Positions 1-64,000 of a DNA stretch of 64,000 nucleotides are shown here, in pieces. The position numbers were made by a program, and so were the translations under genes. The DNA is taken from the IMG/VR virus record IMGVR_UViG_3300044614_002195, positions 62,001-126,000 of that record, one strand, 5' to 3'. Under the pieces are notes generated by a model. That model was not told where the DNA came from. It did no database searches and was given only the letters and a program-made list of their open reading frames with translations. Positions within the stretch are counted from its first letter, which is position 1. Each line of letters opens with the position of its first letter. The stretch comes from a virus.

Positions 1-1
1 T

Positions 2-1267
2 ACAGGCAACGCTGACGCACAAACCGCAGCCAGACAAAGCAGACTGGCAATCATGGAGGAGATGCTGAACTCGGTCAGGTCCGAACCTGAAAAAGAGCGC
101 GTTAAAAAGAGGATAAAGGCAGAGGCGGACGCACAAGAGGTAACGTCGAAAAGATTCAGCGCCATACAGGCCCCGGTGGTAACTCAAGCCATCAACGCAT
201 TCATGCAGGGCAAAGTTGATGGAAATTTGACAGAAGCTTTAACAGGTATATTTGCGATTAAAGGAGAAGACGACGTCAGAGCAGAGCCTTTAAAAAATGC
301 ACAAAAAGCAATGGAAAGTGCAGCCTCAAAAGTTCAAAAAAATGTAGGCACGCAGCAGGATTTAATTAGAGGAACGGATGTCACTAAAGACATTAATGAT
401 ATAGTACAAGCAAGAAAAGATGCCGCATTTGCCGAGGGCGACATGGCGCAGGCTTCAAAATTAGGCAATGTAACAAAAGAAGAACTAGAGAACCTTGTAA
501 ATACCGGCGGAGCTTTAAAAGCAGATCCAAACCTAGACACTGCAGAAAAGCGCAGAGATAGACTAAGCCAGCTTAGAGAAGAAGCTAAAGGAGGGTTTAA
601 GGGAAGCAGCAAAGAGCAGGCCAGAATTAAAAAAGACATGCTTAAGGCTCTCGAAGCTCATGAGAAGCTAGGTACTCTTGATATCGATGAGGCATTTAAA
701 GCCGCCAATAGCGGTACGGTTTCTGGTGTATTGGCTGGCGAAGCTATAGCTCACACTGAAACAGAAAAGAAAAAATTACTGCAGGCGTCTAAAAACGAAA
801 AAGTTAAGACCATGAGTGAAACCCTGACAGAGCAGGCAGGCAGGGTACAGGGAGAATCTTCGGAAGAAATCAAGAAGGCTAGAGAATTCTATATACAGAA
901 ATATGGAAAAAAGGACGCAGACTCAAAAATGCTTGAGGATTTCACAAAAAGAGGCAAGGAAGGAGACGAGCAAAACGATAAAGATAACTATTTTAGACAA
1001 AAAGAAGTTCAGGAAAAATTAAAAGACACCGGCAAAAAGGGCAAGGGAATGCGCGATTTGAGTGACATATTGACTAACACTCAAGATCAAATACAGGGAG
1101 AAAAAGACAGACTATCAGCGTCAGGCGGAGGAAAAGGGCCAGGAGACGGAGGAGCAGCAGGACTAAATGCAACCATGGAAAAAATAGCGACCATGTTAAG
1201 TGCAGACTCCGGCCTAGGTGGACAATTAGGTCAGCTAGTCATTGCTCTACAGCAACTCAAAAACTAA
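2..1267 (+). CDS. Long helical virion protein, 3' part (tape-measure candidate)
   Basis: The reading frame is open from base 2 with no start needed inside the window, so the gene begins to the left; the first internal ATG is at 53. The visible 421 residues are rich in Lys, Glu, Ala and Gln with almost no aromatic residues for long stretches, as in an extended helical or coiled-coil protein. Near the C-terminus there is a Gly-rich stretch (SASGGGKGPGDGGAAG) followed by a short amphipathic helix. Its place directly upstream of tube-, hub- and baseplate-like genes fits the tail tape-measure protein, which sets tail length inside the tube. That assignment is from position and composition only. 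No lysozyme or peptidase motif was seen in this part. Confidence 0.6.
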   Translation, partial: TGNADAQTAARQSRLAIMEEMLNSVRSEPEKERVKKRIKAEADAQEVTSKRFSAIQAPVVTQAINAFMQGKVDGNLTEALTGIFAIKGEDDVRAEPLKNAQKAMESAASKVQKNVGTQQDLIRGTDVTKDINDIVQARKDAAFAEGDMAQASKLGNVTKEELENLVNTGGALKADPNLDTAEKRRDRLSQLREEAKGGFKGSSKEQARIKKDMLKALEAHEKLGTLDIDEAFKAANSGTVSGVLAGEAIAHTETEKKKLLQASKNEKVKTMSETLTEQAGRVQGESSEEIKKAREFYIQKYGKKDADSKMLEDFTKRGKEGDEQNDKDNYFRQKEVQEKLKDTGKKGKGMRDLSDILTNTQDQIQGEKDRLSASGGGKGPGDGGAAGLNATMEKIATMLSADSGLGGQLGQLVIALQQLKN

Positions 1268-1273
1268 CAACAT

Positions 1274-1717
1274 ATGTCAGCATACCTAGCAACATCAACA
1301 AAGAATGACCTCTATAAATCTGGAGGCACAGCAGATCATTTAATTAAAATATCCGGAGTAGACGATATCGTGGGCGAGGAAGGCTTGGCCATTTACAATA
1401 CAATCACAGGTAAAATAAATGACACCCTGCAGTACTTCTTAACTTACGACGACGTAATTAAAGTTGTGTGGTTTGGCAAGGGTGTAGGCTCTATCACAGC
1501 AGAAGGCACAATGTTTTCAGATTGTGACGGAGATATTCCAGGCATAAATAAATTCCATTCAGCTATATCAGGCTTGAGAGGTACCGTGTCTTCAGCCACA
1601 ATAGGCAGTCTACATTTTGATGTGATGATCACGGACGCCAGCGTATCTGTTTCCGGCGATCCTGACACATTGGCAAACTTTCAGATCACCATGGCCGTCC
1701 TCAACCATAACATGTAA
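1274..1717 (+). CDS. Tail tube-like or baseplate tube-initiator protein
   Basis: This 147-residue protein is rich in beta-forming residues, Gly, Ser and Thr. The run GKGVGSITAEGTMF followed by short strands and SGDPDTLANFQITM near the end looks like the single beta-barrel fold of tail tube and tube-initiator proteins, although no strict signature exists. The ATG at 1274 is preceded by CAT and no Shine-Dalgarno sequence, 6 nt after the previous stop. It sits between the helical protein and the hub-like gene, where tube-completion proteins of contractile tails are often encoded. It could also be another small baseplate protein. Confidence 0.45.
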   Translation: MSAYLATSTKNDLYKSGGTADHLIKISGVDDIVGEEGLAIYNTITGKINDTLQYFLTYDDVIKVVWFGKGVGSITAEGTMFSDCDGDIPGINKFHSAISGLRGTVSSATIGSLHFDVMITDASVSVSGDPDTLANFQITMAVLNHNM

Positions 1718-1722
1718 AACCT

Positions 1723-2682
1723 ATGGTAAATCATTTTGCTACATTATTGATAAATCTAGACCTTAAGGAATTTAACGCCTTACGTGAGCGCTATCTACTT
1801 GCTGATAATTCTGATTTATTATTATTAGCTCAAAGTAATAACGATAGAAGTTATAAAATAGCGCTAGGCGATTATTACACAGAATTAGAATATATGGATA
1901 AGGTGAGTCTGTATATTAATAGAAAGTTTAAAAAAGTAGCACTGCCAGAACCCTTGACCAAATTTTATGAAATGCTTTTTCCAGCCGAAGCATCATTTCA
2001 TTATAAGCATTTTTTGCTATATAGTTGTTTACGTTTAATCGCTGCGACAGTATACTCTGATGATGTTGCAGTTTACGATAACCGCTTAACGTACAGCCTG
2101 GATGATTCGATAGAGTATTTCAGATTTTCTAAAATTTTTACACCAGCAATAAGCTCTAACGCTTACGATATAATCGTTACAGGTCAGGTTGAAACCTTAG
2201 AGAATATAGAAGAGTCTAAAAATAGCTTTATCGTTAGACAAGTAGGCAACACACCCAGCGTAACAGTTTTCTCAGCTACCCAAAAAAAATATTACAAGGC
2301 AGGTAAAATACCTACACAAAAAGCGAAAGACATGGAGATCCCATTAATTTTTCAAGGCAGAAACTCAGCCCAGATACCTGTAGGCGATGTAGGTCTGAAA
2401 TTTTCATTTACCGGAGACATGACTAATTTTACTGGTACAGCTAATAAAAATTGGCGCTTTGCTGTGCAAGCTCCATTTAATTTTAAGTTTCAAAAAATAA
2501 TGCAAACTTTTAAAATTAGAGAAGACGTAGTGACTAATATGCTGCGTTATGCTGAGGATAAATGCAATTCGACTTACTCTAATTTATGGCTAACGCATTA
2601 TAATGACGTATATCGTTTTGCTGGCTTGCTTATGGCTTATGTAGAAAGGGTTAATTCTGTATGGCTGGAAAATCGTGGGTAA
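1723..2682 (+). CDS. Unrecognised tail/baseplate protein, 319 aa
   Basis: I do not recognise a family. The protein is rich in Tyr, Phe and Leu, with a helical N-terminal half (residues 1-110) and a beta-rich middle. Its short C-terminal helical part contains YRFAGLLMAYVERVNSVW. The start ATG follows CCT, 5 nt after the previous stop. The last 22 nt overlap the next gene in another frame, a sign of translational coupling. Being between tube-like and hub-like genes, it is most likely a virion component at the tail tip. Confidence 0.55.
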   Translation: MVNHFATLLINLDLKEFNALRERYLLADNSDLLLLAQSNNDRSYKIALGDYYTELEYMDKVSLYINRKFKKVALPEPLTKFYEMLFPAEASFHYKHFLLYSCLRLIAATVYSDDVAVYDNRLTYSLDDSIEYFRFSKIFTPAISSNAYDIIVTGQVETLENIEESKNSFIVRQVGNTPSVTVFSATQKKYYKAGKIPTQKAKDMEIPLIFQGRNSAQIPVGDVGLKFSFTGDMTNFTGTANKNWRFAVQAPFNFKFQKIMQTFKIREDVVTNMLRYAEDKCNSTYSNLWLTHYNDVYRFAGLLMAYVERVNSVWLENRG

Positions 2683-4334
2683 CTTTAGATGTCACAGGAA
2701 TAGACGGAGTTACAATTACAGGCGTAACCATAAATTACGCTGTAGGAAGTATACCTACAGCGATGATAGACTTTGTGCCAGGGACAGCAGGACAGATCGA
2801 TGTATCTAAGGCAAGTGCAGGAGTATTACAGGACGTAGAAAGCAAAAAAAGAGACGACGTTAGCATTAATCTCAGTGTACGTACCTACGCCTCGTCAGGC
2901 GGCGGCTATACCAGAAAGTTGGAATTCAAGGGTCTTCTTGACGGTATGAATGTCTCCAATTCTGTCGGCCAGAATAGATATCAGGCTGTAGCTAAAGGTA
3001 AAGCTCAAGTACTTAGAGAGCTCACCAAAATTACACCAGGCCTTTATCCTACATCTATCAACATATACAAAAATCCAGGGTATTCGGGCAATACATCAGC
3101 ACAGAAAGGCGACAACCAGGGACATACAGCCCTTAACGGTATGATGCATAAACTGGCAGGAAAAGGTGAGACCCCAGAAAACACAGATCCTATAACGTTC
3201 TATACAGATCTATTAAAGGAATTAATGGAGATGCAGGAAAATGAATGGGAAAAATTTATAGGTACTGAAAAGCTTGTACAGGGAGGTATACCTTTAAAAG
3301 AGGTTTTTGAGTCCCAAGGATACAAAAAAGGACTACAAACAGGTAAGCAGTTTTTTGAAAACAGAGACTTAAGTGCTGTTACCGGAGGCAGCATGATGGG
3401 ACAGGTAAGTAGAAAGGATATCGCCAATGGTATCATGAAGCATTTCATTGAAGGGCCAGATAATATATTAGATAACTATCTCTCATTTTTAGCTGAGATG
3501 AATTGCTCTGTTATATTCGGCAACTCTAAAATGATAGTGGTACCCTCAAACTCTGTACTCAAGCAAGAACTTACACCTCCAGGGGATCAAGAATCTCAGA
3601 CAGAACCCAACAAAGCAGGCCCTGCAGATTACAATGGTTATGTTTACAACGACAACGGCTATAAAGATATCGCACATGTTCTTGTGTTACGTACAGGTGC
3701 TGTTGGAGGATACTCAAACGGTTCAGTTACGAAAGAGAGAATGGTGATAGGGCAATACAGTAATAATGAATCAAAGGCTAGTGGAGTTTTGGCTGTTTAC
3801 GGTAACCCATGGATGGTTACGTTCCCACACACAGCTCAACCTAAAGATGCACAGGAAGTAAAAACCTCTGCAGAGTCAGGTAATGTTTTACCTGCTGGAG
3901 CAAAGGGCAAATCCGGCGGTGAGGGTGAGGCAGCCAAAGGAGAAGCAAGAGAAGATGAAAAGAATAGCTCCTACGAAGAGGAACTCAGTGAGTCTGTAAA
4001 AAATTACGCTGAAACAATGTACTACCACGCTAAGTACTTTGATAGGCAGGGTTCAATAAACCTAGACTTTAACCCGCAGTGGGCACCAGGCACAGGAGGA
4101 TGGCTATACATCAAAGAAGCCAAGACATTCATTTCATTTTATGTGACCAGCGTAACGCACAGAGTAGATATGTCGCCGCCAGCCAACGGAACAGCAATAA
4201 CCACTATCAGTTTCTGTTCAGGTAGGCTAGGGTCAACCCCATCAGGAACATCCGAAGATAAATACCTAGGCTACGACATAGGCAAAGAAAAAGGCGCACA
4301 GCAGTCTTTCATAGGCGACATAGGCGCACAATAA
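2661..4334 (+). CDS. Baseplate hub-like protein
   Basis: The N-terminal 150 residues are a beta-rich region (VTLDVTGIDGVTITGVTINY, then a repeated strand pattern ending in LEFKGLLDGMNVS) that resembles the first barrel of hub proteins of the gp27/gpD/VgrG kind. The middle is helical and Met/Glu-rich. The C-terminal part returns to beta structure (GGWLYIKEAKTFISFYVTSV) and contains a Lys/Glu/Gly-rich linker at about residues 405-440. Hub proteins form the trimeric centre of the baseplate through which DNA leaves. The assignment rests on this layout and on the neighbouring gp25- and J-like genes; there is no lysozyme domain. The start overlaps the previous gene by 22 nt. Confidence 0.5.
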   Translation: MAGKSWVTLDVTGIDGVTITGVTINYAVGSIPTAMIDFVPGTAGQIDVSKASAGVLQDVESKKRDDVSINLSVRTYASSGGGYTRKLEFKGLLDGMNVSNSVGQNRYQAVAKGKAQVLRELTKITPGLYPTSINIYKNPGYSGNTSAQKGDNQGHTALNGMMHKLAGKGETPENTDPITFYTDLLKELMEMQENEWEKFIGTEKLVQGGIPLKEVFESQGYKKGLQTGKQFFENRDLSAVTGGSMMGQVSRKDIANGIMKHFIEGPDNILDNYLSFLAEMNCSVIFGNSKMIVVPSNSVLKQELTPPGDQESQTEPNKAGPADYNGYVYNDNGYKDIAHVLVLRTGAVGGYSNGSVTKERMVIGQYSNNESKASGVLAVYGNPWMVTFPHTAQPKDAQEVKTSAESGNVLPAGAKGKSGGEGEAAKGEAREDEKNSSYEEELSESVKNYAETMYYHAKYFDRQGSINLDFNPQWAPGTGGWLYIKEAKTFISFYVTSVTHRVDMSPPANGTAITTISFCSGRLGSTPSGTSEDKYLGYDIGKEKGAQQSFIGDIGAQ

Positions 4335-4349
4335 CTAGATACTATTTAT

Positions 4350-4982
4350 ATGAACGACGTAGAAAAATTAATAAAAGAAAATAAAAAATTAATAGATCTT
4401 GAAGCCTCTAGATATGCAACAAATCTACCGCTGATAACTGTGCAGATTGAGGCCTATAAGCTTGCTCGTGAAGCTGCTAAAACATACAATCCTGCTGCAG
4501 GCTTTAAGTTCAGTACGCACCTTGTAAACAGTCTAAAGAAATTATCTAGACTATCGACGCAATATGGAAACGTATTAAGGGTACCTGAAAATGTGCAGTT
4601 TGGAGTAAATAAAGTTCAAAAGGTGGAAAAAGATTTGGAGCATACATTAGGAAGATCTCCGACACTTGAAGAAATTTCTCATCATTCTGGATTTTCTCCA
4701 AAAGCAGTCACGAACATGCTTAGCACAAGAAAAACGTCTACAGGCATATCCTCAATGTTTGAAGCACCAGCTTTGTTTGATAGCTCCAATGACGAATGGG
4801 TGCAATTTGTGTATCATGATTTATCTGATACAGATAAGCTAATATTTGAGCACAAAACAGGGTTCAGTGGTAAGCAAATACTAGACAATAGTGCGTTATC
4901 TAAAAAATTAAATTTGTCCCCAAGCACTTTAAATAATAGAATAAAGTTAATAAATACAACTTTATCGAAAGGCTGGAAGTAA
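4350..4982 (+). CDS. RNA polymerase sigma factor, sigma-70 family
   Basis: This 210-residue protein has the sigma-70 order of regions. Residues 33-83 look like region 2.1-2.4 (AREAAKTYNPAAGFKFSTH, matching the usual 'A..kYdp..G.kFsTya' helix that recognises the -10 element), followed by LRVPENV as in the 'iRlP.hv' junction to region 3. Residues 97-125 (LGRSPTLEEIS, HHSGFSPKAV) match region 3. Residues 157-210 are a divergent region 4 with a helix-turn-helix (LSKKLNLSPSTLNNRIKL). It would redirect host core polymerase to phage promoters, probably late ones. It lies between baseplate genes, and the next gene starts within its stop codon (TAATG). Region 1 is absent, as in alternative sigmas. Confidence 0.82.
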   Translation: MNDVEKLIKENKKLIDLEASRYATNLPLITVQIEAYKLAREAAKTYNPAAGFKFSTHLVNSLKKLSRLSTQYGNVLRVPENVQFGVNKVQKVEKDLEHTLGRSPTLEEISHHSGFSPKAVTNMLSTRKTSTGISSMFEAPALFDSSNDEWVQFVYHDLSDTDKLIFEHKTGFSGKQILDNSALSKKLNLSPSTLNNRIKLINTTLSKGWK

Positions 4983-5404
4983 TGAGCACTAAAAAAGAAT
5001 TAAAAGATTTAGTTAAGGCAATATCAAAATGGGCCGAAGAAGGCATTCCTCCTGCCCGCTTAGGTAACGACGCGTCTACACCTAGACCCTGGTACTGCAA
5101 GACTAATGAGTATGAAAAGTCTTTTAAACTTGAGGATTTAAAAACCGAAACAGATAGAGAAGAATTAAATAATAAGTACGTCGAAAGGTTTCATGAAATA
5201 GATCCTAAGTCTAGAAAGGGAATAAGTGCTCTCAAGTCTGAGATATCTGCACTATATAGTTATCAAAAATGCTTTACGCAAAGATACAAAGGCAGGATGC
5301 ATTTTTACCGAGATGATTTATCGCAAAAAGGCAAGAGAACAGGGCACGCTTACGGGCGAGGCGCAAAGCGATTTGAAGGTTTTAAAAGCCAGCTAGACTC
5401 ATAA
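4982..5404 (+). CDS. Unrecognised small protein, 140 aa
   Basis: No family recognised. The protein is charged and mostly helical. It has a Pro-rich turn at residues 22-38 (GIPPARLGNDASTPRPW) and a basic, Gly-rich C-terminal part (RGRMHFYRDD is not present, but KGRMHFYRDDLSQKGKR is). Its ATG overlaps the sigma factor's stop codon as TAATG, so the two are probably translationally coupled and could act together, for example as a sigma partner, but this is inference from position only. A baseplate assembly role is equally possible. Confidence 0.55.
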   Translation: MSTKKELKDLVKAISKWAEEGIPPARLGNDASTPRPWYCKTNEYEKSFKLEDLKTETDREELNNKYVERFHEIDPKSRKGISALKSEISALYSYQKCFTQRYKGRMHFYRDDLSQKGKRTGHAYGRGAKRFEGFKSQLDS

Positions 5405-5409
5405 TTCTT

Positions 5410-5892
5410 ATGCCGGTAAATTCAATAATATCAGACTATACTGGCCGAAAGAAAGATCTGAGCATCCTTCAAAACCCTGACGCTTCGCTAGTAGGAGCAC
5501 AGACAGTTACCCCTTCGTTTGGTGCTCCTAGTAGATTTTGTGCAGGTATACAAAAATTAATACAGCGCTATGCTATAATACTTCTCACAAACCTAGAGTC
5601 ACAGCAAAACTATCCAGAATTTGGTACGCGTTTCATAGCAACCTTAAGTACAAATAGCAGTATAGATAGAATATTAGCCAGACAAATATTCACACTCGCA
5701 AACGCCATAGCCGTCAAAACATTGCAAAATTATCAGATAAAGAATAAAAATATTCCTAACGACGAGCGCATAGATAGCGCGACTTTAAGAAATATTGTTG
5801 TAGTGCCTAGCCTGGGATCTGTTTCTTTTGACATTGCCATAACTTCCGAGGCAGGACAAACCGTAGACTTTTTATTACCTTTACCTAAATAA
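5410..5892 (+). CDS. Baseplate wedge protein, gp25/GpW-like
   Basis: This is a 160-residue protein of the size of gp25-like wedge proteins. The segment IQRYAIILLTNLESQQNYPEF followed closely by GTRF is the family's usual 'I...I..iL.T..GerpmrPdfGs.l' pattern with the acidic-aromatic loop. The C-terminal part is a beta hairpin, as expected. In contractile tails gp25 sits in the inner wedge at the sheath-baseplate junction, and it is normally encoded just before the J/gp6-type gene, as here (5 nt spacing). The N-terminal 30 residues are an extra extension. Confidence 0.7.
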   Translation: MPVNSIISDYTGRKKDLSILQNPDASLVGAQTVTPSFGAPSRFCAGIQKLIQRYAIILLTNLESQQNYPEFGTRFIATLSTNSSIDRILARQIFTLANAIAVKTLQNYQIKNKNIPNDERIDSATLRNIVVVPSLGSVSFDIAITSEAGQTVDFLLPLPK

Positions 5893-5896
5893 ATTT

Positions 5897-7558
5897 ATGG
5901 CAGAAACAATACAAACAACAGCGTCTAGACTAGAGGCTTTCATAGCACAGAATTATACAGATGTAGAGACTGGCCCAGGCTCAGTAATCAACGAATTACT
6001 CATCAAATTAGCTGCGTCTATACAGAACGAGCAGTATAATAAGATTAACGAGCTTTCACAGTCTTATACCTTTAATAACGCATTAGCGTCCACAACAGAT
6101 ACTTATTCTCCTGTGATTGATGCAGTGGCCTCTAATTATAATACGGTAAGAGCCCAGGGTAATTATGTACGAGGAAAAATAAAAGTCACGGTAAGTTCTG
6201 GAGGCATGTTTGCTTTTCAGCAAAGCTCTCTAATATTCACAGATGTCTCTTTAGGTTTAAACTTTATATTAGAACAAGCTGTACGTGTGAATGTCACACC
6301 CATAGCTGCCCTTAATGAAGGCCAAGTTTACAGCACTGAAAACGGGATGTTCTATTATATTCTTCCAGTTATTGCCGAGCAGCCAGGCACAAAATACCAA
6401 TTAAACGCAGGCTCAAAGTTTTCTATAGGGGCTAAAAATTACATAGCGGGGTTTGTATCGGCTGAAGCTTATGGCAATTTCTCTTCAGGTAGCGACACCG
6501 AAACAGACAAACAATTAATTTCTAGAATAAAAACAACCTTAGGTAATTCAAGAGTCGAATCGGCTGCAGGAATATATAATAAATTCAAGGAGAGCTTTCC
6601 AGGGTTTCAAACACTCTCTGTTTGCGGAGCAAACGATCCAGAATTACTTAGAGCAAAACAAAACGCGCTAGGTATATCTACATTTGGAAAGGCTGACGTG
6701 TATGTGCGCTCCAGCCTTGGGTTAGAAACAAAAAAAATTATCAAGAAAGCTAAAAAAATTTCAAGCAACTTGTGGCGTATAGCCATGCTTAATACGGACG
6801 TTCCTGGTTTTTATCGCATACGCTCCATATTGCCTGTAGTCTCTAACGTAAACTTAGGAGGAACTTTAAATCCTTCTGCATTAAAATATGGTTATAGCGT
6901 TTACTTAGATAAAAGAAACAACGAGATTACCAGCTATAATTCTAGAAATGGTGTAGTTGACGATCGTCAGGCAATACAGAATGCCCGATTCACAAAATAT
7001 CAAACCGCCTCTTTTGAGTTTGCGGCAGAATATTTTCCAGATGTGCTAGTAAACAACACAGCAGATTTTGAGGTTGAAGTCATATATCAGCCATTTATAG
7101 CAGAAATGCAGGATCTATTATTATCTGAAAATAACAGGCTTGCTTGCGCTGATTATTTGGTGAGAGCTGTAACTCCATGCGAAGTATCTTTAAATATCAA
7201 GCTATTAAAAAAACGGCCAATCGACACCTATTCTTCCTTAAACCTAGGAGGACTAAAGGCAGATATTTTTAAATATATAAACACAATACCTTTTGGCGAA
7301 GATTTACAAGCTTCAAGTATAGTAGATATATGTCATAACTACGGCATTAAAAGGGTCGACCTACCAATCAAAATGTCCGGATTGATTCTGTCCCCTGACG
7401 GTACAAATATAGAACTTAACGGAGAGGACGTTTTATCTCTACCTAATTTACCGCATAAAGGAGTTACGCCAAAAACTACATTATACTTTGTAGACTATTA
7501 CAGGCAAGTAGCAGGAGAAATACAGCCTATAGATAATATAGGTCTAAGCATTGCCTAA
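5897..7558 (+). CDS. Baseplate J-like wedge protein (gp6/GpJ type)
   Basis: This 553-residue protein has the Baseplate_J layout. An N-terminal helix has the typical 'tGpGSvineLLikl.A' segment at about residues 25-40. A beta-rich domain follows, with QPGTKYQLNAGSKF. After it comes the family hallmark around residues 195-235, SSGSDTETDKQLISRIKTTL, where 'G.D.Etdd.lr.Ri' is expected, then SAAGIYNKF. These proteins form the ring joining the baseplate wedges. The start ATG is preceded by TTT with no Shine-Dalgarno sequence. The middle (residues 270-420) has no recognisable domain. Confidence 0.82.
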   Translation: MAETIQTTASRLEAFIAQNYTDVETGPGSVINELLIKLAASIQNEQYNKINELSQSYTFNNALASTTDTYSPVIDAVASNYNTVRAQGNYVRGKIKVTVSSGGMFAFQQSSLIFTDVSLGLNFILEQAVRVNVTPIAALNEGQVYSTENGMFYYILPVIAEQPGTKYQLNAGSKFSIGAKNYIAGFVSAEAYGNFSSGSDTETDKQLISRIKTTLGNSRVESAAGIYNKFKESFPGFQTLSVCGANDPELLRAKQNALGISTFGKADVYVRSSLGLETKKIIKKAKKISSNLWRIAMLNTDVPGFYRIRSILPVVSNVNLGGTLNPSALKYGYSVYLDKRNNEITSYNSRNGVVDDRQAIQNARFTKYQTASFEFAAEYFPDVLVNNTADFEVEVIYQPFIAEMQDLLLSENNRLACADYLVRAVTPCEVSLNIKLLKKRPIDTYSSLNLGGLKADIFKYINTIPFGEDLQASSIVDICHNYGIKRVDLPIKMSGLILSPDGTNIELNGEDVLSLPNLPHKGVTPKTTLYFVDYYRQVAGEIQPIDNIGLSIA

Positions 7559-7562
7559 TCTT

Positions 7563-9578
7563 ATGAGTGTAGAATTTATAACAAAAAATTATCCAGCCAA
7601 TGACGTCACAGACGGACAATTTCTGTACAGATCGCTGGGCTCTTTTTGGACGTATATTTTTTCAGATAAAAATCTACTCAAAGGTTATACAACAGGTATG
7701 GCCGAAGAACTGATTCAGGCATATTACACACTCACGGAAGTTATCAACCAGTATTCAGTAAAAGATGTGCCTATACTGCATAAAGAAAAATGGTACCCTT
7801 TAAAAATAAAAAAATCTGAGTTTAATAAAACTAAGTTTATATTCGAACCAGGCGGCGCGGTGTTCGGTCCACAATCCAACGAAGATGAGTTTTATCCGAA
7901 CGCCCTGTTCAGGTTTGGTTATCCTAAAGAAACGTCAGGTACTGTTTACAGCTTTCAGCCGTCAGATGAATTAAAGAAATTTGGAGCTATATCCAATAAG
8001 ATCATAGCTCCTTCGTTATTACTTCTACCTGGGGTAGATGTAATTGTTAACGGCTCAACATTATTCTTTAACTTAGACTTATTTAATCACCCTAATATTC
8101 CAAAAGTTAAATTAGTTGAAGATCTGGGGGAGTACAAAACGTATACAGACAGTGAAGGCAACACCGTCATTGACGAGTATATTGTTCTATGGGTTTATAA
8201 CGCAGAGATAGACAATAAGCAGTTATACCAAAATTTTGGAGTACTGTTTGATATAAATATGCCTTCAAATGAAGCTTATAAATCTCTGCTAAAGACTATG
8301 ATGAACATGGCTGTTGAGGGGCCCACAATGGCTGCACTAAAAGCAGCGTTTGCTTCACTGGCAGGCATACCATTCATCATCGAATCTGAAGAAACTATCG
8401 AGGATATATACTCTGATGAAAAAAACACCTATATTATCACAGATAGTCACGTTTATAAGGTAGAAATTGACAGGCCTTTAAGTCGCAATGCACGTATAGC
8501 CGCAAAGCTGTATGCTGGAGATATACTAACTGACGATGTTAAATTATTAGACACCGTCACCTCAGGAGATTGGTGGAGTCGAGAGATAGAGTCTAGTAAA
8601 CTAGGCTTTTCTTCTCATATATTTTTAGCAGATATTAAAAAACAACTCTTTTTTGAAAATGGTGCCGCTTTAATAACTTACAGGCGAGGCAAATTAAACT
8701 TTCCAGTTATGGGAGATAGTAAAGATATCCAAGCTTTCAATGACTATATAAATATTCCTGTGAATAGGGTAAACATCATTGATTCGCTAGGGCTATACGA
8801 TCAACTGCCAATAACTATAGAAGATGAAACAATTTTAGATATACGTAAAGGTCCTGGATTTGAGCAGTATATAATTACAGACCATAACGCTTATCTTATA
8901 CCCAAAGACAGGATACTCATACCTTCTGTAGCTTTGCAGACTAAAATAGCAAAAGGCACAACCATCGTCGAATTACATCCAGAAGAATTAGTGGAAGATT
9001 TATACCCCCTTGGAGAAGCCAGGGTTTTAAATATCAACCCAGTAGATTTTGTTTTTAAAACGCTAATTAAAAACAATACAGCCTTACTTAAGTTAAAATT
9101 TTATTCAGAACCGCAGCTGAATCTATTCTTTAAACTGCTACCACTATTGCGCACATATTTACCTCCCCATGTATATGTACTAGTCTACATGAACTATAAC
9201 TTACCTACAGAAGTTTGGGAAAATTTTAACCTAGGCTTAACCATACTAGATTTCCCAGGACAGAAATTCAGTTTAGATGGATCAACAAAAACAGGGGAAA
9301 GACCAGGAAGCCTAGAGGACGGAAAATATTATAAAGATTATAAAAATCGATTATTTTGCGTATCTGTAAGTCCTCAAAAAGACGGTCTACCTCTTCATGA
9401 CAATGCGAACATAGATACGCTTAATGTAGACAATTCGAACAACCCAAGCTCTTCACCTGGAATAAAGTGCGGTATGTTGCGTACAGAGATTCCTTCCCAG
9501 GTAACACCTCCAGGACAAACAACAGCCAGACGCCCATCTACCAGAGAAATTCAGTCTATCTTATTAATCGACTTTTAG
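7563..9578 (+). CDS. Large baseplate-associated protein, 671 aa
   Basis: No named family recognised. The first 80 residues (KNYPANDVTDGQFLYRSLGS, then a helix with YYTLTEVINQYS) resemble the N-terminus of proteins encoded just after J-like genes in large phages, probably a wedge or wedge-fibre connector. The rest is mixed beta and helix, with a Ser/Asn/Pro-rich tail. A TTG at 7551 in the same frame overlaps the J gene, but I chose ATG 7563 because it has the CTTATG context common in this genome and lies 4 nt after the stop. Confidence 0.6.
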   Translation: MSVEFITKNYPANDVTDGQFLYRSLGSFWTYIFSDKNLLKGYTTGMAEELIQAYYTLTEVINQYSVKDVPILHKEKWYPLKIKKSEFNKTKFIFEPGGAVFGPQSNEDEFYPNALFRFGYPKETSGTVYSFQPSDELKKFGAISNKIIAPSLLLLPGVDVIVNGSTLFFNLDLFNHPNIPKVKLVEDLGEYKTYTDSEGNTVIDEYIVLWVYNAEIDNKQLYQNFGVLFDINMPSNEAYKSLLKTMMNMAVEGPTMAALKAAFASLAGIPFIIESEETIEDIYSDEKNTYIITDSHVYKVEIDRPLSRNARIAAKLYAGDILTDDVKLLDTVTSGDWWSREIESSKLGFSSHIFLADIKKQLFFENGAALITYRRGKLNFPVMGDSKDIQAFNDYINIPVNRVNIIDSLGLYDQLPITIEDETILDIRKGPGFEQYIITDHNAYLIPKDRILIPSVALQTKIAKGTTIVELHPEELVEDLYPLGEARVLNINPVDFVFKTLIKNNTALLKLKFYSEPQLNLFFKLLPLLRTYLPPHVYVLVYMNYNLPTEVWENFNLGLTILDFPGQKFSLDGSTKTGERPGSLEDGKYYKDYKNRLFCVSVSPQKDGLPLHDNANIDTLNVDNSNNPSSSPGIKCGMLRTEIPSQVTPPGQTTARRPSTREIQSILLIDF

Positions 9579-9589
9579 CTTAAAAACAA

Positions 9590-9595
9590 TATAAT
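9590..9595 (+). promoter_or_regulatory. Possible -10 element close to a start codon
   Basis: A perfect TATAAT lies 7 nt before the ATG at 9603 in a 24-nt gap between structural genes. A start site about 7 nt downstream would give a leaderless or nearly leaderless message. There is no TGN extension and no clear -35 element, so this may simply be AT-rich start context. Confidence 0.25.
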
Positions 9596-9602
9596 GTAAT
9601 CT

Positions 9603-10181
9603 ATGTTAACTACAGAAAATATGAACATCAGCAACTCTTTAGAAGGGTTTATAAAGATATGGCAGACCGACCCAAAGTCTGGAGAAATAAAGCTGCTGGT
9701 AGACAAGCGCAACCTTATCCTTAAAGGTGGAGCAAAAATAATTGCTAGCGCGCTAGGAGGTAACGTTGACTCTAAAATATGGGGTATGTATATAGGCTAT
9801 AGTAATGATCCTAATTTCGATTTAGTTACTGACGCTCCGGCTATTGACGTAGATTACTCTAACAGGTTTATTAACTTTGAATCTCCTTTAGGTTTTTTAA
9901 GAGAACAGTTAACTTTTTCTCCAACATATATGTCCACAGCAGGTTACGAAAGTAACACTGTATTATTTTCAACCATGATTACCTCTGCAACCAGTGCAGG
10001 AGGAGCTGAGTTTAACACAGACAGCCAGATCTATGAAGTTGCCTTAATTTCAGCGGCAGATCCCACGGCAGCTTTATACGATACGGTTTTCTCTAGAACA
10101 AATTTTAATCCGGTGCAATACAACTCCAACTATAACTTTACTATTACTTGGGGTATACGTATATTAGTACCTTCAGCTTAA
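9603..10181 (+). CDS. Tail structural protein, 192 aa
   Basis: A beta-rich protein whose N-terminal part contains RNLILKGGAKIIASALGG followed by a long strand-rich body ending in NYNFTITWGIRILV. Small proteins with this 'N.il..G...ia..l.G' start and a C-terminal 'W.I.i' strand occur among fibre-proximal tail proteins of large phages, so a short fibre or fibre-adaptor role is likely. The exact family name is not certain. It is followed after 6 nt by the next structural gene. Confidence 0.55.
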   Translation: MLTTENMNISNSLEGFIKIWQTDPKSGEIKLLVDKRNLILKGGAKIIASALGGNVDSKIWGMYIGYSNDPNFDLVTDAPAIDVDYSNRFINFESPLGFLREQLTFSPTYMSTAGYESNTVLFSTMITSATSAGGAEFNTDSQIYEVALISAADPTAALYDTVFSRTNFNPVQYNSNYNFTITWGIRILVPSA

Positions 10182-10187
10182 TAACTT

Positions 10188-12575
10188 ATGAGTATTACAC
10201 CATGGCTTCCAGCGGTCAGAAAAATTAAAGACGGTGAACCTGTAGATCAAGCTACAGTCAACGTACCTATAGACCAGCTCACACAGAGAGAGCAGCATCT
10301 CTATGAGAAATTTAACGATATTCTAAATAAGTCAGTGCTCGTAAGCTTCAATCAGCCTATTCACCCACAAGAATCTCTGGGTGCCAACGAGCTCAGTATA
10401 GTTTATTATAAAAAAGATTTATTTGGTGAAGGTGTGGCAAAGGGTGTAACTGGCTTTACTTCCAGCAAAGCCTCTTCCATGTTTAAACCCAAAGAGTCCA
10501 ACTATGCTTTTGGTCTTTTAAAAAATATCTATACTGAAAGCTCCACCGTGGACATTTTTACTGAAGGTTTGTGTGAATTGCCTGTGGATTTAGACGACGA
10601 AACTCGCGGAGCAATTAAAGATGAGACGTTCGAGGTAGGTCCTTACTTCCTATCCCCGAAGCATCCGGGCAAGATCACAAAAGATCCTTCAGGCATTCCT
10701 GTATATGTAGGATACGCTATAAGTAAAAGAAAATTTTTATTACACACTAATGTAGATGAATTTTCTCAGTTCTTTATAAACTATAGGTACCACTTACTGG
10801 ATAGAGTCGCAGGAGAGCCTGTATTAAGCGATAATACATGGACAATTAACGTTAAGGATTACACAGATCCTCCTAGCTACGTTCAATTCTCAGGAGCTAA
10901 TAATAACGTAACCGTTGCGAACACATCTTCCAGTTATGTAGGTATTCCCGCTAAAAGTAAATTTGCGGATGTGTATACAGTAACTGTAACCACCGCAGGT
11001 AACACTTCGACGGTAAGATTTTCAATAGCCTCGGCCAACGGAGCCTTTTTAACCAAGTTTGACCAAGCATTACAATCTAGTGTTTTAGTTTTAGATACAG
11101 CCAACGGAAACAATATCAGACTAAACTTCACCGGGTCCACTAGTTTTACGGTAGATAGCCAGTGGACATTGCGTGTCAGTGCTAGGCCGAATAAATTAGG
11201 CTGGGTACCGGCCAGCGCCGCCGCCGCAATCCCTCCAGCTGGCGCAGTTTTTTATTATAATATACCTAATCTCACCGACATAGACTCGGATTCCGGTCTT
11301 GATTACGACCTGGATTCAAACGACGAAAAAATAGAGTATGAAAAAAATGAGGCGATCGAACTCAGGAAGTATATTCCTCCTGTGCCTGCTAATTTCATAC
11401 AGCTCTATGTCGATGGCTCTCTGGTTAGATATAATGACACCTTTGATACTGAAGGTTTATTTTCGGTTAACGAGTACGGCTTGTGGTGGCACAGTGCAAA
11501 TGATGGAGAGCAACCATGGGATTCTAATTATCCCCAGGGGGCATTAGGGGCACCATACAAGTGGAGAGATAGTATAAAACCCAGCTTAACTAGAAAAAGA
11601 ATTTTTGCCAGTTTTTCAAAGTTTAACCCGGCTTTACGTACTCAGCTGGTCAGCTCTTTAACTCCGTTCAATACTGTAGATAATAAAGCTGCAAACTTTA
11701 TAAAATTCTATAGCTCTGACAACCCTGATCAAACAGCCGGCACTGGAGATCTTTTAGTAGATATTTTAGCTCCAGTAAATTTGGTCGGCTATAAGTCCAC
11801 AGTACTAGATCCTCAAGACTTAACGGACGACTTCGTGTATCCGGGAGAATCCTTCACAGGAGAAGCCTCAAGATCTTCATCTTTTTCCGCAGGCAGAGCA
11901 GTAGCCGCAATAAAATACTCCAAACCTGATGGAGCGTTTAAAGTGGCGTTGACTTCAGTAGTTTCAAAGCTAGAAGGAACAGGAGGAATAACGGTCACAC
12001 CTAACCCCTTAACTGGCGCATATACTATCAGTTATATGTCTGAAGGATATGTAGGTCAGGTTGATTCCATAGAACCAATTAATGCAAGACTTGAGTTTCG
12101 AGGGCTTTCTTCTTACATAAAGTTACCTACACCGTCTACGACGCCATACGGGCTGATAGGTAAAATTGTAGTACCAAAGGGATATATTAATAACAAACCT
12201 CTCAGGGTAATTTTTCACCTTTTTGGAGATTCAGCTATAACTGAAAATGCTGTGGCTAGGAATGTGGCGTTTAGCTTTGAGTATTCAGCAATATCTGCAG
12301 CCAATTCAGCAAACCCTTCAAACTACAATGTGGTAGACACCTCAACTTATGCTCCAAGCATTAATCCTGTTGAGTTTGAGCTGCAGCCTACGACTCAAAG
12401 CTACACCAGCTACACATCCAGGAAAATCTCCGATAATTTTATAATTCCTGCAAACTTTATGCGAGAGGACTCTGTGGTTAACTTTAAGATACAGCGAGTA
12501 TCAGTATCTTCTGGAGCACAGAGCTACACAGGTAATATAGGTGTATTAGGAATTTACTGGGAAGTTATTAACTAG
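10188..12575 (+). CDS. Large tail fibre/baseplate protein, 795 aa
   Basis: The N-terminus (PWLPAVRKIKDGEPVDQATV, then PIDQLTQREQHLYEKF) is of the type seen at the start of phage fibre proteins, where a short segment docks to the baseplate. Residues 220-330 form a beta-rich segment rich in Ser, Thr and Val, followed by a Pro/Ala-rich linker and an acidic Asp/Ser segment (DIDSDSGLDYDLDSNDEKIE). The C-terminal 200 residues form a beta sandwich-like domain ending in GNIGVLGIYWEVIN, which may be a receptor-binding or trimerisation head. The start has the ACTTATG context, 6 nt after the previous stop. Confidence 0.6.
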   Translation: MSITPWLPAVRKIKDGEPVDQATVNVPIDQLTQREQHLYEKFNDILNKSVLVSFNQPIHPQESLGANELSIVYYKKDLFGEGVAKGVTGFTSSKASSMFKPKESNYAFGLLKNIYTESSTVDIFTEGLCELPVDLDDETRGAIKDETFEVGPYFLSPKHPGKITKDPSGIPVYVGYAISKRKFLLHTNVDEFSQFFINYRYHLLDRVAGEPVLSDNTWTINVKDYTDPPSYVQFSGANNNVTVANTSSSYVGIPAKSKFADVYTVTVTTAGNTSTVRFSIASANGAFLTKFDQALQSSVLVLDTANGNNIRLNFTGSTSFTVDSQWTLRVSARPNKLGWVPASAAAAIPPAGAVFYYNIPNLTDIDSDSGLDYDLDSNDEKIEYEKNEAIELRKYIPPVPANFIQLYVDGSLVRYNDTFDTEGLFSVNEYGLWWHSANDGEQPWDSNYPQGALGAPYKWRDSIKPSLTRKRIFASFSKFNPALRTQLVSSLTPFNTVDNKAANFIKFYSSDNPDQTAGTGDLLVDILAPVNLVGYKSTVLDPQDLTDDFVYPGESFTGEASRSSSFSAGRAVAAIKYSKPDGAFKVALTSVVSKLEGTGGITVTPNPLTGAYTISYMSEGYVGQVDSIEPINARLEFRGLSSYIKLPTPSTTPYGLIGKIVVPKGYINNKPLRVIFHLFGDSAITENAVARNVAFSFEYSAISAANSANPSNYNVVDTSTYAPSINPVEFELQPTTQSYTSYTSRKISDNFIIPANFMREDSVVNFKIQRVSVSSGAQSYTGNIGVLGIYWEVIN

Positions 12576-12585
12576 ATATTAAATT

Positions 12586-13479
12586 ATGCCATGGATTGAT
12601 AGTCTAGACTGGTCATCATTAAACGCTCTTCGGAGATATCCTATAAGAGAGGGTCTTAGTGCTCAAAGTATTGACGAAATATTTAACATTCCTGACACTC
12701 TAATAGTGGATTTTTCATTATCTGCTTCAAGTAATGTCGAAGACAGATTTTACATATCTAAAGTATTTAATAAAATATCTTCCGTAGTCATAGAGGTCAG
12801 TGACTGGGGAGATAACATTGTAGGTACATTTCAAGCATCTTCTTCAGATAGCCTTGATACTGATTTTTACATGACCGCAACTAGCGACTATACAGGAGCT
12901 AACGGCAAAATAACTATAGGTACGCTGGCAGATCTAGCCAATCAACCTGCTGGAGTATATACATTTTCAAAATCTGCCACAGAACTAGAACCCAGGACAA
13001 TCATTCCAGGATTACAGGGAATTGATAGGATTTCGTTCATTGACGTAAATGCAGGTACATCCACAATGACAGGGCATGTCAAGTTGGCTTCTCGTAGCAA
13101 TCTAAGGTTTTCATTAAGCCTCACAGAAGACAATAGTATACTACTTGACGCTGGAGATGATCTAGGTCTGAATAAACAGTGCGGTGTGACCAACTGTGTT
13201 AAGAGAATTAATGGTGTTGCTCCAGACCCAGCTACAGGAAACATTAGTTTACTGGGTATTGATTGCGTTACAGTGAAAAACAATGAACCCTACACTTTAG
13301 ATATTGAAGACACCTGCTGCTCTCCATGCGTAGGCTGTAACGACCTACAAGAATTGACTCTAAGACTCACCTCGCTAGAGAATAACTTTTTAAACTTAAA
13401 AAATAATTATAATAATGTTAATAATCAACTATCTACTTATCTAGCCACCACAAACTCCAATTGCGAATGTCCTGCCTAG
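12586..13479 (+). CDS. Fibre-family paralogue 1, Cys-rich end
   Basis: This 297-residue protein is one of five consecutive proteins sharing a core. The N-terminal motif here is SSLNALRRYPI followed by IPDTLIVDFSLSAS, then a beta stretch. The second shared element is INGVAPDPATGNISLLG at about residues 205-222. The C-terminus carries a dense Cys group (CCSPCVGC near residue 245) and a short coiled coil, ending in CECPA; about ten Cys in the last 100 residues is unusual for a phage fibre and could bind metal or form crosslinks. It is probably a baseplate-attached adaptor or short fibre. Confidence 0.6.
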   Translation: MPWIDSLDWSSLNALRRYPIREGLSAQSIDEIFNIPDTLIVDFSLSASSNVEDRFYISKVFNKISSVVIEVSDWGDNIVGTFQASSSDSLDTDFYMTATSDYTGANGKITIGTLADLANQPAGVYTFSKSATELEPRTIIPGLQGIDRISFIDVNAGTSTMTGHVKLASRSNLRFSLSLTEDNSILLDAGDDLGLNKQCGVTNCVKRINGVAPDPATGNISLLGIDCVTVKNNEPYTLDIEDTCCSPCVGCNDLQELTLRLTSLENNFLNLKNNYNNVNNQLSTYLATTNSNCECPA

Positions 13480-13500
13480 CTGTTAAAATAGCAAAATATT

Positions 13501-16500
13501 ATGGCAGCTCTGGAGTACTTAACGCAAAACAGCTTAACAGCATATCCGTTCAGGAGAAGCAGGCCTGCGTTTACAACAAACCTGCAGCAAGAAAATTATA
13601 CAGAGTCTCTAGTAAGTGACGAGTGGTTTTACGATATAATCTTTGTTTCTTACTCGACCAGTATACGAAGTGTATATGTTTCGAGTATAGAAAAAACAGA
13701 AGACGGACGGCTTATACTAGGCTTCAGTAACGCTGAAACTTTACAATTAATAGATAATCGTTTAATTGAAGTACCCGCCGATAAACTAGAGAATCATTTA
13801 AACAACAGGGCCCAAAGTTTTTTTCCTGTCACAAGTACATCTTTTTCAGTAAAAATTGTTTTTGGCGCGGGGCTGGTGGGCAGTACTGCTTTTAGCTATA
13901 CTTACAACTTAGCACAAACATTATTAGCGGCTAGCGCGGTAATACCCTGCCCTCCAAAATTATTAAGTTTAACTTTTAAAGCATTTCAATCTGAGAGAAA
14001 TGAGTCTGGTCAGGTCATTTCAGAGCTAGTACCCATAATAACCTATACTCCTAGTGACTACTCTCCTATATGGAGATTTGGACATAATCTGAACTTTGCT
14101 TTAGAGAGTTTAAATTATGGAGGGATCTCAGTTGAACCAGGAGGAGGGATGGGACTGTTTGATAGCTGTACTCCTGCAGGAGATATTACAGATGTATACA
14201 CCGTATCAAATGTTAGTCCAAACGATGAGGGAAGTTTATTTTTAAACACACTTGCCTGCCAAAGTTTAAATCTTTTATCAGAAAACGATAAAAGCTTTTT
14301 AACGCTGACCAATCAGTTAGATAATTACTCTGAAGATATTATTATTGCAGGGCATTCATTAACTTTAAAAAACTTTTGTGAAGCTAAATGCCCTAGGGAA
14401 AATATTAACGCTTTTGCGCATTATATTAATCGTGTAGCTGACGCAGCTTCAGAAATTAGTAAAATAGCTTTTCTCGATAAAGAAACAAGAGGACTAGGGA
14501 CACCCACAACAGACATATTCAACGCTTCTTCTTTTTGCGTCAGCAATTTAGCCGAAGCTGGGGCAACAGGCGCCTCCAGTCAGTTCAATAATCCTTTTTT
14601 ACGCTGTACTGAAGTTACAGAACCTATAGATACATTTATAGACTGCAACGCGTCCTTCATAAAATATTTCCATGAGTTTAGAACTTTGCAAATATTTTAC
14701 AATAGCGTAACCACCAGAAGTTTCATTATTCTGGAGGTTATTGATGAGAACACTGTAAGATTAAATGAATCCCCTACAGCCGGCCAAAATTTATGGTTTA
14801 GAGTAAAAGACAATGGAGTAATTAGTAATATGAACTGCGCTACTTTAGCGCATAACCAGAAAATTGAGCTAGCAAAAAAAACTTACTTTAAAGTCAGATA
14901 TACTACTAGTGAAACTCAGGATTACGACGGATCGCAAGTCACAGTCACATCTTTGTCCATAGGAATATATAATCCTTCAGCTTTAGGTATCACAAGTGTG
15001 CGTGTAGATTTCAATGTGTCACCAAAGCTCACACAAGTAGGTGCAATTAAAGTTAGAAAAAAAGAAACTGTAGACTTGATGAATACTGCAGAAGCAGTGT
15101 TGGGTTGTAAAGAGTACGCTATAGTAGAAGTAGCGTATAAAATAGCTTGCGGAGAAGTTGATGCAGACATAAGCATCCAAGTCATGGATACCACCGGCGC
15201 TGTTGAAGAACAGATAGGTGAAACATACTACATACCTAGCATCAACGGAGCGTTATGTGTAGACAGTCCTATAGGTGCAACAAAAGTAACAAGACAATTA
15301 AAACATTCACAGGTCACATCTGACTTTGTATACCCGCCATTACCTAGCGTAGTAACACCCCAGGAGGAGTGGACAACGTCTAACGTCACGATAATAGGGG
15401 ATGCGCCTGCAGGTTTTGCGGTATCTGCGTATCAGCCGTGGACATGGCCAAGCCAGCAGAACGCTGTGGAAATTTGCCAGACCTATCCAAAATACTGTTT
15501 ACTCAACGGGAACCCCTTGTTGGCATGCGGCTGGATTAAATTGTTCTACGCCCTCGTGCCTAGTGAAATACCCGACAACAATAAAAGCAAAAGATATGAA
15601 ATTATTTTTAGAAATACGACGGCCTCAGCAGAAGAACTTGGCAATCTTGGGGCGTATGCCCCGCTTCCAAAATACAATTATTCTAAAGTTGTAATAATAT
15701 GGTTAGCTTCGCCGGTCATATTGTCACCCTTAGGTGTGAATTACACTGAAAGTAACCCAGCACTTATAGACTACGACACCACATACACTGATGAAAATCC
15801 ATTACTCACTGTGTCTGTTGATAATATGCTACGCTTCTCGGAAGCTTTTCCGGGAGATGACGAAGCGTATTATTATATTGTCACAGGACTGCCTGCAGGG
15901 CTTACGTTCAACGAAGCCACCGGAGCAATAACAGGTAAAATATCTTCTGATGCTCCATCTGGCGAAAAGATAGCCATAACAATATCTGCTCATAATCCTG
16001 ACGGATATGCTCAAAACCCGCAAACAATTTACCTACAACCTGAGTTACGTGCAGTTCCAGAAATATCCCTGGACCTCACCACGCCTGGGCCTACATTTGA
16101 TATCGACAATCTGACAGTGTACACCACGGTCGCATCTTTTTATAAGATAAATACCGTAAATCTACCTATACTATATTACAGAATATATTTTGGTGCAGGG
16201 CAAAGCTTACCTAACGGACTATACTTTGACCAGGCTGTGGGGTTGATTACCGGCAGAATTACTTCAAACACCGCAGGTAGCTTAAGTTTTGAAATCACGG
16301 CAATCAACCGTTTTGGAGAATCTGATAGGCTGGCTATAAGTATAAATTACGAAATATTTTCTAGACCTCAAATAACGGCACCAACAGCTTCACAGTACTT
16401 CAATCTCTTATTCAATTCAGTATATACTATAGAATCTCCACTATTTACTATAACAGCCACGCAGGCTTTTGGAGGAACAGATAATTTTGCCGAGGGGCTC

Positions 16501-19500
16501 ACAGATTTAACTAGAAACAGCTACACGGCTGACGCATGGAACGGCACCTCAGGCATACCTCCGGGTTTTTTCTTAGATCAATATACTGGTAAATTTTACG
16601 GTGTATTAGATAGCGCAGAAATACCTACAGATTTGGTACCTGTAACTTATCCTATATTTTTAAAAGCTACAAACCCACTAGGGCAGTCGGAGAAGCTGGT
16701 TTATCTTGTTCTTGGTAGTCCTGAGGGTGCACCAGTAATATCCACAGGTAGCACAATTACAATCGCAAGAAACACGGAATATACATTAGCGTCACCTTTG
16801 TTCACAATATCTGCAACAGGGGATCCTGATACTTATGCAGCTACAGGATTACCTGCAGGTTTGACTTGTGACGAAAGTACAGGAAAAATAATAGGTAGCG
16901 TAAACTCATCGCTATACGCTGGAGTTTATACTGTAACGTTGGAGGCACAAAACGACTACGGCTCAGCCGCACCAATAACGAGGCTTATTAAAGTTCCGTT
17001 AACTTCTCCAACTATATCTCCAGCTGACACTTATACAATATTTGTAGGTGCAACTTATGCAAATATTTTTACAGTAACCCCTCCTCAAATAATAGGTGGA
17101 GAAATTTCAAACATATCTTTGTCTCAAATACCTCCAGGTTTAAGCTTCACAAATAATACGCTCTCAGGCATTCCAACCAATACAGGAAATTTCAACATAT
17201 CTGTTACAGCATCATCTCTTACGCTAGGGATTTCCAGATCAACTGTAGCTATAAGCATAAGCAGGCAGTTATACACTATGACAGGTAGCGTTCTAGACGA
17301 CCAGGGCTCTGGTGTAGCAGGTGTAGGTATAGTTATGCGAGGAGCCACAGGAGCTATAACCAGCAATGATGGCACGTATAGTTTAAGCGATATACCGTCA
17401 GGCACTTTCAATGTTACCGCAGTTAAAGCCGAGGCAATCATTACACCAACGAGAAAAAGCGCTACGTTTCCACCAACAGGAGGAGGATCAACACTTAGTG
17501 GAATTAACTTCACTGCTGTAGGCCCTCTACGATTAATCACAGGAACTTTAAAAAACAGTGTAGACCAGACGCCTATCGCGAATGCAGTGATAAATGACAG
17601 CTTTCAAATAGTAAGAACTAATTCATACGGGCAATTTGAATTGTATACATCTAGGAATGCGGTAACATTGACGTTAACCGCTTCAAATTACATAATCCCT
17701 GACCAACAAGTAAACGCAGGCAGCACTAGTGTAATTTTGAATATGCTCGGCAATCCAATCTACTCATTGGCAGGAACTATAACCGCCGAAGAAAACATAC
17801 AGGGTAGTATTCAGGTGACTGCAATAAATACAGTCACCGAAGAAGAATTTTCTACACAATCGCTAATAACAAACAACACAGCTTACTATTATTTAGACCT
17901 TAAATCAGGTACATATACTATCTTACCTAGTAGTAATAGCCCTCAAGGATTTTCTTTTTTTGGCCTACCTGCCAGTGTTACGATGAATGTATCCCGCATC
18001 GTAAACTTTAGTGCAAATAAGCCTGGGAAAATATACGGTACAGTAGGATACGTGCGTACAAATAGCCAAGACTATACATTCCCACTACCTGGTGCAGTCG
18101 TATCGGCCTCTTTGAATACTAACGCACAGGCAGGACCAGGACTAAGCTATATTGGAAACATCGGGTCAACAGGCTCAGCATCAGCCACAACTAACAGCCT
18201 AGGTGAGTATATATTAGAAAATTTAACTTACGGAACTTATATCATAACTACCCAGCTAGAGGGTTATACATTTGCAGTAGGCTCTGCAGAATTAGGAACA
18301 CAAGCAACAGCTTTAGTTAATTTTATACCATCGCAGGCATTTGATATCTCCGGTAGAGTTTACGGAGACACAGCAAAGTCTATAAATTTATATATTGCCA
18401 GGGTGTATTTAAAAGAGGTATCTACAGGAAAATTATATCGCACAGGAACAAATTTAAACGACGGCACATATATAATACGCAACGTACCCTCAAGCGTAAA
18501 TTATTCTGTAGAACCTCTGGATTATGTTTTAAGTGCAGAGTTAATAGGATGTACTTTTACACTTGAATCAGACCCATCAGGCAAAGTATCCGTGAACAAT
18601 TCGAGTTTATTTGCCAAAGACTTCATACTGGACTCAGTATTACCCATATTACCTCCGACCCCCGAGATAGAGAACATTCAGCTAGCCTCAAATCGCGAAG
18701 CCACAGTATACTATAACATAGGTACAAGCAACGAAGGTTGCCCAGTAATAGAAAAGTATTATGCTATAAGCGAAACACCGGGAGCAACAGGAGCAACAGG
18801 AGCAACAGGACCATCATGGGTACTTATACCTAGTGCATACGGAGCAACAGGGGCAACAGGATCAACTACACCCGGGTTTGAAGGAGGCGTGGCAGGAGCA
18901 ACCGGCTCAACAGGAGCAACAGGAGCAACAGGAGCAACAGGAGCAACAGGAACATTTTTCATAATACCTAACACGTCTATAGTCCTAGGTAAAGATTACG
19001 ATATAAAGCTTAAATCTGTAAATTTATACGGTGAAACAATTTCAAGCCAATATTCTCTTACAACTCCGAAACCTCCTGAGGCCCCAACAATCACATCCTC
19101 TACGGTATTATATACTGTACCTCCAGGCTTAAGTGTGGAATATACGGCTCCGACAGAAACTTACGGTTATTCTATAACTAGGTATGAATGGCGCTACAGA
19201 GTTACTGCAGACTTATTGACTGGCGCAGTATTTAATTCTCCTGCATGGACAGCGTGGGTAGCAACACCAAGCTTAAGTCCGTCTCCTTTAATAATAACCA
19301 ATATTCCTACGGCGCGAATAATCGATATTCAATTGAGGGCAGTTTCAACGATAGGCTCAGGAGTATCTTCTAATATTTTACAAGATATAACCGTCGCAAG
19401 CTCCCCTGTAACGCCAAATAATTTCATATTTCCTGAAGGGTACGATAAGCGGACACCGGAGATGCTGGCTGAAGGAGGAGGTATAAAAGTATATTTTTAT

Positions 19501-22500
19501 CAGGGCGCAAATGGAGGTTCAGAAATAACCGATATTGAATATAGCCTGGACGGCGAAGTAACCACTGTTTCAACAGGACTACAACCGCAAATAAATACTT
19601 ACAACTATTTCATAATTCTCGGTTTAACGGGAGGACAAACTTACACTGTTAAAATACGTGCTGTAAACGCTAGAGGTTACAGTTCATGGCTTACATATAA
19701 CTCTAAAAAAATTATAGCTAAACCTATAAGCTTGGCGCTTAAACCAGAACATTTGGTGGTACATAGCCCTAATCTATATTTAAATTTAAGTTCCACTGAC
19801 GATATTTTTGATACAGGAGGAGCGTTGAGAATAGCTAGCTGTGTTTTTGACATAGCTGTAGATAACGATAGTTGGTCTCCTGATCCGTTAAACCCGGACG
19901 AAGCAAGAACTTTAGAAAATTCAGGACTAGTAATGCTTAGCGATAACCAATCGTATGGAAATTATTTTTCACCCAAAACTATAGTGCTCGCACCATTAAA
20001 CACAACCTATACTCAGTTATATTCTTTTTTAGATGATAGAACTTATTATGTGCGCTGCACTCCTACGAATAATGAAAACCTGACAGGGGAACCTTCACCA
20101 TTCACCAGTGTAACAATAGCTGCCTCTCTACCGACTATCGCTGCCCCGATAAAAATTAGAACCGTGCCAGGCGAAGGATCCCTTAGAGTTACAGCCGCAA
20201 CCGCAGCAAGAAGTATACTTTTAGAGGAAGCAGGAGGTGCTGAACCGAATCTTTATCCTGGCAGCTGGGAGTTCATTAATACACTACCCCCTCTAAGGTC
20301 TGAAGCTAATGAAACTTTACGTTTTGCCGTGGAGGTCAGAGATCCTTTAGACCTTGAAACGTTAATAAGTACGCATTACATATACCCAACTTATACTTAT
20401 GGAGGAGATTTTGACTTACCTAGCTCTGTGCGTAGGTATTTAAGACGGTCATATTTTGCCCCTCCTGTCGATGACTTTTGGGGAAATATAACCGGACTCA
20501 GCGAAGGTCAGCAATATAAGTTGACGTATTATATGGAGAACCCTATAGGGCAGGGCCCTAAATCTAACATATTTATAACAACCAGCCGAGTTGGCACCCC
20601 TCAAAGTTTTGTAGGTGTAACGTTTGGTACGCCAGACATGTTCAACACTATACCTGTATCTTTTAGTCTATCTTATTACATATCCACAGACTACCCTAGT
20701 AGTTTAGTGCAATACGCAGTATATCCTAACGACGAAAGCACTAGCTTATATTATTCTATAGACGACGGGGAAACCTATATATTAATTGATAACTATGTAG
20801 CATCCGAAGGAGACATCGACACAGCGTGGCTAGGTGTATTAGAAGAAAATCCAGATTGGTATCCATATGAGTTATTAGAGACTGTAGATTGGACTATATT
20901 TGCTCCAGACTTTGTAGGCTATGATTGGGAAAGAACGTTAGAAAACGGAGGATTAATTTATCCTCCTGAAGGAACTATAAGAACACTCGATAACGGCGGC
21001 TACTATCCAGGCGCCCTTCGCGAAAGAAGACTAGATAACGGCGGATATATTTATAATTTATCAGAACCGCGCACAGTTGCAAATGGTGGCCTTTTACCTA
21101 ATACGGCAAAATTAAATTGCATGCTACCTACACCAAATAACGGTGCATACCAAGCGACATATTTAATTAAAGCTAGCAACAACCTAGGCGACGGTGTTGT
21201 GCTTTCGTTCTACTCGTTCAGGCGTACACCTACTGAAGCAGTTTTACCGACAAGCCTTTCAGACATACAGCAAGCGCAAGGGCAATTAACCTTTAGTGCA
21301 AGCGATCAAGAAAACTACAGCTCGCCTACAATGCTGCGATGCAGCTTCGCCAATACTCTTATTGTCTACGAAGCCCCGCTGACAAACCCATTTGTGTGGA
21401 CAGATATACCTAGCGGTACATACTCAGGTGGGATTATAATTGAAGCTTACAACAACGCAGGCACAGGAGCCAGAAGCGAAATATCTGGAACTGTAGTTAT
21501 AGCTACACCGTCTCAGCCGATATTAACGTATAACGCTACATATAACGGTCCTATAGATCTTGTTATTGGTAGACCTACCTCAACAGCAGGACAAGCCATA
21601 ACTTTCTACGAAATAACTGTAACTACACAGGAGGAATATGGCGATAGCTGGCAAGACAAGGGCATTAGACAAGCTTCAGTCGCCTACACTGGGCAAATAA
21701 CAAATTACACAATAAACACAACCGGTTATGTTGTAAAAATAAATACTAGATTTTTAGTTGTTGCACGGGCCAGGAACCAGTATGACACAGGTATAAGCGC
21801 CAGTTTGTTTGTCTACCCTCATATGTACGGGAGCATTCCAAGCAGCTACTCGGTAACTCCGGGTGCCGACAAGTACACTTTATCATGGAGGCTAGGGTAT
21901 ACCGGCAATCTTCCTGGAGGGTTTAAAATAAACGGAGAAATCTTAGGTACCCCTCACACATTTACAGGTGAGCCTGGATTATTAAATCGCCTTTATACCA
22001 AAGAGGTACCTACGCAGATATATACAACTCAAACATACGTATTAGAACAATATAATTCGGCAGGATTATCTGTAAATACTAGCGGGCAGCCACAGCCGCT
22101 AACTGTTTACGCTCAAGGGGCGTATAGCCCTGCGCCTCCATTAATAACTCAAGCCTTACAATATAGTGAAAACACCTATCAAATTAATATAGCGGTAAAC
22201 CCTTTATGGAAAACAACTATAAACAACAAAACTATAGAATATAAATTTTGGGTAGAAAATGAGACAAATTTCAACGATGCACCTGTGCAAGGACCATATC
22301 CGTGGGGTTCCACAAATACCAATGAATTGTACCTTCCCGATCTCGTACAGGGAGTCACATATAAATTTGCCTGCAGACTTGCATACGCATATGGCGGTTA
22401 TGGCTTGAGATACACTGAGTACACAGAAGCGATAAGTATAAGTCTTATGCCAAATACCAGCATATCCGGCATATCTATGGACCAATACGCTAATGCTTTG

Positions 22501-23958
22501 ATAGTAAGAATACTAGCAGAAAATGCTGTAAATCTTAGCTACTACATTAATGATGCATACCAAGGCGCAATACCTTACCCTCCTGATGGGTACATAGCCA
22601 TTTGCCCGAGTGAATTTCCAGATGCAAGTATAAGCTTTTTGAATGGGGGAAATTTACAAATTAAAGCAACCACCAGCAATGTGAGTGGTACGTCGGCTGA
22701 GGTTATACAAGACTTTACATATCAGCCTGCAGCAAACGTACTTAATTTTACTCCTCCCCTCGTTACGCTATTATCTGCAACTGCAGGCGTAAATAACTGC
22801 GCAATAACGTTCAGTACGTCCTGTGGGTTAGCGGGCTCAATAAGCTACAAGTGTCGCATAACCGAAACTGATACATTTACATTCAGGGAACTCAGTGTTC
22901 CGACCCCCACGTTTTCCAACGGAGTTTTCAGTGCTACAATCCTGAATCTAATTACAGGTGTAAATTACATAATAGAATTACAGGCTGACTACTACGGAGT
23001 ACGTTCAGTAGCTTGGAGTAAAGGTCTGCATTCAGGAATTATAGTTGGTCCTCCTACAGCCCCTAAAAATCTGTCAGTGGTACCTGCGAATAACTCACTA
23101 ATAGTTAGCTTTCCTGTAGTCAGCGCAGCCACCAGCTATAGGTACAACACCAAAACAGGAACAAACCCAGCAACACAAGATCAAACAGTAACCCATACTA
23201 CGACCGCAGGAATTGTCAGCTTTACAATACCTAATCTAACTAACGGAACACTGTATCTAGTTAAGGTCAAAGCTGTAAATTCTTACGGTGCAAGCCCAGA
23301 TAGCTCAGGAGCAAACGGCATCCCTGCAAATGTACCGTCTACAATAAACACTGATAAGATAGCATTAACTCGTGGAGACCAACAAGTTAATGTCAATATC
23401 TCCCCGCTTCCAGCAAATAATGGAAGCCCTATACAAAAGTTTAAATATTCGTTGGACGGGGGCAGCAATAGTGTTTTGACCGTAAGTACATCGCTACCCA
23501 TAACAATCACATCATGGCAAGGGAGTCCTCTACAAAATGGAGCAAGTTATTCTTTGATTATTGCAGCTGTAAATGCCGCAGGAGCTGGAGTCTACTCGAA
23601 CGTAGTCTCTTTTGTTCCAGCTAAAGTTCCCTCAGCGCCTGCACTAAATGAATCTGTAATTAACGGAAGCTTGAGTGCGATTATACGATTTACAGCCCCC
23701 ACAGATGCAGGCGGCCTGGAAATAACAAATTACGAATACTCGACAGACAATGGCGCTACTTACAAGGCCCTTAGCCCAGCAAGCGCAGTCCCGTCAGTTG
23801 AAGGTTATGCCGGGTTGGCCATAAGAATCACACAGAGGTCTTCTGGTGTAGGCTTATTACTACAGGCTAATACTTTTTATGTTATAAAAGTTAGAGCAGT
23901 GAACGCTGTAGGTCCTGGAGTAGCCTCAAACTACGTAGTAGCTCAACCTACAGCTTAA
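13501..23958 (+). CDS. Giant modular tail fibre/adhesin, 3,485 aa
   Basis: Residues 1-305 are the core shared with four neighbours (NSLTAYPF near the start). About residues 745-1260 hold five putative-Ig (He_PIG-like) repeats with the 'G.p.GL.fd..tG.i.G' signature. About 1260-1710 hold carboxypeptidase-regulatory-like repeats (GSVLDDQGSGVAGVGI, NDGTYSLSDIPSGTFNVTA). About 1760-1817 are collagen-like Gly-Ala-Thr triplets. About 1720-3485 are fibronectin-III-like repeats ending in SNYVVAQPTA. These modules are typical of extracellular binding proteins. At roughly 370 kDa it is probably a long host-recognition fibre fixed to the baseplate by its N-terminal core. The start follows ATATT without a Shine-Dalgarno sequence. 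No enzyme motif was found. Confidence 0.8.
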   Translation: MAALEYLTQNSLTAYPFRRSRPAFTTNLQQENYTESLVSDEWFYDIIFVSYSTSIRSVYVSSIEKTEDGRLILGFSNAETLQLIDNRLIEVPADKLENHLNNRAQSFFPVTSTSFSVKIVFGAGLVGSTAFSYTYNLAQTLLAASAVIPCPPKLLSLTFKAFQSERNESGQVISELVPIITYTPSDYSPIWRFGHNLNFALESLNYGGISVEPGGGMGLFDSCTPAGDITDVYTVSNVSPNDEGSLFLNTLACQSLNLLSENDKSFLTLTNQLDNYSEDIIIAGHSLTLKNFCEAKCPRENINAFAHYINRVADAASEISKIAFLDKETRGLGTPTTDIFNASSFCVSNLAEAGATGASSQFNNPFLRCTEVTEPIDTFIDCNASFIKYFHEFRTLQIFYNSVTTRSFIILEVIDENTVRLNESPTAGQNLWFRVKDNGVISNMNCATLAHNQKIELAKKTYFKVRYTTSETQDYDGSQVTVTSLSIGIYNPSALGITSVRVDFNVSPKLTQVGAIKVRKKETVDLMNTAEAVLGCKEYAIVEVAYKIACGEVDADISIQVMDTTGAVEEQIGETYYIPSINGALCVDSPIGATKVTRQLKHSQVTSDFVYPPLPSVVTPQEEWTTSNVTIIGDAPAGFAVSAYQPWTWPSQQNAVEICQTYPKYCLLNGNPLLACGWIKLFYALVPSEIPDNNKSKRYEIIFRNTTASAEELGNLGAYAPLPKYNYSKVVIIWLASPVILSPLGVNYTESNPALIDYDTTYTDENPLLTVSVDNMLRFSEAFPGDDEAYYYIVTGLPAGLTFNEATGAITGKISSDAPSGEKIAITISAHNPDGYAQNPQTIYLQPELRAVPEISLDLTTPGPTFDIDNLTVYTTVASFYKINTVNLPILYYRIYFGAGQSLPNGLYFDQAVGLITGRITSNTAGSLSFEITAINRFGESDRLAISINYEIFSRPQITAPTASQYFNLLFNSVYTIESPLFTITATQAFGGTDNFAEGLTDLTRNSYTADAWNGTSGIPPGFFLDQYTGKFYGVLDSAEIPTDLVPVTYPIFLKATNPLGQSEKLVYLVLGSPEGAPVISTGSTITIARNTEYTLASPLFTISATGDPDTYAATGLPAGLTCDESTGKIIGSVNSSLYAGVYTVTLEAQNDYGSAAPITRLIKVPLTSPTISPADTYTIFVGATYANIFTVTPPQIIGGEISNISLSQIPPGLSFTNNTLSGIPTNTGNFNISVTASSLTLGISRSTVAISISRQLYTMTGSVLDDQGSGVAGVGIVMRGATGAITSNDGTYSLSDIPSGTFNVTAVKAEAIITPTRKSATFPPTGGGSTLSGINFTAVGPLRLITGTLKNSVDQTPIANAVINDSFQIVRTNSYGQFELYTSRNAVTLTLTASNYIIPDQQVNAGSTSVILNMLGNPIYSLAGTITAEENIQGSIQVTAINTVTEEEFSTQSLITNNTAYYYLDLKSGTYTILPSSNSPQGFSFFGLPASVTMNVSRIVNFSANKPGKIYGTVGYVRTNSQDYTFPLPGAVVSASLNTNAQAGPGLSYIGNIGSTGSASATTNSLGEYILENLTYGTYIITTQLEGYTFAVGSAELGTQATALVNFIPSQAFDISGRVYGDTAKSINLYIARVYLKEVSTGKLYRTGTNLNDGTYIIRNVPSSVNYSVEPLDYVLSAELIGCTFTLESDPSGKVSVNNSSLFAKDFILDSVLPILPPTPEIENIQLASNREATVYYNIGTSNEGCPVIEKYYAISETPGATGATGATGPSWVLIPSAYGATGATGSTTPGFEGGVAGATGSTGATGATGATGATGTFFIIPNTSIVLGKDYDIKLKSVNLYGETISSQYSLTTPKPPEAPTITSSTVLYTVPPGLSVEYTAPTETYGYSITRYEWRYRVTADLLTGAVFNSPAWTAWVATPSLSPSPLIITNIPTARIIDIQLRAVSTIGSGVSSNILQDITVASSPVTPNNFIFPEGYDKRTPEMLAEGGGIKVYFYQGANGGSEITDIEYSLDGEVTTVSTGLQPQINTYNYFIILGLTGGQTYTVKIRAVNARGYSSWLTYNSKKIIAKPISLALKPEHLVVHSPNLYLNLSSTDDIFDTGGALRIASCVFDIAVDNDSWSPDPLNPDEARTLENSGLVMLSDNQSYGNYFSPKTIVLAPLNTTYTQLYSFLDDRTYYVRCTPTNNENLTGEPSPFTSVTIAASLPTIAAPIKIRTVPGEGSLRVTAATAARSILLEEAGGAEPNLYPGSWEFINTLPPLRSEANETLRFAVEVRDPLDLETLISTHYIYPTYTYGGDFDLPSSVRRYLRRSYFAPPVDDFWGNITGLSEGQQYKLTYYMENPIGQGPKSNIFITTSRVGTPQSFVGVTFGTPDMFNTIPVSFSLSYYISTDYPSSLVQYAVYPNDESTSLYYSIDDGETYILIDNYVASEGDIDTAWLGVLEENPDWYPYELLETVDWTIFAPDFVGYDWERTLENGGLIYPPEGTIRTLDNGGYYPGALRERRLDNGGYIYNLSEPRTVANGGLLPNTAKLNCMLPTPNNGAYQATYLIKASNNLGDGVVLSFYSFRRTPTEAVLPTSLSDIQQAQGQLTFSASDQENYSSPTMLRCSFANTLIVYEAPLTNPFVWTDIPSGTYSGGIIIEAYNNAGTGARSEISGTVVIATPSQPILTYNATYNGPIDLVIGRPTSTAGQAITFYEITVTTQEEYGDSWQDKGIRQASVAYTGQITNYTINTTGYVVKINTRFLVVARARNQYDTGISASLFVYPHMYGSIPSSYSVTPGADKYTLSWRLGYTGNLPGGFKINGEILGTPHTFTGEPGLLNRLYTKEVPTQIYTTQTYVLEQYNSAGLSVNTSGQPQPLTVYAQGAYSPAPPLITQALQYSENTYQINIAVNPLWKTTINNKTIEYKFWVENETNFNDAPVQGPYPWGSTNTNELYLPDLVQGVTYKFACRLAYAYGGYGLRYTEYTEAISISLMPNTSISGISMDQYANALIVRILAENAVNLSYYINDAYQGAIPYPPDGYIAICPSEFPDASISFLNGGNLQIKATTSNVSGTSAEVIQDFTYQPAANVLNFTPPLVTLLSATAGVNNCAITFSTSCGLAGSISYKCRITETDTFTFRELSVPTPTFSNGVFSATILNLITGVNYIIELQADYYGVRSVAWSKGLHSGIIVGPPTAPKNLSVVPANNSLIVSFPVVSAATSYRYNTKTGTNPATQDQTVTHTTTAGIVSFTIPNLTNGTLYLVKVKAVNSYGASPDSSGANGIPANVPSTINTDKIALTRGDQQVNVNISPLPANNGSPIQKFKYSLDGGSNSVLTVSTSLPITITSWQGSPLQNGASYSLIIAAVNAAGAGVYSNVVSFVPAKVPSAPALNESVINGSLSAIIRFTAPTDAGGLEITNYEYSTDNGATYKALSPASAVPSVEGYAGLAIRITQRSSGVGLLLQANTFYVIKVRAVNAVGPGVASNYVVAQPTA
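18781..18951 (+). repeat. Collagen-like Gly-Ala-Thr coding repeat
   Basis: Three blocks (18781-18810, 18841-18865 and 18895-18951) of the 9-nt unit GGAGCAACA encode Gly-Ala-Thr triplets, separated by non-repeat segments. The DNA units are nearly identical at the nucleotide level, which points to recent slippage or unequal exchange. The blocks interrupt what looks like one fibronectin-III-like domain. Confidence 0.85.
20932..21093 (+). repeat. Short protein repeat 'R-x-L-x-N-G-G' in giant fibre
   Basis: Residues about 2478-2531 contain four copies of a roughly 15-residue unit beginning RTLENGG, RTLDNGG, RRLDNGG and RTVANGG. A fifth, isolated related segment (RTLENSG) lies near nt 19904. The codons differ between copies, so this is an older repeat kept at protein level. 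Confidence 0.6.
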
Positions 23959-24006
23959 ACGTAATTTTTCTTGATCACTAGCGTCCTTAAGTAATATTAT
24001 AAATTT

Positions 24007-26487
24007 ATGTCCATTATTGCCTTAGGATTTAACAATAAAAATCAATTCAGGAAATTTCCTCTTAAGCAGGGCAGCATTTTTAAATCAACGTCAGGCCACA
24101 TAGTTCCAGACGAGCTATTGGTAAATTGCTCATTAACATCTGTGTATGGTAGACATAGAGTATACATTAAACAAACAACTTTCATAAAAAATACTTTAAG
24201 TATAGCTATAGCGTCCTGGTTTGACGGCAGTCTATTAGGTGTTTTTTCTGGCCAAATAAGCTCAGAAGGTAATACTGTATTAACATTAAAAGCGTTTGAG
24301 CGGTTTGTTTCAGGTAATATCTCTATAGGTAAAATAGATAACTTTATACTCTTGCCTTCAGCTTTAACATTTGAGCGAGAAGCCACCGAGCTAGAAGAAT
24401 CAGTCATATTCTGCTATACTCCACCGGCAGTTAAAAGTATATCAGATAAACTGAATACAGAGCTTAGAGGTAGTGTAAATTTTGGAAACTTATTAAATTT
24501 AACAAAAAACACAGAGAATAAATTTACTAAATTTGCAGTTAATAATTTTAACAACATTATCAATAGCGCAGACAAGTCATCTTATTTAGACAATTGCGAT
24601 ACACCAAAAATTAAAAGTATAAATAATGCAAAGCCAGCTGTGCTTGGGGGAGATTCGACAAATACAGGAAACATTTATTTCATAGGAGTTAAACCTTTAA
24701 CATTTTCAGGTATACCTGCGGGAAATACCAACACGCCTGAAAACGGCTCGATTTTTGTGGACTCTCCAGATTTAACACTTAATGATGTGTGCGTTTTAAA
24801 GCACAGTATATTACCTCCTGTAGATATATCCGGGTTCTCGCTGAATAGCTCGGAATTTATAAATAAATATTACAGTAAGCCGGCATTACCAGCTGTACCT
24901 GCCAACCCTGAAGATAAAAATTATCCGTTATATCGTCCACAAAGATTTGCGGGGAATGTATACTCTACAAATTTACCTGAGTTCTATTACTGGCCGCAAT
25001 TTGCGCAATCGGAATACTATTACAGCTGGAACACCCCAGAATCACCAGGAGCAACAGGCGCTACCGGCGCCACCGGCGCAACAGGCTCATCCGGCTCAAC
25101 AGGAGCAACGGGAGACCAAAACCCAGCCTACGGTACTCCACTGCAGTTAGGTGTTACCAGTTATATATCAATAGACGGAAAAAACTACAGAAATGGTACT
25201 TATACTGTTTTTGCGGACGGTAATGGAGGCACCTATACAGGTAATTTCGTTAGACCTGTGAGCGGAGTTGTCTTAGGTATAGAGTTTAATTATCTTATAA
25301 TTGAAGAAGAGAATGTTAAAGTAATCAATGGAAGAAAAACATATACAGCTGATGGCCTAGGAGGATACAGCACTCAAACGCAATGCCCTGAAAGCGGCAC
25401 GCTACTTTTTTCTAGAGATAATGGAGATCTTTATACAGCCAATGGTGAGTGTGGTAGTTTATTTACTTCAGGGCTATCAGAAAATAGAACCGAGAGTCTT
25501 TTGACAAATTACGCAGAAGTAGGCGGTGAAATTTGCGCACTGAGCCAGTTAGTAGTTAATACTGAAAATGGAGAGCAAACATATCTAGTTAAAGATTTGA
25601 CTGAAGGGCAGATAGTTAGGTCTGTTAATTATTATATAACTGACAGTAATAACCCTGAGCGTATAGGTGGAGCGTATACACGTATAGACTATATCTTTTC
25701 AGAAGGACAAATTGTCGCAGAACAAATATGCCCTGATGCGAATGTGGAGCTATTCAGATCTCAAGATGGTTATAAATATGTAACTGACGGTAGCTGTAAT
25801 TACAGTGTGGCTAGGCTTCTGCCTGAAGACTTTGAAGGAAACCAGTACCCATCGAAGGGCACCTCGCTAGGGTCTCAGCGCTGGCTTGTATACGTATTAG
25901 ATGAGACTTTTGATATAGGTGCAATTGAAAAGATAGCCGACGGCAATGGTGGCTACTCTGAAGTGCAAACAGTAGAGCGTGTCGGGTATTTAAAAACAAA
26001 AGATATATTTACTAAAATACAAGAAAACTACTTCAAAGTAGGTACGGAAGATTACGCTGTGAATCCAGACGGATCCTTATATTATACTACTACGTATATT
26101 CCGGTTAATACCTTCCTGTGGGCGTTTGCAGGAGTATATTACTACACGAACGGTTTTGGAGGGTATAATGAAATTGACACGCGTAGCGCTCCCGCAACAC
26201 CTTCCCTACTAAATGTAACCAGCGAAAACGGAAATATACTTATAACCTTTACAATAGGACAAAATGAGAGTCTAAAGAACCCAAACTACATGTACAGTAC
26301 TGACGGCGGCGTAACGTACGTAGACGTAAGCCACATAATGCAAGACAACACCGGCAGTATTTCTATTACATCACAGAGCAATAATGCTCAACAATTGAGA
26401 ACAAATATTCTTTATAGGGTCAGAATCAAAGCGTATAATCAATACGCAACAAGCCCCGCTAGCTCCGTAGTCACAATTACTCTGTAA
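24007..26487 (+). CDS. Fibre-family paralogue 3 with collagen-like segment, 826 aa
   Basis: The first 290 residues carry the shared core (NKNQFRKFPL, then IVPDELLVNCSLTS). Residues about 348-370 are collagen-like Gly-x-Thr/Ser triplets. The middle has at least four copies of a 'DG.GGY' segment (ADGNGGTYTGN, ADGLGGYSTQT, ADGNGGYSEVQ, TNGFGGYNEID), each ending a beta-rich unit, with paired Cys. The last 100 residues are fibronectin-III-like (PATPSLLNVTSENGNILITF). It is probably a second host-contact fibre. It follows the giant gene after 48 nt of AT-rich sequence, in which I see no feature beyond start context. Confidence 0.7.
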   Translation: MSIIALGFNNKNQFRKFPLKQGSIFKSTSGHIVPDELLVNCSLTSVYGRHRVYIKQTTFIKNTLSIAIASWFDGSLLGVFSGQISSEGNTVLTLKAFERFVSGNISIGKIDNFILLPSALTFEREATELEESVIFCYTPPAVKSISDKLNTELRGSVNFGNLLNLTKNTENKFTKFAVNNFNNIINSADKSSYLDNCDTPKIKSINNAKPAVLGGDSTNTGNIYFIGVKPLTFSGIPAGNTNTPENGSIFVDSPDLTLNDVCVLKHSILPPVDISGFSLNSSEFINKYYSKPALPAVPANPEDKNYPLYRPQRFAGNVYSTNLPEFYYWPQFAQSEYYYSWNTPESPGATGATGATGATGSSGSTGATGDQNPAYGTPLQLGVTSYISIDGKNYRNGTYTVFADGNGGTYTGNFVRPVSGVVLGIEFNYLIIEEENVKVINGRKTYTADGLGGYSTQTQCPESGTLLFSRDNGDLYTANGECGSLFTSGLSENRTESLLTNYAEVGGEICALSQLVVNTENGEQTYLVKDLTEGQIVRSVNYYITDSNNPERIGGAYTRIDYIFSEGQIVAEQICPDANVELFRSQDGYKYVTDGSCNYSVARLLPEDFEGNQYPSKGTSLGSQRWLVYVLDETFDIGAIEKIADGNGGYSEVQTVERVGYLKTKDIFTKIQENYFKVGTEDYAVNPDGSLYYTTTYIPVNTFLWAFAGVYYYTNGFGGYNEIDTRSAPATPSLLNVTSENGNILITFTIGQNESLKNPNYMYSTDGGVTYVDVSHIMQDNTGSISITSQSNNAQQLRTNILYRVRIKAYNQYATSPASSVVTITL
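25048..25113 (+). repeat. Collagen-like triplet repeat with mixed codons
   Basis: Twenty-two codons encode Gly-Ala-Thr and Gly-Ser-Thr/Ser triplets. Unlike the repeat at 18781, synonymous codons vary (GGC GCT ACC, GGC GCC ACC, GGA GCA ACG), so the tract is older or selected as protein. Confidence 0.8.
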
Positions 26488-26492
26488 AAAAT

Positions 26493-27221
26493 ATGGCCGT
26501 ATATAATTCACTAAGCTGGCAAAATGAAAATGCGCTATCAGGCTATCCCTTTGACGAGGATTTTGAAGTTAACGATTTTATTGTAGATGCGACCTTTATA
26601 CAATTTGACGGATATATACCTACATTGAGCTCTGTCTTTGTAGACAAAGACTATATATCTCTTGATATTATTTTTGATACAAAAGAAACACTCACAGTTA
26701 AATTTCATAAGAGTACCTATAACCTAGGTGTAGCGTACCGAAAAGTTAAAATATACGATCTTGTAACAGATAGGTATTTCGGAGTGATAACGTTCGGTGC
26801 AGGCGCAGAAACCCTGTGGAGCACGTATGTAGGTAGAAAGATAACGCAAACCAGAAAATTTTTACCTTCAACCGTAAGAAGCATACCATTCAACGATGCT
26901 GTTTATCTTTTTGACGGTATGTTTGGAGATTTATCGCTATCTAGAGTATTAGAAGATAAAGCTATTTTCTATAATACATATAAAGATACCGTTAATAATA
27001 AGTGCTCGATTGTGTTCAATGCTGTCTATGGTCACGCACCACTTGTCGCTGACCCCGGTGTGTTAAGAAAGATAAACCTTGTTGGTCCTGTTAATAATAA
27101 TATAAATTTAGCTGCCAACGACGTTATTAAGATTACGCAGGTAGACAACGCATATTTAAGCATGGATCTTGTCTCAGGAGCTTCGGACAAGACGTTTTCT
27201 TTACCTACGCTATTCTCATAA
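26493..27221 (+). CDS. Fibre-family paralogue 4, 242 aa
   Basis: It consists of little more than the shared core. It begins SLSWQNENALSGYPFDEDFE and continues with FIVDATFIQFDGY and a beta-rich body. A second element, LRKINLVGPVNNNINLAAND near residue 190, corresponds to the 'INg..P..G.i.l' element of its neighbours. It may be a minimal adaptor or cap. The ATG is 5 nt after the previous stop in the AAAATATG context. Confidence 0.62.
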   Translation: MAVYNSLSWQNENALSGYPFDEDFEVNDFIVDATFIQFDGYIPTLSSVFVDKDYISLDIIFDTKETLTVKFHKSTYNLGVAYRKVKIYDLVTDRYFGVITFGAGAETLWSTYVGRKITQTRKFLPSTVRSIPFNDAVYLFDGMFGDLSLSRVLEDKAIFYNTYKDTVNNKCSIVFNAVYGHAPLVADPGVLRKINLVGPVNNNINLAANDVIKITQVDNAYLSMDLVSGASDKTFSLPTLFS

Positions 27222-27233
27222 CAAATTAGTACT

Positions 27234-28136
27234 ATGGAACAGGTTTTAGATTGGCTTAACGAAAATGAAAACAGGGCTTATCCTTTATTGGAAGAAAGCA
27301 ACAATAGAAATTTTAAACTTTTTGATAATACCTATTGGTTGATGCCGGACAACTTTATACTAGATGCTCAATTAATATATTTAAAAGACAAGTTAAATGC
27401 CCCAGTGATAATTAAAAAAATAGCATCATCATCCACTCTAGGAGTTGAGGTAGTGTTTGGTACACAGGTAAGCAACATAGCCAAATTCAACATATCATTA
27501 GCTACGTTAGCCTCAGCTGAGTTTCCTTTATATGTAAGAAAATCTTCAGGCTCCCTGGCCGTGTTTGGTGAAGGTATTCTAGACTTTTTTAACTTATGTG
27601 GAGACAGGGAAGTCGAGTTATATCCCAATGCACCTTTAGAGCCTGGCGTTTGCTTTGAATTAAACGAGCCATGGTTAGGAGTAAACAGTATACAAGTGTC
27701 TCCTGAAAAATTAAGCAATTTAAACAGTGTGTCAGTTTTTCGCCCTCTGTTAGATGTAGGATTACCGACCTCGGCGGTGGGAGACGTTAAATTTTTAGAA
27801 GGCTATCATTTTAATGTAGTGGTTAGGTCAGGTTTAGTAGACCTTGCTGTAGGGAGAGATTACGGCATACCTATCGACTGCTCTACATCATTTTTACTTG
27901 AAAAATATCTTGATTGTTCAAGTATTATTTCGTACATAAATGGAATACCTCCTACAGACAATGGAGACTTCACCATATTTGCAGGAGCTAACATAACAAT
28001 AACCCCAGGAAATATTGCAGGTAACTTTGAAGATCCGTTTTTAGAGAGCGCTCAAAACAACACATTGTTTATAGGGCTGAACTTTAAAGCTGAAGAAATC
28101 TGTAAACCGGTCAACATCATACCGTCATTAGTATAA
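27234..28136 (+). CDS. Fibre-family paralogue 5, 300 aa
   Basis: It has the shared N-terminal motif in its clearest form, LNENENRAYPLLEE, followed by MPDNFILDAQLIYLKDKL. The second shared element YINGIPPTDNGDFTIFAGAN lies at about residues 235-254, and a Cys pair lies nearby (IDCSTSF, LDCSS). The C-terminus ends shortly after the core, so like its 242- and 297-residue relatives it is probably an adaptor or short fibre at the baseplate rather than a receptor-binding fibre. The next gene starts at the TAA-T-ATG junction. Confidence 0.62.
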   Translation: MEQVLDWLNENENRAYPLLEESNNRNFKLFDNTYWLMPDNFILDAQLIYLKDKLNAPVIIKKIASSSTLGVEVVFGTQVSNIAKFNISLATLASAEFPLYVRKSSGSLAVFGEGILDFFNLCGDREVELYPNAPLEPGVCFELNEPWLGVNSIQVSPEKLSNLNSVSVFRPLLDVGLPTSAVGDVKFLEGYHFNVVVRSGLVDLAVGRDYGIPIDCSTSFLLEKYLDCSSIISYINGIPPTDNGDFTIFAGANITITPGNIAGNFEDPFLESAQNNTLFIGLNFKAEEICKPVNIIPSLV

Positions 28137-28137
28137 T

Positions 28138-28473
28138 ATGGCTAACGTAGACAATAACCCAAAAGTAAAGCGACTTGTTTTTACAAGCGTATCTCAAATA
28201 TTACATCTAGTTAAAAACAACCCAGAGGTAATTAAAGCTATACCTAAGCTTGCAGGATTACAGGACGCTCCGAGCCAAACACCGCAGCCTTCCTGTAACT
28301 GCAAAAAAAATGTAACTGCACTAGACGCGCAAAAGAAACAAACTGTAGAGCAGGCATTGAATTCGTTAGAAGCTTCAGATTTTTTAACTATTAAAAATAT
28401 TTTACAGCTAGATCAATTATGTTACTATAAAAGGAACGCAACCACAAAAGCGTTGGATCTAATCTGTATTTAA
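28138..28473 (+). CDS. Small protein with CNCKK motif, 111 aa
   Basis: No family recognised. It has a helical N-terminal half (VSQILHLVKNNPEVIKAIPK), a Pro/Gln/Ser linker, a CNCKK segment at about residue 55 and a helical end with two more Cys. It belongs to the fibre operon, joined on both sides by the TAA-T-ATG junction, so it may be a small accessory or chaperone for the Cys-containing fibre proteins (inference). Confidence 0.5.
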   Translation: MANVDNNPKVKRLVFTSVSQILHLVKNNPEVIKAIPKLAGLQDAPSQTPQPSCNCKKNVTALDAQKKQTVEQALNSLEASDFLTIKNILQLDQLCYYKRNATTKALDLICI

Positions 28474-28474
28474 T

Positions 28475-29191
28475 ATGCCTGATAATATAACACCGCAGTT
28501 TTTTACACCAGATGCGCAAGGAGATCCTGCTTACGTATATAAGGTAATAGAGAATAACGCGGAGTTATTTAAAAAATCAGAAATAAGAGTAAGAGGCAAT
28601 CAATCAGAGCTTTTAAACAGGCAGAACGCAGCTGTGGACCATATTCCAGGTATTCCATTTGAACGTGGAATACCTAACCCAGCTCTCTTCTATCAGGGAG
28701 AAGATATGGTGTACGATCTGTTTTTGTACGACGCAGGTGCCCCTGCGTCCTTCGAGGACTATGATATAACTGCACTAGTTAAAACAAGCCCTAGAGCAAA
28801 AAATGTCGTATGGCAGGGTAAAATTGATTCAGGTATTTTTACGAATAACGACAATCTGCCTGGGTATTATGAGCTGTGGATTCCTGCCTCAGCTACAGCA
28901 TTAATGCTTGCAGGTACTTACTATATAGATATTCTGCTCACGGAAAAGATGGGTAAGACAGGGGGCAGATATGACCGCAAGAAGGTGCTGCTGCAGACTG
29001 TGTTTAATATTGAGTACAGTAACTTCTCACCAGCACCAGAGGCTGTAGGTAGTGACAATACCGCCCCCAGCAGATCTTCGGTAGAGGAAACGTGGCCTAA
29101 TAAGCCTGATACCGTAGGAAGATCTATAGATAAGTTAAATCAGTATACTGCGCCAACCGGGAAAGGCACAGATGTGACTGCTAATCAATAA
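28475..29191 (+). CDS. Structural protein closing the tail operon, 238 aa
   Basis: The middle of this protein (residues 65-180) is a beta sandwich-like domain: GIPNPALFYQGEDMVYDLFL, then GYYELWIPASATALMLAGTYY and DILLTEKMG. This pattern of alternating strands with 'G.ye..ip......l.pG.Y..di' is common in small baseplate or fibre proteins. The C-terminal 50 residues are polar and probably disordered. It is the last gene of the structural run; downstream comes a promoter. Confidence 0.55.
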   Translation: MPDNITPQFFTPDAQGDPAYVYKVIENNAELFKKSEIRVRGNQSELLNRQNAAVDHIPGIPFERGIPNPALFYQGEDMVYDLFLYDAGAPASFEDYDITALVKTSPRAKNVVWQGKIDSGIFTNNDNLPGYYELWIPASATALMLAGTYYIDILLTEKMGKTGGRYDRKKVLLQTVFNIEYSNFSPAPEAVGSDNTAPSRSSVEETWPNKPDTVGRSIDKLNQYTAPTGKGTDVTANQ

Positions 29192-29221
29192 GTCACCCCA
29201 GGAAGGTATTCATCCTTTTTG

Positions 29222-29230
29222 TGGTATAAT
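29222..29230 (+). promoter_or_regulatory. Extended -10 promoter for two small genes
   Basis: TGGTATAAT is an extended -10 element with no obvious -35. The expected start site is near 29236, giving a leader of about 50 nt before the ATG at 29285. The leader contains a small hairpin (CTGCT 29243-29247 with AGCAG 29256-29260). The downstream sequence TATAATATATTGAAC resembles that of the second promoter at 29751 (TATAATACTATAGAAC). Confidence 0.55.
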
Positions 29231-29284
29231 ATATTGAACCCGCTGCTTTGCTTTCAGCAGAGTAGTTGAAACCTAATAAATCAA

Positions 29285-29458
29285 ATGAATAAAATTGAAA
29301 AAATCCAAGAGATGGCGGAAGGATTGCCTACCTCTGAGATTGATAAATTGCTTGAGCAGCTAAACCTGCTTAAGCAGGTAAGAAAGAGCACCCATACGAG
29401 AGTAAAGGCCAGGGTAGTACTGGCGAGCAATTCCATTCATCCAGCTTGTAAATCATGA
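29285..29458 (+). CDS. Small helical protein, 57 aa
   Basis: An open frame starts at ATG 29285 and ends with TGA 29456-29458, overlapping the next gene's ATG as ATGA. The peptide is a charged helix (KIEKIQEMAEGLPTSEIDKL, LEQLNLLKQVRK) followed by a basic end. It is supported by the promoter upstream and the 4-nt coupling to the next gene. Function unknown. Confidence 0.6.
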   Translation: MNKIEKIQEMAEGLPTSEIDKLLEQLNLLKQVRKSTHTRVKARVVLASNSIHPACKS

Positions 29459-29724
29459 ATACTTATTACAGACTGAGTCTATTGACTGCGCTAGTCACGC
29501 TAGCCATATCCTTCTACACTGCAGGGTATATCCACGGCGTAAAAACCGCAGAAAAAGGCTGGCAGGCAAGATTAATCTCGGCGGACTACGCAGAGTACAA
29601 CAAACGCACAGGCGGATGGGAACTGCGTAACATGGATGAAGTTGTCACATCGGCACTAATCCTTGGAAGAGGCAAACTTCCAGAAGAGAAAGAGAAGATC
29701 GAGCATTCTTTACTCAAGAAATAG
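29455..29724 (+). CDS. Small membrane-anchored protein, 89 aa
   Basis: Residues 5-25 form one hydrophobic helix (YRLSLLTALVTLAISFYTAG) after a short N-terminus. They are followed by a charged soluble part with a predicted helix at the end (LPEEKEKIEHSLLKK). It could be an N-terminally anchored periplasmic or cytoplasmic protein, for example of the lysis group (spanin-like size), but no diagnostic feature is present. It is coupled to the 57-residue gene by an ATGA overlap. Confidence 0.6.
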   Translation: MNTYYRLSLLTALVTLAISFYTAGYIHGVKTAEKGWQARLISADYAEYNKRTGGWELRNMDEVVTSALILGRGKLPEEKEKIEHSLLKK

Positions 29725-29750
29725 ACCTTCTCTCCGTTTTATATTATTTT

Positions 29751-29759
29751 TGGTATAAT
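29751..29759 (+). promoter_or_regulatory. Extended -10 promoter of a candidate small RNA
   Basis: TGGTATAAT is followed by ACTATAGAACG. The expected start site is near 29766. No gene start follows before the terminator at 29851, so the promoter seems to serve a non-coding transcript. No clear -35 element was found; the TGN extension could compensate. Confidence 0.6.
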
Positions 29760-29765
29760 ACTATA

Positions 29766-29892
29766 GAACGGAAACGTTTCTGCTGTCGCATGACAGCTAG
29801 CTGACCAGGCAGCTAAAAATAACCTGGATATTTTCTGGTGGTAACGGGTTCCCTCTCCCTGCGAGCATCTTGCTCCAGGGAGAGGGTTTTTT
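29766..29892 (+). ncRNA. Candidate structured small RNA, about 127 nt
   Basis: The unit lies between an extended -10 promoter and a strong intrinsic terminator and has no credible reading frame. It begins near a 10-nt palindrome (GAAACGTTTC, 29771-29780). Hairpin 1 is GCTGTC-GCAT-GACAGC (29782-29797). Directly abutting it is hairpin 2, TAGCTG-ACCAGG-CAGCTA (29798-29815), which would allow coaxial stacking. The loop of hairpin 2 (CCAGG) is complementary to CCTGG at 29823-29827, which would make an H-type pseudoknot. The terminator hairpin closes the RNA. Function unknown. It does not look like tRNA or tmRNA (no acceptor ends), and I recognise no known phage RNA. Confidence 0.6.
29851..29892 (+). 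terminator. Strong Rho-independent terminator
   Basis: CCCTCTCCCTG pairs with CAGGGAGAGGG (11 bp), extended inside by GAGCA-TCT-TGCTC with one bulged C, followed by six T (29887-29892). The T run is on the + strand side only, so it ends + strand transcription. The convergent - strand gene, whose stop lies at 29908-29910, has only an A run before the hairpin and no T run after it. Confidence 0.92.
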
Positions 29893-29907
29893 CAACACCC
29901 TATTTTC

Positions 29908-31188
29908 TTAGCTATTGGCTTTTACGATCTTTACGTTATGACATGTAAGCTGAATCATTGTAAGCAACTGCCTTACGTACTTTTCATTTATGAAGGGTAT
30001 ACCTAAGCCTAAAGACAAAAACATTTTACGGATACCTTTAGTGAACAAGAAGCATGACGTAAGATACTTGTCTTCCATCTCGAAAGGCACAGCTGAATCT
30101 TCAAAATAAACCATACCGCACCAAATAAACTCTTCTTCATTTTTTTTACGTATCTCGGTGATATCTAGAGTAAAGTTTGTGAGCATCTCTTCTTCATTTC
30201 TCTTAATTAGAAAATAAGCTCTATCTCTTTTAACGTATGTTTTTCCATGTACATTAAATTGCTGTTCTCTGGTTTTCATCCAGTACGACATAAGCTCTTG
30301 TCCGCTGTTTTTCTCCAGCTCCTGCACTTGCTGGTAATTCAGCATAGCTACATGGTTCTTAAGGTCTTCGCTGCCCTGCTTACCAAGCATAAGCTCTTTA
30401 ATGTCTTCAGAAAATTTAGAGTGATTACTCTCGCTCCATATCTTAATTAGCTGCTCTGTTGTAAGCATTTCAGATAAGGATACAGGAGAATTGTTCCAAT
30501 AGTCGTTTTTATAATTCCAAGTATTTCCCGCTTTTATTTTTAGCTCATTCATATCCCTAACAATCTCCACTCCCTGTCTACCGTACCAGCCATACTCACC
30601 ATTCAAAAAAACATTCTCTCTTTGATTGATGTCAGCGATTCTTGCCACCTCTAATGAGCATATATGTTTGGGAGAGCAAAACGACGGCACTACTAGGCTT
30701 TTTTTGTACTTATACTTGTTCTCCAGTTCAAGTCTAGGGAAAGCCTTTATAACCTTCTCTGACAAGTAACCAAATCTATTATTAAGTAATGCAGGCATAC
30801 CCATCTCTTCTAGTACTTCAGTAAAGTATGCTAAGCCATCTTTATGTCTAACTCTAGCAGCCTGGGCCTCCTGTACACTCAGTAACCATGCAGACTGAAA
30901 CTGCATAATTCTGGTTTGGTTTTTAAAAAGTTGCTTTTCAGCATACTCGCTGTATGGTAAATTAAAATCAAAGCAATCTGAAAAGTCTTTGCAAATTATT
31001 CCATATAACCTAGACCAATCAGATATAGGGAAAAAATCAAAAATATTTCCAATAAAGTCTGAATTTTTAGATCTAGCATACCAACCAAACAAAGGAACAC
31101 GTATAAAGTCATATTCTGACGTATTTGCCCCTAGCTTACCTACCACACTGGGTAGGTTTATTTTAGAATTGAACGAATTTAGTAACAT
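29908..31188 (-). CDS. Unrecognised protein, 426 aa
   Basis: No family recognised with confidence. The protein is rich in Tyr, Phe, Trp and Lys. The segment at about residues 125-175 (EEMGMPALLNNRFGYLSEKV, then KKSLVVPSFCSPKHICSLEV) resembles the pre-Toprim region of primase-like proteins ('..lGy.....lviP.....g.i..l..r'), but no Toprim acidic motifs follow, so this is weak. I chose ATG at 31188 (MLLNSF) over an upstream ATG at 31227, because the latter lies inside the divergent gene and the former has the ACTATG context. It is an isolated - strand gene, divergent from the next one. Confidence 0.55.
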   Translation of the reverse strand: MLLNSFNSKINLPSVVGKLGANTSEYDFIRVPLFGWYARSKNSDFIGNIFDFFPISDWSRLYGIICKDFSDCFDFNLPYSEYAEKQLFKNQTRIMQFQSAWLLSVQEAQAARVRHKDGLAYFTEVLEEMGMPALLNNRFGYLSEKVIKAFPRLELENKYKYKKSLVVPSFCSPKHICSLEVARIADINQRENVFLNGEYGWYGRQGVEIVRDMNELKIKAGNTWNYKNDYWNNSPVSLSEMLTTEQLIKIWSESNHSKFSEDIKELMLGKQGSEDLKNHVAMLNYQQVQELEKNSGQELMSYWMKTREQQFNVHGKTYVKRDRAYFLIKRNEEEMLTNFTLDITEIRKKNEEEFIWCGMVYFEDSAVPFEMEDKYLTSCFLFTKGIRKMFLSLGLGIPFINEKYVRQLLTMIQLTCHNVKIVKANS

Positions 31189-31190
31189 AG

Positions 31191-31196
31191 TATAAT
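31191..31196 (+). promoter_or_regulatory. -10 element of the divergent intergenic region
   Basis: TATAAT ends 10 nt before ATG 31207 in an 18-nt gap between divergent starts. Transcription from it would begin about 3-5 nt before the start codon, giving a nearly leaderless message. The gene behind it is monocistronic and ends in a good terminator, so a promoter must lie here or inside the divergent gene. Confidence 0.5.
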
Positions 31197-31206
31197 AAGA
31201 ATAAAT

Positions 31207-32262
31207 ATGAAAATTGCATTTGACCAACAGACCGACTACTCAGGTAAACAATTGTACAGCATGCTTTCCGGGGTAGATGTCCCTGAATATGTAAAAACTG
31301 CAGAAGTCGAAGATGCTCACGAGCTTAGACAGTTGCCTAAGACTGCTTTCGCTGACCCTGAAAGAATGATTTACCCTATTAACACTCCTGCTAGGGTTTA
31401 TGTGAGTAACGCGCATTTTGTTAATAAGAAAGCTGATATCACCAAACTATACGGTGAAGACTACTCTAGTCAATTAGAAAACAAGATCGCTGAAGCTGCG
31501 GAAGTGTTCGGAATCTCAGATGATCTCAGCAATTATAATAGTGAGCTTAACGTAAAGATTGCTGCAGACTATGAGGAAAAGTACATGGTGGACTTTGAAG
31601 CCCCAGGAATGGATGCATCCATCAAACTTTTCCCTGTGAAGACAGCATCAGATTTGAGCGAATCCGCTGAAACTTTCGCTAAAAATATCAGTAATTTCCC
31701 GTTCGCGGTAAGAATTAAATCTGCTGAGAATTTCGTAAAGGCTGCTGGTGAACTAGGGGTAGACGATATGCCTGAGCTTATCCTTAAATACGCAGGCCTG
31801 TACTACCCAGACTTGATTAACCTCGACCAGGAACTCTGGCGCAGATCTACAAAATTGGCTAACGAAGCGCATCATGAAATCTATGACAAGATCCGTGATG
31901 ACCTTTCTAATATGACTAGTGTTTCGGAGGTCATGAAGGTCGCGGAAACCTGTTTCAATATTGAAAATATGGAAGGCCTTTACGACAACGTTAAAGTAGC
32001 TCAGATTCTAGGTGACCCTGTGGACAGAATTTTCACAGAGCCCGTCACCAAGATTGCTGGCGACCTTAGCTATGTTGAAGTTCATGGCGATAAGTACAAG
32101 CTCGACGATCTTACAAAGATCAGCAAGGATAAGTACGAAGAAGCATTCGGAGACTGCGGGATTGACCCTGCAGACCCTGTGAAGATTGCGGATATTCTCC
32201 CCACCATGCCCAGAAGCGATGTAAAGCTTCTCGAGGAAATCACAGGTTTGAGACCTATCTAA
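31207..32262 (+). CDS. Monocistronic, probably abundant protein, 351 aa
   Basis: No named family. The segment at residues 44-71 (LPKTAFADPERMIYPINTPA) resembles a motif found in head-associated phage proteins ('FAdp..r.YPi.t'), which is only a hint. The rest is helical and acidic with repeated Lys-Ile-Ala segments (VKIAADYEEKY, TKIAGD, VKIADILP). Codon choice is more regular than in neighbours (AAG for Lys and GAC for Asp are frequent), and the gene has its own -10 element and terminator. Both suggest high, independent expression, as for a virion or DNA-coating protein. Function unknown. Confidence 0.6.
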   Translation: MKIAFDQQTDYSGKQLYSMLSGVDVPEYVKTAEVEDAHELRQLPKTAFADPERMIYPINTPARVYVSNAHFVNKKADITKLYGEDYSSQLENKIAEAAEVFGISDDLSNYNSELNVKIAADYEEKYMVDFEAPGMDASIKLFPVKTASDLSESAETFAKNISNFPFAVRIKSAENFVKAAGELGVDDMPELILKYAGLYYPDLINLDQELWRRSTKLANEAHHEIYDKIRDDLSNMTSVSEVMKVAETCFNIENMEGLYDNVKVAQILGDPVDRIFTEPVTKIAGDLSYVEVHGDKYKLDDLTKISKDKYEEAFGDCGIDPADPVKIADILPTMPRSDVKLLEEITGLRPI

Positions 32263-32295
32263 TTAACAAACTTAAACAAACTAAAATTAAATAAC

Positions 32296-32329
32296 AACCC
32301 GCCAGGCTAAAACTTGGCGGGTTTCTTTT
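32296..32329 (+). terminator. Rho-independent terminator touching the next start codon
   Basis: AACCCGCCA (32296-32304) pairs perfectly with TGGCGGGTT (32315-32323) around a 10-nt loop, followed by TTTCTTTT. The last T is directly before the ATG at 32330. It ends the 351-residue gene's message. Because the U tract is also the start context of the next gene, read-through or a downstream promoter is needed for that gene. Confidence 0.85.
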
Positions 32330-32893
32330 ATGTCAACACATACAGAAGAAGACGTACATGTAGAGTGGGTGCATGGAGGCAAACACTATAAGAAAAGGAA
32401 AAGCCTACCGTCACTTAATTCTCCAGAAGAGTTTTTCACTAACGCTTTAAGAGAGAATAAAGCTATAATTGTTAAAGCTTTTAATATAAGGAAAAGTAAA
32501 TCTAGTATATCTCGATATACTATAAATCTAATTGTAGGATATAGGCAGGATTTTGAGTTTAAAGACCCCAAAATATTCATAAACTACTGGAGACTGTGGC
32601 CATATGCTACTCCTCCGGAAGAGACTATGATTGCTTCTAGGTACCTGCCGGCACCATTCAGCAACATCTACGCAATTCTACCTTGTAGTAAATTTACACA
32701 TAATGAACAACCTGTATCAAAGTACCTTAGAGCACCTAGAGTAAGTTTATTTCCCAGATATGGTGAGGAGTACATATATAATCTTAACGCTAGTATTAAC
32801 TCAGATGATCTTGCTTCTTGGATGACTATAGTTAATCTGGCTGTTCAGAAAGTTCACAAACAGTTTGTGGATGAGAACGGTGAGATTGTATAA
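32330..32893 (+). CDS. Unrecognised protein, 187 aa
   Basis: No family recognised. It is a basic and aromatic protein with a strand-rich centre (RYTINLIVGYRQDFEF, INYWRLWPYATPPEE) and a helical C-terminus. The ATG immediately follows the terminator's T run, giving TTTTATG. The next gene follows after 7 nt. Its context with an AAA+ ATPase two genes downstream suggests one transcription unit of three genes (32330-34548). Confidence 0.55.
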   Translation: MSTHTEEDVHVEWVHGGKHYKKRKSLPSLNSPEEFFTNALRENKAIIVKAFNIRKSKSSISRYTINLIVGYRQDFEFKDPKIFINYWRLWPYATPPEETMIASRYLPAPFSNIYAILPCSKFTHNEQPVSKYLRAPRVSLFPRYGEEYIYNLNASINSDDLASWMTIVNLAVQKVHKQFVDENGEIV

Positions 32894-32894
32894 T
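32889..32894 (+). promoter_or_regulatory. Possible -10 element overlapping a stop codon
   Basis: TATAAT spans the TAA stop of the previous gene and lies 6 nt before ATG 32901. It has no TGN extension or -35. It may be a chance match in the Val-stop codons GTA TAA. Confidence 0.2.
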
Positions 32895-32900
32895 GCTTAT

Positions 32901-33449
32901 ATGAAGAGTAAAAAAGAAATATTAAAAGATGAGAAAGCTCCTGTACTGGTCTTGCTTGCGCTCGTAACTAAAGAATACGGTAAAGAGTGCTATGAGTGGG
33001 AACCTCTTGTTTTAAAAGCAGAACTGCAGGAAGATTTTGATGTAACTATCTCAGATTTGCAGTCAGATAAAATACAAGCAGGCATCACAATCTTAACCAC
33101 AGATCAGTACGAAACAAACGTGCCTGTTTTTGAGACTCTCAACTATCTACTAAACAATCAGCCTGACGACCTGCAAGACTTTAATCCGCTTGAAGCAGAA
33201 GAGGTGATATGTGGATTAACAGAGGCGTATCTGATCCGAGGAGAAAAAATGCACTTCTCTCCTGAAATTAGGGTGTACACAGGATTAATATTTGAAGATT
33301 ATGGTATGCACAAGCCGCCTACGTTGTTCCCTGAAGCCTTAATGAAAGAGCGCGACGGCAATGATGAAACCAAGAACGATGCTCTCCAAGAGTTGTTTGA
33401 CGAAAAAATTAAACTTGTTAAAAAATACTTAGACAATGCACATTTATAA
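32901..33449 (+). CDS. Unrecognised acidic protein, 182 aa
   Basis: No family recognised. It is mostly helical and acidic. A longer frame begins inside the previous gene at 32865, but I chose ATG 32901 because of the TATATG context and 7-nt spacing. Its end overlaps the AAA+ ATPase start by 14 nt, so the two are probably coupled and it may be an adaptor of that ATPase (inference). Confidence 0.55.
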   Translation: MKSKKEILKDEKAPVLVLLALVTKEYGKECYEWEPLVLKAELQEDFDVTISDLQSDKIQAGITILTTDQYETNVPVFETLNYLLNNQPDDLQDFNPLEAEEVICGLTEAYLIRGEKMHFSPEIRVYTGLIFEDYGMHKPPTLFPEALMKERDGNDETKNDALQELFDEKIKLVKKYLDNAHL

Positions 33450-34548
33450 CGCGCAGCTTCATGATATTTATGAGAAGCCCAACGCCAAAAGGTTGGAGCA
33501 TCTGTATAACAAGCTTTTTAAAACTATACCCACCACAGTCAGCTTTTCTGATAACTTTGAGATGGATTCACTGAAGGCTATCGAAGAGCACTTTGATATC
33601 TTCACGAGTGATATAACGGTAGTAGGTTCTAGACTTGTAGAGGAAACAGTGTGGGTAGGCAAGGCTGGTAAGTACGAAGATATCCTACTACATTCCTCGT
33701 ATAGGTCTCCAGATGGAGACCATCCTATGCTGGGTTCAGTATTTGGTAGCAGTATTAAAAAAGAAGAGATCGATAGCTTGCATGTAAGTGTTAGAGCTGC
33801 ATGTAAAGACAGAGAAGAGGCCAAGCTGTTATGCGATCTTTTGTTACCGTTTAAACTGCAGCTTAAAAATAAGATTTACATGCTTACAGCTAGCTATGGA
33901 GATCTCAGCCTATCTCCGTTGCCCACAATGGATGTAAACGGTAATTTAGCTCTAAACTATGGCTCAGAGTTCGAAGCTTTTCATGAAAAAATCATGGATA
34001 GCCTTAAAACAAAAACATCTGGGCTGTATCTGTTCAGCGGGCCTCCAGGTACAGGCAAATCATCTTACATCAAATATCTCACAACCTGCGATATCGGACG
34101 TAAGATAGTATACATCCCAGGAGGGATGATTGAACAGCTTGTATCTCCTGAGATGGTTCCGCTACTGGTCGAGAACAAGAATATTATTCTGGTAATCGAG
34201 GATGCTGAGAAAGCTTTAATCTCTAGAGAAGTATCAGCAAACACAGACATGGTACAGACTGTACTCAACCTTACATCAGGCTTCCTTGGCGATGCGGCTA
34301 ATGTTTCTATCATTGCCACATTCAATACATCCAAGGATAACATTGATTCTGCGCTACTACGTAAAGGTCGATTGAAGCTTAGTTATGAGTTTGATAAGCT
34401 CTCATTAGCGGACACTATCAATTTGGCTGAATCTCTAGGATTAAATACCTCCAAAATTACTGAAGGTATGACTCTTGCAGATATCTACCATATGGAAGAG
34501 CAGCCAGGCTATGAGAAGCCAGAAGAAAAGCGCGTAGGCTTTTTCTAA
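33436..34548 (+). CDS. AAA+ ATPase, BCS1-like arrangement
   Basis: This 370-residue protein has Walker A GPPGTGKS at residues 202-209 and Walker B ILVIEDAE at 251-258. A sensor-1 region follows (SIIATFNTSKDNID), then a finger-like ALLRKGRLKL. The 200-residue N-terminal part is of its own kind. The spacing and the 'll.kGR' box put it in the classical AAA group (BCS1/FtsH-like), which unfolds or remodels protein complexes as a hexameric ring. Its substrate is unknown. It ends 4 nt before the convergent terminase gene with no terminator between them. Confidence 0.82.
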   Translation: MHIYNAQLHDIYEKPNAKRLEHLYNKLFKTIPTTVSFSDNFEMDSLKAIEEHFDIFTSDITVVGSRLVEETVWVGKAGKYEDILLHSSYRSPDGDHPMLGSVFGSSIKKEEIDSLHVSVRAACKDREEAKLLCDLLLPFKLQLKNKIYMLTASYGDLSLSPLPTMDVNGNLALNYGSEFEAFHEKIMDSLKTKTSGLYLFSGPPGTGKSSYIKYLTTCDIGRKIVYIPGGMIEQLVSPEMVPLLVENKNIILVIEDAEKALISREVSANTDMVQTVLNLTSGFLGDAANVSIIATFNTSKDNIDSALLRKGRLKLSYEFDKLSLADTINLAESLGLNTSKITEGMTLADIYHMEEQPGYEKPEEKRVGFF

Positions 34549-34552
34549 GATA

Positions 34553-36268
34553 CTAGCTCTCCCTGCCGGCGCTACTGCTAGGTCCTGTAAGGCTTGAGTC
34601 GCCTATTACCATATAGGCAGCACATACCGCAAATACAAGGCTATGCATAGCGTCGTCAGGCTGCTTGGGGTGGTGATCGTAGATTAGCTCCTGTCCATAC
34701 AAACCGTCTTTGACTTCAATGTATATGTTCAAGAGATCTTGCATATATTCCGAAACTTCGCCCCAAGAAGGAAAAAGTATCTTGCCTGCTTTAATTTGCC
34801 TGATAACTAGAGATATCACATCAGATCTATGTAGAACCCATCTGTTCTGCCTCCAGTCGTACACACCCGGCTCAAAGTGCTGAATCATTTTTGTTCTTCT
34901 ATAGGCAGCCATTTGAGATCTGTTAGGGTCTGTAAGTTCACATAGTTTAATTCCCCTGATAGGATCAGGACCTGAGTCAGATACGCAAAAGGCGTTTACA
35001 CTATTAGCGTGATCAGCTATGGCTCTAATGTGTGCCTCGTAATCAAACCCACGATATATTTTAGCAGAAATTATTTCGTAAACTCCATCTGAGCGTATTC
35101 CGCCCAGTGTAGCTACCGTTCTAGACTGCGCCATACTCACACCCCAATCCACCCCCATAGTATATGCAGTGTACCTAGCCTTATTTTTATTTAAGATAGC
35201 AAAATTATACTCATTACCGTCTACGTACTGTGATCCTAGCAAACATACTTTAACAAGTTCTTCTTGTGTGATTGGTTTTGACCCTATGTCATATGACAGC
35301 CCTAGAGTTTCATTCATAACCACTCTAAGCTCGTTTTTACCGCTATGTACTTTTTGATAAATTTCTTTCCACTCTTTAGGGTCCTCGTTGAAGTGAGGCA
35401 AGAGAGGCTGAGCTAGATGATAGCCGGTGATTAGATAATCGCTAGGGTTCATGCTCACCCATTCACCATCTCGAGAGTTTAATACTTTTGAACACTTCGA
35501 ACAGCTGAAACCGTGAGGCTGAATCATCTTCAGAGGATCATTTCCTTCTGTAAGAGAATTCCAATGATTACAGCCTGTACACTTCATCATCCATTCAAGC
35601 TGATTGGATGTTTTCCACATTCTATGAATAGTATTTGTAGAATCAAGAGGTGTACCGGCAAAAATTTCCCTTTTATAAGGGCTCATGGCCATAGTTTCCT
35701 GAATAATAGGAATCTGGTCGTGCTGGATATCCTGGACTTCATCATACACAACACAATCTATAGCAGGTCCACGAGTTCTGGTAGCATCGTCACTCACATA
35801 GCGAAACAAAACGCTGCTGTGCGTGTCATCCAATATCTTCTCAAACACATCATTCTTAAACCATCCTTTTACTAATAAATTTTTAATTTTTGGGCTCTCG
35901 AATCTTGGAGGAATATAGTTACTTGAAAAATACTTAGTAGTAAGCTCCTGAGGGCCGACATACATCATCTTGAAATAGTTCCAACGTATCAAATTAAGAC
36001 AAATAAAATTACTTAAAAGTGTAGACTTAAGAGTCTTACGGCTGCACTTTAATAAAAGTTTTTGAGGCATATTGTCATAAATATGCTTCAACATCGGGAA
36101 AGCATCTAGTTTCTGCAGCCGCCCTTCATTATCGTACAGATAATTCTCGACAAAATGTGAAGGCGGAAGTACCGAAAATATTAATTGTCGAGCAATAAAC
36201 GCTGACTTCGCATTGTTTTTGCGTAGCAGCTTTTCCACAGTGTCCTTAATTGTAACATGATACGACAT
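34553..36268 (-). CDS. terL: Terminase large subunit
   Basis: The ATPase half has a Walker A-like segment at residues 74-82 (KCSRKTLKS) and Walker B with catalytic Glu (CVVYDEVQD, 172-180). A motif III-like FAGTP lies at 203-207. Two CxxC pairs (C230/C233 and C256/C259) form a zinc-finger-like insert, as in the GpA-type terminases. The nuclease half has the RNase H-like acids: D374 in MGVDWG, D431 in VSDSG and D538/D539 in HHPKQPDDAMHS. It is the motor and nuclease that packages DNA into the prohead. It is the only - strand gene in its area, and no small subunit is adjacent. Confidence 0.9.
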   Translation of the reverse strand: MSYHVTIKDTVEKLLRKNNAKSAFIARQLIFSVLPPSHFVENYLYDNEGRLQKLDAFPMLKHIYDNMPQKLLLKCSRKTLKSTLLSNFICLNLIRWNYFKMMYVGPQELTTKYFSSNYIPPRFESPKIKNLLVKGWFKNDVFEKILDDTHSSVLFRYVSDDATRTRGPAIDCVVYDEVQDIQHDQIPIIQETMAMSPYKREIFAGTPLDSTNTIHRMWKTSNQLEWMMKCTGCNHWNSLTEGNDPLKMIQPHGFSCSKCSKVLNSRDGEWVSMNPSDYLITGYHLAQPLLPHFNEDPKEWKEIYQKVHSGKNELRVVMNETLGLSYDIGSKPITQEELVKVCLLGSQYVDGNEYNFAILNKNKARYTAYTMGVDWGVSMAQSRTVATLGGIRSDGVYEIISAKIYRGFDYEAHIRAIADHANSVNAFCVSDSGPDPIRGIKLCELTDPNRSQMAAYRRTKMIQHFEPGVYDWRQNRWVLHRSDVISLVIRQIKAGKILFPSWGEVSEYMQDLLNIYIEVKDGLYGQELIYDHHPKQPDDAMHSLVFAVCAAYMVIGDSSLTGPSSSAGRES

Positions 36269-36418
36269 AAACGTAATAATAAAAGCAAACCCAGAAAAGC
36301 CAAAAATGTAACAGAAGAGGTATTTAAAGTTGTAGAATCGTCTTTCGACGCATTTCTCAGTATCTTCAATGGCGGCAATTCTGACAAGAAAAAATATTAT
36401 AGAGTCTACAAAGATTGA
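36257..36418 (+). CDS. Small basic protein, 53 aa
   Basis: An open frame from ATG 36257 to TGA 36418 begins with a strongly basic segment (RHKRNNKSKPRKAKN) and continues with an amphipathic helix (EEVFKVVESSFDAFLSIF). Its first 12 nt overlap the terminase start on the opposite strand. It fills an otherwise empty divergent region and looks coding by composition, but there is no independent proof. Confidence 0.45.
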   Translation: MIRHKRNNKSKPRKAKNVTEEVFKVVESSFDAFLSIFNGGNSDKKKYYRVYKD

Positions 36419-36440
36419 CCTGCTATGCTATAATAGCAGG
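36419..36440 (+). promoter_or_regulatory. Extended -10 promoter inside an inverted repeat
   Basis: CCTGCTAT (36419-36426) and ATAGCAGG (36433-36440) are perfect inverted repeats, and TGCTATAAT (36426-36434), an extended -10 element, lies within them. The ATG of the next gene is 10 nt after the -10. A dimeric repressor binding this palindrome would block the promoter directly; alternatively it is an RNA hairpin at the 5' end. It is probably the promoter of the AT-hook, AAA and Ycf-like operon. Confidence 0.6.
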
Positions 36441-36444
36441 TGTT

Positions 36445-36612
36445 ATGAGTAGAACTATTAGAAAATATCAGGTCAGAGATAAACGAAATCGGTATAAGCA
36501 GATCGAACGTCAAAAGCTGGAAGACCAGTATTATACAGATGTAGCAAAATCGCATGACAGAAAAATCCGTAAAAAGGGTCTTCGAGAAGAAGAATCCGAC
36601 GAACAGCAGTGA
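36445..36612 (+). CDS. Small highly charged protein, 55 aa
   Basis: It starts at ATG 36445 in the GTTATG context, 10 nt after the -10 element; an upstream TTG in frame is not needed. It is rich in Arg, Lys, Asp and Glu (RTIRKYQVRDKRNRYKQIER) and wholly helical. The last 59 nt overlap the AT-hook gene. Function unknown; nucleic-acid binding is plausible from its charge. Confidence 0.55.
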   Translation: MSRTIRKYQVRDKRNRYKQIERQKLEDQYYTDVAKSHDRKIRKKGLREEESDEQQ

Positions 36613-37144
36613 TATAAGTAATATAAAAAGAGGGCGAGGAAGACCAAAGGGCGCCAAAAATAAACCAAAAGTTGAATCTGTTCCGACTGTAGCTAAAAAA
36701 AGAGGTCGGCCTAAGGGTTCAAAGAACAAAGTTAAAACAAGCAGTTATCAGGAAATTCAAGTAAAAGGTAAGTACCTTAACCCTATAGCTTCGGCTAAAC
36801 CTGAAATAGCTCGCATTCCTAAACCTCCAGGTAAAAGAGGAAGACCTAGGAAAAACGATAACCCACTAGCTGCGTCTTCAGTTAAAAAAGAAGAGCAGAA
36901 GGCTGAACTACCTACAACATCAGGTAATCATCCCTTATTTCCAGCCGTAGCCTGGCTTGAAAAAAATATGCATCACAACGAGCTGCAATACTATCGCAGT
37001 CGTGCGCACAAAATAGGCTCAACCATACAGGTAGCCATAGCTTCAGACATCCTGGGTTTCTTTAATGTTCAGGATGCGGAGATATGCAAACAAATCAAGA
37101 AAAACACATTCATCGCAAGCGTAACAAAACATGAACTGCATTAA
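36554..37144 (+). CDS. AT-hook DNA-binding protein
   Basis: Three AT-hook motifs are visible: RGRGRPKGAK with its core at residues 29-31, KKRGRPKGSK at 49-58 and KRGRPRK at 94-100. AT-hooks bind the minor groove of AT-rich DNA. The N-terminal half is disordered and basic. The C-terminal 80 residues (HPLFPAVAWLEKNMHHNELQ onward) look folded and have no recognised family. It could be a nucleoid-type or transcription-regulating protein. It is coupled to the next gene, the AAA+ ATPase, by a 14-nt overlap. Confidence 0.75.
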   Translation: MTEKSVKRVFEKKNPTNSSDISNIKRGRGRPKGAKNKPKVESVPTVAKKRGRPKGSKNKVKTSSYQEIQVKGKYLNPIASAKPEIARIPKPPGKRGRPRKNDNPLAASSVKKEEQKAELPTTSGNHPLFPAVAWLEKNMHHNELQYYRSRAHKIGSTIQVAIASDILGFFNVQDAEICKQIKKNTFIASVTKHELH

Positions 37145-38720
37145 TAAAATCAAAAACTATCAAAGAGCCGGCTATTCTGGTGTATTCGTACTAACTCACG
37201 AAGAAGCCAGATTCATGCTCGAGCTTACAACTCTAAGCAACTTAGAGTATAATGCTCTCAACATTGTCGAATGGGACACACAGAAAGGCCTTCTATTCCG
37301 ATCAGGAAAAACTAAAATAGGGTTTCAAGAGGACACTACTAAAAACACTAGCGATCTACTGGAATATATTCAAAATTATTCGCAGACCAATACAATCTTT
37401 GTGTTGAAAGATTTTCATCTGCATTTTGATAAAATTCTCAATATTCGTCTATTGAGGAACGCTTGGAATAACCTAAAGCGAATGGGTAATATGATTGTTT
37501 TTGTAGGGCATAAATACGCAGTACCCGGCGAGCTCCAAAAGGAGGTACAGCTACTAGACTATGACCTTCCAAATATAGAAGCACTTACCGAGAGGTTGAT
37601 GTATATCAAAAGCTCGATTGATAAAGGCAGAGAAGAGGCAGGTAAGGCGCCTACTGAGCTTGATAACAGTATTATAGAGGCAGCAACGGAAGCTGCGAGA
37701 GGCATGACCAGCCTTGAGGCTGAGAACGCTTTTGCTTCCGCCTGGACAGAAACCGGAAAGTTTAATAGCGTTTTTGTTGAAGCAGTATTTAAAGAAAAAA
37801 TTGCGCAGCTTAAAAAGAACGGATTGTTGACCTACATGGAGCCAAACATCAGCTTTGATAATGTTGGCGGCATGCAAGGCCTAAAAACCTGGCTAACTAC
37901 TAGGAAAAAAGCGTACGCTAAAGAAGCTAGAGCATACAATCTACCTTTACCTAAGGGTATGCTATTGGCCAGTGTGCCAGGTACTGGGAAAAGTCTGATT
38001 TGTAAGGCAATTGCTAAAGAGTTTGACTGCCCGCTGTTTGCTCTGGATATTGGTAGCGTATTTGATTCGCTTGTTGGTAGCAGCGAAAAGAATATGCGAG
38101 AGATCATTAAAACTGTTGAAAGCGTGGGTAAGTGTGTGATCTTGATTGACGAGATCGAGAAAAGCTTGAGTAACAGCGCAGTCAGTGGCTCTGGAGACAG
38201 TGGCGTAGGCAGCCGTATCTTCGGTACTTTCCTGAGCTGGCTAAATGACCGCACAAATCCTGCGTTCATTGTTGCCACCACGAACAACCACACACTGTTG
38301 CCTGCAGCATTGATCCGCAAGGGTCGTTTTGATCAACTGTTCTGGGTAGACCTACCTACAGCAGAAGAGCGTAAAGAAATCTTCACTGTCGTGATTAATA
38401 AGTATAATAGAGATCCAAAAAACTTCTCTATTAAAACTTTAGTAAACGGCTCTGAAAACTTTACAGGCGCCGAGATTGAAGAAGTGTTTAAAGACGCGCT
38501 ATACAAAGCGTTTGATGCTGGTGAAGAAATTAATGATAGCCATGTTATGGAGGTACTGTCGGAGTTTATTCCGTTCGCAGTGTCACATGAAGAAGATCTA
38601 AAGACGATGCGCAAGCAAGCGCAAGGTAAGCTAGTTATGGTAAACAGTAAAGGTGATCCTATTGCTGACGTTCAGAAAAACATGAGAAAGCTGAGTATTG
38701 CAATCGGGGTAGAAGAGTAA
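37131..38720 (+). CDS. Ycf46-like AAA+ ATPase
   Basis: A 529-residue protein in the plastid/cyanobacterial Ycf46 layout. The N-terminal 200 residues resemble the Ycf46 leader (YSGVFVLTHEEARF, then EWDTQKGLLF). Then comes FDNVGGMQGLKTWL at about 242-255 and Walker A SVPGTGKS at 281-288. LDIGSVFDSLVGSSEKNMRE, Walker B VILIDE (336-341) and the Gly/Ser loop SGDSGVGSRIFGTFLSWL, typical of Ycf46, follow. Sensor 1 is VATTNN (381-386) and the finger box is ALIRKGRFDQLF. It is probably a protein-remodelling ring, substrate unknown. It lies upstream of DUF1257- and DUF2997-like genes. Confidence 0.85.
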   Translation: MNCINKIKNYQRAGYSGVFVLTHEEARFMLELTTLSNLEYNALNIVEWDTQKGLLFRSGKTKIGFQEDTTKNTSDLLEYIQNYSQTNTIFVLKDFHLHFDKILNIRLLRNAWNNLKRMGNMIVFVGHKYAVPGELQKEVQLLDYDLPNIEALTERLMYIKSSIDKGREEAGKAPTELDNSIIEAATEAARGMTSLEAENAFASAWTETGKFNSVFVEAVFKEKIAQLKKNGLLTYMEPNISFDNVGGMQGLKTWLTTRKKAYAKEARAYNLPLPKGMLLASVPGTGKSLICKAIAKEFDCPLFALDIGSVFDSLVGSSEKNMREIIKTVESVGKCVILIDEIEKSLSNSAVSGSGDSGVGSRIFGTFLSWLNDRTNPAFIVATTNNHTLLPAALIRKGRFDQLFWVDLPTAEERKEIFTVVINKYNRDPKNFSIKTLVNGSENFTGAEIEEVFKDALYKAFDAGEEINDSHVMEVLSEFIPFAVSHEEDLKTMRKQAQGKLVMVNSKGDPIADVQKNMRKLSIAIGVEE

Positions 38721-38751
38721 ACAATAAACAAACAATTAAACAATAAATTAT

Positions 38752-39753
38752 ATGACAAACGAATATCAAGTAACTGAAACATTGCAGAAATATTATGACA
38801 AAGTTTTCCAAGACGGAAAGCTTGTAAATATTCACATCGGTATGTGGGGAATGAGTTATAACCTCACAGAAGAGGACATTAAGCTCGATAACAAGCTACC
38901 AGATACTATCAAGCTGGGTAAGAAAATGCTTATCAAGCCTGCAGTATACAACAAGTTCAAGAACATTGAGCAAAAGATCCGTAAATATCTTTACGTTAAT
39001 TCTTTTGATTTCCCTCTAGTAAGTCAGGCGCATTTTGTACCTAAGGCAAAGTATCTAGAGGTTTACACGACGCTAGATAAGATGCGCGTTGAATTCATGC
39101 AGATGGTTGACGAGTTCGTAGAAAAATACGAAGACTATAAGAAGGAGGCTATCGCATATTACCAAGAGCATAAGGATACGGTTAGTGTAGACGATTTAGA
39201 AAAATACTATCCAGCTGCAGCTAATGTACGAAGCAAGTTTTACTTCGACATTGTATCTTTTGAAATTGCACTACCTGCTGAGTTTAAAGAACTCAATTTG
39301 CAGGATGAGATCAATCGAGAAATTGCTGGAAAAGAGGCTAAGTCAAAGGCGCTTGAGAACTATAAAACTGAGTATGGTAAGCAGATCAGTACGCACATGG
39401 CAAAGATCAACGACTTTGTGGGTGAAGTCACAGCCACATTGCGTTCAAAGATCGTTGAGCATTGCTCTAAAGCCCTGGATAAAATAAACAAGAAAGAAGT
39501 TGTGTCTGAGTCTAGCATCAAGACATTGCTTAAGCATATTCAAGAGTTCAGAGATATGAACTTTGTTGACGACAAGGCCGTTGAGGCTGAGTTGGCTAAA
39601 GTTGAGCGTTTACTTGTAGGTAACCACGACTTTGATAAAGACAAGGACGCCATGGGTCTACTTCAGCAGCATCTGAACACTCTTGTAAAAGAGGCTGAGA
39701 GTCTGTCTGACGTAGCAAACGTTTCAGGTGAATATTTCAGGAAACTTGCATAA
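38752..39753 (+). CDS. Coiled-coil protein following the AAA ATPase (DUF3150-like?)
   Basis: This 333-residue protein is mainly long charged helices. Its N-terminal part (VNIHIGMWGMSYNLTEEDI) and the following helices are reminiscent of DUF3150 proteins, which in other genomes sit next to MoxR-type AAA ATPases, but I cannot confirm this. It probably partners the upstream Ycf46-like ATPase. A 31-nt AT-rich gap with no structure separates the two genes; the start has TTATATG. Confidence 0.55.
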   Translation: MTNEYQVTETLQKYYDKVFQDGKLVNIHIGMWGMSYNLTEEDIKLDNKLPDTIKLGKKMLIKPAVYNKFKNIEQKIRKYLYVNSFDFPLVSQAHFVPKAKYLEVYTTLDKMRVEFMQMVDEFVEKYEDYKKEAIAYYQEHKDTVSVDDLEKYYPAAANVRSKFYFDIVSFEIALPAEFKELNLQDEINREIAGKEAKSKALENYKTEYGKQISTHMAKINDFVGEVTATLRSKIVEHCSKALDKINKKEVVSESSIKTLLKHIQEFRDMNFVDDKAVEAELAKVERLLVGNHDFDKDKDAMGLLQQHLNTLVKEAESLSDVANVSGEYFRKLA

Positions 39754-39756
39754 CCG

Positions 39757-40059
39757 ATGTATCCAGGAGACGATCAAAACGAAACAACTGACCCTCCATA
39801 TTTTGACACCCTAACTGTCAAGTTTAGGGGAGACAATTATGAGGTTGCATTACCATATTGCGAAGTAGCCAATGGCGAGATCACCGAGATAAATGACAAG
39901 GCTGTTAAGATAGCTTATTTAAAAGATGGAGTGAAAGATACTCTGGTAATGTCACATCCTGATTTTGTCACAGTTATTGAAAAAGCATTCGATATCAAAG
40001 AAATCACAAAGCTGAGCATACAGCGCGCCAACAGCTACGACACAATAAAAATATTATGA
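39757..40059 (+). CDS. Small protein in the Ycf-like module, 100 aa
   Basis: No family recognised. It has a strand-rich N-terminal part (FDTLTVKFRGDNYEVALPY) and a final strand-helix. It begins 3 nt after the preceding stop and overlaps the DUF1257-like gene's ATG as ATGA, so it is part of the same translational unit and may be a component of that system. Confidence 0.6.
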   Translation: MYPGDDQNETTDPPYFDTLTVKFRGDNYEVALPYCEVANGEITEINDKAVKIAYLKDGVKDTLVMSHPDFVTVIEKAFDIKEITKLSIQRANSYDTIKIL

Positions 40060-40445
40060 GTCATTCAGTAGACATCAAAACACAGTTCAAAAATACCAAT
40101 AATCTACTTGCGCAGTTTAAAGCGCTTGGGTGGAGGATTGAAATGAATACGAAGTGTACAACATATCCTAGCGATCCTCGCCGTGGAGAGATACACAAGT
40201 ATGTAGCAAAAAACCCCAGTTCTGTAGGATACGATGTGGGAGTTAACCTAGATAATGAGGGTAACGCCTACTTTGTGTGCGACTTCTATGATCGTAGCAT
40301 CGAGCAGAGCTTGGGTAAAAACCTGCAGAAAGTCAAACAGGGCTATGCACTCAGCGAAATCAAAAAGCGCTTGCGTGAAGAAGACCTGGAATATAAGGTA
40401 AGCGAACTACCTACAGGCGAGCTAATCGTGGTTGCTGAAAAATAA
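40056..40445 (+). CDS. DUF1257 (Ycf35-like) protein
   Basis: The 129-residue protein has the DUF1257/Ycf35 pattern. It begins MSHSVDIKTQFKNTNNLLAQ ('MSHf..ikT.i.d...L...L'), has a central strand pair (AYFVCDFYD) and continues with KVKQGYALSEIKKRLRE, matching the family's 'i.q.Ya...v...l...G'. The family is conserved in cyanobacteria and red-algal plastids and its biochemical role is not settled. Here it is tightly packed between two small genes downstream of the Ycf46-like ATPase. Confidence 0.75.
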   Translation: MSHSVDIKTQFKNTNNLLAQFKALGWRIEMNTKCTTYPSDPRRGEIHKYVAKNPSSVGYDVGVNLDNEGNAYFVCDFYDRSIEQSLGKNLQKVKQGYALSEIKKRLREEDLEYKVSELPTGELIVVAEK

Positions 40446-40446
40446 T

Positions 40447-40647
40447 ATGTCTAAAAAAATAGTATTTAAAATTACTAAAGATGGCGATGTTGTAGTTGAT
40501 AAAGTTGAAGGCTACGGATCGTCATGTCTTGAGGCTACCAAGTTCATAGAAAAAGCCTTGGGTAAAGCAGATGAGTCTACTCGCAGAATGACTGAGGAAT
40601 ACGAAGAACCTATAAAGGTAGATAATTCTGAGCGTATACGCAATTGA
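40447..40647 (+). CDS. DUF2997-like small protein
   Basis: The 66-residue protein has the DUF2997 pattern: KIVFKITKDGDVVVDKVEGY, then SSCLEATKFIEKALG with one conserved-looking Cys, ending in the acidic-aromatic EEYEEP. In cyanobacteria DUF2997 genes lie beside DUF1257 genes, as here. The start at 40447 is at a TAA-T-ATG junction; the stop overlaps the next ATG (TGATG). Confidence 0.72.
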   Translation: MSKKIVFKITKDGDVVVDKVEGYGSSCLEATKFIEKALGKADESTRRMTEEYEEPIKVDNSERIRN

Positions 40648-40907
40648 TGAAAACAGTCATATACGTAGACAAAGATGGCAACGTCAGCGGACTGGCTGAC
40701 GATGTTATAGATAGATTGACTTCTCTAGGTAACAAGCAAGTAACCCGAGTATCTAATGTGGAATTTGACCATACAACACAGTTATGGTCAGCCACAGATC
40801 TCGATGGAGCAGTCATAGCTACCAGTCCAATCAGGAGCGAGGTAATCAATATGGAACGAGATTACCTAAATAAAAAAATAGAAGAGAGCTTCGCAGCTTC
40901 CCTCTAA
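40647..40907 (+). CDS. Small protein closing the Ycf-like module, 86 aa
   Basis: No family recognised. It begins KTVIYVDKDGNVSGLADDVI, a strand-turn-strand start rather like its DUF2997-like neighbour, then has a second strand pair (TTQLWSATDLDGAVIATS) and a final helix. The ATG overlaps the previous stop codon (TGATG). It is the last gene before a 49-nt gap that contains a hairpin. Confidence 0.6.
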   Translation: MKTVIYVDKDGNVSGLADDVIDRLTSLGNKQVTRVSNVEFDHTTQLWSATDLDGAVIATSPIRSEVINMERDYLNKKIEESFAASL

Positions 40908-40915
40908 ACCCACAT

Positions 40916-40946
40916 CAACCCTTCAGGTCCGATCCCTGTCGGGTTG
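40916..40946 (+). other. Intergenic hairpin without T run
   Basis: CAACCC (40916-40921) pairs with GGGTTG (40941-40946). Inside, CAGG pairs with CCTG or CCCTG, giving a two-part stem with a short loop. It is followed by AACACTTTATATG, so there is no U tract for intrinsic termination and only 10 nt separate it from the ATG at 40957. It may protect the upstream message's 3' end or control the downstream start. Confidence 0.45.
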
Positions 40947-40956
40947 AACACTTTAT

Positions 40957-41343
40957 ATGCAAAGACTATTAATTGAAATAATGTGCTGTGACAGCAATCA
41001 TGGCAGACATGCAGGAAAGGTAGTTATAGTAGAGTTAAACTTTGATGATGAAATCTACAGAGTATTGACTCACAGCGTCAGAACTAATCCTCAAAAGCAT
41101 CAGAGGAAAAAAATATCTAGCAGAATACGATTACAGACAGAACACCAGGAAGCAGCACTCAGTATGCATAAGGCTATTCTGAGGGAGAAACAAAAAGCGG
41201 GATTTAGGTTTTTAAGAAATGGAGAAAAGATAGCCGTACCAAACTTTAAAGATATTTTTAAACCTACTTTAAAAGCAAGAAAGGCTAAGCCTAAGACTAG
41301 AGAAGTAAAACCAGAAGAACCAGCGTATAGAAAACTATCATAA
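40957..41343 (+). CDS. Unrecognised basic protein, 128 aa
   Basis: No family recognised. It has a short N-terminal strand part (LLIEIMCCDSNHGRHAGKVV) with paired Cys and His residues. A very basic helical middle (NPQKHQRKKISSRIRL) and a basic C-terminal tail (RKAKPKTREVKPEE) follow. Nucleic-acid binding is plausible. The ATG follows TAT, 10 nt after the hairpin. Confidence 0.55.
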   Translation: MQRLLIEIMCCDSNHGRHAGKVVIVELNFDDEIYRVLTHSVRTNPQKHQRKKISSRIRLQTEHQEAALSMHKAILREKQKAGFRFLRNGEKIAVPNFKDIFKPTLKARKAKPKTREVKPEEPAYRKLS

Positions 41344-41348
41344 CTAAT

Positions 41349-41540
41349 ATGAGAAAATCAGGAAACAGAACATTTGCAAAAAATTTAAAACGCTTAAAGA
41401 GTAAAGGAGCGATGGCTGTGAAGTCGAATGGTACTCCTTTATTTTTGGGGTCGATAAGTAATATACCTAAAGGATTTTCGGCCGAATATACAGTAAAAAT
41501 TAAATCAAGGGTAAATAAATATGAAATTTCTAGCATTTAG
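41349..41540 (+). CDS. Small basic protein, 63 aa
   Basis: No family recognised; a basic N-terminus (RKSGNRTFAKNLKRLKSKG) is followed by two strands. The start has CTAATATG. Its end overlaps the SbcD-like gene by 20 nt. Confidence 0.5.
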   Translation: MRKSGNRTFAKNLKRLKSKGAMAVKSNGTPLFLGSISNIPKGFSAEYTVKIKSRVNKYEISSI

Positions 41541-42627
41541 CGACCAGCATCTAGAGAGTAAACTCTATAACATCCCTGAACTCGAGCAGGACAATCGAGA
41601 GTTGTTTAAGATGGTTGTGGATAAAGCTATGGAGCTTGGCGTAGACTATCTTATTAGCGTCGGTGACCTATTTGATAACAACAGACCAAATAGCGAAACA
41701 ATACGCTTCGTAAGCGAAGAATTATCCAGACTCAGTGCAGATGTAACGCCTCTGGCAATAGCTGGTGACCATAGTAAACCAGTAAACGGTGCCACCTGGG
41801 AGCATGTGTGCGGGTTTCACAGTGTTAATAACTTCGATAGTTTTGTAGGTGTAGACTATAATGATAACCCTGCTGACGTAATTGCTCTAATTAACCATGA
41901 GCTGAATAAGCGAGCCAAAGACACTGTTAGGTGGATATTCATGCACCAGCAGATTCCTGAGTTATGGCCGTTCTGTGAAGAGAAGAAAAAGATTAGTATC
42001 AAAGATCTAGACCTGTCTAACCAGTGTGGAAGCATTGAGGGAATATTATTGGGCGACATTCATATCCGTAGGGAGATGCGCTACTTCGACAATATCTGCA
42101 ATAAGGAGTTGTTTGTAGGATATTGTGGCAGTCTTGGTGTCACAGCAGCCAACGAGACCTCTAAGCCTGGTTTGTACTATTATGATGGACAAAAGCTTTC
42201 CACCATAGAGTACACCTTACCAAGAAAGTACATAACCATTGAGATTCATGACCATGTGGCTCCTGAGAGCGATTACCTGGTTGAGCTAAAGAAGAAATAT
42301 GAGGTGTACAAGCAAGAAGCTAAACGACCTGTATTTCTGGTAAAGATCTACAAAGGCTCAGAAGTAGGTAATAACCTGAATTTCCTCTATGATATTGGCT
42401 ATGTACGCATGACCAAGGTTAAAGAGGACAAGGAGGGCAATGAAGAGATGGTCAACATTAGGTCAGAGCTTAAAACAATGGATAGGATTGAGGCTGTACT
42501 CAAGCAGATGACATCCTCATTGGAAAACGCTGATCTTGTGTTTGACCTAGCTAGCAAGCTTCTGACAGAAGCAGATCCTAAGATGGTATTAGATAACTAC
42601 AAAGCAACAATATATGGAACCGTATAA
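41521..42627 (+). CDS. SbcD/Mre11-like nuclease (gp47 type)
   Basis: This 368-residue calcineurin-like phosphoesterase carries the metal-binding motifs in order: D8-x-H10 (FSDQHLES), GD at 48-49 (SVGDLFDN), an altered third motif AGDHS at 81-85 where GNHD is usual, H142 (FMHQQ) and GDIH at 178-181 where GHxH is usual. With the Rad50-like ATPase encoded at 52330 it should form the MRN/SbcCD-type complex that processes DNA ends for phage recombination and replication. The 3' end overlaps a 35-residue membrane peptide gene. Confidence 0.85.
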   Translation: MKFLAFSDQHLESKLYNIPELEQDNRELFKMVVDKAMELGVDYLISVGDLFDNNRPNSETIRFVSEELSRLSADVTPLAIAGDHSKPVNGATWEHVCGFHSVNNFDSFVGVDYNDNPADVIALINHELNKRAKDTVRWIFMHQQIPELWPFCEEKKKISIKDLDLSNQCGSIEGILLGDIHIRREMRYFDNICNKELFVGYCGSLGVTAANETSKPGLYYYDGQKLSTIEYTLPRKYITIEIHDHVAPESDYLVELKKKYEVYKQEAKRPVFLVKIYKGSEVGNNLNFLYDIGYVRMTKVKEDKEGNEEMVNIRSELKTMDRIEAVLKQMTSSLENADLVFDLASKLLTEADPKMVLDNYKATIYGTV

Positions 42628-42721
42628 GCTTGCATCCTTAAACAAGCTACCAACGCCACTGGTACTAACAATAGTAATATTTGCCCTAGTGGCTTTTGCA
42701 ATTCACTATAACGTAGACTAG
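42614..42721 (+). CDS. Membrane microprotein, 35 aa
   Basis: ATG 42614 in the TATATG context opens a 35-residue frame ending at TAG 42721, overlapping the nuclease gene by 14 nt and ending 1 nt before the next ATG. Residues 16-32 (LVLTIVIFALVAFAIHY) form one hydrophobic helix. Without it there would be a 95-nt gap, unusual for this packed region. Function unknown. Confidence 0.6.
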   Translation: MEPYKLASLNKLPTPLVLTIVIFALVAFAIHYNVD

Positions 42722-42722
42722 T

Positions 42723-42914
42723 ATGACCTACATATTAAATATATACATAAAAGACAAGCGCACCAAAAGCGGCAAAAGGATAGTCGGCTCGTATGAGTAC
42801 GATAGGAAAGACATGGAAAGCATGCTCCGAGAAGTAAAAGCATTGTATCCTACTTATAAATCAGAAGACGGTTACATGTTTGAAATAGTAGAACCAGATG
42901 GACACAATATTTAG
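42723..42914 (+). CDS. Small protein, 63 aa
   Basis: No family recognised. It has an N-terminal strand (TYILNIYIKDKRTKSGKR) and a helix (DMESMLREVKALYP), the alternating pattern of a small alpha/beta protein. The ATG follows TAGT. It overlaps the next gene by 17 nt. Confidence 0.55.
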   Translation: MTYILNIYIKDKRTKSGKRIVGSYEYDRKDMESMLREVKALYPTYKSEDGYMFEIVEPDGHNI

Positions 42915-43263
42915 CGGGTACGTTAAGTTTCCAGCCGATGAAGAGGCCGATCTAGCTACCCTAGATAGGCTTTATCGGCTGTTAGGCTCAGTAGAAGAGG
43001 TTGAAAAAGCTTTCAACATCGAGTTCTCTTGTGGAGATGGAAAATACATCTCTGATATGGAAGACGACTCTAGTGAGCTAGATAAATACGATGGTAACGT
43101 ATGTTTAAACTCTCCGCCAAGGGAAAGCAATGACGGCAAAGAGTTCGAGCTAGGCAAAGACTATCTGTTTGAAATAATGAGAAAAGGTGACAGCGAACCT
43201 TATGAGTGGAGGTTCTATATCGACGAGAAAGAAACAACCAGAAGAATAGGAAGATTAAAATGA
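42898..43263 (+). CDS. Acidic protein, 121 aa
   Basis: No family recognised. It is strongly acidic (DMEDDSSELDKYD) with two Cys and a C-terminal strand pair. Its stop overlaps the next ATG as ATGA. Acidic small phage proteins sometimes mimic DNA or inhibit host enzymes, but nothing specific supports that here. Confidence 0.5.
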   Translation: MDTIFSGYVKFPADEEADLATLDRLYRLLGSVEEVEKAFNIEFSCGDGKYISDMEDDSSELDKYDGNVCLNSPPRESNDGKEFELGKDYLFEIMRKGDSEPYEWRFYIDEKETTRRIGRLK

Positions 43264-43865
43264 GTGCTAACAGCAGTTTTCTAAAAGAATTAGAAAAAAA
43301 CCACAGAGAAGCCATCAAGTCAATCAAACGTATGATTGACGTTGAGGCTAGAAAATATCCTGAGTACAAGGCAGCAGCAACACTGTGTAAGTTTCTCTTC
43401 GATAGCGAAGATAGGTACTCAATGATAGTAGAACGTGAAAGGTTTAAAGGTTTTCACGACAATGCTCAAGCCTTTAATATTTTATGTAATAATATATATC
43501 ACTCACTGACCGACGATGGAGATATTGCTTTTGTGCAGATAAACAACCATTGTCCAGCTATCGTGTTTCAGTCTCGCTGGGAGATTAATGTCGACGATCT
43601 CATGTCTAAAAGTGAAAAAGAATTATATGAAAGATTAAATGCTTTTAAACAAGAAAGAGGCATGCTTCCTCTTCACGAGAATAAGATGGTAATTTTTAAT
43701 AACGCTTATGAGTATATCGAAGCAGTTAAACAATACCGTATAGATTCAGAAATTCAGATCAACAGACTTGAAGAATGGAAAAGACTGACTCTTAGACTGG
43801 CAGGCAGACCGCAAGCTAATCTAGATGAAGTTGACTTTGGAGCACCACATTTAAAAGAAGAATAA
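43260..43865 (+). CDS. Unrecognised helical protein, 201 aa
   Basis: No family recognised. It is helical and charged, starting SANSSFLKELEKNHREAIKS. ATG 43260 was chosen over an upstream in-frame start because it forms the ATGA coupling to the previous gene. Its last six codons (PHLKEE and stop context) are copied about 150 nt downstream, see the repeat at 43846. Confidence 0.55.
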   Translation: MSANSSFLKELEKNHREAIKSIKRMIDVEARKYPEYKAAATLCKFLFDSEDRYSMIVERERFKGFHDNAQAFNILCNNIYHSLTDDGDIAFVQINNHCPAIVFQSRWEINVDDLMSKSEKELYERLNAFKQERGMLPLHENKMVIFNNAYEYIEAVKQYRIDSEIQINRLEEWKRLTLRLAGRPQANLDEVDFGAPHLKEE

Positions 43866-44013
43866 TATGAGCATGCCAATCCCGCAGCAGATTAAAAAAG
43901 AGATTTGCGAGAACCCTGAAAACTATTTATTTGGATTCTTTCTTCTAGGTTTTAATATTGGTGGGCTATTGTTTTGGTATATAGCTTGACTACGTCACAT
44001 TTAAAAGAAGAAT
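43846..44013 (+). repeat. 18-nt direct repeat flanking a microprotein gene
   Basis: CACATTTAAAAGAAGAAT occurs at 43846-43863 and again at 43996-44013. The first copy is the 3' end of the 201-residue gene; the second supplies the start region of the next gene. Between them lies a 40-residue membrane peptide gene. The arrangement suggests a small insertion by recombination or a partial duplication. Confidence 0.75.
43867..43989 (+). CDS. Membrane microprotein, 40 aa
   Basis: It starts at a TAA-T-ATG junction and ends TGA 43989. The first half is polar (QQIKKEICENPEN); residues 20-39 (YLFGFFLLGFNIGGLLFWYI) form one hydrophobic helix. It lies exactly between the two copies of an 18-nt direct repeat. 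Function unknown. Confidence 0.58.
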   Translation: MSMPIPQQIKKEICENPENYLFGFFLLGFNIGGLLFWYIA

Positions 44014-44293
44014 GAAAATCGATAAATCTATATTAAAAAGCATCTATCCAAATCACGGCAGACTATCAGTTAAACTAATCGAAAACCTAGGTATTGAAAT
44101 TATATCCTTCAATGAGTATCGCATCACCAACGCTGATGCTTTTATCAAAAACTTTTGGAGTAAACTTAGTGAAGAGCAAAAAGTCAGTTTGTTTTTGACT
44201 CAGCTGGTCGAATATGACGAGAGCATCGATGAACTTAAGAACAGCCTAAGAACAATAGAAGACAGATTAGATAATCTAAAAATTACGTATTAA
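44012..44293 (+). CDS. Small helical protein, 93 aa
   Basis: No family recognised. It starts MKIDKSILKS and is charged, with a C-terminal coiled coil (DELKNSLRTIEDRLDNLK). The start codon lies in the second copy of the 18-nt repeat; the next gene begins at TAA-T-ATG. Confidence 0.52.
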   Translation: MKIDKSILKSIYPNHGRLSVKLIENLGIEIISFNEYRITNADAFIKNFWSKLSEEQKVSLFLTQLVEYDESIDELKNSLRTIEDRLDNLKITY

Positions 44294-44294
44294 T

Positions 44295-44525
44295 ATGACA
44301 ACTATCCAAGAACTTAAAGATTTTTTCTTCAACGAATTAAATGTTCCAGAACATGAAAAGAAAAATAAGTGTAGAGTACTCGAAAGGTTAGCAAAAGAAA
44401 TTTTATTGAGAAACGAGACAATCATCCTTAATGGTAAAGTAACATGGTTTGCTATTCGTAAGATTGGATTGGGTGTTTGTGAGGTTTCTTTAAACGATAA
44501 AAAAGTTACTTGCATGGTTGAATAA
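44295..44525 (+). CDS. Small protein, 76 aa
   Basis: No family recognised. It has a helical N-terminal part and a strand-rich end (TIILNGKVTWFAIRKIGLGV). Both its start and the next gene's start are TAA-T-ATG junctions. Confidence 0.5.
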   Translation: MTTIQELKDFFFNELNVPEHEKKNKCRVLERLAKEILLRNETIILNGKVTWFAIRKIGLGVCEVSLNDKKVTCMVE

Positions 44526-44526
44526 T

Positions 44527-44757
44527 ATGAAAGAGAAATGTTTTGCTTATCAGAATAAAAAAACTCTAGAGTGGTTAAAAATATATACTTATTGGAATGG
44601 TGTTTTTGAATTTTGTGATTCATTTGATAAATCTGTACTGTATTCTGCTAGGAACATTATTGAAGAAGATTTCTATAGAATTAAATTAGAAGACAGAGAA
44701 GATTGGCAGTTAATGAAAGTGGAGATTGAGTATAAATTTAACAAAGCGGAAATTTAG
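44527..44757 (+). CDS. Small protein, 76 aa
   Basis: No family recognised; it is aromatic and charged (LKIYTYWNGVFEFCDSFD). ATG 44527 at the TAA-T-ATG junction is preferred to an upstream TTG in frame. Confidence 0.5.
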   Translation: MKEKCFAYQNKKTLEWLKIYTYWNGVFEFCDSFDKSVLYSARNIIEEDFYRIKLEDREDWQLMKVEIEYKFNKAEI

Positions 44758-44763
44758 ATTAGT

Positions 44764-45021
44764 ATGAATTACAAATTTGAATCAAAAAAAGACCAGGTGT
44801 ACTTTACAAACTACACATCTCTGAAAAAAGCTATAGAGGATGCAGCAGGTGATGGAGATAGACTGATTGCAGACTATGAGGGATTACTGGACATACTGGC
44901 CAGAAACGAGATCATGTTGAACCCTCAGTATACTGGAAAAAGAGGAGCAGTAGATATAGCAGATATCTATCTACGGCATGTAGAAAATATACTGGAAAAA
45001 GATAAGCAGTATACGCAATGA
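44764..45021 (+). CDS. Small protein, 85 aa
   Basis: No family recognised. It is mostly helical (SLKKAIEDAAGDGDRLIADY). Its 3' end carries an imperfect 47-nt direct repeat (44930-44976 against 44989-45034) that runs past the stop codon, so the C-terminus has probably been remodelled by duplication. Confidence 0.5.
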   Translation: MNYKFESKKDQVYFTNYTSLKKAIEDAAGDGDRLIADYEGLLDILARNEIMLNPQYTGKRGAVDIADIYLRHVENILEKDKQYTQ

Positions 45022-45054
45022 TGTCTATCTACGGTACCTAAAAAATAAATTAAT

Positions 45055-45273
45055 ATGAATACACCTACACTAGAAGAGAAGGTGACTCAATATGAGCAGT
45101 TTTTACACAACATCAATATGATGCTAGTCTCTGGAAACAATGAAGGAGTAAAGAGGCTGGTAAACAACGCAGACAGTTGGAGCTACGCTCATCGTGTTGG
45201 TAACGGTGAGCTTACTGAAGAACAACAACAAGAAATTATTAATCGTAACTTCTGGAACCTAAATAACCTATGA
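45055..45273 (+). CDS. Small helical protein, 72 aa
   Basis: No family recognised. It starts after AATTAATATG and is helical and acidic, with GELTEEQQQEIINRNFWNLN near the end. The stop overlaps the next ATG as ATGA. Confidence 0.5.
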   Translation: MNTPTLEEKVTQYEQFLHNINMMLVSGNNEGVKRLVNNADSWSYAHRVGNGELTEEQQQEIINRNFWNLNNL

Positions 45274-45782
45274 TAAACGAAGACGAATTAGAAGTTTTAA
45301 GACTCCTTAACGAGCGATATGCAGCCCAGAGTGAAGTGAAGCGGTTAAAAGCAAGAATAGAGATACAAGAAGGCATCTCTAGAGATCTACTCTTGCAGCG
45401 TGGAGAATTGCTAACTGAGTTGAATGTATTGAAGGCAGAACGTGATCTTTCGCAACAAATAAATTGTGACAGCGATCACAAAGAAGCATTGCTGGAGGCT
45501 GAGGATAAGATTGAAGAATTAAAAGATCAGCGAGATCGTTGGTTTAATATGGCGCAGAATGAAAGTGAGAATCGCATGAGGGCTCTCGCTGAATTAAAGC
45601 AGCTAAAGGATCATATTCCTGACGTCACGAAAATGATCAAACCATTGCCGTCTAGACTAGAGATTGCAGCCATGTTTAAAGCAGCATGGTTCGCAAACTC
45701 AGACTATAATTCCTCAGATGCTTGCGACGATGGTTGGTGGATCGAGCAGGCAGATAAACTCATAGAAGCAAATAAAAAATAA
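45270..45782 (+). CDS. Coiled-coil protein, 170 aa
   Basis: Residues 5-115 are a nearly continuous charged coiled coil (VKRLKARIEIQEGISRDLLL and similar). The C-terminal 45 residues are more compact, with an aromatic/acidic segment (DACDDGWWIEQADKLIEANK). It is ATGA-coupled to the previous gene. Scaffold or binding roles are possible; no family is recognised. Confidence 0.55.
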   Translation: MINEDELEVLRLLNERYAAQSEVKRLKARIEIQEGISRDLLLQRGELLTELNVLKAERDLSQQINCDSDHKEALLEAEDKIEELKDQRDRWFNMAQNESENRMRALAELKQLKDHIPDVTKMIKPLPSRLEIAAMFKAAWFANSDYNSSDACDDGWWIEQADKLIEANKK

Positions 45783-45783
45783 T

Positions 45784-45930
45784 ATGAGATTCTTAAACAT
45801 TGGCGAAACAATAAAAAAGACAGACGAAGTAAACATTCAGTTATCTTATCTTCCACCAATTTGGGAAAAGGTTACTTGTTTTGTTGGATGGAAAGTGACC
45901 GAAAACACATATGGAAAATACAGGAGATAA
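45784..45930 (+). CDS. Small protein, 48 aa
   Basis: An open frame from ATG 45784 at a TAA-T-ATG junction to TAA 45930 fills the space between two genes exactly; the next gene also starts with T-ATG. The peptide (RFLNIGETIKKTDEV, then LPPIWEKVTCFVGWKV) looks like a small beta protein. Function unknown. Confidence 0.55.
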   Translation: MRFLNIGETIKKTDEVNIQLSYLPPIWEKVTCFVGWKVTENTYGKYRR

Positions 45931-45931
45931 T

Positions 45932-46132
45932 ATGGGACACTCAAACTACAAACTATCAGACGAACAAAAGAAAGAATTAGATATTCTTGCAGAAGAAATA
46001 ATCAAAGAAATTGAATATAAACTGAGTGGAAATTATGTTGGTATTCTAGACCCTTATGATGGACGTAAATTAGACAACAATAAACTTACTGCCATGATAT
46101 GGTATGTTGGAGATCAAATAGCTTCTTGTTAA
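45932..46132 (+). CDS. Small helical protein, 66 aa
   Basis: ATG 45932 is chosen over an upstream in-frame ATG at 45911 because it forms the TAA-T-ATG junction. It is helical and acidic (SDEQKKELDILAEEIIKEIE), ending TAMIWYVGDQIASC. No family recognised. Confidence 0.5.
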   Translation: MGHSNYKLSDEQKKELDILAEEIIKEIEYKLSGNYVGILDPYDGRKLDNNKLTAMIWYVGDQIASC

Positions 46133-46133
46133 T

Positions 46134-46499
46134 ATGAGAACAATTAAATTTAGAATGTGGAGTAAAGAAGCAAAAAAATTCTTTTACGATCCAGAAAATG
46201 TGTACGTCTGCCTCAAGTGGAGACAAACCGATAAGGATTTGTTTAACGATATGGTGTGGCAACAATTCACAGGGCTTGTTGATAAAAATGGTAAAGAGAT
46301 ATATGAAGGAGATCTGTTAGAATTTGCTTATACCGATAATAAAAAGTTTGTCGGTAAAGTTGAGTACGAGGAAAAGTTCGCCTGTTTTGTTGTAGCAACA
46401 GGAAATGCTTTTGAGACTTTTTCTGATCTAGCTGACTATACTTCGTCTTTTAAAGTAGTAGGAAATATTTTTGAAAATGCGACGCAATCTTATGAGTGA
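46134..46499 (+). CDS. YopX family protein
   Basis: This 121-residue protein has the YopX hallmarks. It begins with RTIKFRMWSKEAKKF, has the central QQFTGLVDKNGKEIYEGDLL at residues 41-60, and its late strands end in VVGNIFENA. The family is very common in phages of many hosts, forms a beta-rich homo-oligomer in solved structures, and has no established function. The next gene begins within its last 8 nt (ATGAGTGA). Confidence 0.88.
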   Translation: MRTIKFRMWSKEAKKFFYDPENVYVCLKWRQTDKDLFNDMVWQQFTGLVDKNGKEIYEGDLLEFAYTDNKKFVGKVEYEEKFACFVVATGNAFETFSDLADYTSSFKVVGNIFENATQSYE

Positions 46500-46845
46500 A
46501 CTAACAGAAGGTATTGAGGTTTTATCTGAAAAGAGAAACATGACTATGGGGCAACTTACTAAAGACTATGCCGCCATCATCGACAAGCAGCGAGAAGAGA
46601 TTAGAGGACTTCATGCTGAATTAGAGTATTATAGAGGATTTGCAGAACAACTGGGAGCTAAAAAAGCTGTCTCTGAAAAAGAACAATGGGAGGCTTGTGC
46701 TGATGGTTTAATTGACTATGCTCATGAGTTTGTACATCAATTATCCTTATGGGGTAAAGGATACGATAGAAATGATAGGCAGATCAAGCACGCAGAAGAT
46801 GCTATTGAAGAATACCTGAAACTTAAAAATAAAAACACACAGTAA
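46492..46845 (+). CDS. Helical protein, 117 aa
   Basis: No family recognised. ATG 46492 in the CTTATG context is preferred to an upstream ATG in frame. It has a central coiled coil (TKDYAAIIDKQREEIRGLHA) and a helical, acidic C-terminus. It overlaps the YopX gene by 8 nt. Confidence 0.52.
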   Translation: MSELTEGIEVLSEKRNMTMGQLTKDYAAIIDKQREEIRGLHAELEYYRGFAEQLGAKKAVSEKEQWEACADGLIDYAHEFVHQLSLWGKGYDRNDRQIKHAEDAIEEYLKLKNKNTQ

Positions 46846-46847
46846 CT

Positions 46848-47054
46848 ATGGCTAATACAACAGTAAAAGACTTCGTAAATCAAATTGAAAGCCTCCTAAG
46901 TAATATTCTAGAAGCACATGACTATGCTATAGAGAAAATGCAGGATGAATTAGATGAAAAGACAGACCTGCTAGAGAGAATGCAGGAAGAGCTAGATCAA
47001 AAGACAGACTTACTAGATAAGTATGTCTCTGAAAACGAGAGTGACGATGTATGA
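46848..47054 (+). CDS. Short coiled-coil protein with internal repeat, 68 aa
   Basis: Residues 27-58 contain two copies of a 14-residue unit (KMQDELDEKTDLLE and RMQEELDQKTDLLD), giving a regular two-heptad coiled coil. It is ATGA-coupled to the next gene and could be its oligomerisation partner. No family recognised. Confidence 0.55.
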   Translation: MANTTVKDFVNQIESLLSNILEAHDYAIEKMQDELDEKTDLLERMQEELDQKTDLLDKYVSENESDDV

Positions 47055-47662
47055 AAACACCAATACCTGAACCTGGAAGTAAAGTAAGGTTTAAGAGTGT
47101 AGAACTCTTTTGGTATTTGGAAGCCAGCAAAGCAGCAGGCAAACTGTTGAAGTCTGGTGAGGAATATACCGTAGCCTACACAATCACTAATTCTAGTTGG
47201 ACAGCAGTAGTTTTAAAAGAATTTCCAGCACATAGGTTTAGTTTAAGTTGGTTTGAAATACCCGAGACTATGGAAAAGAACGACAAATTCAAAGTAAAAG
47301 TCATTAGAGAGCAAGTTATCAAGAATCAGGCTGCTAGCGACAAACTATATAATGAACTCGCAGAGAGCCTAGGCGTAGACGAAGACGACCAGGAAGCGCA
47401 CGACTATCTTCACGACGCTATATTCAACAGCAGCAATGAAGAAGACTTCAACTACGCTATCAACTGGTTCGATATTAAGATCAAGGAAGCCAGACAGCGT
47501 AAATTAGAAAAACAATTGAAAGAAAGCTCTCTGAGAGTTTGGCAAGCACTGTCACACATCAATAAGCCATACTCCAGGCTGGAAATACTTGATATGTGGC
47601 TTTCTGGTAAGTTCAATGCAGAGCTGTTACTGCACCACGCACTCTTAGAACTAGCAAAATAA
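47051..47662 (+). CDS. Protein with C-terminal 'NAELL' module, 203 aa
   Basis: The N-terminal 75 residues form a small beta domain (GSKVRFKSVELFWYLEASKA). The middle is helical and acidic. The last 36 residues (ALSHINKPYSRLEILDMWLS, then GKFNAELLLHHALLEL) match the C-terminus of the 72-residue protein at 52110, so a small module is shared. Function unknown. Confidence 0.58.
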   Translation: MKTPIPEPGSKVRFKSVELFWYLEASKAAGKLLKSGEEYTVAYTITNSSWTAVVLKEFPAHRFSLSWFEIPETMEKNDKFKVKVIREQVIKNQAASDKLYNELAESLGVDEDDQEAHDYLHDAIFNSSNEEDFNYAINWFDIKIKEARQRKLEKQLKESSLRVWQALSHINKPYSRLEILDMWLSGKFNAELLLHHALLELAK

Positions 47663-47685
47663 ATCATTATTTAAAGTTAATAATT

Positions 47686-47877
47686 ATGACAATACAACAA
47701 ATTACAGATAACGTACAACGCAGAATTAACTCTCTAAACAAGCTGTTTAGTGCTCAGGAGATTACAGTATCAGAATACGTCGAGATTACGCACGGCGTTC
47801 TTGATTATTGGACGAGCATTGTACGCGAAAGGAATCACGAGCTAACAAAATATTATGCAGCACAAGATAGCCTATAA
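47686..47877 (+). CDS. Small helical protein, 63 aa
   Basis: No family recognised; helical (QITDNVQRRINSLNKLFSAQ). The start has AATTATG after a 23-nt AT-rich gap. Its end overlaps the next gene by 23 nt. Confidence 0.48.
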   Translation: MTIQQITDNVQRRINSLNKLFSAQEITVSEYVEITHGVLDYWTSIVRERNHELTKYYAAQDSL

Positions 47878-48064
47878 GCACTACTCTTATGAGTGTGGAG
47901 ATGGTTGTTGCGTTGAGAATGGCTATGATTGGTATGTAGACGGAGAGTTTATTCTTCGTTCTGCATGCGAAGATAGCGGCTGGATGGCAGTAATACGGAA
48001 ATTGGGAATTGACGCCAAGCTGGTAGGATTAGATGAAAACGATGAAGAAATCTGGGAATTATGA
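47855..48064 (+). CDS. Small Cys-containing protein, 69 aa
   Basis: No family recognised. YECGDGCCVENGYDWYVDGE near the N-terminus gives three close Cys, followed by a strand-helix-strand. The shape suggests a small beta protein. The stop overlaps the next ATG (ATGA). Confidence 0.5.
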   Translation: MQHKIAYKHYSYECGDGCCVENGYDWYVDGEFILRSACEDSGWMAVIRKLGIDAKLVGLDENDEEIWEL

Positions 48065-48261
48065 GTGACATCAACTGGAGACTTATTAGTGAAGACCAAA
48101 GCCTGTTTGAAAAGAAAAACAGGAATCGAGAAATCTTGATTGAGACATCTGATAATCATAGTATGCATTTTAGTAAGGCTAGCTACGTTCAATCCTATCC
48201 ATATCCATACATGGATCGCAGCATTCAACAGCCTGTAGCTCGATACGCTTTTATTGATTAA
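48061..48261 (+). CDS. Small protein, 66 aa
   Basis: No family recognised. It has an aromatic, Tyr/Pro-rich middle (KASYVQSYPYPYMDRS). It is ATGA-coupled to the previous gene; the next gene begins at TAA-T-ATG. Confidence 0.48.
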   Translation: MSDINWRLISEDQSLFEKKNRNREILIETSDNHSMHFSKASYVQSYPYPYMDRSIQQPVARYAFID

Positions 48262-48262
48262 T

Positions 48263-48526
48263 ATGATTAAAGATGGCTGGATAAAGATTCGTTACGAGCA
48301 CAGACTCGCAGAAGATCTAGGTACTTTAAGAAAAGGGATAACACTACACAGTCTATCAACTCATGATAAACTGCCACACTACTCAGCTTGGAATGGGGTT
48401 AGTTTCATCACCATCCCTTCAGAGAAAGTTAGAGTGTATCAAGTAACAACCAAACACACAGTAGAAGAAACACTTGTAAACCATGACATACGAAAATCTA
48501 ATAAAAAAATATCCGTTACTGTTTGA
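48263..48526 (+). CDS. Small basic protein, 87 aa
   Basis: No family recognised. It is strand-rich (KDGWIKIRYEHRLAEDLGTL), perhaps a small barrel. ATG 48263 at the TAA-T-ATG junction is preferred to an upstream TTG. Its 3' end overlaps the next gene by 44 nt, one of the larger overlaps here. Confidence 0.5.
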   Translation: MIKDGWIKIRYEHRLAEDLGTLRKGITLHSLSTHDKLPHYSAWNGVSFITIPSEKVRVYQVTTKHTVEETLVNHDIRKSNKKISVTV

Positions 48527-49058
48527 AAACTCCCAAGATTCAAATACACCCTTTGCTCACTTTGGGTTTGAGTGCAATGACGGCTGGTACAACATCATTG
48601 ATGGTTTGTGTAAATCTCTGTATAGAAACTACAGAATCACAAATCAAAGGCTAGAATTTGTAGAGTCAAGTCTGAAGGATCTGGATAGATACATTCAGTA
48701 CAGAAAAGATCTCACAAAAGAGCAGGCGCTTCAGAATCTTGAAAAAGAAAAAAGCGAGCTATTAGTTGAGCTGGAAGAAGCTAAGCGAGGCGTACCTATA
48801 GTCTCACAGATCAAAGAAAAGTTCGGCACTCTAAGATTCTATGTAGATTTTAGAGAAGGCGTTTCAGCCTGCAGCACAAGCAGAGTATATGCTCTTGTAG
48901 ATTTTGCAGAGCACATGACCGAGCTGACCTGTGAAGTGTGCGGAAACAAAGGAGAAACATACGAAATGGGCTGGCATAAAACACTATGCCCAACACATGC
49001 AATGAACAAGTACGGAATAGAAAAAGTAGCAGAATATCACAAAGCAAAAAACGAATAA
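48483..49058 (+). CDS. Phage protein with zinc-ribbon-like end, 191 aa
   Basis: The N-terminal part has the pattern FGFECNDGWYNIIDGLC. A coiled coil follows, then QIKEKFGTLRFYVDF and a Cys cluster CEVCGNKGETY...CPTHAM that should bind zinc. This combination ('fe..dGWy.li..l', 'KeKfG.LrfY', 'CE.CG') is familiar from uncharacterised proteins in many phages; I know no assigned function. Binding to nucleic acid or a host protein is possible. Confidence 0.65.
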   Translation: MTYENLIKKYPLLFENSQDSNTPFAHFGFECNDGWYNIIDGLCKSLYRNYRITNQRLEFVESSLKDLDRYIQYRKDLTKEQALQNLEKEKSELLVELEEAKRGVPIVSQIKEKFGTLRFYVDFREGVSACSTSRVYALVDFAEHMTELTCEVCGNKGETYEMGWHKTLCPTHAMNKYGIEKVAEYHKAKNE

Positions 49059-49063
49059 CTATT

Positions 49064-49420
49064 ATGAAATATCACATCAGAAAAACAGAATCAGCCAGGG
49101 TCGCATATGCAAACAAGCCAATTGAATTAGATCCTGAAGAGTTCAAGAATCTAGAAAACAATCCCTATACAGGAAGCGAGCCTCACGAGTTCCTAGAGTA
49201 TATCTATAGCCTTCGCTGGGATGTAGAGGCAGGTGATTTTCCAGAAGACCTGGATTTTGAGACACAGCAAAAGCTTGAAGAGCTATTTCAAGGCGAAATG
49301 AAAGAGATCTACAACTCTGCATCAGATGTAGATGAAAGTTTCCTAGAATTAGGTGAGCCTGACGAGAAATACAGAAAGACCGGGGGGTTTGACGTTCACG
49401 TTCGCACCGAGAAAAACTAA
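49064..49420 (+). CDS. Acidic protein, 118 aa
   Basis: No family recognised. It has a short basic N-terminus (KYHIRKTESARVAY), after which it is strongly acidic and helical (LQGEMKEI-type segments are absent; it has LFQGEMKEIYNSASDVDES). ATG 49064 was chosen over a long upstream extension because of the ATTATG context and 5-nt spacing. Confidence 0.52.
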   Translation: MKYHIRKTESARVAYANKPIELDPEEFKNLENNPYTGSEPHEFLEYIYSLRWDVEAGDFPEDLDFETQQKLEELFQGEMKEIYNSASDVDESFLELGEPDEKYRKTGGFDVHVRTEKN

Positions 49421-49421
49421 T

Positions 49422-49622
49422 ATGATATCCACAGGCTTTCCAGGAGATAGTGATCCTAGAGACGAAGAACCAGAAGCTGACATTTGTGAGTTCTGCAATG
49501 AATTCATGGAGTGGGAGGATGATGCTGAGTATGATCCTGAGGCAGGGAGAGTAGTGTATGCAGGAGGAAGCTTCTGCTGCAACAACAAGCAATGCTCAGG
49601 CAAAAACAATAAACTAAATTAA
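49422..49622 (+). CDS. Small Cys-rich, acidic protein, 66 aa
   Basis: It has ICEFCNEFMEWEDD and a second group, SFCCNNKQCSG, which could form a CxxC...CxxxxC zinc site. The N-terminus is Pro/Asp/Glu-rich. ATG 49422 follows TAA-T. It is one of three consecutive small Cys-rich genes. Function unknown. Confidence 0.55.
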   Translation: MISTGFPGDSDPRDEEPEADICEFCNEFMEWEDDAEYDPEAGRVVYAGGSFCCNNKQCSGKNNKLN

Positions 49623-49623
49623 A

Positions 49624-49815
49624 ATGGCTATACTAAGTAAAAATGGTGTGCTTCCAGAAATGGAATTTAAGTGCACTGACTGTGGAGATATCACTACTGG
49701 TTTGGATATTGCTAACGGAACCTATCTGTACATTATCCAAAGAAACAAAGAAAACCCTGAAAAATCGCTCTGGCGGTGTGAGTGCTGCCAGGACGACCAA
49801 GACGACAGAGACTAA
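49624..49815 (+). CDS. Small zinc-ribbon-like protein, 63 aa
   Basis: EFKCTDCGDITTG and SLWRCECCQDD give two CxxC pairs about 35 residues apart, the spacing of a zinc ribbon. The end is acidic. The start has AAATGG context. Function unknown. Confidence 0.6.
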   Translation: MAILSKNGVLPEMEFKCTDCGDITTGLDIANGTYLYIIQRNKENPEKSLWRCECCQDDQDDRD

Positions 49816-49819
49816 ACTT

Positions 49820-50293
49820 ATGCCAAATTGGTGCGAAAACTATGCGAAAGTAAGTCATCCAGACAAAGGAAAGATCAATAAACTTCTAGAAGCCTGCAGA
49901 GAAGAGAGAATGTTTGAGCACATTCTTCCTTTCTCTAAAGGTGAATGGAGCCACGACGAGGCAGTAGATTTGTGGGGCACAAAGTGGGAAACCGCCGACG
50001 CCAAAAATTCTATAAACATGGTAGACGATAATACTTTTACAGTAATGTTTTCTACCGCCTGGTCTCCTCCTCTAGGAGTGTACGCCGAAATGTCAGATCA
50101 AGGCTTCTATGTAGAGGCGCATTATCTGGAGCTAGGTAACCTTGTGGCAGGATCATACAAAAATGGCTTGAGTATAGACTATGAGCTGTTTGACTCTGAT
50201 CTTGCGGAAGTTAAAGAACAACTACCTGAAGAATATCTAAAAATATTCGGTGGAGCGATTGAAGACTTCATTGAATCACCATCAGAATTATAA
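49820..50293 (+). CDS. Api92/DUF1281-like protein
   Basis: It begins MPNWCENYAKVSHPDKGKIN, the typical start of the ferredoxin-like Api92 family ('MPNWC.n.l.v.G'), with ILPFSKGEW and FSTAWSPPLGV later in the family's order. Members occur on phages and plasmids; their function is not established. ATG 49820 was chosen over a long upstream extension in frame because the family starts exactly here. Confidence 0.8.
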   Translation: MPNWCENYAKVSHPDKGKINKLLEACREERMFEHILPFSKGEWSHDEAVDLWGTKWETADAKNSINMVDDNTFTVMFSTAWSPPLGVYAEMSDQGFYVEAHYLELGNLVAGSYKNGLSIDYELFDSDLAEVKEQLPEEYLKIFGGAIEDFIESPSEL

Positions 50294-50295
50294 TT

Positions 50296-50481
50296 ATGTT
50301 GTGCGACGAAATTGAGCAAAAGCTGCGAAAGCAACTCGCAGATATAAAAGTGTGGGCTACTCATTTGATAGAGAATAGTCGACCACCAGCAAACCCTGCA
50401 GGAGAGTCTAGCTACTATTGCGCTAAGGCTTTTCTGACAGAAGAGTTGAAAAAAATTGTAACAGAAGAAACACATAAATGA
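50296..50481 (+). CDS. Small helical protein, 61 aa
   Basis: No family recognised; a helical N-terminal half (DEIEQKLRKQLADIKVW) and a polar linker. The start has AATTATG. It is ATGA-coupled to the endonuclease gene that follows. Confidence 0.5.
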   Translation: MLCDEIEQKLRKQLADIKVWATHLIENSRPPANPAGESSYYCAKAFLTEELKKIVTEETHK

Positions 50482-51368
50482 TTAAACGAGGCGTTTGCTG
50501 TATTGTGCTGGCTCTAGAGCCTTTGAAGTTCAGAACTATCACATACAAAAGCTTCAGCTCTCTACCAAGGGAGCTGGGGCTGGCAAAGCTAGGCGAAATC
50601 ATCGAGCACAACCTCGATGTTACCGCGCGAGCTATAGCTTATTGTGGAGAGCATAATCTAAACTACAGATTGAGCTCCAGCCTGTTTCCGCTTATTACAT
50701 ATGATAAGGCGGAGGTAAAGATGAGGGATTTGCCTAATTTTTTCCAGATATTGGCAAAAATTCAATACGTCAAAGATACTAGAGAAAAGTTCCCTGATGC
50801 GAGGCTGAGCATACATCCTGATCAGTTCAATGTTCTAGCCAGCGAAAATCAAGACGCTGTAATTAGAACAATCAGAGAGCTAGATTTCTATTCAGACTTT
50901 ATGAACGATATTGGCTGCTATGATATCATTATGAATCCTATCAATATTCATATGAATGCTAACGGAGACTGGGATAAGATTGCAGACAAGTTTGTAGAAA
51001 ACTATTCTAGATTGAAACTGCATACCAGAATGCGTCTTGTGTTGGAGAATGACGACAAGGTTTCAGGCTGGAGTGTTAAGAAACTAGATCAGTATATGAA
51101 GCCTAGAGGAGGTTTTCCTATCACCTTCGACTATCTGCATCATAAGTGCCACCCTGATGGGCTCTCTGAAGAAGAGGCATTTAACATTGCCTACGAATCG
51201 TGGGGACCAATAATTAGACCATTGTTTCACTATAGTGAATCAGCTCCAGATCAAAACAACCCTCGTAAACACGCAGACTATGCTACAAGGTTGCCAGATA
51301 CGTATGGTAAGTCTATAGACCTAGACTTCGAGTTTAAGCTGAAAGAAAAGTCATTTGAGAATCTATGA
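50478..51368 (+). CDS. uvsE: UV damage endonuclease, UvdE/UvsE family
   Basis: This 296-residue TIM-barrel protein starts with GVCCIVLALEPLKFRTITYK. It carries the family's metal-binding motifs: LSIHPDQFNVLAS, NPINIHMNANGD, LVLENDDKV, FDYLHHKCHPDG and FHYSES. UvdE nicks DNA 5' of UV photoproducts and other distortions to start excision repair. In a phage it would repair UV damage in the infecting genome. It is ATGA-coupled at both ends. I see no truncation. Confidence 0.92.
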   Translation: MIKRGVCCIVLALEPLKFRTITYKSFSSLPRELGLAKLGEIIEHNLDVTARAIAYCGEHNLNYRLSSSLFPLITYDKAEVKMRDLPNFFQILAKIQYVKDTREKFPDARLSIHPDQFNVLASENQDAVIRTIRELDFYSDFMNDIGCYDIIMNPINIHMNANGDWDKIADKFVENYSRLKLHTRMRLVLENDDKVSGWSVKKLDQYMKPRGGFPITFDYLHHKCHPDGLSEEEAFNIAYESWGPIIRPLFHYSESAPDQNNPRKHADYATRLPDTYGKSIDLDFEFKLKEKSFENL

Positions 51369-51547
51369 AAATATCAGAACTAATTGAAGAGTTAGAAGTT
51401 CTTAAAGTTGAACATGGAGACCTTATTGTAATTGCAGTAGATGAAGAAGGCAAATACGAAATCGGTAATACTCATGTAAGTGATTATGAGGTATACAACG
51501 GTAAAGGAGCATACGATACGCAACTAGCCATAAGACTTTGTCCATAA
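51365..51547 (+). CDS. Small acidic protein, 60 aa
   Basis: No family recognised. It begins KISELIEELEVLKVEHGDL, followed by strands (IVIAVDEEGKYEIGNTHV). This 'L...L..l...hGd..V.....' shape is common in small phage proteins of unknown role. It is ATGA-coupled to the endonuclease gene. Confidence 0.6.
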   Translation: MKISELIEELEVLKVEHGDLIVIAVDEEGKYEIGNTHVSDYEVYNGKGAYDTQLAIRLCP

Positions 51548-51558
51548 AGTTTATTAAT

Positions 51559-51873
51559 ATGAAAATTCTAGATACAGAAGAACAGTATAAGCCTAGAACA
51601 GATTTTGCCGCTATGGCGACATACGATATAACTCTAGGTGAGCGAGTATTGACCAAGCTAGAGCTATTCTCAAAAGAGAAAAACATTCAATTAGACAAAG
51701 AAGAGTGTAAAGCCTTACTAGAAGCTCTAAATGGTGGAGGTTGGCTGATACGTAAGTACCTAAACCGAGACGAATATCAACCGTACAGCGTAATGTCAGG
51801 GTCGCTAGATGGCAGCTCGTCCGAATGTGAGTTGTCTGTATTCGATAGCGACGCAATAGCAGAAATAAAATAA
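51559..51873 (+). CDS. Small protein, 104 aa
   Basis: No family recognised. It has a central helix (KLELFSKEKNIQLDKEECKA) and a polar end rich in Ser and Asp. ATG 51559 in the TTAATATG context is preferred to an upstream TTG in frame. Confidence 0.52.
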   Translation: MKILDTEEQYKPRTDFAAMATYDITLGERVLTKLELFSKEKNIQLDKEECKALLEALNGGGWLIRKYLNRDEYQPYSVMSGSLDGSSSECELSVFDSDAIAEIK

Positions 51874-51877
51874 AACT

Positions 51878-52108
51878 ATGAAACTATACAGACTAGAAGT
51901 AAGTGCGACAGTGCTAGTATTAGCCAACTCTGCGTCAGATGCAGAGAAGCAGGCAATCAGTGGAGTATCAGATAAGAATGTAAATGCGCATGCATATGCG
52001 TACGAGATTAAAGCGTTAGAGGACTTGCCATACAACATGGACAGATATTCTACACCTTTAAACTCAGACAAGACGGTAAAGGATATATTGCAGCTAGCCA
52101 TGAAGTAA
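51878..52108 (+). CDS. Small protein, 76 aa
   Basis: No family recognised. The N-terminal strand-helix (YRLEVSATVLVLANSASDAE, then KQA) resembles the start of small ferredoxin-like phage proteins with an 'a.s..eA...A' helix. The next gene begins at TAA-T-ATG. Confidence 0.5.
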   Translation: MKLYRLEVSATVLVLANSASDAEKQAISGVSDKNVNAHAYAYEIKALEDLPYNMDRYSTPLNSDKTVKDILQLAMK

Positions 52109-52109
52109 T

Positions 52110-52328
52110 ATGCCTGCTGAAAAGTTGGAAAGCATTCCAGAAGAAGGCCTGGAGATACTAAAAAGTCTAACCACATTTTTAGACGACCAGGAGCAAGTCA
52201 AAGTAGAGTTGGCACACATAACCAAAGTGTACAGTGCTCCAGAGATACGAAACATGTATTTGAGTGGAAATTATAACGCAGAGCTGCTAGTGCAGCACTG
52301 TCTACTACATCTGGACGAAAGAAATTAA
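52110..52328 (+). CDS. Small protein with 'NAELL' module, 72 aa
   Basis: Its last 35 residues (AHITKVYSAPEIRNMYLSGN, then YNAELLVQHCLLHL) are clearly related to the C-terminus of the 203-residue protein at 47051. The N-terminal half is a short helix. It lies 1 nt upstream of the Rad50-like gene. Function unknown. Confidence 0.58.
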   Translation: MPAEKLESIPEEGLEILKSLTTFLDDQEQVKVELAHITKVYSAPEIRNMYLSGNYNAELLVQHCLLHLDERN

Positions 52329-52329
52329 C

Positions 52330-54387
52330 ATGGAACTCAAAAAACTAATACTTAAAAACTTCAGGAGTCACAAAAATCTGACTCTTGATTTTAATTCTGG
52401 AGTAACCGGTATTGTTGGCGGCAACGGTACCGGCAAGTCGAGTATTGTCGAAGCTATAATCTTCCTCCTTACGGGGGAGGGTTATGGTAAGACTAAGGCA
52501 GATATGCTTACTGTAGGACAGGTCTCTGGTCATGTGGTTGGGCATATGCTGATAGACGGCAAGGAAGCCATCCTGGAGCGGCACACGGATACCGCAAAGG
52601 TAAACCTTAAATACGATGGCAAGGTTTACAAGAAGAGCAGTGAAGTAAACGAGCTATGGGACCAACTGTTCCAGATCGACAAGCATCTGGTGCAGAATGT
52701 AATTGTCTCAAATCAGGGAGAGATAGCATTACTGTTCAACGGAGACAACAGCACTAAAGAGAAACTCTTCCAGAAGATCTTCATGGTACCTAACACAACC
52801 AAGCTTAGAGATACGGTTTGGAATGGTTATATAAAGACTGCCCCTCCAGAGTACCCTGTAAAGAACTTGGATGAGCTTAAAAACGACCAGCAGCTTCTAG
52901 AGCAGATTATTCTGATGACATCAGAGCAGCTGGCTACGCTGGATGCTCCTAAGCTACAGATTGATTACAACAGGCTTACCTCCCGTAAGACTGAGCTAGA
53001 GAAAGTCATCAGCGACGAGCGGGTATCGTCAGGGCTTAGCGACAAGCTTACTAGTCTTCTAGGTGAGCTGGCAGATATCTCAAGCAAGGTAGTACGTATA
53101 GAAAATAACCTGAGTAACATCAACTATGATGAAATTATAGGGGCTATTGCTGAGATGGACGCAGTAGAGCGCCAGGTAGCCCAGAAGACCAGACTGAGCG
53201 CAGAATTAGCGCAGCTTAAGCAGCCTGCAGTTAATGTTACAAAAGACGAGCTCGATAATCTATCTGCAGACATTGCCCAACAGGAAGGCAAACTTAAGGA
53301 GAAAAGAGATACGCTTGCAGGATTAAACGACAAGCTAAAATCCTACGAGCAGAAGGGTCTGTCTTCTGAGACTACCACATGTCCCACATGCGGCTCAGAG
53401 CTGAAGGATACTGCTCAGGTTATAGCACATATTCAAGCAGAAGTGGATATGGTTATTTTTGAGGGAATTAAACTCAAAGATAAACTGACCGCCCTGCAGA
53501 AGGATAAAGAAATTAAGCAAGAAGAGTACAAACTGGTTGAGGAGTATCAAAAAGCTAGAGATACACTTGATCTTAAGCTAGATGCTATAGGCGAGCTTGA
53601 TTATAATCCAGAAGATCATGGTTTATATAAAATAATAGCAGAGAAATACAAGAACGATAAGTCCACGGTATCAGCGCTAAAGATCACAGAGAGTCAAAAA
53701 CTACAGGATGTTAACAGCGTAAGGTTGGCTATTGCCGCCCAGCGTGTATATGATGGAGCACATCCTGTAGGAGCAGAGGCTGAGCTTAGTGAGGTTGACA
53801 CAAACCTGGCATCTGTATCCCGAGGTATACAAGCAGCCAAACAGCTAGAGATAGACCTGGCTGTAAAGACACAAGAGCTTAAAACTCGCCTAGAAGATAT
53901 TAGGGAAAATCAGGAGTATATTGAAAAGAATAAAAAGCGTGAAGAGTATACAAGTACCCTAGACGCTATTTATGACATTTTCCATCCTTCCAAATTTCCA
54001 AGAGCCTTGATCCAAACCTACAGTTCTACTGTAACTGAGTATATGAATGAGGTATTGGCTTCATTTGATTTCCCATACACAGCCAAAGTAAACGAAACTT
54101 TCGGAATTGATATATTCAACGAAGAAGGTTTACAGCTGCCTGCTGTATCAGGCGGTCAGCAGGTTATGGTCGGCTTTAGCTTACGTCTAGCGCTACATAA
54201 CATGTTCGTAGGAGCATTCCCGTTCATGATTGTGGACGAGGGCAGCTATGGACTGAACGCAGAAAACAGCAAGAAATACTTCGAGATTATTCGAAGCCTG
54301 AACAAAACAAGCAAGTTCAAACAGGTGATCGTCATCGACCATCACCCTGAGTTGAGCGATTACGTAGACAACACTATTAACTTATGA
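52330..54387 (+). CDS. SbcC/Rad50-like ATPase (gp46 type)
   Basis: This 685-residue SMC-like ATPase has Walker A GGNGTGKSS at residues 30-38, long coiled coils on both sides of a zinc hook CPTC (C351, C354), the ABC signature VSGGQQ near residue 607, and Walker B FMIVDEGSYGLN near 635. It should pair with the SbcD-like nuclease encoded at 41521; such pairs process DNA ends in phage recombination-dependent replication. The coiled coils are of phage gp46 length, much shorter than cellular SbcC. Its stop overlaps the next ATG (ATGA). Confidence 0.92.
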   Translation: MELKKLILKNFRSHKNLTLDFNSGVTGIVGGNGTGKSSIVEAIIFLLTGEGYGKTKADMLTVGQVSGHVVGHMLIDGKEAILERHTDTAKVNLKYDGKVYKKSSEVNELWDQLFQIDKHLVQNVIVSNQGEIALLFNGDNSTKEKLFQKIFMVPNTTKLRDTVWNGYIKTAPPEYPVKNLDELKNDQQLLEQIILMTSEQLATLDAPKLQIDYNRLTSRKTELEKVISDERVSSGLSDKLTSLLGELADISSKVVRIENNLSNINYDEIIGAIAEMDAVERQVAQKTRLSAELAQLKQPAVNVTKDELDNLSADIAQQEGKLKEKRDTLAGLNDKLKSYEQKGLSSETTTCPTCGSELKDTAQVIAHIQAEVDMVIFEGIKLKDKLTALQKDKEIKQEEYKLVEEYQKARDTLDLKLDAIGELDYNPEDHGLYKIIAEKYKNDKSTVSALKITESQKLQDVNSVRLAIAAQRVYDGAHPVGAEAELSEVDTNLASVSRGIQAAKQLEIDLAVKTQELKTRLEDIRENQEYIEKNKKREEYTSTLDAIYDIFHPSKFPRALIQTYSSTVTEYMNEVLASFDFPYTAKVNETFGIDIFNEEGLQLPAVSGGQQVMVGFSLRLALHNMFVGAFPFMIVDEGSYGLNAENSKKYFEIIRSLNKTSKFKQVIVIDHHPELSDYVDNTINL

Positions 54388-54482
54388 GTACGAGAACACA
54401 AACAAGAACAAGAAGCGTCACCAGAGGAAACGTAACGATTCGTAAAACAGTAACAATCAGTAGAACAGTAAAGCGTAAATAA
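54384..54482 (+). CDS. Cationic Thr/Arg-rich micropeptide, 32 aa
   Basis: An open frame from ATG 54384 (ATGA overlap with the ATPase stop) ends at TAA 54482, which itself overlaps the next ATG (TAATG). Nine of 32 residues are Thr and ten are Arg or Lys (TRTQTRTRSVTRG, then TIRKTVTISRTVKRK); there are no acidic residues. The tight coupling on both sides supports translation. It may bind nucleic acid; function unknown. Confidence 0.55.
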   Translation: MSTRTQTRTRSVTRGNVTIRKTVTISRTVKRK

Positions 54483-54703
54483 TGAGTGATACTAAAAGAC
54501 CCTGGACAATAACTATGGATAAAACCAGAATGACTGAGCCACCGCCGCTAGGTCCTGGTTTCTCTATAGATGAGGCTGAAATTGCAGACTCGATGAGTAT
54601 AACGTTTTCAGCCTTTAATGATCCTGGTGACGATTACACTATCTTCAATTTACACGCTAAAGATGGCTCAGTTGTAGCAACAAGAAAAATTAACGGATAT
54701 TAA
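54482..54703 (+). CDS. Small protein, 73 aa
   Basis: No family recognised. It has a Pro-rich middle (MTEPPPLGPGFSIDEAEIAD) and a strand-rich end. It overlaps the previous stop codon as TAATG. Confidence 0.5.
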   Translation: MSDTKRPWTITMDKTRMTEPPPLGPGFSIDEAEIADSMSITFSAFNDPGDDYTIFNLHAKDGSVVATRKINGY

Positions 54704-54705
54704 GC

Positions 54706-54861
54706 ATGAAACATATAACTGACGAGATTGACAAAGCAATAGCTGAATTGCTAGTCTCTACCAAAAATAACGCAAAGCAGATAGCGAAAAAGACGCTGCT
54801 TAAAGTACTAGCGGATTCTCCGCCAAAAAGCAGTAAAAAGAAAAAGCACAAGCTTATCTAG
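54706..54861 (+). CDS. Small basic-tailed protein, 51 aa
   Basis: An open frame from ATG 54706 to TAG 54861. A helix (ITDEIDKAIAELLVSTKNNA) is followed by a Lys-rich tail (PPKSSKKKKHKL) resembling histone H1-like tails. It starts 2 nt after the previous stop, and the next gene starts 4 nt after its own. It is probably a DNA-associated small protein. Confidence 0.55.
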   Translation: MKHITDEIDKAIAELLVSTKNNAKQIAKKTLLKVLADSPPKSSKKKKHKLI

Positions 54862-54865
54862 TAGC

Positions 54866-56323
54866 ATGAACATAAAGATCGTTCGATTTGATGGCGGGCT
54901 AAAAATAAACCCATGTCCTGCATACGTTTCAAAGTTTCTCAAGTATCATCATAGAGAAATGAAGAGTATTGGGTACCAGCGGCAATGCGTGTTTGTTGAA
55001 AAATTACTATACGCTACAGATCAGGACGGCTCTATATATACGCTACCAGGTTTTTATCACAGCCTGGTAGCGTTAATAGGTAAGCAGATGGATACTGTAG
55101 AGACGGAAGATCTCAGGACACCCATGCCTGACCCTGATTGGGCTAGCGTTAAAAAGATAAAGCTTAGAGACTACCAAAAAGAACCCACCTTAGATCTGAT
55201 ATTCAAAGGAATGGAAGACAGTGGGGTAATTAATGCTACTGGGGGGTTTGGGAAGACACACATCCAAGCTATCACTTACGCAGCGTGGAATGGTCTGAAT
55301 ACAATTCTAGCCATACCTCTAAAGCAGGTGGTCCTGCAGACGTATGAAAAGTTTAAGCAATTTTTCCCTGATAAACATATAGGTATAGTTGGCGACGGTA
55401 AACATGATATAAGTAATGATATTACTATAACTACGTTTAGGTCTTTACCCAGCTGCGCACTAGAGAAATGTCAATTGCTTCTAGTTGATGAAATGCAGTC
55501 TGCAGGTCAAGAGACTTTTCAAAACGCGCTAAAACAAATGAAGCCTTACAGGGTGTTCGGCTTTTCAGCTACCACGGAAGGTATATTCAACAACACAGAC
55601 AAGCTGTTAAAGGGCCTGTTTGGTGATGACCTGATATACTTCCCATACGAGGACGCTGAGGAGGCCGGCGCGGTTGTGCCTGGTATGGTGTACATGGTCA
55701 ACATGCCTGAAGACTTATTTATTGAAAATTATAATAATTTTGAAAGCAAGTTAAAGTACGGAATTAAAAGGTGTGATAAGCGCAACGAGATCATAGGACG
55801 AGTATGCTCCTTGATTCCAAAAGAGTGGCAGACTATTGTATTTATTGATCATGTTAAAGATCATCTGATTCCTATGTACAAGTATATGCCTAAAGAGACA
55901 AAATACCTGCATAGGGAGACCAGCAAGAAAAACGTAGGCGCGTTTGCACTGACGCCGAAGCAGCAAAATAAAACAATCGAAGAATTCAGTAATAACGAGT
56001 TTCAAACATTGATAGCTAGCGATGCGTTTAGAGCAGGTGTAGATATTCCTAACTGTCGTGTAGTCATTCAGGCTAGCGGCGGAAGCAGTAAAGTAGAAGT
56101 ATTGCAGGAAGCTTACAGGGGAAGCCGAATACTTACGAAAGAACAGCGTGATAAATTTGGTCTTTCAGAAAAAACGCATTTTGTGCTTGTAGATTTTATG
56201 GACAACCATGATCCTACACTAGAGGCAATGGCGAAAAAGCGGAAAAAGTATTATGAAGAGCAAGGATGGACAATCACTACAGTTGATCGCCCCGAAGACA
56301 TAACATGGAATAGACAAAAATAA
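54866..56323 (+). CDS. SF2 helicase, UvsW-like
   Basis: This 485-residue protein has the superfamily 2 motifs: a conserved LRDYQKE (Q-like) region near residue 103, Walker A ATGGFGKTH at about 121-129, LLVDEMQSAG (DExQ/H box) near 207 and FSATTEG (motif III). The C-terminal helicase half contains FQTLIASDAFRAGVDIP and QEAYRGSRI (motif VI). UvsW-type helicases branch-migrate recombination intermediates and help origin control. No other domain is visible. The start has GCATG, not SD-led. Confidence 0.87.
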   Translation: MNIKIVRFDGGLKINPCPAYVSKFLKYHHREMKSIGYQRQCVFVEKLLYATDQDGSIYTLPGFYHSLVALIGKQMDTVETEDLRTPMPDPDWASVKKIKLRDYQKEPTLDLIFKGMEDSGVINATGGFGKTHIQAITYAAWNGLNTILAIPLKQVVLQTYEKFKQFFPDKHIGIVGDGKHDISNDITITTFRSLPSCALEKCQLLLVDEMQSAGQETFQNALKQMKPYRVFGFSATTEGIFNNTDKLLKGLFGDDLIYFPYEDAEEAGAVVPGMVYMVNMPEDLFIENYNNFESKLKYGIKRCDKRNEIIGRVCSLIPKEWQTIVFIDHVKDHLIPMYKYMPKETKYLHRETSKKNVGAFALTPKQQNKTIEEFSNNEFQTLIASDAFRAGVDIPNCRVVIQASGGSSKVEVLQEAYRGSRILTKEQRDKFGLSEKTHFVLVDFMDNHDPTLEAMAKKRKKYYEEQGWTITTVDRPEDITWNRQK

Positions 56324-56344
56324 CGTATGAATGGAGTATGAGAT

Positions 56345-56617
56345 ATGACATACGAAGAAAAAAATAAACTACAGCGTGAAAAAGACATAGAGCGCGTAAA
56401 GGAAGCGCTTATTGTACTGCAGGCTTATTGGCTAGAAAGACCATATCTTAGGCTAGGTCAGCTAGTTATGAACGCCTTTCATGTTCTGCCGGAATACACT
56501 AAAAATCCTGAACCTGAAACTGCTGATGTGTTCTATTTACCGGACAATAGGCTGCTGGAAGGTTTATCCAAACTAGTAGAACAAGAACGTGAATCAAAGA
56601 GTAAAAGAACTACTTAA
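56345..56617 (+). CDS. Small conserved-type phage protein, 90 aa
   Basis: The pattern YWLERPYLRLGQLVMNAF followed by FYLPDNRLLEGL ('p.lRLGQLi.na......fYi.d..Ll.gL') is familiar from short phage proteins of unknown function. It overlaps the primase gene by 29 nt, which suggests coupling to the replication operon. A 21-nt gap before it holds no feature. Confidence 0.6.
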   Translation: MTYEEKNKLQREKDIERVKEALIVLQAYWLERPYLRLGQLVMNAFHVLPEYTKNPEPETADVFYLPDNRLLEGLSKLVEQERESKSKRTT

Positions 56618-57521
56618 GCTAAAGTTCGGAAAAGTAAAAAGCGTGTCGGGAGGCAGTTATAGAATTGCTTGCCCGACATGCGATCCGAAGAACAGCAAGA
56701 AGATGAAGAGGTACATCAACCCTGGATGGACCCAGAGTAGGTGTTTTATCTGTGAAGAGGCTATCCCTATACAAGAACTCCTTGGTGAAAATATAGTACT
56801 AGAAAGGGCTACGGAAAACGAAGAAGAGACCGAGTATAAGTATGCCAAGATATTGCCGTACGAAAGTGCTGTAAAGCTCAGTGACATGAGTAAGGCTTCG
56901 CCCGTAATAGATTTCTTTTATAAAGACTATCTATTTAACTTTGCGTATTACGACAGTCTAGGTATCAGATACATTCCAGCCGGCTGCGGTAAAAATATCA
57001 GTTTCGATAGCGGGTTTACAGTTAACACTAGCGAAAGCTTGTTCTTTCCTGTATTTGCTAAAGATAACTCGTATGCAGGCTGGCAGTTAAGATTTATACC
57101 TGGTACATGGAATGGAGACAGATTCCAATTCATGCGATACATGCACCTGTTTCCGAAGGGTAACTATTTATTCAACTATGCTGTTGCTAAGCAGTATAAA
57201 GATGTAGTAGTTGTGGAGGGAGTAAAAAAAGCATTGAAACTTGGTAACGCTGTAGCTACTTTGGGTAAAGGTATATCGATAGCTCAAAAGCAGCTAATCC
57301 AAGAGTGGAAAACAATAACGCTAATACTAGACGGAGAAGATAATACGCAGGAGCTTGCTAGAGAAATTCAATCAGAGTTTATCAGCAACGGTAGAAAATG
57401 CGTGAATATTGATCTTAGAGACTATGGCTTTGAATCACCTGACGACGCAACATCCGAGCAGCTTCAGTATATTATTCAGAAAGAACATGAACGACAAAGA
57501 CCCAGATCCTCAGTTGGTTAA
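56589..57521 (+). CDS. DNA primase (zinc finger plus Toprim)
   Basis: This 310-residue protein has a zinc finger (C28-x2-C31 in ACPTCDP and C52-x2-C55 in RCFICE). A linker follows, then a Toprim domain with VVVVEGVKKALKLG near residue 206 (catalytic Glu) and LILDGEDNTQ near 247 (DxD-like). It makes RNA primers on the lagging strand with the DnaB-like helicase encoded two genes later. The start is GTG at 56589, inside the previous gene; the next in-frame ATG would cut into the zinc finger, so GTG is the best start. Confidence 0.87.
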   Translation: MNQRVKELLKLKFGKVKSVSGGSYRIACPTCDPKNSKKMKRYINPGWTQSRCFICEEAIPIQELLGENIVLERATENEEETEYKYAKILPYESAVKLSDMSKASPVIDFFYKDYLFNFAYYDSLGIRYIPAGCGKNISFDSGFTVNTSESLFFPVFAKDNSYAGWQLRFIPGTWNGDRFQFMRYMHLFPKGNYLFNYAVAKQYKDVVVVEGVKKALKLGNAVATLGKGISIAQKQLIQEWKTITLILDGEDNTQELAREIQSEFISNGRKCVNIDLRDYGFESPDDATSEQLQYIIQKEHERQRPRSSVG

Positions 57522-58050
57522 TGATCTTATTTTCTACTATGAAGAAAAAAAGAGAATAAGTACAAAACACTTCAAGTACATCCCAAGCGACAAGTACGAC
57601 AAATACTTCAAGGAAGCTGCGGTGTTGTGTGAGCAGCTCAGCCTGCATCCCGCTCAATTCGTACAGCATATGTATGACAGAATGCATGATAAGAAAAACT
57701 TCTTTTCTCCTATGCATTTACGGGGGCAGGGAGTTATACAGTACGTACAAGGATTAGCCGACACTTCTACCACCTACGAAGTAAGTATCACTAACGCCAC
57801 ATTAAGCTATGCTGACGTGTGGGCGCAGCAATTGAACCTTGCTATGAGGTTTATTCGTAGAGGAGAACCTGTAGAGGATGTGCTGCTGGACTCTGGTCTA
57901 AAATTCTTTGCATGGTTTAGAATTCTAGCCACACCGGATAGAAGTGCAGCAATTATTGATAAGTACAAAAAAATAGCTAAGAAAGAGTTAACACCTGAGT
58001 TAACAAAATTCATAAAAGAGGAAAAACTAGATATAGACAGACTATTATGA
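57487..58050 (+). CDS. Protein between primase and helicase, 187 aa
   Basis: No family recognised. ATG 57487 (MNDKDPDPQLVNDLIFYYEE) is preferred to an upstream ATG at 57409 that would overlap the primase by over 100 nt. It is helical and rich in Lys, Asp and Tyr. It is ATGA-coupled to the helicase gene, so it may be a helicase loader or primase-helicase partner (inference from position). Confidence 0.58.
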   Translation: MNDKDPDPQLVNDLIFYYEEKKRISTKHFKYIPSDKYDKYFKEAAVLCEQLSLHPAQFVQHMYDRMHDKKNFFSPMHLRGQGVIQYVQGLADTSTTYEVSITNATLSYADVWAQQLNLAMRFIRRGEPVEDVLLDSGLKFFAWFRILATPDRSAAIIDKYKKIAKKELTPELTKFIKEEKLDIDRLL

Positions 58051-59462
58051 GCGATATTTACAACGACGCAGATTACATAGAGCTAACAATCAAAAGCCTA
58101 TTCAGAGACAGGCAGGTTTTACAGAAAGCCATAGACCTGAAAGTCACTCCTTCAGACTTTGGAACGCTGAATATCTATAATGCTTTTGCTGACACTGCAC
58201 TAAGCATAGGCGCTTCTGGTCCTGGTCCGATAGGTCAGCAGTTATGCTTGTCCTATCTAAAAACAAAGCTCAAACAGTATAATATTCTTAACACGGATAT
58301 GGATACAGTTATGGACTTCTGTGAGTTTGTGTACAACGAAGAAGTTCTAAATAGTGAGTATATTCTTAAGAACTTCGCAGACTTCATAAAGTTTAGAAGA
58401 TACCAGACACTTAAGGCGGACAAGAGCGCTACGCCCGAGCTACTCGTGCAAGAGGCCACCAAGTTGGTTTCTGACATCAATTTACAGGACAGTGCAGGTG
58501 TAGTTAGAGCGTTTGACCCGTTTGAGAATCTTGTTCTGGTAGAGCATAAAGAAAGTTTAATGACAGGATTTCCTGCAGTAGATGCTGCAGCCAGAGGACT
58601 CAATTACCAGGAATTTGGGTTAATTCTAGGGCATAGCGGCTCTGGCAAAACGGCGATGGCTGTGTACTCAGCTATACAAAACGCTAAAGATAATAGAAAA
58701 GTATTATACTTATCTCTGGAAGAGCCTGCTGAAAATATTTGCTGTCGCTTGTACAGTAACATTTTCAGGATACCTTATACAGACCTACACAAAGGGTCTG
58801 TACTTATGCAGCATGATCTGCGTGAGTCTTTTCAAAATATGTGCGAAAGAGACAAGGTTGCTCTTAAGAATCTAAAAATACACGATTTGAGAGATGTCAC
58901 GCCTATCACCTGTGGATATATCCAGAACTATTTGGATAAGCTATATGCAGATACAGGATATCATCCTGACCTAGTGTACATAGACCAGCTAGACTATCTG
59001 ACTACATCTGAAAAATATGATGCCGAATGGCAGAAATATGGTAAGGTGTCGTTTGAGGTGGATGACTTATCTAATCATCTTATAGGTGGAAAACATATGT
59101 TCAGCGTATGGCTACTTCACCAGGCTAGCGGTAAGATGACAAAGAGATTCAGTAATGCGGAGATTTCAGGGTTTAAAGGTGTAATCAAGCCTACCGATAT
59201 GGCGCTGGCTATAGGTAGAGATTCTTCCCAGGATCAGACCGTGAGTATTTTTTCATTGAAGTCTAGACATGCTAAGAATTTTCAGTTTGATTATCTGGCT
59301 GAGCTTGAATTCATGAACTTTGAGCAGCTAGATAAAGCCGCACAAGACAGAGCTGAAGAAGAGAAGAAGGATAAGAAAAAACTGAATAAAGGTAACTTCG
59401 AAAACATTCCCAGGAAAGCCGCACTACTGCCTCCAGCTGGAACAGGATTCATGGCTTCATAA
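58047..59462 (+). CDS. Replicative DNA helicase, DnaB-like
   Basis: This 471-residue protein has a helical N-terminal domain and a RecA-like ATPase. Walker A is GHSGSGKTAM at about residue 195, followed by LYLSLEEPAENICCRL (the usual 'fSlEM...q...R' region). Walker B is LVYIDQLDYL near 309, and a late motif DMALAIGRDSSQ follows. DnaB-type hexamers unwind DNA at the fork. The C-terminal 40 residues are charged, with a basic/acidic linker (KKDKKKLNKGNFEN). It overlaps the previous gene by ATGA. Confidence 0.9.
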   Translation: MSDIYNDADYIELTIKSLFRDRQVLQKAIDLKVTPSDFGTLNIYNAFADTALSIGASGPGPIGQQLCLSYLKTKLKQYNILNTDMDTVMDFCEFVYNEEVLNSEYILKNFADFIKFRRYQTLKADKSATPELLVQEATKLVSDINLQDSAGVVRAFDPFENLVLVEHKESLMTGFPAVDAAARGLNYQEFGLILGHSGSGKTAMAVYSAIQNAKDNRKVLYLSLEEPAENICCRLYSNIFRIPYTDLHKGSVLMQHDLRESFQNMCERDKVALKNLKIHDLRDVTPITCGYIQNYLDKLYADTGYHPDLVYIDQLDYLTTSEKYDAEWQKYGKVSFEVDDLSNHLIGGKHMFSVWLLHQASGKMTKRFSNAEISGFKGVIKPTDMALAIGRDSSQDQTVSIFSLKSRHAKNFQFDYLAELEFMNFEQLDKAAQDRAEEEKKDKKKLNKGNFENIPRKAALLPPAGTGFMAS

Positions 59463-59472
59463 CAATATAAAA

Positions 59473-62172
59473 ATGAGCGATAAAAAAGAAAAAATAGAGG
59501 TACAGCCTACCTATAAAGAAAACAGTCAGCCTGAACTAATGATTATTTTTTCTCACCCAGGGAAAGATGATCTAGAAGAAAGGGCGTTCGGTAAAAAAGG
59601 TATGGCTGAAGAGGTATTGTCTGCGCTAAATGCTGCAGATATACCTCTTGATAAAGTGTACTTTACAGGAATGGTGAGGTATGGAATTGGTAATAAGCCT
59701 AAGCCGTCAGCAGAGGATATAGAATATTGGTCAGCCAAGCTGGACGAAGAAATTGCTGCAGTTAAACCTAAACTCATCATGCCTTTGGGTGCTGAAGTAT
59801 TCAAACGCATCATGCGTACAAATATTAAAATGGGTGATTATGTAGGCGAGATCACTGATACACCCTACGGTAAAGTTCTGGCAAACTATGCTCCTGGGAT
59901 GATCGTAGTGATGGATCCTACTAAGCGTCCTGAGTTCAGGGAGATATTCGTATTGGCTAAAAAGGCGTTAGATAACAATTTAAACTATAGAGAGTTTAAG
60001 TATGTGATCATAGACGATCCTAAAGACAATATCGAGATATTGAACAACTACATTGCCCGAGGTGAGTTTAAAATAGGCTATGACGCTGAATGGTACGGAG
60101 ATAAGTTTACAGACGACGAGGTAATGTATGAGTTTCAATATAGCTGCCAAAGAGATTTTGCAGTGATCTTGAATATCTCTAAAGACGGCTCCACAGAAAA
60201 CCGAGAGCTTCTAGATACGATGAAGATCATGCTAGAGCACCCTAAAGCCCAGCGTATGGGCTGGAACATAAGGGCTGACGATTTACGCTTGAGGCATAGA
60301 GGATTTAATTTACCTGACGAAACGCTAGCGTTTGACGGTATGAAGGCTGTGGCTTTCTTTGACTCTAGGCTCAGTAAGGGGCTAGAAACGGGGATTAAGC
60401 ACTTTACCGATTATGCTCCATACTATACAGCATTAAACAGAAAGGTTAAGGAGCATAAGCTTGGTAAAGCAGAAATGGCTAAGCTTAAGTTTTTGGAGCC
60501 TGACATATACCATCACTATTGTGCTGGTGACGCTGTGAGTCATCGTGAGGCCTGTCTGAGGATGATGGAGATTTTTCCGGAAAAACTCAAAGATCTATAC
60601 TACAACGTATATTTGCCATTAACCCATTACTTTACAGATATGGAGTTAACAGGTATTGCTGTTGATAAGCAGGTGCTAGAAGATCTTACTGATAAGTATC
60701 TAGAAAAATATAACGCACTCAAAGATGAGCTTGTTGTCTTTCTAAAAGATGAGTTTGGTGTAGAAGAATTTAATCCTAATTCTGCTCCACAGAAAAAATC
60801 TTTGCTTTTTGAGACACTACGCGTAACTCCAGCCTACTATACAAAGTCAGGCAAATCTCCAAAGTCTAAGGCGTGGTACGATAAACAGAAGCCACAGACT
60901 CAAAAAATGTACGAGCCCAGTACAAACGGCAAGAGTCTATCTACAATAAAATTCCAGCTTGAAGAGGCGCTAGATAAATACCCAAACGACCCTGATATCA
61001 TGAGGGTGCATAAAGCAATTACTCTACTGCTTAGCGTAAGTCGTGTAGGCGTATTTGCTACAAAGTTTTTATCTAAAAAAGGTGTAGTGCTCGACCCTGA
61101 GTCAGAGCTAGATGAAGATATTGATGAACCCTTGAAGCAAAGCTATTGGGCAGCTATCTGTAATGATGGTCGCGTTCATGCTAGCTTCTTTGAATGCTTA
61201 AAGAACTTCAGAGCTAGTAGTAGTCCTAATGTTCAGAATCCCGCTTCAAAGGTTTTAGCGTATATTCCAGATATATTCGTTCCAGGGTATAGCAAACTGA
61301 GCAGCGAAGAACAGCAATCGTGCAGCAAAATGCTACCTAAAAACATTAGGAATATTTTCTGTACAGGCAACCCTGACTATTATTGGACAGAGCTTGACGT
61401 AGCTGGGGCAGATTTGGCTATTATGGCCTTTTTGTCTAGAGACGAAGACTTTATTCACGATATCAGAGCAGGCAATTTCCATCAAACAAAGATGCGAGAA
61501 TACTTCAATGACGCTACCCTCACAAAGAAAGATGTGAGTAAGTATGTGATCGCCAAGAGTATTACTTTTCGAGTCTCGTACACAGCCGGGCTAAAATTCG
61601 CAGCAATGCCCATTCAAGCTGATATTTATGCTGAGAATGGCTTGCATGTAGGATTACATACTTTAGAGTATGCGCTTGAGACTTGGGAGAGATATCGCAA
61701 GTACATGGCCTACAGAGACAGATGTACTGACGAAGTTAAAAACCATAAGCGTATCACGAACGCCAGAGGGTTGGTTTTAAACTACGAAGAAACAGATAAT
61801 TTCGGTATTCTTGCCGGTTGGATGAATGAAAGCTTGGCTTTTCCCGTGGCCAGCGAGCTTGCATGGTTTATGTGGGAGTGTTCTGTAAATCTAAAAAACC
61901 TTCTAAAGAAAGAAGGCTTATGGATGAAGTACATATACCCAGTAAATACTGTGCATGATGCAGGCTATTGGGCTGTGCACAAAGATTTGGTAAATGATAA
62001 TTATATCCAGGAAGTTCTCAAATATGTATTCTGCCACCATACAAAGCTAGCCACCGGAGATAATGTAGGTTGCGAGCTGGCCATCATGGATAGATGGAAA
62101 GGTAAAGAAAAAGTATTTGAGAGAGAAACAGCCTGGAACTTTGAAAAGAACACATGGGAATGGAAAAAGTAA
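59473..62172 (+). CDS. DNA polymerase, family A, with N-terminal UDG-like domain
   Basis: This is an 899-residue protein. Residues 15-175 look like a family 4/5 uracil-DNA glycosylase domain (MIIFSHPGKDDLEERAFGKK, KVYFTGMVRYG, KPKLIMPLGAEVFKRI, VLANYAPGMI). Residues about 190-375 are the 3'-5' exonuclease (GYDAEWYG with the first Asp/Glu pair, GWNIRADDLRLRHRG, YCAGDAVSHREAC). The polymerase follows: motif A near 640 (ELDVAGADLAIMAFLSRDED), motif B near 694 (AKSITFRVSYTAG) and motif C near 827 (TVHDAGYWAV). Such a UDG-like extension is known from SPO1-type polymerases. It is the replicative polymerase; no insertion is visible. Confidence 0.92.
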   Translation: MSDKKEKIEVQPTYKENSQPELMIIFSHPGKDDLEERAFGKKGMAEEVLSALNAADIPLDKVYFTGMVRYGIGNKPKPSAEDIEYWSAKLDEEIAAVKPKLIMPLGAEVFKRIMRTNIKMGDYVGEITDTPYGKVLANYAPGMIVVMDPTKRPEFREIFVLAKKALDNNLNYREFKYVIIDDPKDNIEILNNYIARGEFKIGYDAEWYGDKFTDDEVMYEFQYSCQRDFAVILNISKDGSTENRELLDTMKIMLEHPKAQRMGWNIRADDLRLRHRGFNLPDETLAFDGMKAVAFFDSRLSKGLETGIKHFTDYAPYYTALNRKVKEHKLGKAEMAKLKFLEPDIYHHYCAGDAVSHREACLRMMEIFPEKLKDLYYNVYLPLTHYFTDMELTGIAVDKQVLEDLTDKYLEKYNALKDELVVFLKDEFGVEEFNPNSAPQKKSLLFETLRVTPAYYTKSGKSPKSKAWYDKQKPQTQKMYEPSTNGKSLSTIKFQLEEALDKYPNDPDIMRVHKAITLLLSVSRVGVFATKFLSKKGVVLDPESELDEDIDEPLKQSYWAAICNDGRVHASFFECLKNFRASSSPNVQNPASKVLAYIPDIFVPGYSKLSSEEQQSCSKMLPKNIRNIFCTGNPDYYWTELDVAGADLAIMAFLSRDEDFIHDIRAGNFHQTKMREYFNDATLTKKDVSKYVIAKSITFRVSYTAGLKFAAMPIQADIYAENGLHVGLHTLEYALETWERYRKYMAYRDRCTDEVKNHKRITNARGLVLNYEETDNFGILAGWMNESLAFPVASELAWFMWECSVNLKNLLKKEGLWMKYIYPVNTVHDAGYWAVHKDLVNDNYIQEVLKYVFCHHTKLATGDNVGCELAIMDRWKGKEKVFERETAWNFEKNTWEWKK

Positions 62173-62732
62173 AATATATAAAACTAGGTAGCAATGGTCA
62201 TATAGCTATAGTAGATGCTGAAGACTACGATGATCTTGTTAAACATAAGTGGGGAGTTAAAAAAGGAAAATCCACTGCATACGCAGTTAGACATAAAAAG
62301 AAAAACGAAGTACTAATAGCGGCTAAAAAGGTCCGTATGCATAGAGAGATATTATCAAAAATATCTGAGATACCAGAAAAAATGGTTATAGATCATATAA
62401 ACCATAACGGTCTAGACAATAGAAAAGCTAACTTACGAGTATGCACTGTTTCTGAAAATGTCAGGAACAGTAGAACGTTTAAAAATAAAAAAGTTAAATA
62501 CAAAGGTGTTTTTATGGATCTAAGCAGCGCTAAAAACCCGTACAGGGCCTGTATCAGAGTTGACGGCAAACGTATAAGTCTGGGACAATATCCTACACCA
62601 GAAAAAGCAGCTAGAGCTTATAATGCCGCAGCTGTGAAATACTTTGGAGCTTTTGCCTACTTAAACGATGTGCCTGATACAGACGAAGAAGACTCAAAAG
62701 AGTTGACGCAATCTGAGCTTGAGCTGTCATGA
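62154..62732 (+). CDS. HNH-AP2 homing endonuclease
   Basis: This 192-residue protein combines an HNH_3-type nuclease (MVIDHINHNGLDNRKANLRV at about residues 77-96, with the usual NxxDNR and SENVRNS parts) and an AP2-type DNA-binding domain (YKGVFMDL, ACIRVDGKRISLGQYPTPEK, AARAYNAAAVKYFGAFAYLN). It is probably a mobile, free-standing homing endonuclease that has settled beside the polymerase gene, overlapping it by 19 nt (13 nt if the second ATG at 62160 is used). Confidence 0.92.
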   Translation: MGMEKVKYIKLGSNGHIAIVDAEDYDDLVKHKWGVKKGKSTAYAVRHKKKNEVLIAAKKVRMHREILSKISEIPEKMVIDHINHNGLDNRKANLRVCTVSENVRNSRTFKNKKVKYKGVFMDLSSAKNPYRACIRVDGKRISLGQYPTPEKAARAYNAAAVKYFGAFAYLNDVPDTDEEDSKELTQSELELS

Positions 62733-63451
62733 CTAGGTTTAAATTGACCAACAACAGCAAAGTCAGATTTAAAGCTAATCACTATAATACGTTTAGCCTG
62801 ACGCAAGGAGATCCTAAAGAAGGAGGCACATGCCCTGGTATGACAGAAGGACCAGGAGGATGTGCCGAGAAATGCTACGATAAAAATCTAAGAAAGTTAT
62901 ATAAAGCATACGCTAGTGTTGAAGATCACAATACTTCACTAGTAGTAGATAAATCTCCTGTAGATATGTATGAGACTATCAAGAATTCTGTAATGTACTG
63001 GTTGTTAAGTGGAGGCAATAGTACTCCCTACTTCCGCATACATACAGGAGGAGATTTTTATAACGAGGAGTATGCGAAAGCATGGGTCAAGGTAATGCAA
63101 GAGTACCCAGGAATAAATTTCTGGGCATACACCAGATCATTGTTCTGTGTTCCTATTCTTGCAGAAGTTAAAAATTTAACCTTGTATCTAAGCTGCGATC
63201 CAGTTAACAAAGACAAAGTACTGAAAGTATATTCAGGCTATAGAAATTATCCCAACGTAGCAATAGCTTGGATGGGTAATGAAATTCCTGAAAATTTATT
63301 TTCAGACAAAGCTTTTTTAGTTTGCCCTGAAGTTACGGGTAAGCTAAAAAATACAAAGACGGAAGGCGCTTGCTCTAGATGTAGAGCTTGCGTTGACCGT
63401 AAACTAAAAAACGGAAAAACAAGACACATACAGTTTCCTATCCACAGGTAA
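62729..63451 (+). CDS. GP88-like protein
   Basis: This 240-residue protein has the Gene Product 88 pattern. The N-terminal LTNNSKVRFKANHYNTFSL precedes a Cys cluster (TCPGMTEGPGGCAEKCYD) and FRIHTGGDFYNEEYAKAW. A C-terminal Cys cluster (CSRCRACVDRK) follows a distant VCPE Cys. The paired Cys groups could hold an iron-sulphur cluster. The family is spread through phages without a proven function. It is ATGA-coupled to the HNH gene. Confidence 0.78.
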   Translation: MTRFKLTNNSKVRFKANHYNTFSLTQGDPKEGGTCPGMTEGPGGCAEKCYDKNLRKLYKAYASVEDHNTSLVVDKSPVDMYETIKNSVMYWLLSGGNSTPYFRIHTGGDFYNEEYAKAWVKVMQEYPGINFWAYTRSLFCVPILAEVKNLTLYLSCDPVNKDKVLKVYSGYRNYPNVAIAWMGNEIPENLFSDKAFLVCPEVTGKLKNTKTEGACSRCRACVDRKLKNGKTRHIQFPIHR

Positions 63452-63496
63452 TAGTCTGCAAAGGTGACTGTATTAACAAACAAAAAAATAAATAGT

Positions 63497-63790
63497 ATGA
63501 CCAAGAAATCATCAATCAAGAACAAGTCCTGCAAAACAGCCAAGTGCACCACAACAAAAACAAACACTTACAATGTTTATGCAGAAGAATTCAATGACGG
63601 TACGGTTGCTCGTTATGTTCGACTGAACAACAGCAAGCATTATTTCATCTCTGACCTAGTCGGCCATTGGGGTCGTGGATTTGTGGACAGCGTAAAAAAC
63701 ATTATCAAGCTCCGCATTAAACACAACAACAACAGTCAAGAGCGTCGTCTTGTGCGTGCGTCAGAATTACGCACACTCAAGTTGGCATAG
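63497..63790 (+). CDS. Small basic protein, 97 aa
   Basis: No family recognised. It has a Lys/Thr/Ser-rich N-terminus with two Cys (SIKNKSCKTAKCTTTKTNTY), then a strand-rich domain ending in a basic helix. ATG 63497 in the TAGTATG context is preferred to an upstream GTG. Followed by a hairpin. Confidence 0.58.
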   Translation: MTKKSSIKNKSCKTAKCTTTKTNTYNVYAEEFNDGTVARYVRLNNSKHYFISDLVGHWGRGFVDSVKNIIKLRIKHNNNSQERRLVRASELRTLKLA

Positions 63791-63797
63791 TTTCCCT

Positions 63798-63823
63798 CCA
63801 AATGTTCCCCCCAGAACATTTGG
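63798..63823 (+). other. Perfect 10-bp intergenic hairpin
   Basis: CCAAATGTTC (63798-63807) and GAACATTTGG (63814-63823) pair perfectly around a 6-nt C-rich loop (CCCCCA). No T run follows (TCGCAGAAAAAC), so it is not a classical terminator. It could be a processing or protection element, or a DNA operator site. Confidence 0.55.
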
Positions 63824-63869
63824 TCGCAGAAAAACAACAACACACAACTCAGTAAACACTAATATTATT

Positions 63870-64000
63870 ATGAATACATACAAAATCGAAATCGCAGACA
63901 AGACCGGACACACAACTGTAGCTGACCTGACGCTAGATCAGGCAGTAGACGGAATTCTGGAGCACGCCGAGAACAATGCCCGCTGGGTATTCATTAACGG
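63870..64000 (+). CDS. Unrecognised protein, N-terminal part (cut by window end)
   Basis: The frame is open from ATG 63870 (TATTATG context) to the last base. The 43 visible residues (NTYKIEIADKTGHTTVADLT, then LDQAVDGILEHAENNARWVF) form strands and an acidic helix. Too short to assign. Confidence 0.5.
   Translation, partial: MNTYKIEIADKTGHTTVADLTLDQAVDGILEHAENNARWVFIN

Follow-up and report, generated by a model that had tools for sequence, protein, structure and literature searches.

The window analysed here is a 64,000-nucleotide stretch of the IMG/VR virus record IMGVR_UViG_3300044614_002195, a large phage. It carries a run of genes in which a Ycf46-type AAA+ ATPase is followed by DUF3150, DUF1257-like and DUF2997 proteins and preceded by an AT-hook protein.

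36554..37144, plus strand: AT-hook protein, 196 aa, with three [KR]GRP motifs (Pfam AT_hook, 0.0063, just short of the cut-off)
37131..38720, plus strand: A, Ycf46-type AAA+ ATPase, 529 aa (Pfam AAA, 1.7e-28)
38752..39753, plus strand: B, DUF3150 protein, 333 aa (PF11348, 5.5e-13, above the cut-off)
39757..40059, plus strand: C, fast-evolving 100-aa protein without an assigned family (tblastn, 28 of 30 relatives)
40056..40445, plus strand: D, divergent DUF1257 (Ycf35) homologue, 129 aa (profile matches)
40447..40647, plus strand: E, DUF2997 protein, 66 aa (PF11211, 38.8 bits against a cut-off of 24.1)
40647..40907, plus strand: F, 86-aa protein (profile matches in other phages and plasmids)

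The initial annotation had claimed a six-gene module at 37131-40907 with couplings through its last four genes, and both the reading frames and the couplings from C to F are borne out (ATGA between C and D, TAA-T-ATG between D and E, and TGATG between E and F), with a gap of 3 bases between B and C. Its gene inventory was incomplete, as it missed the AT-hook gene 5' of A, which shares 14 bases with A, and gene X, which most relatives have between their D and E genes. X is missing from the window phage and was not found when looked for elsewhere in that phage, and a search of the phage for Hsp70 gave just one spurious match on the opposite strand and no real gene. SbcC/SbcD, helicase and polymerase genes are also present in the window, and replication and recombination genes lie 3' of the module.

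The ATPase and its partner families

The assignments of A as Ycf46-like and E as DUF2997-like both held up, E matching PF11211 at 8.7e-10 with a G-C-T-E-G pattern. A matches PHROG 8638 at 3.4e-118 over residues 5-505, while its Pfam score for AAA_lid_3 is under the cut-off for that family, and the phage A profile matches cyanobacterial AAA proteins at 3e-123. Compared with proteins from cyanobacteria other than Synechocystis (and thus not with slr0374 itself), A is ~35% identical from end to end, N-domain included. Its Walker A (281-288), Walker B (335-345), sensor 1 (380-386) and Arg finger (396/399) motifs are all present, and the catalytic motifs are invariant in 18 relatives. From these motifs, A is predicted to consist of a degenerate N-terminal AAA-like domain that lacks Walker A and an active C-terminal AAA domain. 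The model of a cyanobacterial relative of A gives a fold match to the two-domain p97/Cdc48, Rix7 and DRG1 unfoldases; in that model the N-domain of Ycf46 resembles an AAA domain, the first of two and degenerate, in a p97/Cdc48-like layout. The likeness is in the two tandem AAA domains; in contrast to those unfoldases, A has no Walker A in the first domain and no Cdc48 N-domain, and its pore loop (DSLVG) is non-aromatic, which leaves classical threading unassured. In its matches, A belongs with the Cdc48-like classic AAA proteins and not with MoxR, and in the tree the window AAA falls outside the cyanobacterial clades.

The DUF1257 assignment stands at the level of families but not of the single sequence, since D alone scores 0.038 against Pfam DUF1257 (PF06868; 14.6 bits, under the gathering cut-off of 22.2). 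An HMM built from 19 phage D proteins only, however, matches a bona fide cyanobacterial DUF1257 protein at 2.5e-15 and other cyanobacterial DUF1257 proteins at ~2e-6, hhalign of the D family against DUF1257 gives 6.7e-7, and the family profile contains the DUF1257 motifs, namely the conserved MSH start, YDxG and QxY. The sequence homology of D to DUF1257 is thus secure, and because the single sequence is below the Pfam cut-off we call D a divergent homologue and not a Pfam-threshold member. The MSH start is fixed in 82 of 83 DUF1257 proteins, and the G, C and T of DUF2997 are invariant in 53/53 sequences, both sets being drawn from phages and cyanobacteria. A profile made from very divergent DUF2997 sequences contained no stretch with enough conservation for searching. 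Sequence searches of the PDB with D and E gave no match, the best that Foldseek reached there with the D+E model was an unreliable match at E 0.097, and no fold of known function was matched by either protein. It should be noted that the D+E model is a phage pseudo-fusion read through the stop codon, that a second such model joins cyanobacterial A and D in the same manner, and that both bear on fold only.

B, which had been annotated as a coiled-coil protein, is more fully described as a member of DUF3150 (49.2 bits against a cut-off of 24.9), and the phage B profile matches a DUF3150 protein of a Manganitrophus plasmid at 4.9e-19. The F profile matches proteins of the phages RHph_I4 (9.6e-7), SM1 (9.2e-6) and HJ05 (2.4e-5) and of Rhizobium (4.3e-11) and Manganitrophus (0.002) plasmids. 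C has no match in Pfam.

Conservation in phages, plasmids and cyanobacteria

Gene order is colinear in 39/39 related IMG/VR loci, and where these loci are long enough to judge, B is present in 30/30, D in 28/28, E in 27/27 and F in 27/27, which makes the module more than a chance grouping. The neighbours of A do not vary independently, the exceptions being X, lost in the window phage, and the fast-evolving C. An ORF directly 5' of A is present in 31/39 relatives; it has AT hooks in 30 of these 31 and overlaps A in 27. The AT-hook gene was observed in the phage family of the window alone, the AAA genes of other lineages having no such gene before them, and its product is a probable DNA-binding partner of the module.

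Relatives in named phages were found via A and via the DUF1257 protein of RHph_I4; direct tblastn searches of these phages with D, B and E gave no matches. Genes A, D, E and F occur together in Rhizobium phage RHph_I4, Aeromonas phage HJ05 and Pseudomonas phage SM1 in the same order as in the window, but with an AAA protein of a separate clade, followed, where DUF3150 would stand, by a protein of 201-212 aa that belongs to a different family. A, D and E are also found in Rhodobacter and Agrobacterium phages, while in Catdawg and Javan368 the AAA is present and D and E are not detectable. In several other phages the module comes after endolysin or tail genes. Nitrospirota plasmids (Candidatus Manganitrophus, CP114559 and CP114562) share the AAA, DUF1257, DUF2997 and DUF3150 genes and an F-like gene, for which the match is the weak one given above, in a different order and without C, X or the AT-hook gene. 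Plasmids of Vibrio, Azospirillum and Methylobacter resemble the module in that DUF3150 adjoins an AAA+ ATPase; these ATPases, however, are of the MoxR/CbbQ or another short type, and the clusters encode a vWA protein and have neither DUF1257 nor DUF2997.

The cellular chromosomes surveyed were cyanobacterial, and the records were located with an approximate probe (92-99% identical) and are themselves the evidence. They contain two arrangements. In RHH-AAA-DUF1257 operons, which match the Synechocystis slr0373-slr0374(Ycf46)-slr0376 stress operon, a Ycf46-type AAA with the whole-length identity to A given above adjoins a DUF1257 gene, slr0376 being inferred to be DUF1257 from gene order. They differ from the phage module in having no adjoining DUF2997, DUF3150 or F, and an RHH protein rather than an AT-hook protein upstream. 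In the second arrangement (L229, which holds the DUF1257 matched at 2.5e-15, and also L230, L240 and L241), AAA, DUF1257 and DUF2997 lie together as in the phage; these chromosomal clusters also encode a protein of 180-240 aa and a member of the Hsp70 family, and lack DUF3150 and F. A DUF2997-Ycf35-ferredoxin cluster also exists in cyanobacteria, as does a DUF1257 domain fused to a NACHT-like protein 3' of a MoxR-vWA operon. A further DUF1257 fusion, in a long open frame of L226, was rejected because the match lies in a doubtful frame.

The families had been described as best known from cyanobacteria and plastids, which is correct, but they are not confined there, and the names DUF1257 and DUF2997 already appear in the Rhizobium phage and Manganitrophus plasmid records. 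The earlier suggestion of one functional unit gains support from the occurrence of A, D and E, with F or DUF3150 in some cases, on unrelated phages, on the reordered plasmids and on cyanobacterial chromosomes. Because the same gene set recurs on such different replicons, the ATPase and the DUF1257- and DUF2997-type proteins very probably function together as one machine.

A proposed protein-remodelling machine

We propose that the module is a mobile AAA+ protein-remodelling machine, with a p97/Cdc48-like ATPase and small partner subunits, a reading to which we assign a probability of roughly 0.55. A would work as a hexamer. Of its two rings the first would be inactive and the second active, as its motifs and the two-domain layout modelled for the cyanobacterial relative suggest. 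Its constant partners, as judged from recurrent clustering, are DUF1257, DUF2997 and F, which would bind A and are probably adaptor or substrate-handling subunits, and DUF3150, found also beside MoxR-vWA-type ATPase genes on plasmids, would be an exchangeable scaffold or recruiting subunit. In the phage family of the window, the AT-hook protein may carry the machine to DNA. In the weakest step of the proposal, ATP-driven threading at DNA would take protein complexes of the phage or the host apart, or bring them to maturity, while infection is in its phase of replication and recombination. Weighing against the proposal are the non-aromatic pore loop, the phages in which the AAA stands without detectable D and E, the fact that D and E match no fold of known function, the other lineages in which the AAA has no AT-hook gene before it, and the lack of Hsp70 in the window phage.

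Other roles for the module have to be weighed against this one. The invariant DUF2997 Cys and Thr and the nearly invariant DUF1257 MSH start would also suit metal or cofactor insertion, or enzyme activation, of the kind carried out by MoxR/CbbQ and cobaltochelatase ATPases, with DUF1257 and DUF2997 binding or delivering a metal or redox center and the AAA driving insertion; the cyanobacterial ferredoxin cluster, the lowered carbonic anhydrase activity upon loss of Ycf46 (PMC7496141) and the plasmid DUF3150 genes adjoining AAA and vWA genes are in line with this. We give it a small chance of being right, as A is Cdc48-like and not MoxR, Pfam finds vWA in none of the seven module genes, and no metal-site family was matched. 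Membership of the MoxR-vWA systems as such is ruled out by the type of A and the lack of vWA. A chaperone for virion assembly, as proposed for MoxR-vWA pairs of jumbo phages and an Acidianus virus (PMC7824862), would agree with the position of the module after endolysin or tail genes in several phages, but the same families are also found where there are no virions, on cyanobacterial chromosomes and on plasmids, and the genes 3' of the module in the window are for replication and recombination, so that its chance is smaller still.

A defence or counter-defence system has a slim chance: the AAA domain of A scores 7.2e-29 against IetA models and a cyanobacterial DUF1257 is fused to the NACHT-like protein, yet PADLOC gives no match besides IetA. 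That match is limited to the generic AAA domain and the subtilisin-like protease partner IetS is absent among the module genes, by which membership of IetAS is ruled out. Finally, an effect of Ycf46 on how Synechocystis utilises CO2 (Jiang 2015, as that work is cited in PMC7496141) could point to an auxiliary module that tunes the carbon metabolism of a photosynthetic host, a role that we find very improbable given that the module is also in Rhizobium, Pseudomonas and Aeromonas phages and Nitrospirota plasmids and that the window AAA is not nested in cyanobacterial clades.

We put forward more tentatively, as a possibility well short of even odds, that DUF1257, DUF2997 and F with the Ycf46 ATPase constitute an undescribed class of mobile AAA+ machine common to phages, plasmids and cyanobacterial chromosomes, in which DUF1257 and DUF2997 would be a chemically active adaptor pair; the candidate active residues are the invariant N-terminal Ser-His of DUF1257 and, in DUF2997, the Cys and Thr that never vary. 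Among the open-access papers searched, none describes the module. Its recurrence as a compact set on unrelated replicons, once in a different order, leads us to expect an ATPase served by small proteins dedicated to it, and provides a testable parts list of AAA, DUF1257, DUF2997, F and, optionally, DUF3150. Phages of laboratory hosts that carry the module (of the Pseudomonas SM1 type, Rhizobium RHph_I4 and Rhodobacter RcDurkin) make it experimentally accessible. The genes ycf46 and ycf35 are conserved in plastids and cyanobacteria, and if the reading as a new class of machine is true, study of the phage version would lead to the function of both.

Gene content of the module and its relatives

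The whole virus record comprises 198,289 bases and carries terminase, DnaB-like helicase, DNA polymerase and SbcC/SbcD-like genes, and we therefore assign it to a tailed phage, the nearest named terminase relatives being those of Salmonella phage Arash and Vibrio phage D69 at merely ~30% identity. All six open reading frames of the initial annotation, together with their couplings (C/D ATGA, D/E TAA-T-ATG, E/F TGATG), are found in the window:

37131-38720, A, Ycf46-type AAA+ ATPase
38752-39753, B, DUF3150 protein
39757-40059, C, small protein
40056-40445, D, DUF1257 (Ycf35) relative
40447-40647, E, DUF2997 protein
40647-40907, F, small protein

The families proposed in that annotation were recovered from Pfam for A (AAA, 1.7e-28; AAA_lid_3 under its cut-off) and E (DUF2997, 8.7e-10), but D matched DUF1257 only weakly and under the cut-off (0.038), and the protein described as a coiled coil proved to be DUF3150 (B, 5.5e-13). 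No Pfam family was found for C or F.

Searching IMG/VR with A gave 39 loci, all colinear in gene order, and wherever the sequence suffices B is present in 30/30 loci, D in 28/28, E in 27/27 and F in 27/27. An AT-hook gene lies upstream of A (36554-37144 in the window); among the 31 relatives with a readable adjacent ORF it overlaps A in 27, and AT-hook-like motifs are retained in 30. Most relatives have an extra gene, X, with the strongly conserved motif CPxEKKHTVxIKFxYDKxGxF and no Pfam family, which a search showed to be absent from the window and from the remainder of the phage record:

L010:9307-9591 (an IMG/VR relative) and 20 other relatives, X, ~95 aa, between D and E

The A gene is split in five relatives (L030, L031, L033, L034 and L036) by insertions of ~0.8-1.1 kb that bear HNH or LAGLIDADG-like homing-endonuclease ORFs and lie near Walker B, though not all at a single position, and the DUF3150 gene of L033 is similarly interrupted (8516-9595). 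These are probably self-splicing introns or inteins; Rfam intron models gave no match to them at threshold. An abiF RNA (RF03085) scores over threshold upstream in two relatives (L030:1676-1713 and L031:1583-1619), with none in the window. The window also encodes a second AAA protein (33436-34548, 370 aa, PHROG 14322) ~3.7 kb upstream of A, kept in nearly all relatives having enough sequence, and a UvdE-family UV endonuclease (50478-51368, 1.6e-35).

Anatomy of A, D and E

An HMM built from 19 phage D proteins only gave 80 matches in 80 cyanobacterial DUF1257 loci (best 1.8e-6) and reached 2.5e-15 against a second cyanobacterial DUF1257 type (L229), and hhalign gave 6.7e-7. For genes of those kinds the Pfam DUF1257 model itself yields scores of ~80 to 160 bits. 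The sequence MSH stands at the extreme N-terminus in 82 of 83 D/DUF1257 sequences, and Y-D-x-G, D and Q-x-Y are likewise preserved. By these comparisons D of the window is a homologue of DUF1257, which we term divergent because the single sequence scored under the Pfam threshold.

A is ~35% identical end to end to the cyanobacterial AAA protein. A cyanobacterial relative of A was modelled (mean pLDDT 76) and matched p97, Cdc48, Rix7 and DRG1 in the PDB over roughly 530-600 columns, which indicates that the N-terminal “Ycf46 domain” is, as modelled, itself an AAA-like module, the second in the protein, and bears a helical lid. Phage A lacks Walker A in this domain, where a Walker-B-like FVLKDFH is retained; its C-terminal AAA domain is complete in catalytic motifs and has a non-aromatic pore loop (DSLVG). 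The ATPase is apparently intact, and the layout would be that of a protein-remodelling ATPase in which one ring is dead and the other live.

D is modelled as b-a-b-b-b-b-a-b-b, with pLDDT >90 over most of its length, and E as b-b-a; the D+E model found no reliable match in the PDB. Because the Cys and Thr of DUF2997 are invariant (53/53 sequences) and the MSH start of DUF1257 is fixed, a metal or redox role for these families may be considered.

Related clusters in cyanobacteria, phages and plasmids

DUF1257, present in 50 of 98 cyanobacterial genomes sampled (those without it being mostly small), was seen in three contexts: (i) an RHH-like protein, a Ycf46-like AAA and DUF1257, the AAA lying 111-203 bases upstream of DUF1257 in 72 of 80 loci, while several of the remaining eight end at contig ends; (ii) DUF2997, Ycf35 and ferredoxin; and (iii) AAA, DUF1257, DUF2997, a ~180-240 aa protein and an Hsp70-family protein. 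Context (i) corresponds to the Synechocystis stress operon slr0373-slr0374(Ycf46)-slr0376 (PMC7496141, also PMC7283877), in which slr0376 would, from gene order, be the DUF1257 gene; EcaB carbonic anhydrase activity is reported to fall on Ycf46 inactivation (Jiang et al., 2015, as cited in PMC7496141). For the clusters of context (iii) no description was found in the open-access literature.

L229:2667-7615 (cyanobacterial locus), clearest example of context (iii)

Three other cyanobacterial loci (L230, L240 and L241) have these genes in altered order, and L228 has AAA and DUF1257. At L225:3102-4772 a protein with a NACHT-protein-like N-terminal part ends in a DUF1257 domain (Pfam 3.4e-17), which might serve there as a sensor or decoy. 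At L242:737-4595 the genes for a MoxR-like ATPase and a VWA_CoxE protein are followed directly by a third gene and then by one for a protein with a DUF1257 domain, so that DUF1257 has here an AAA partner of another kind. On the cyanobacterial contig L244 a partial Ycf46-like AAA lies together with DUF2997 and a divergent DUF1257, next to a possible MT-A70-like methylase; this may be the module in mobile-element form.

Rhizobium phage RHph_I4 encodes an AAA, a 212-aa protein, DUF1257, DUF2997 and an F homologue, as do Aeromonas HJ05 and Pseudomonas SM1. In Rhodobacter RcDurkin and Agrobacterium JP1 the set comprises A, D and E, while the presence of F is uncertain in both; D of JP1 is the weakest case, identified by position, MSH start and a profile that itself contained it. 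In Mycobacterium Catdawg and Streptococcus Javan368 the AAA is present with no detectable D or E. The set is also borne by Rhizobium plasmid p7 (109 kb), probably a phage-plasmid, with cell-wall-hydrolase and DnaB genes close by. On plasmids of Vibrio, Azospirillum and Methylobacter, DUF3150 has a vWA gene and an AAA ATPase nearby, the latter of CbbQ type in Azospirillum.

Nitrospirota (Candidatus Manganitrophus) plasmids carry AAA-DUF1257-DUF2997-DUF3150-F-like, thus sharing five families with the window, and the changed gene order favours a functional link between them over synteny kept by descent alone. Since a 100/100 branch of the AAA tree parts the family of the window from that of Rhizobium, Aeromonas and Pseudomonas, finer placement being unsure on long branches, the module either is old or was assembled more than once.

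A possible remodelling machine

The DUF names already stand, singly, in the GenBank records of phage I4 and the plasmids. Neither a phage DUF1257/DUF2997 nor a phage ycf46 module was found in open-access titles and abstracts, nor any mention of DUF3150 in the open-access literature, searches that took in few subscription papers, and an earlier description of the module may exist.

These families cluster recurrently across unrelated replicons. The initial annotation had suggested a single machine; we infer that A is bound by D, E and F, which would serve as its adaptors or substrate handlers. Given the AT-hook protein encoded next to A and the replication and recombination genes around the module, the phage version may act on DNA-associated complexes.
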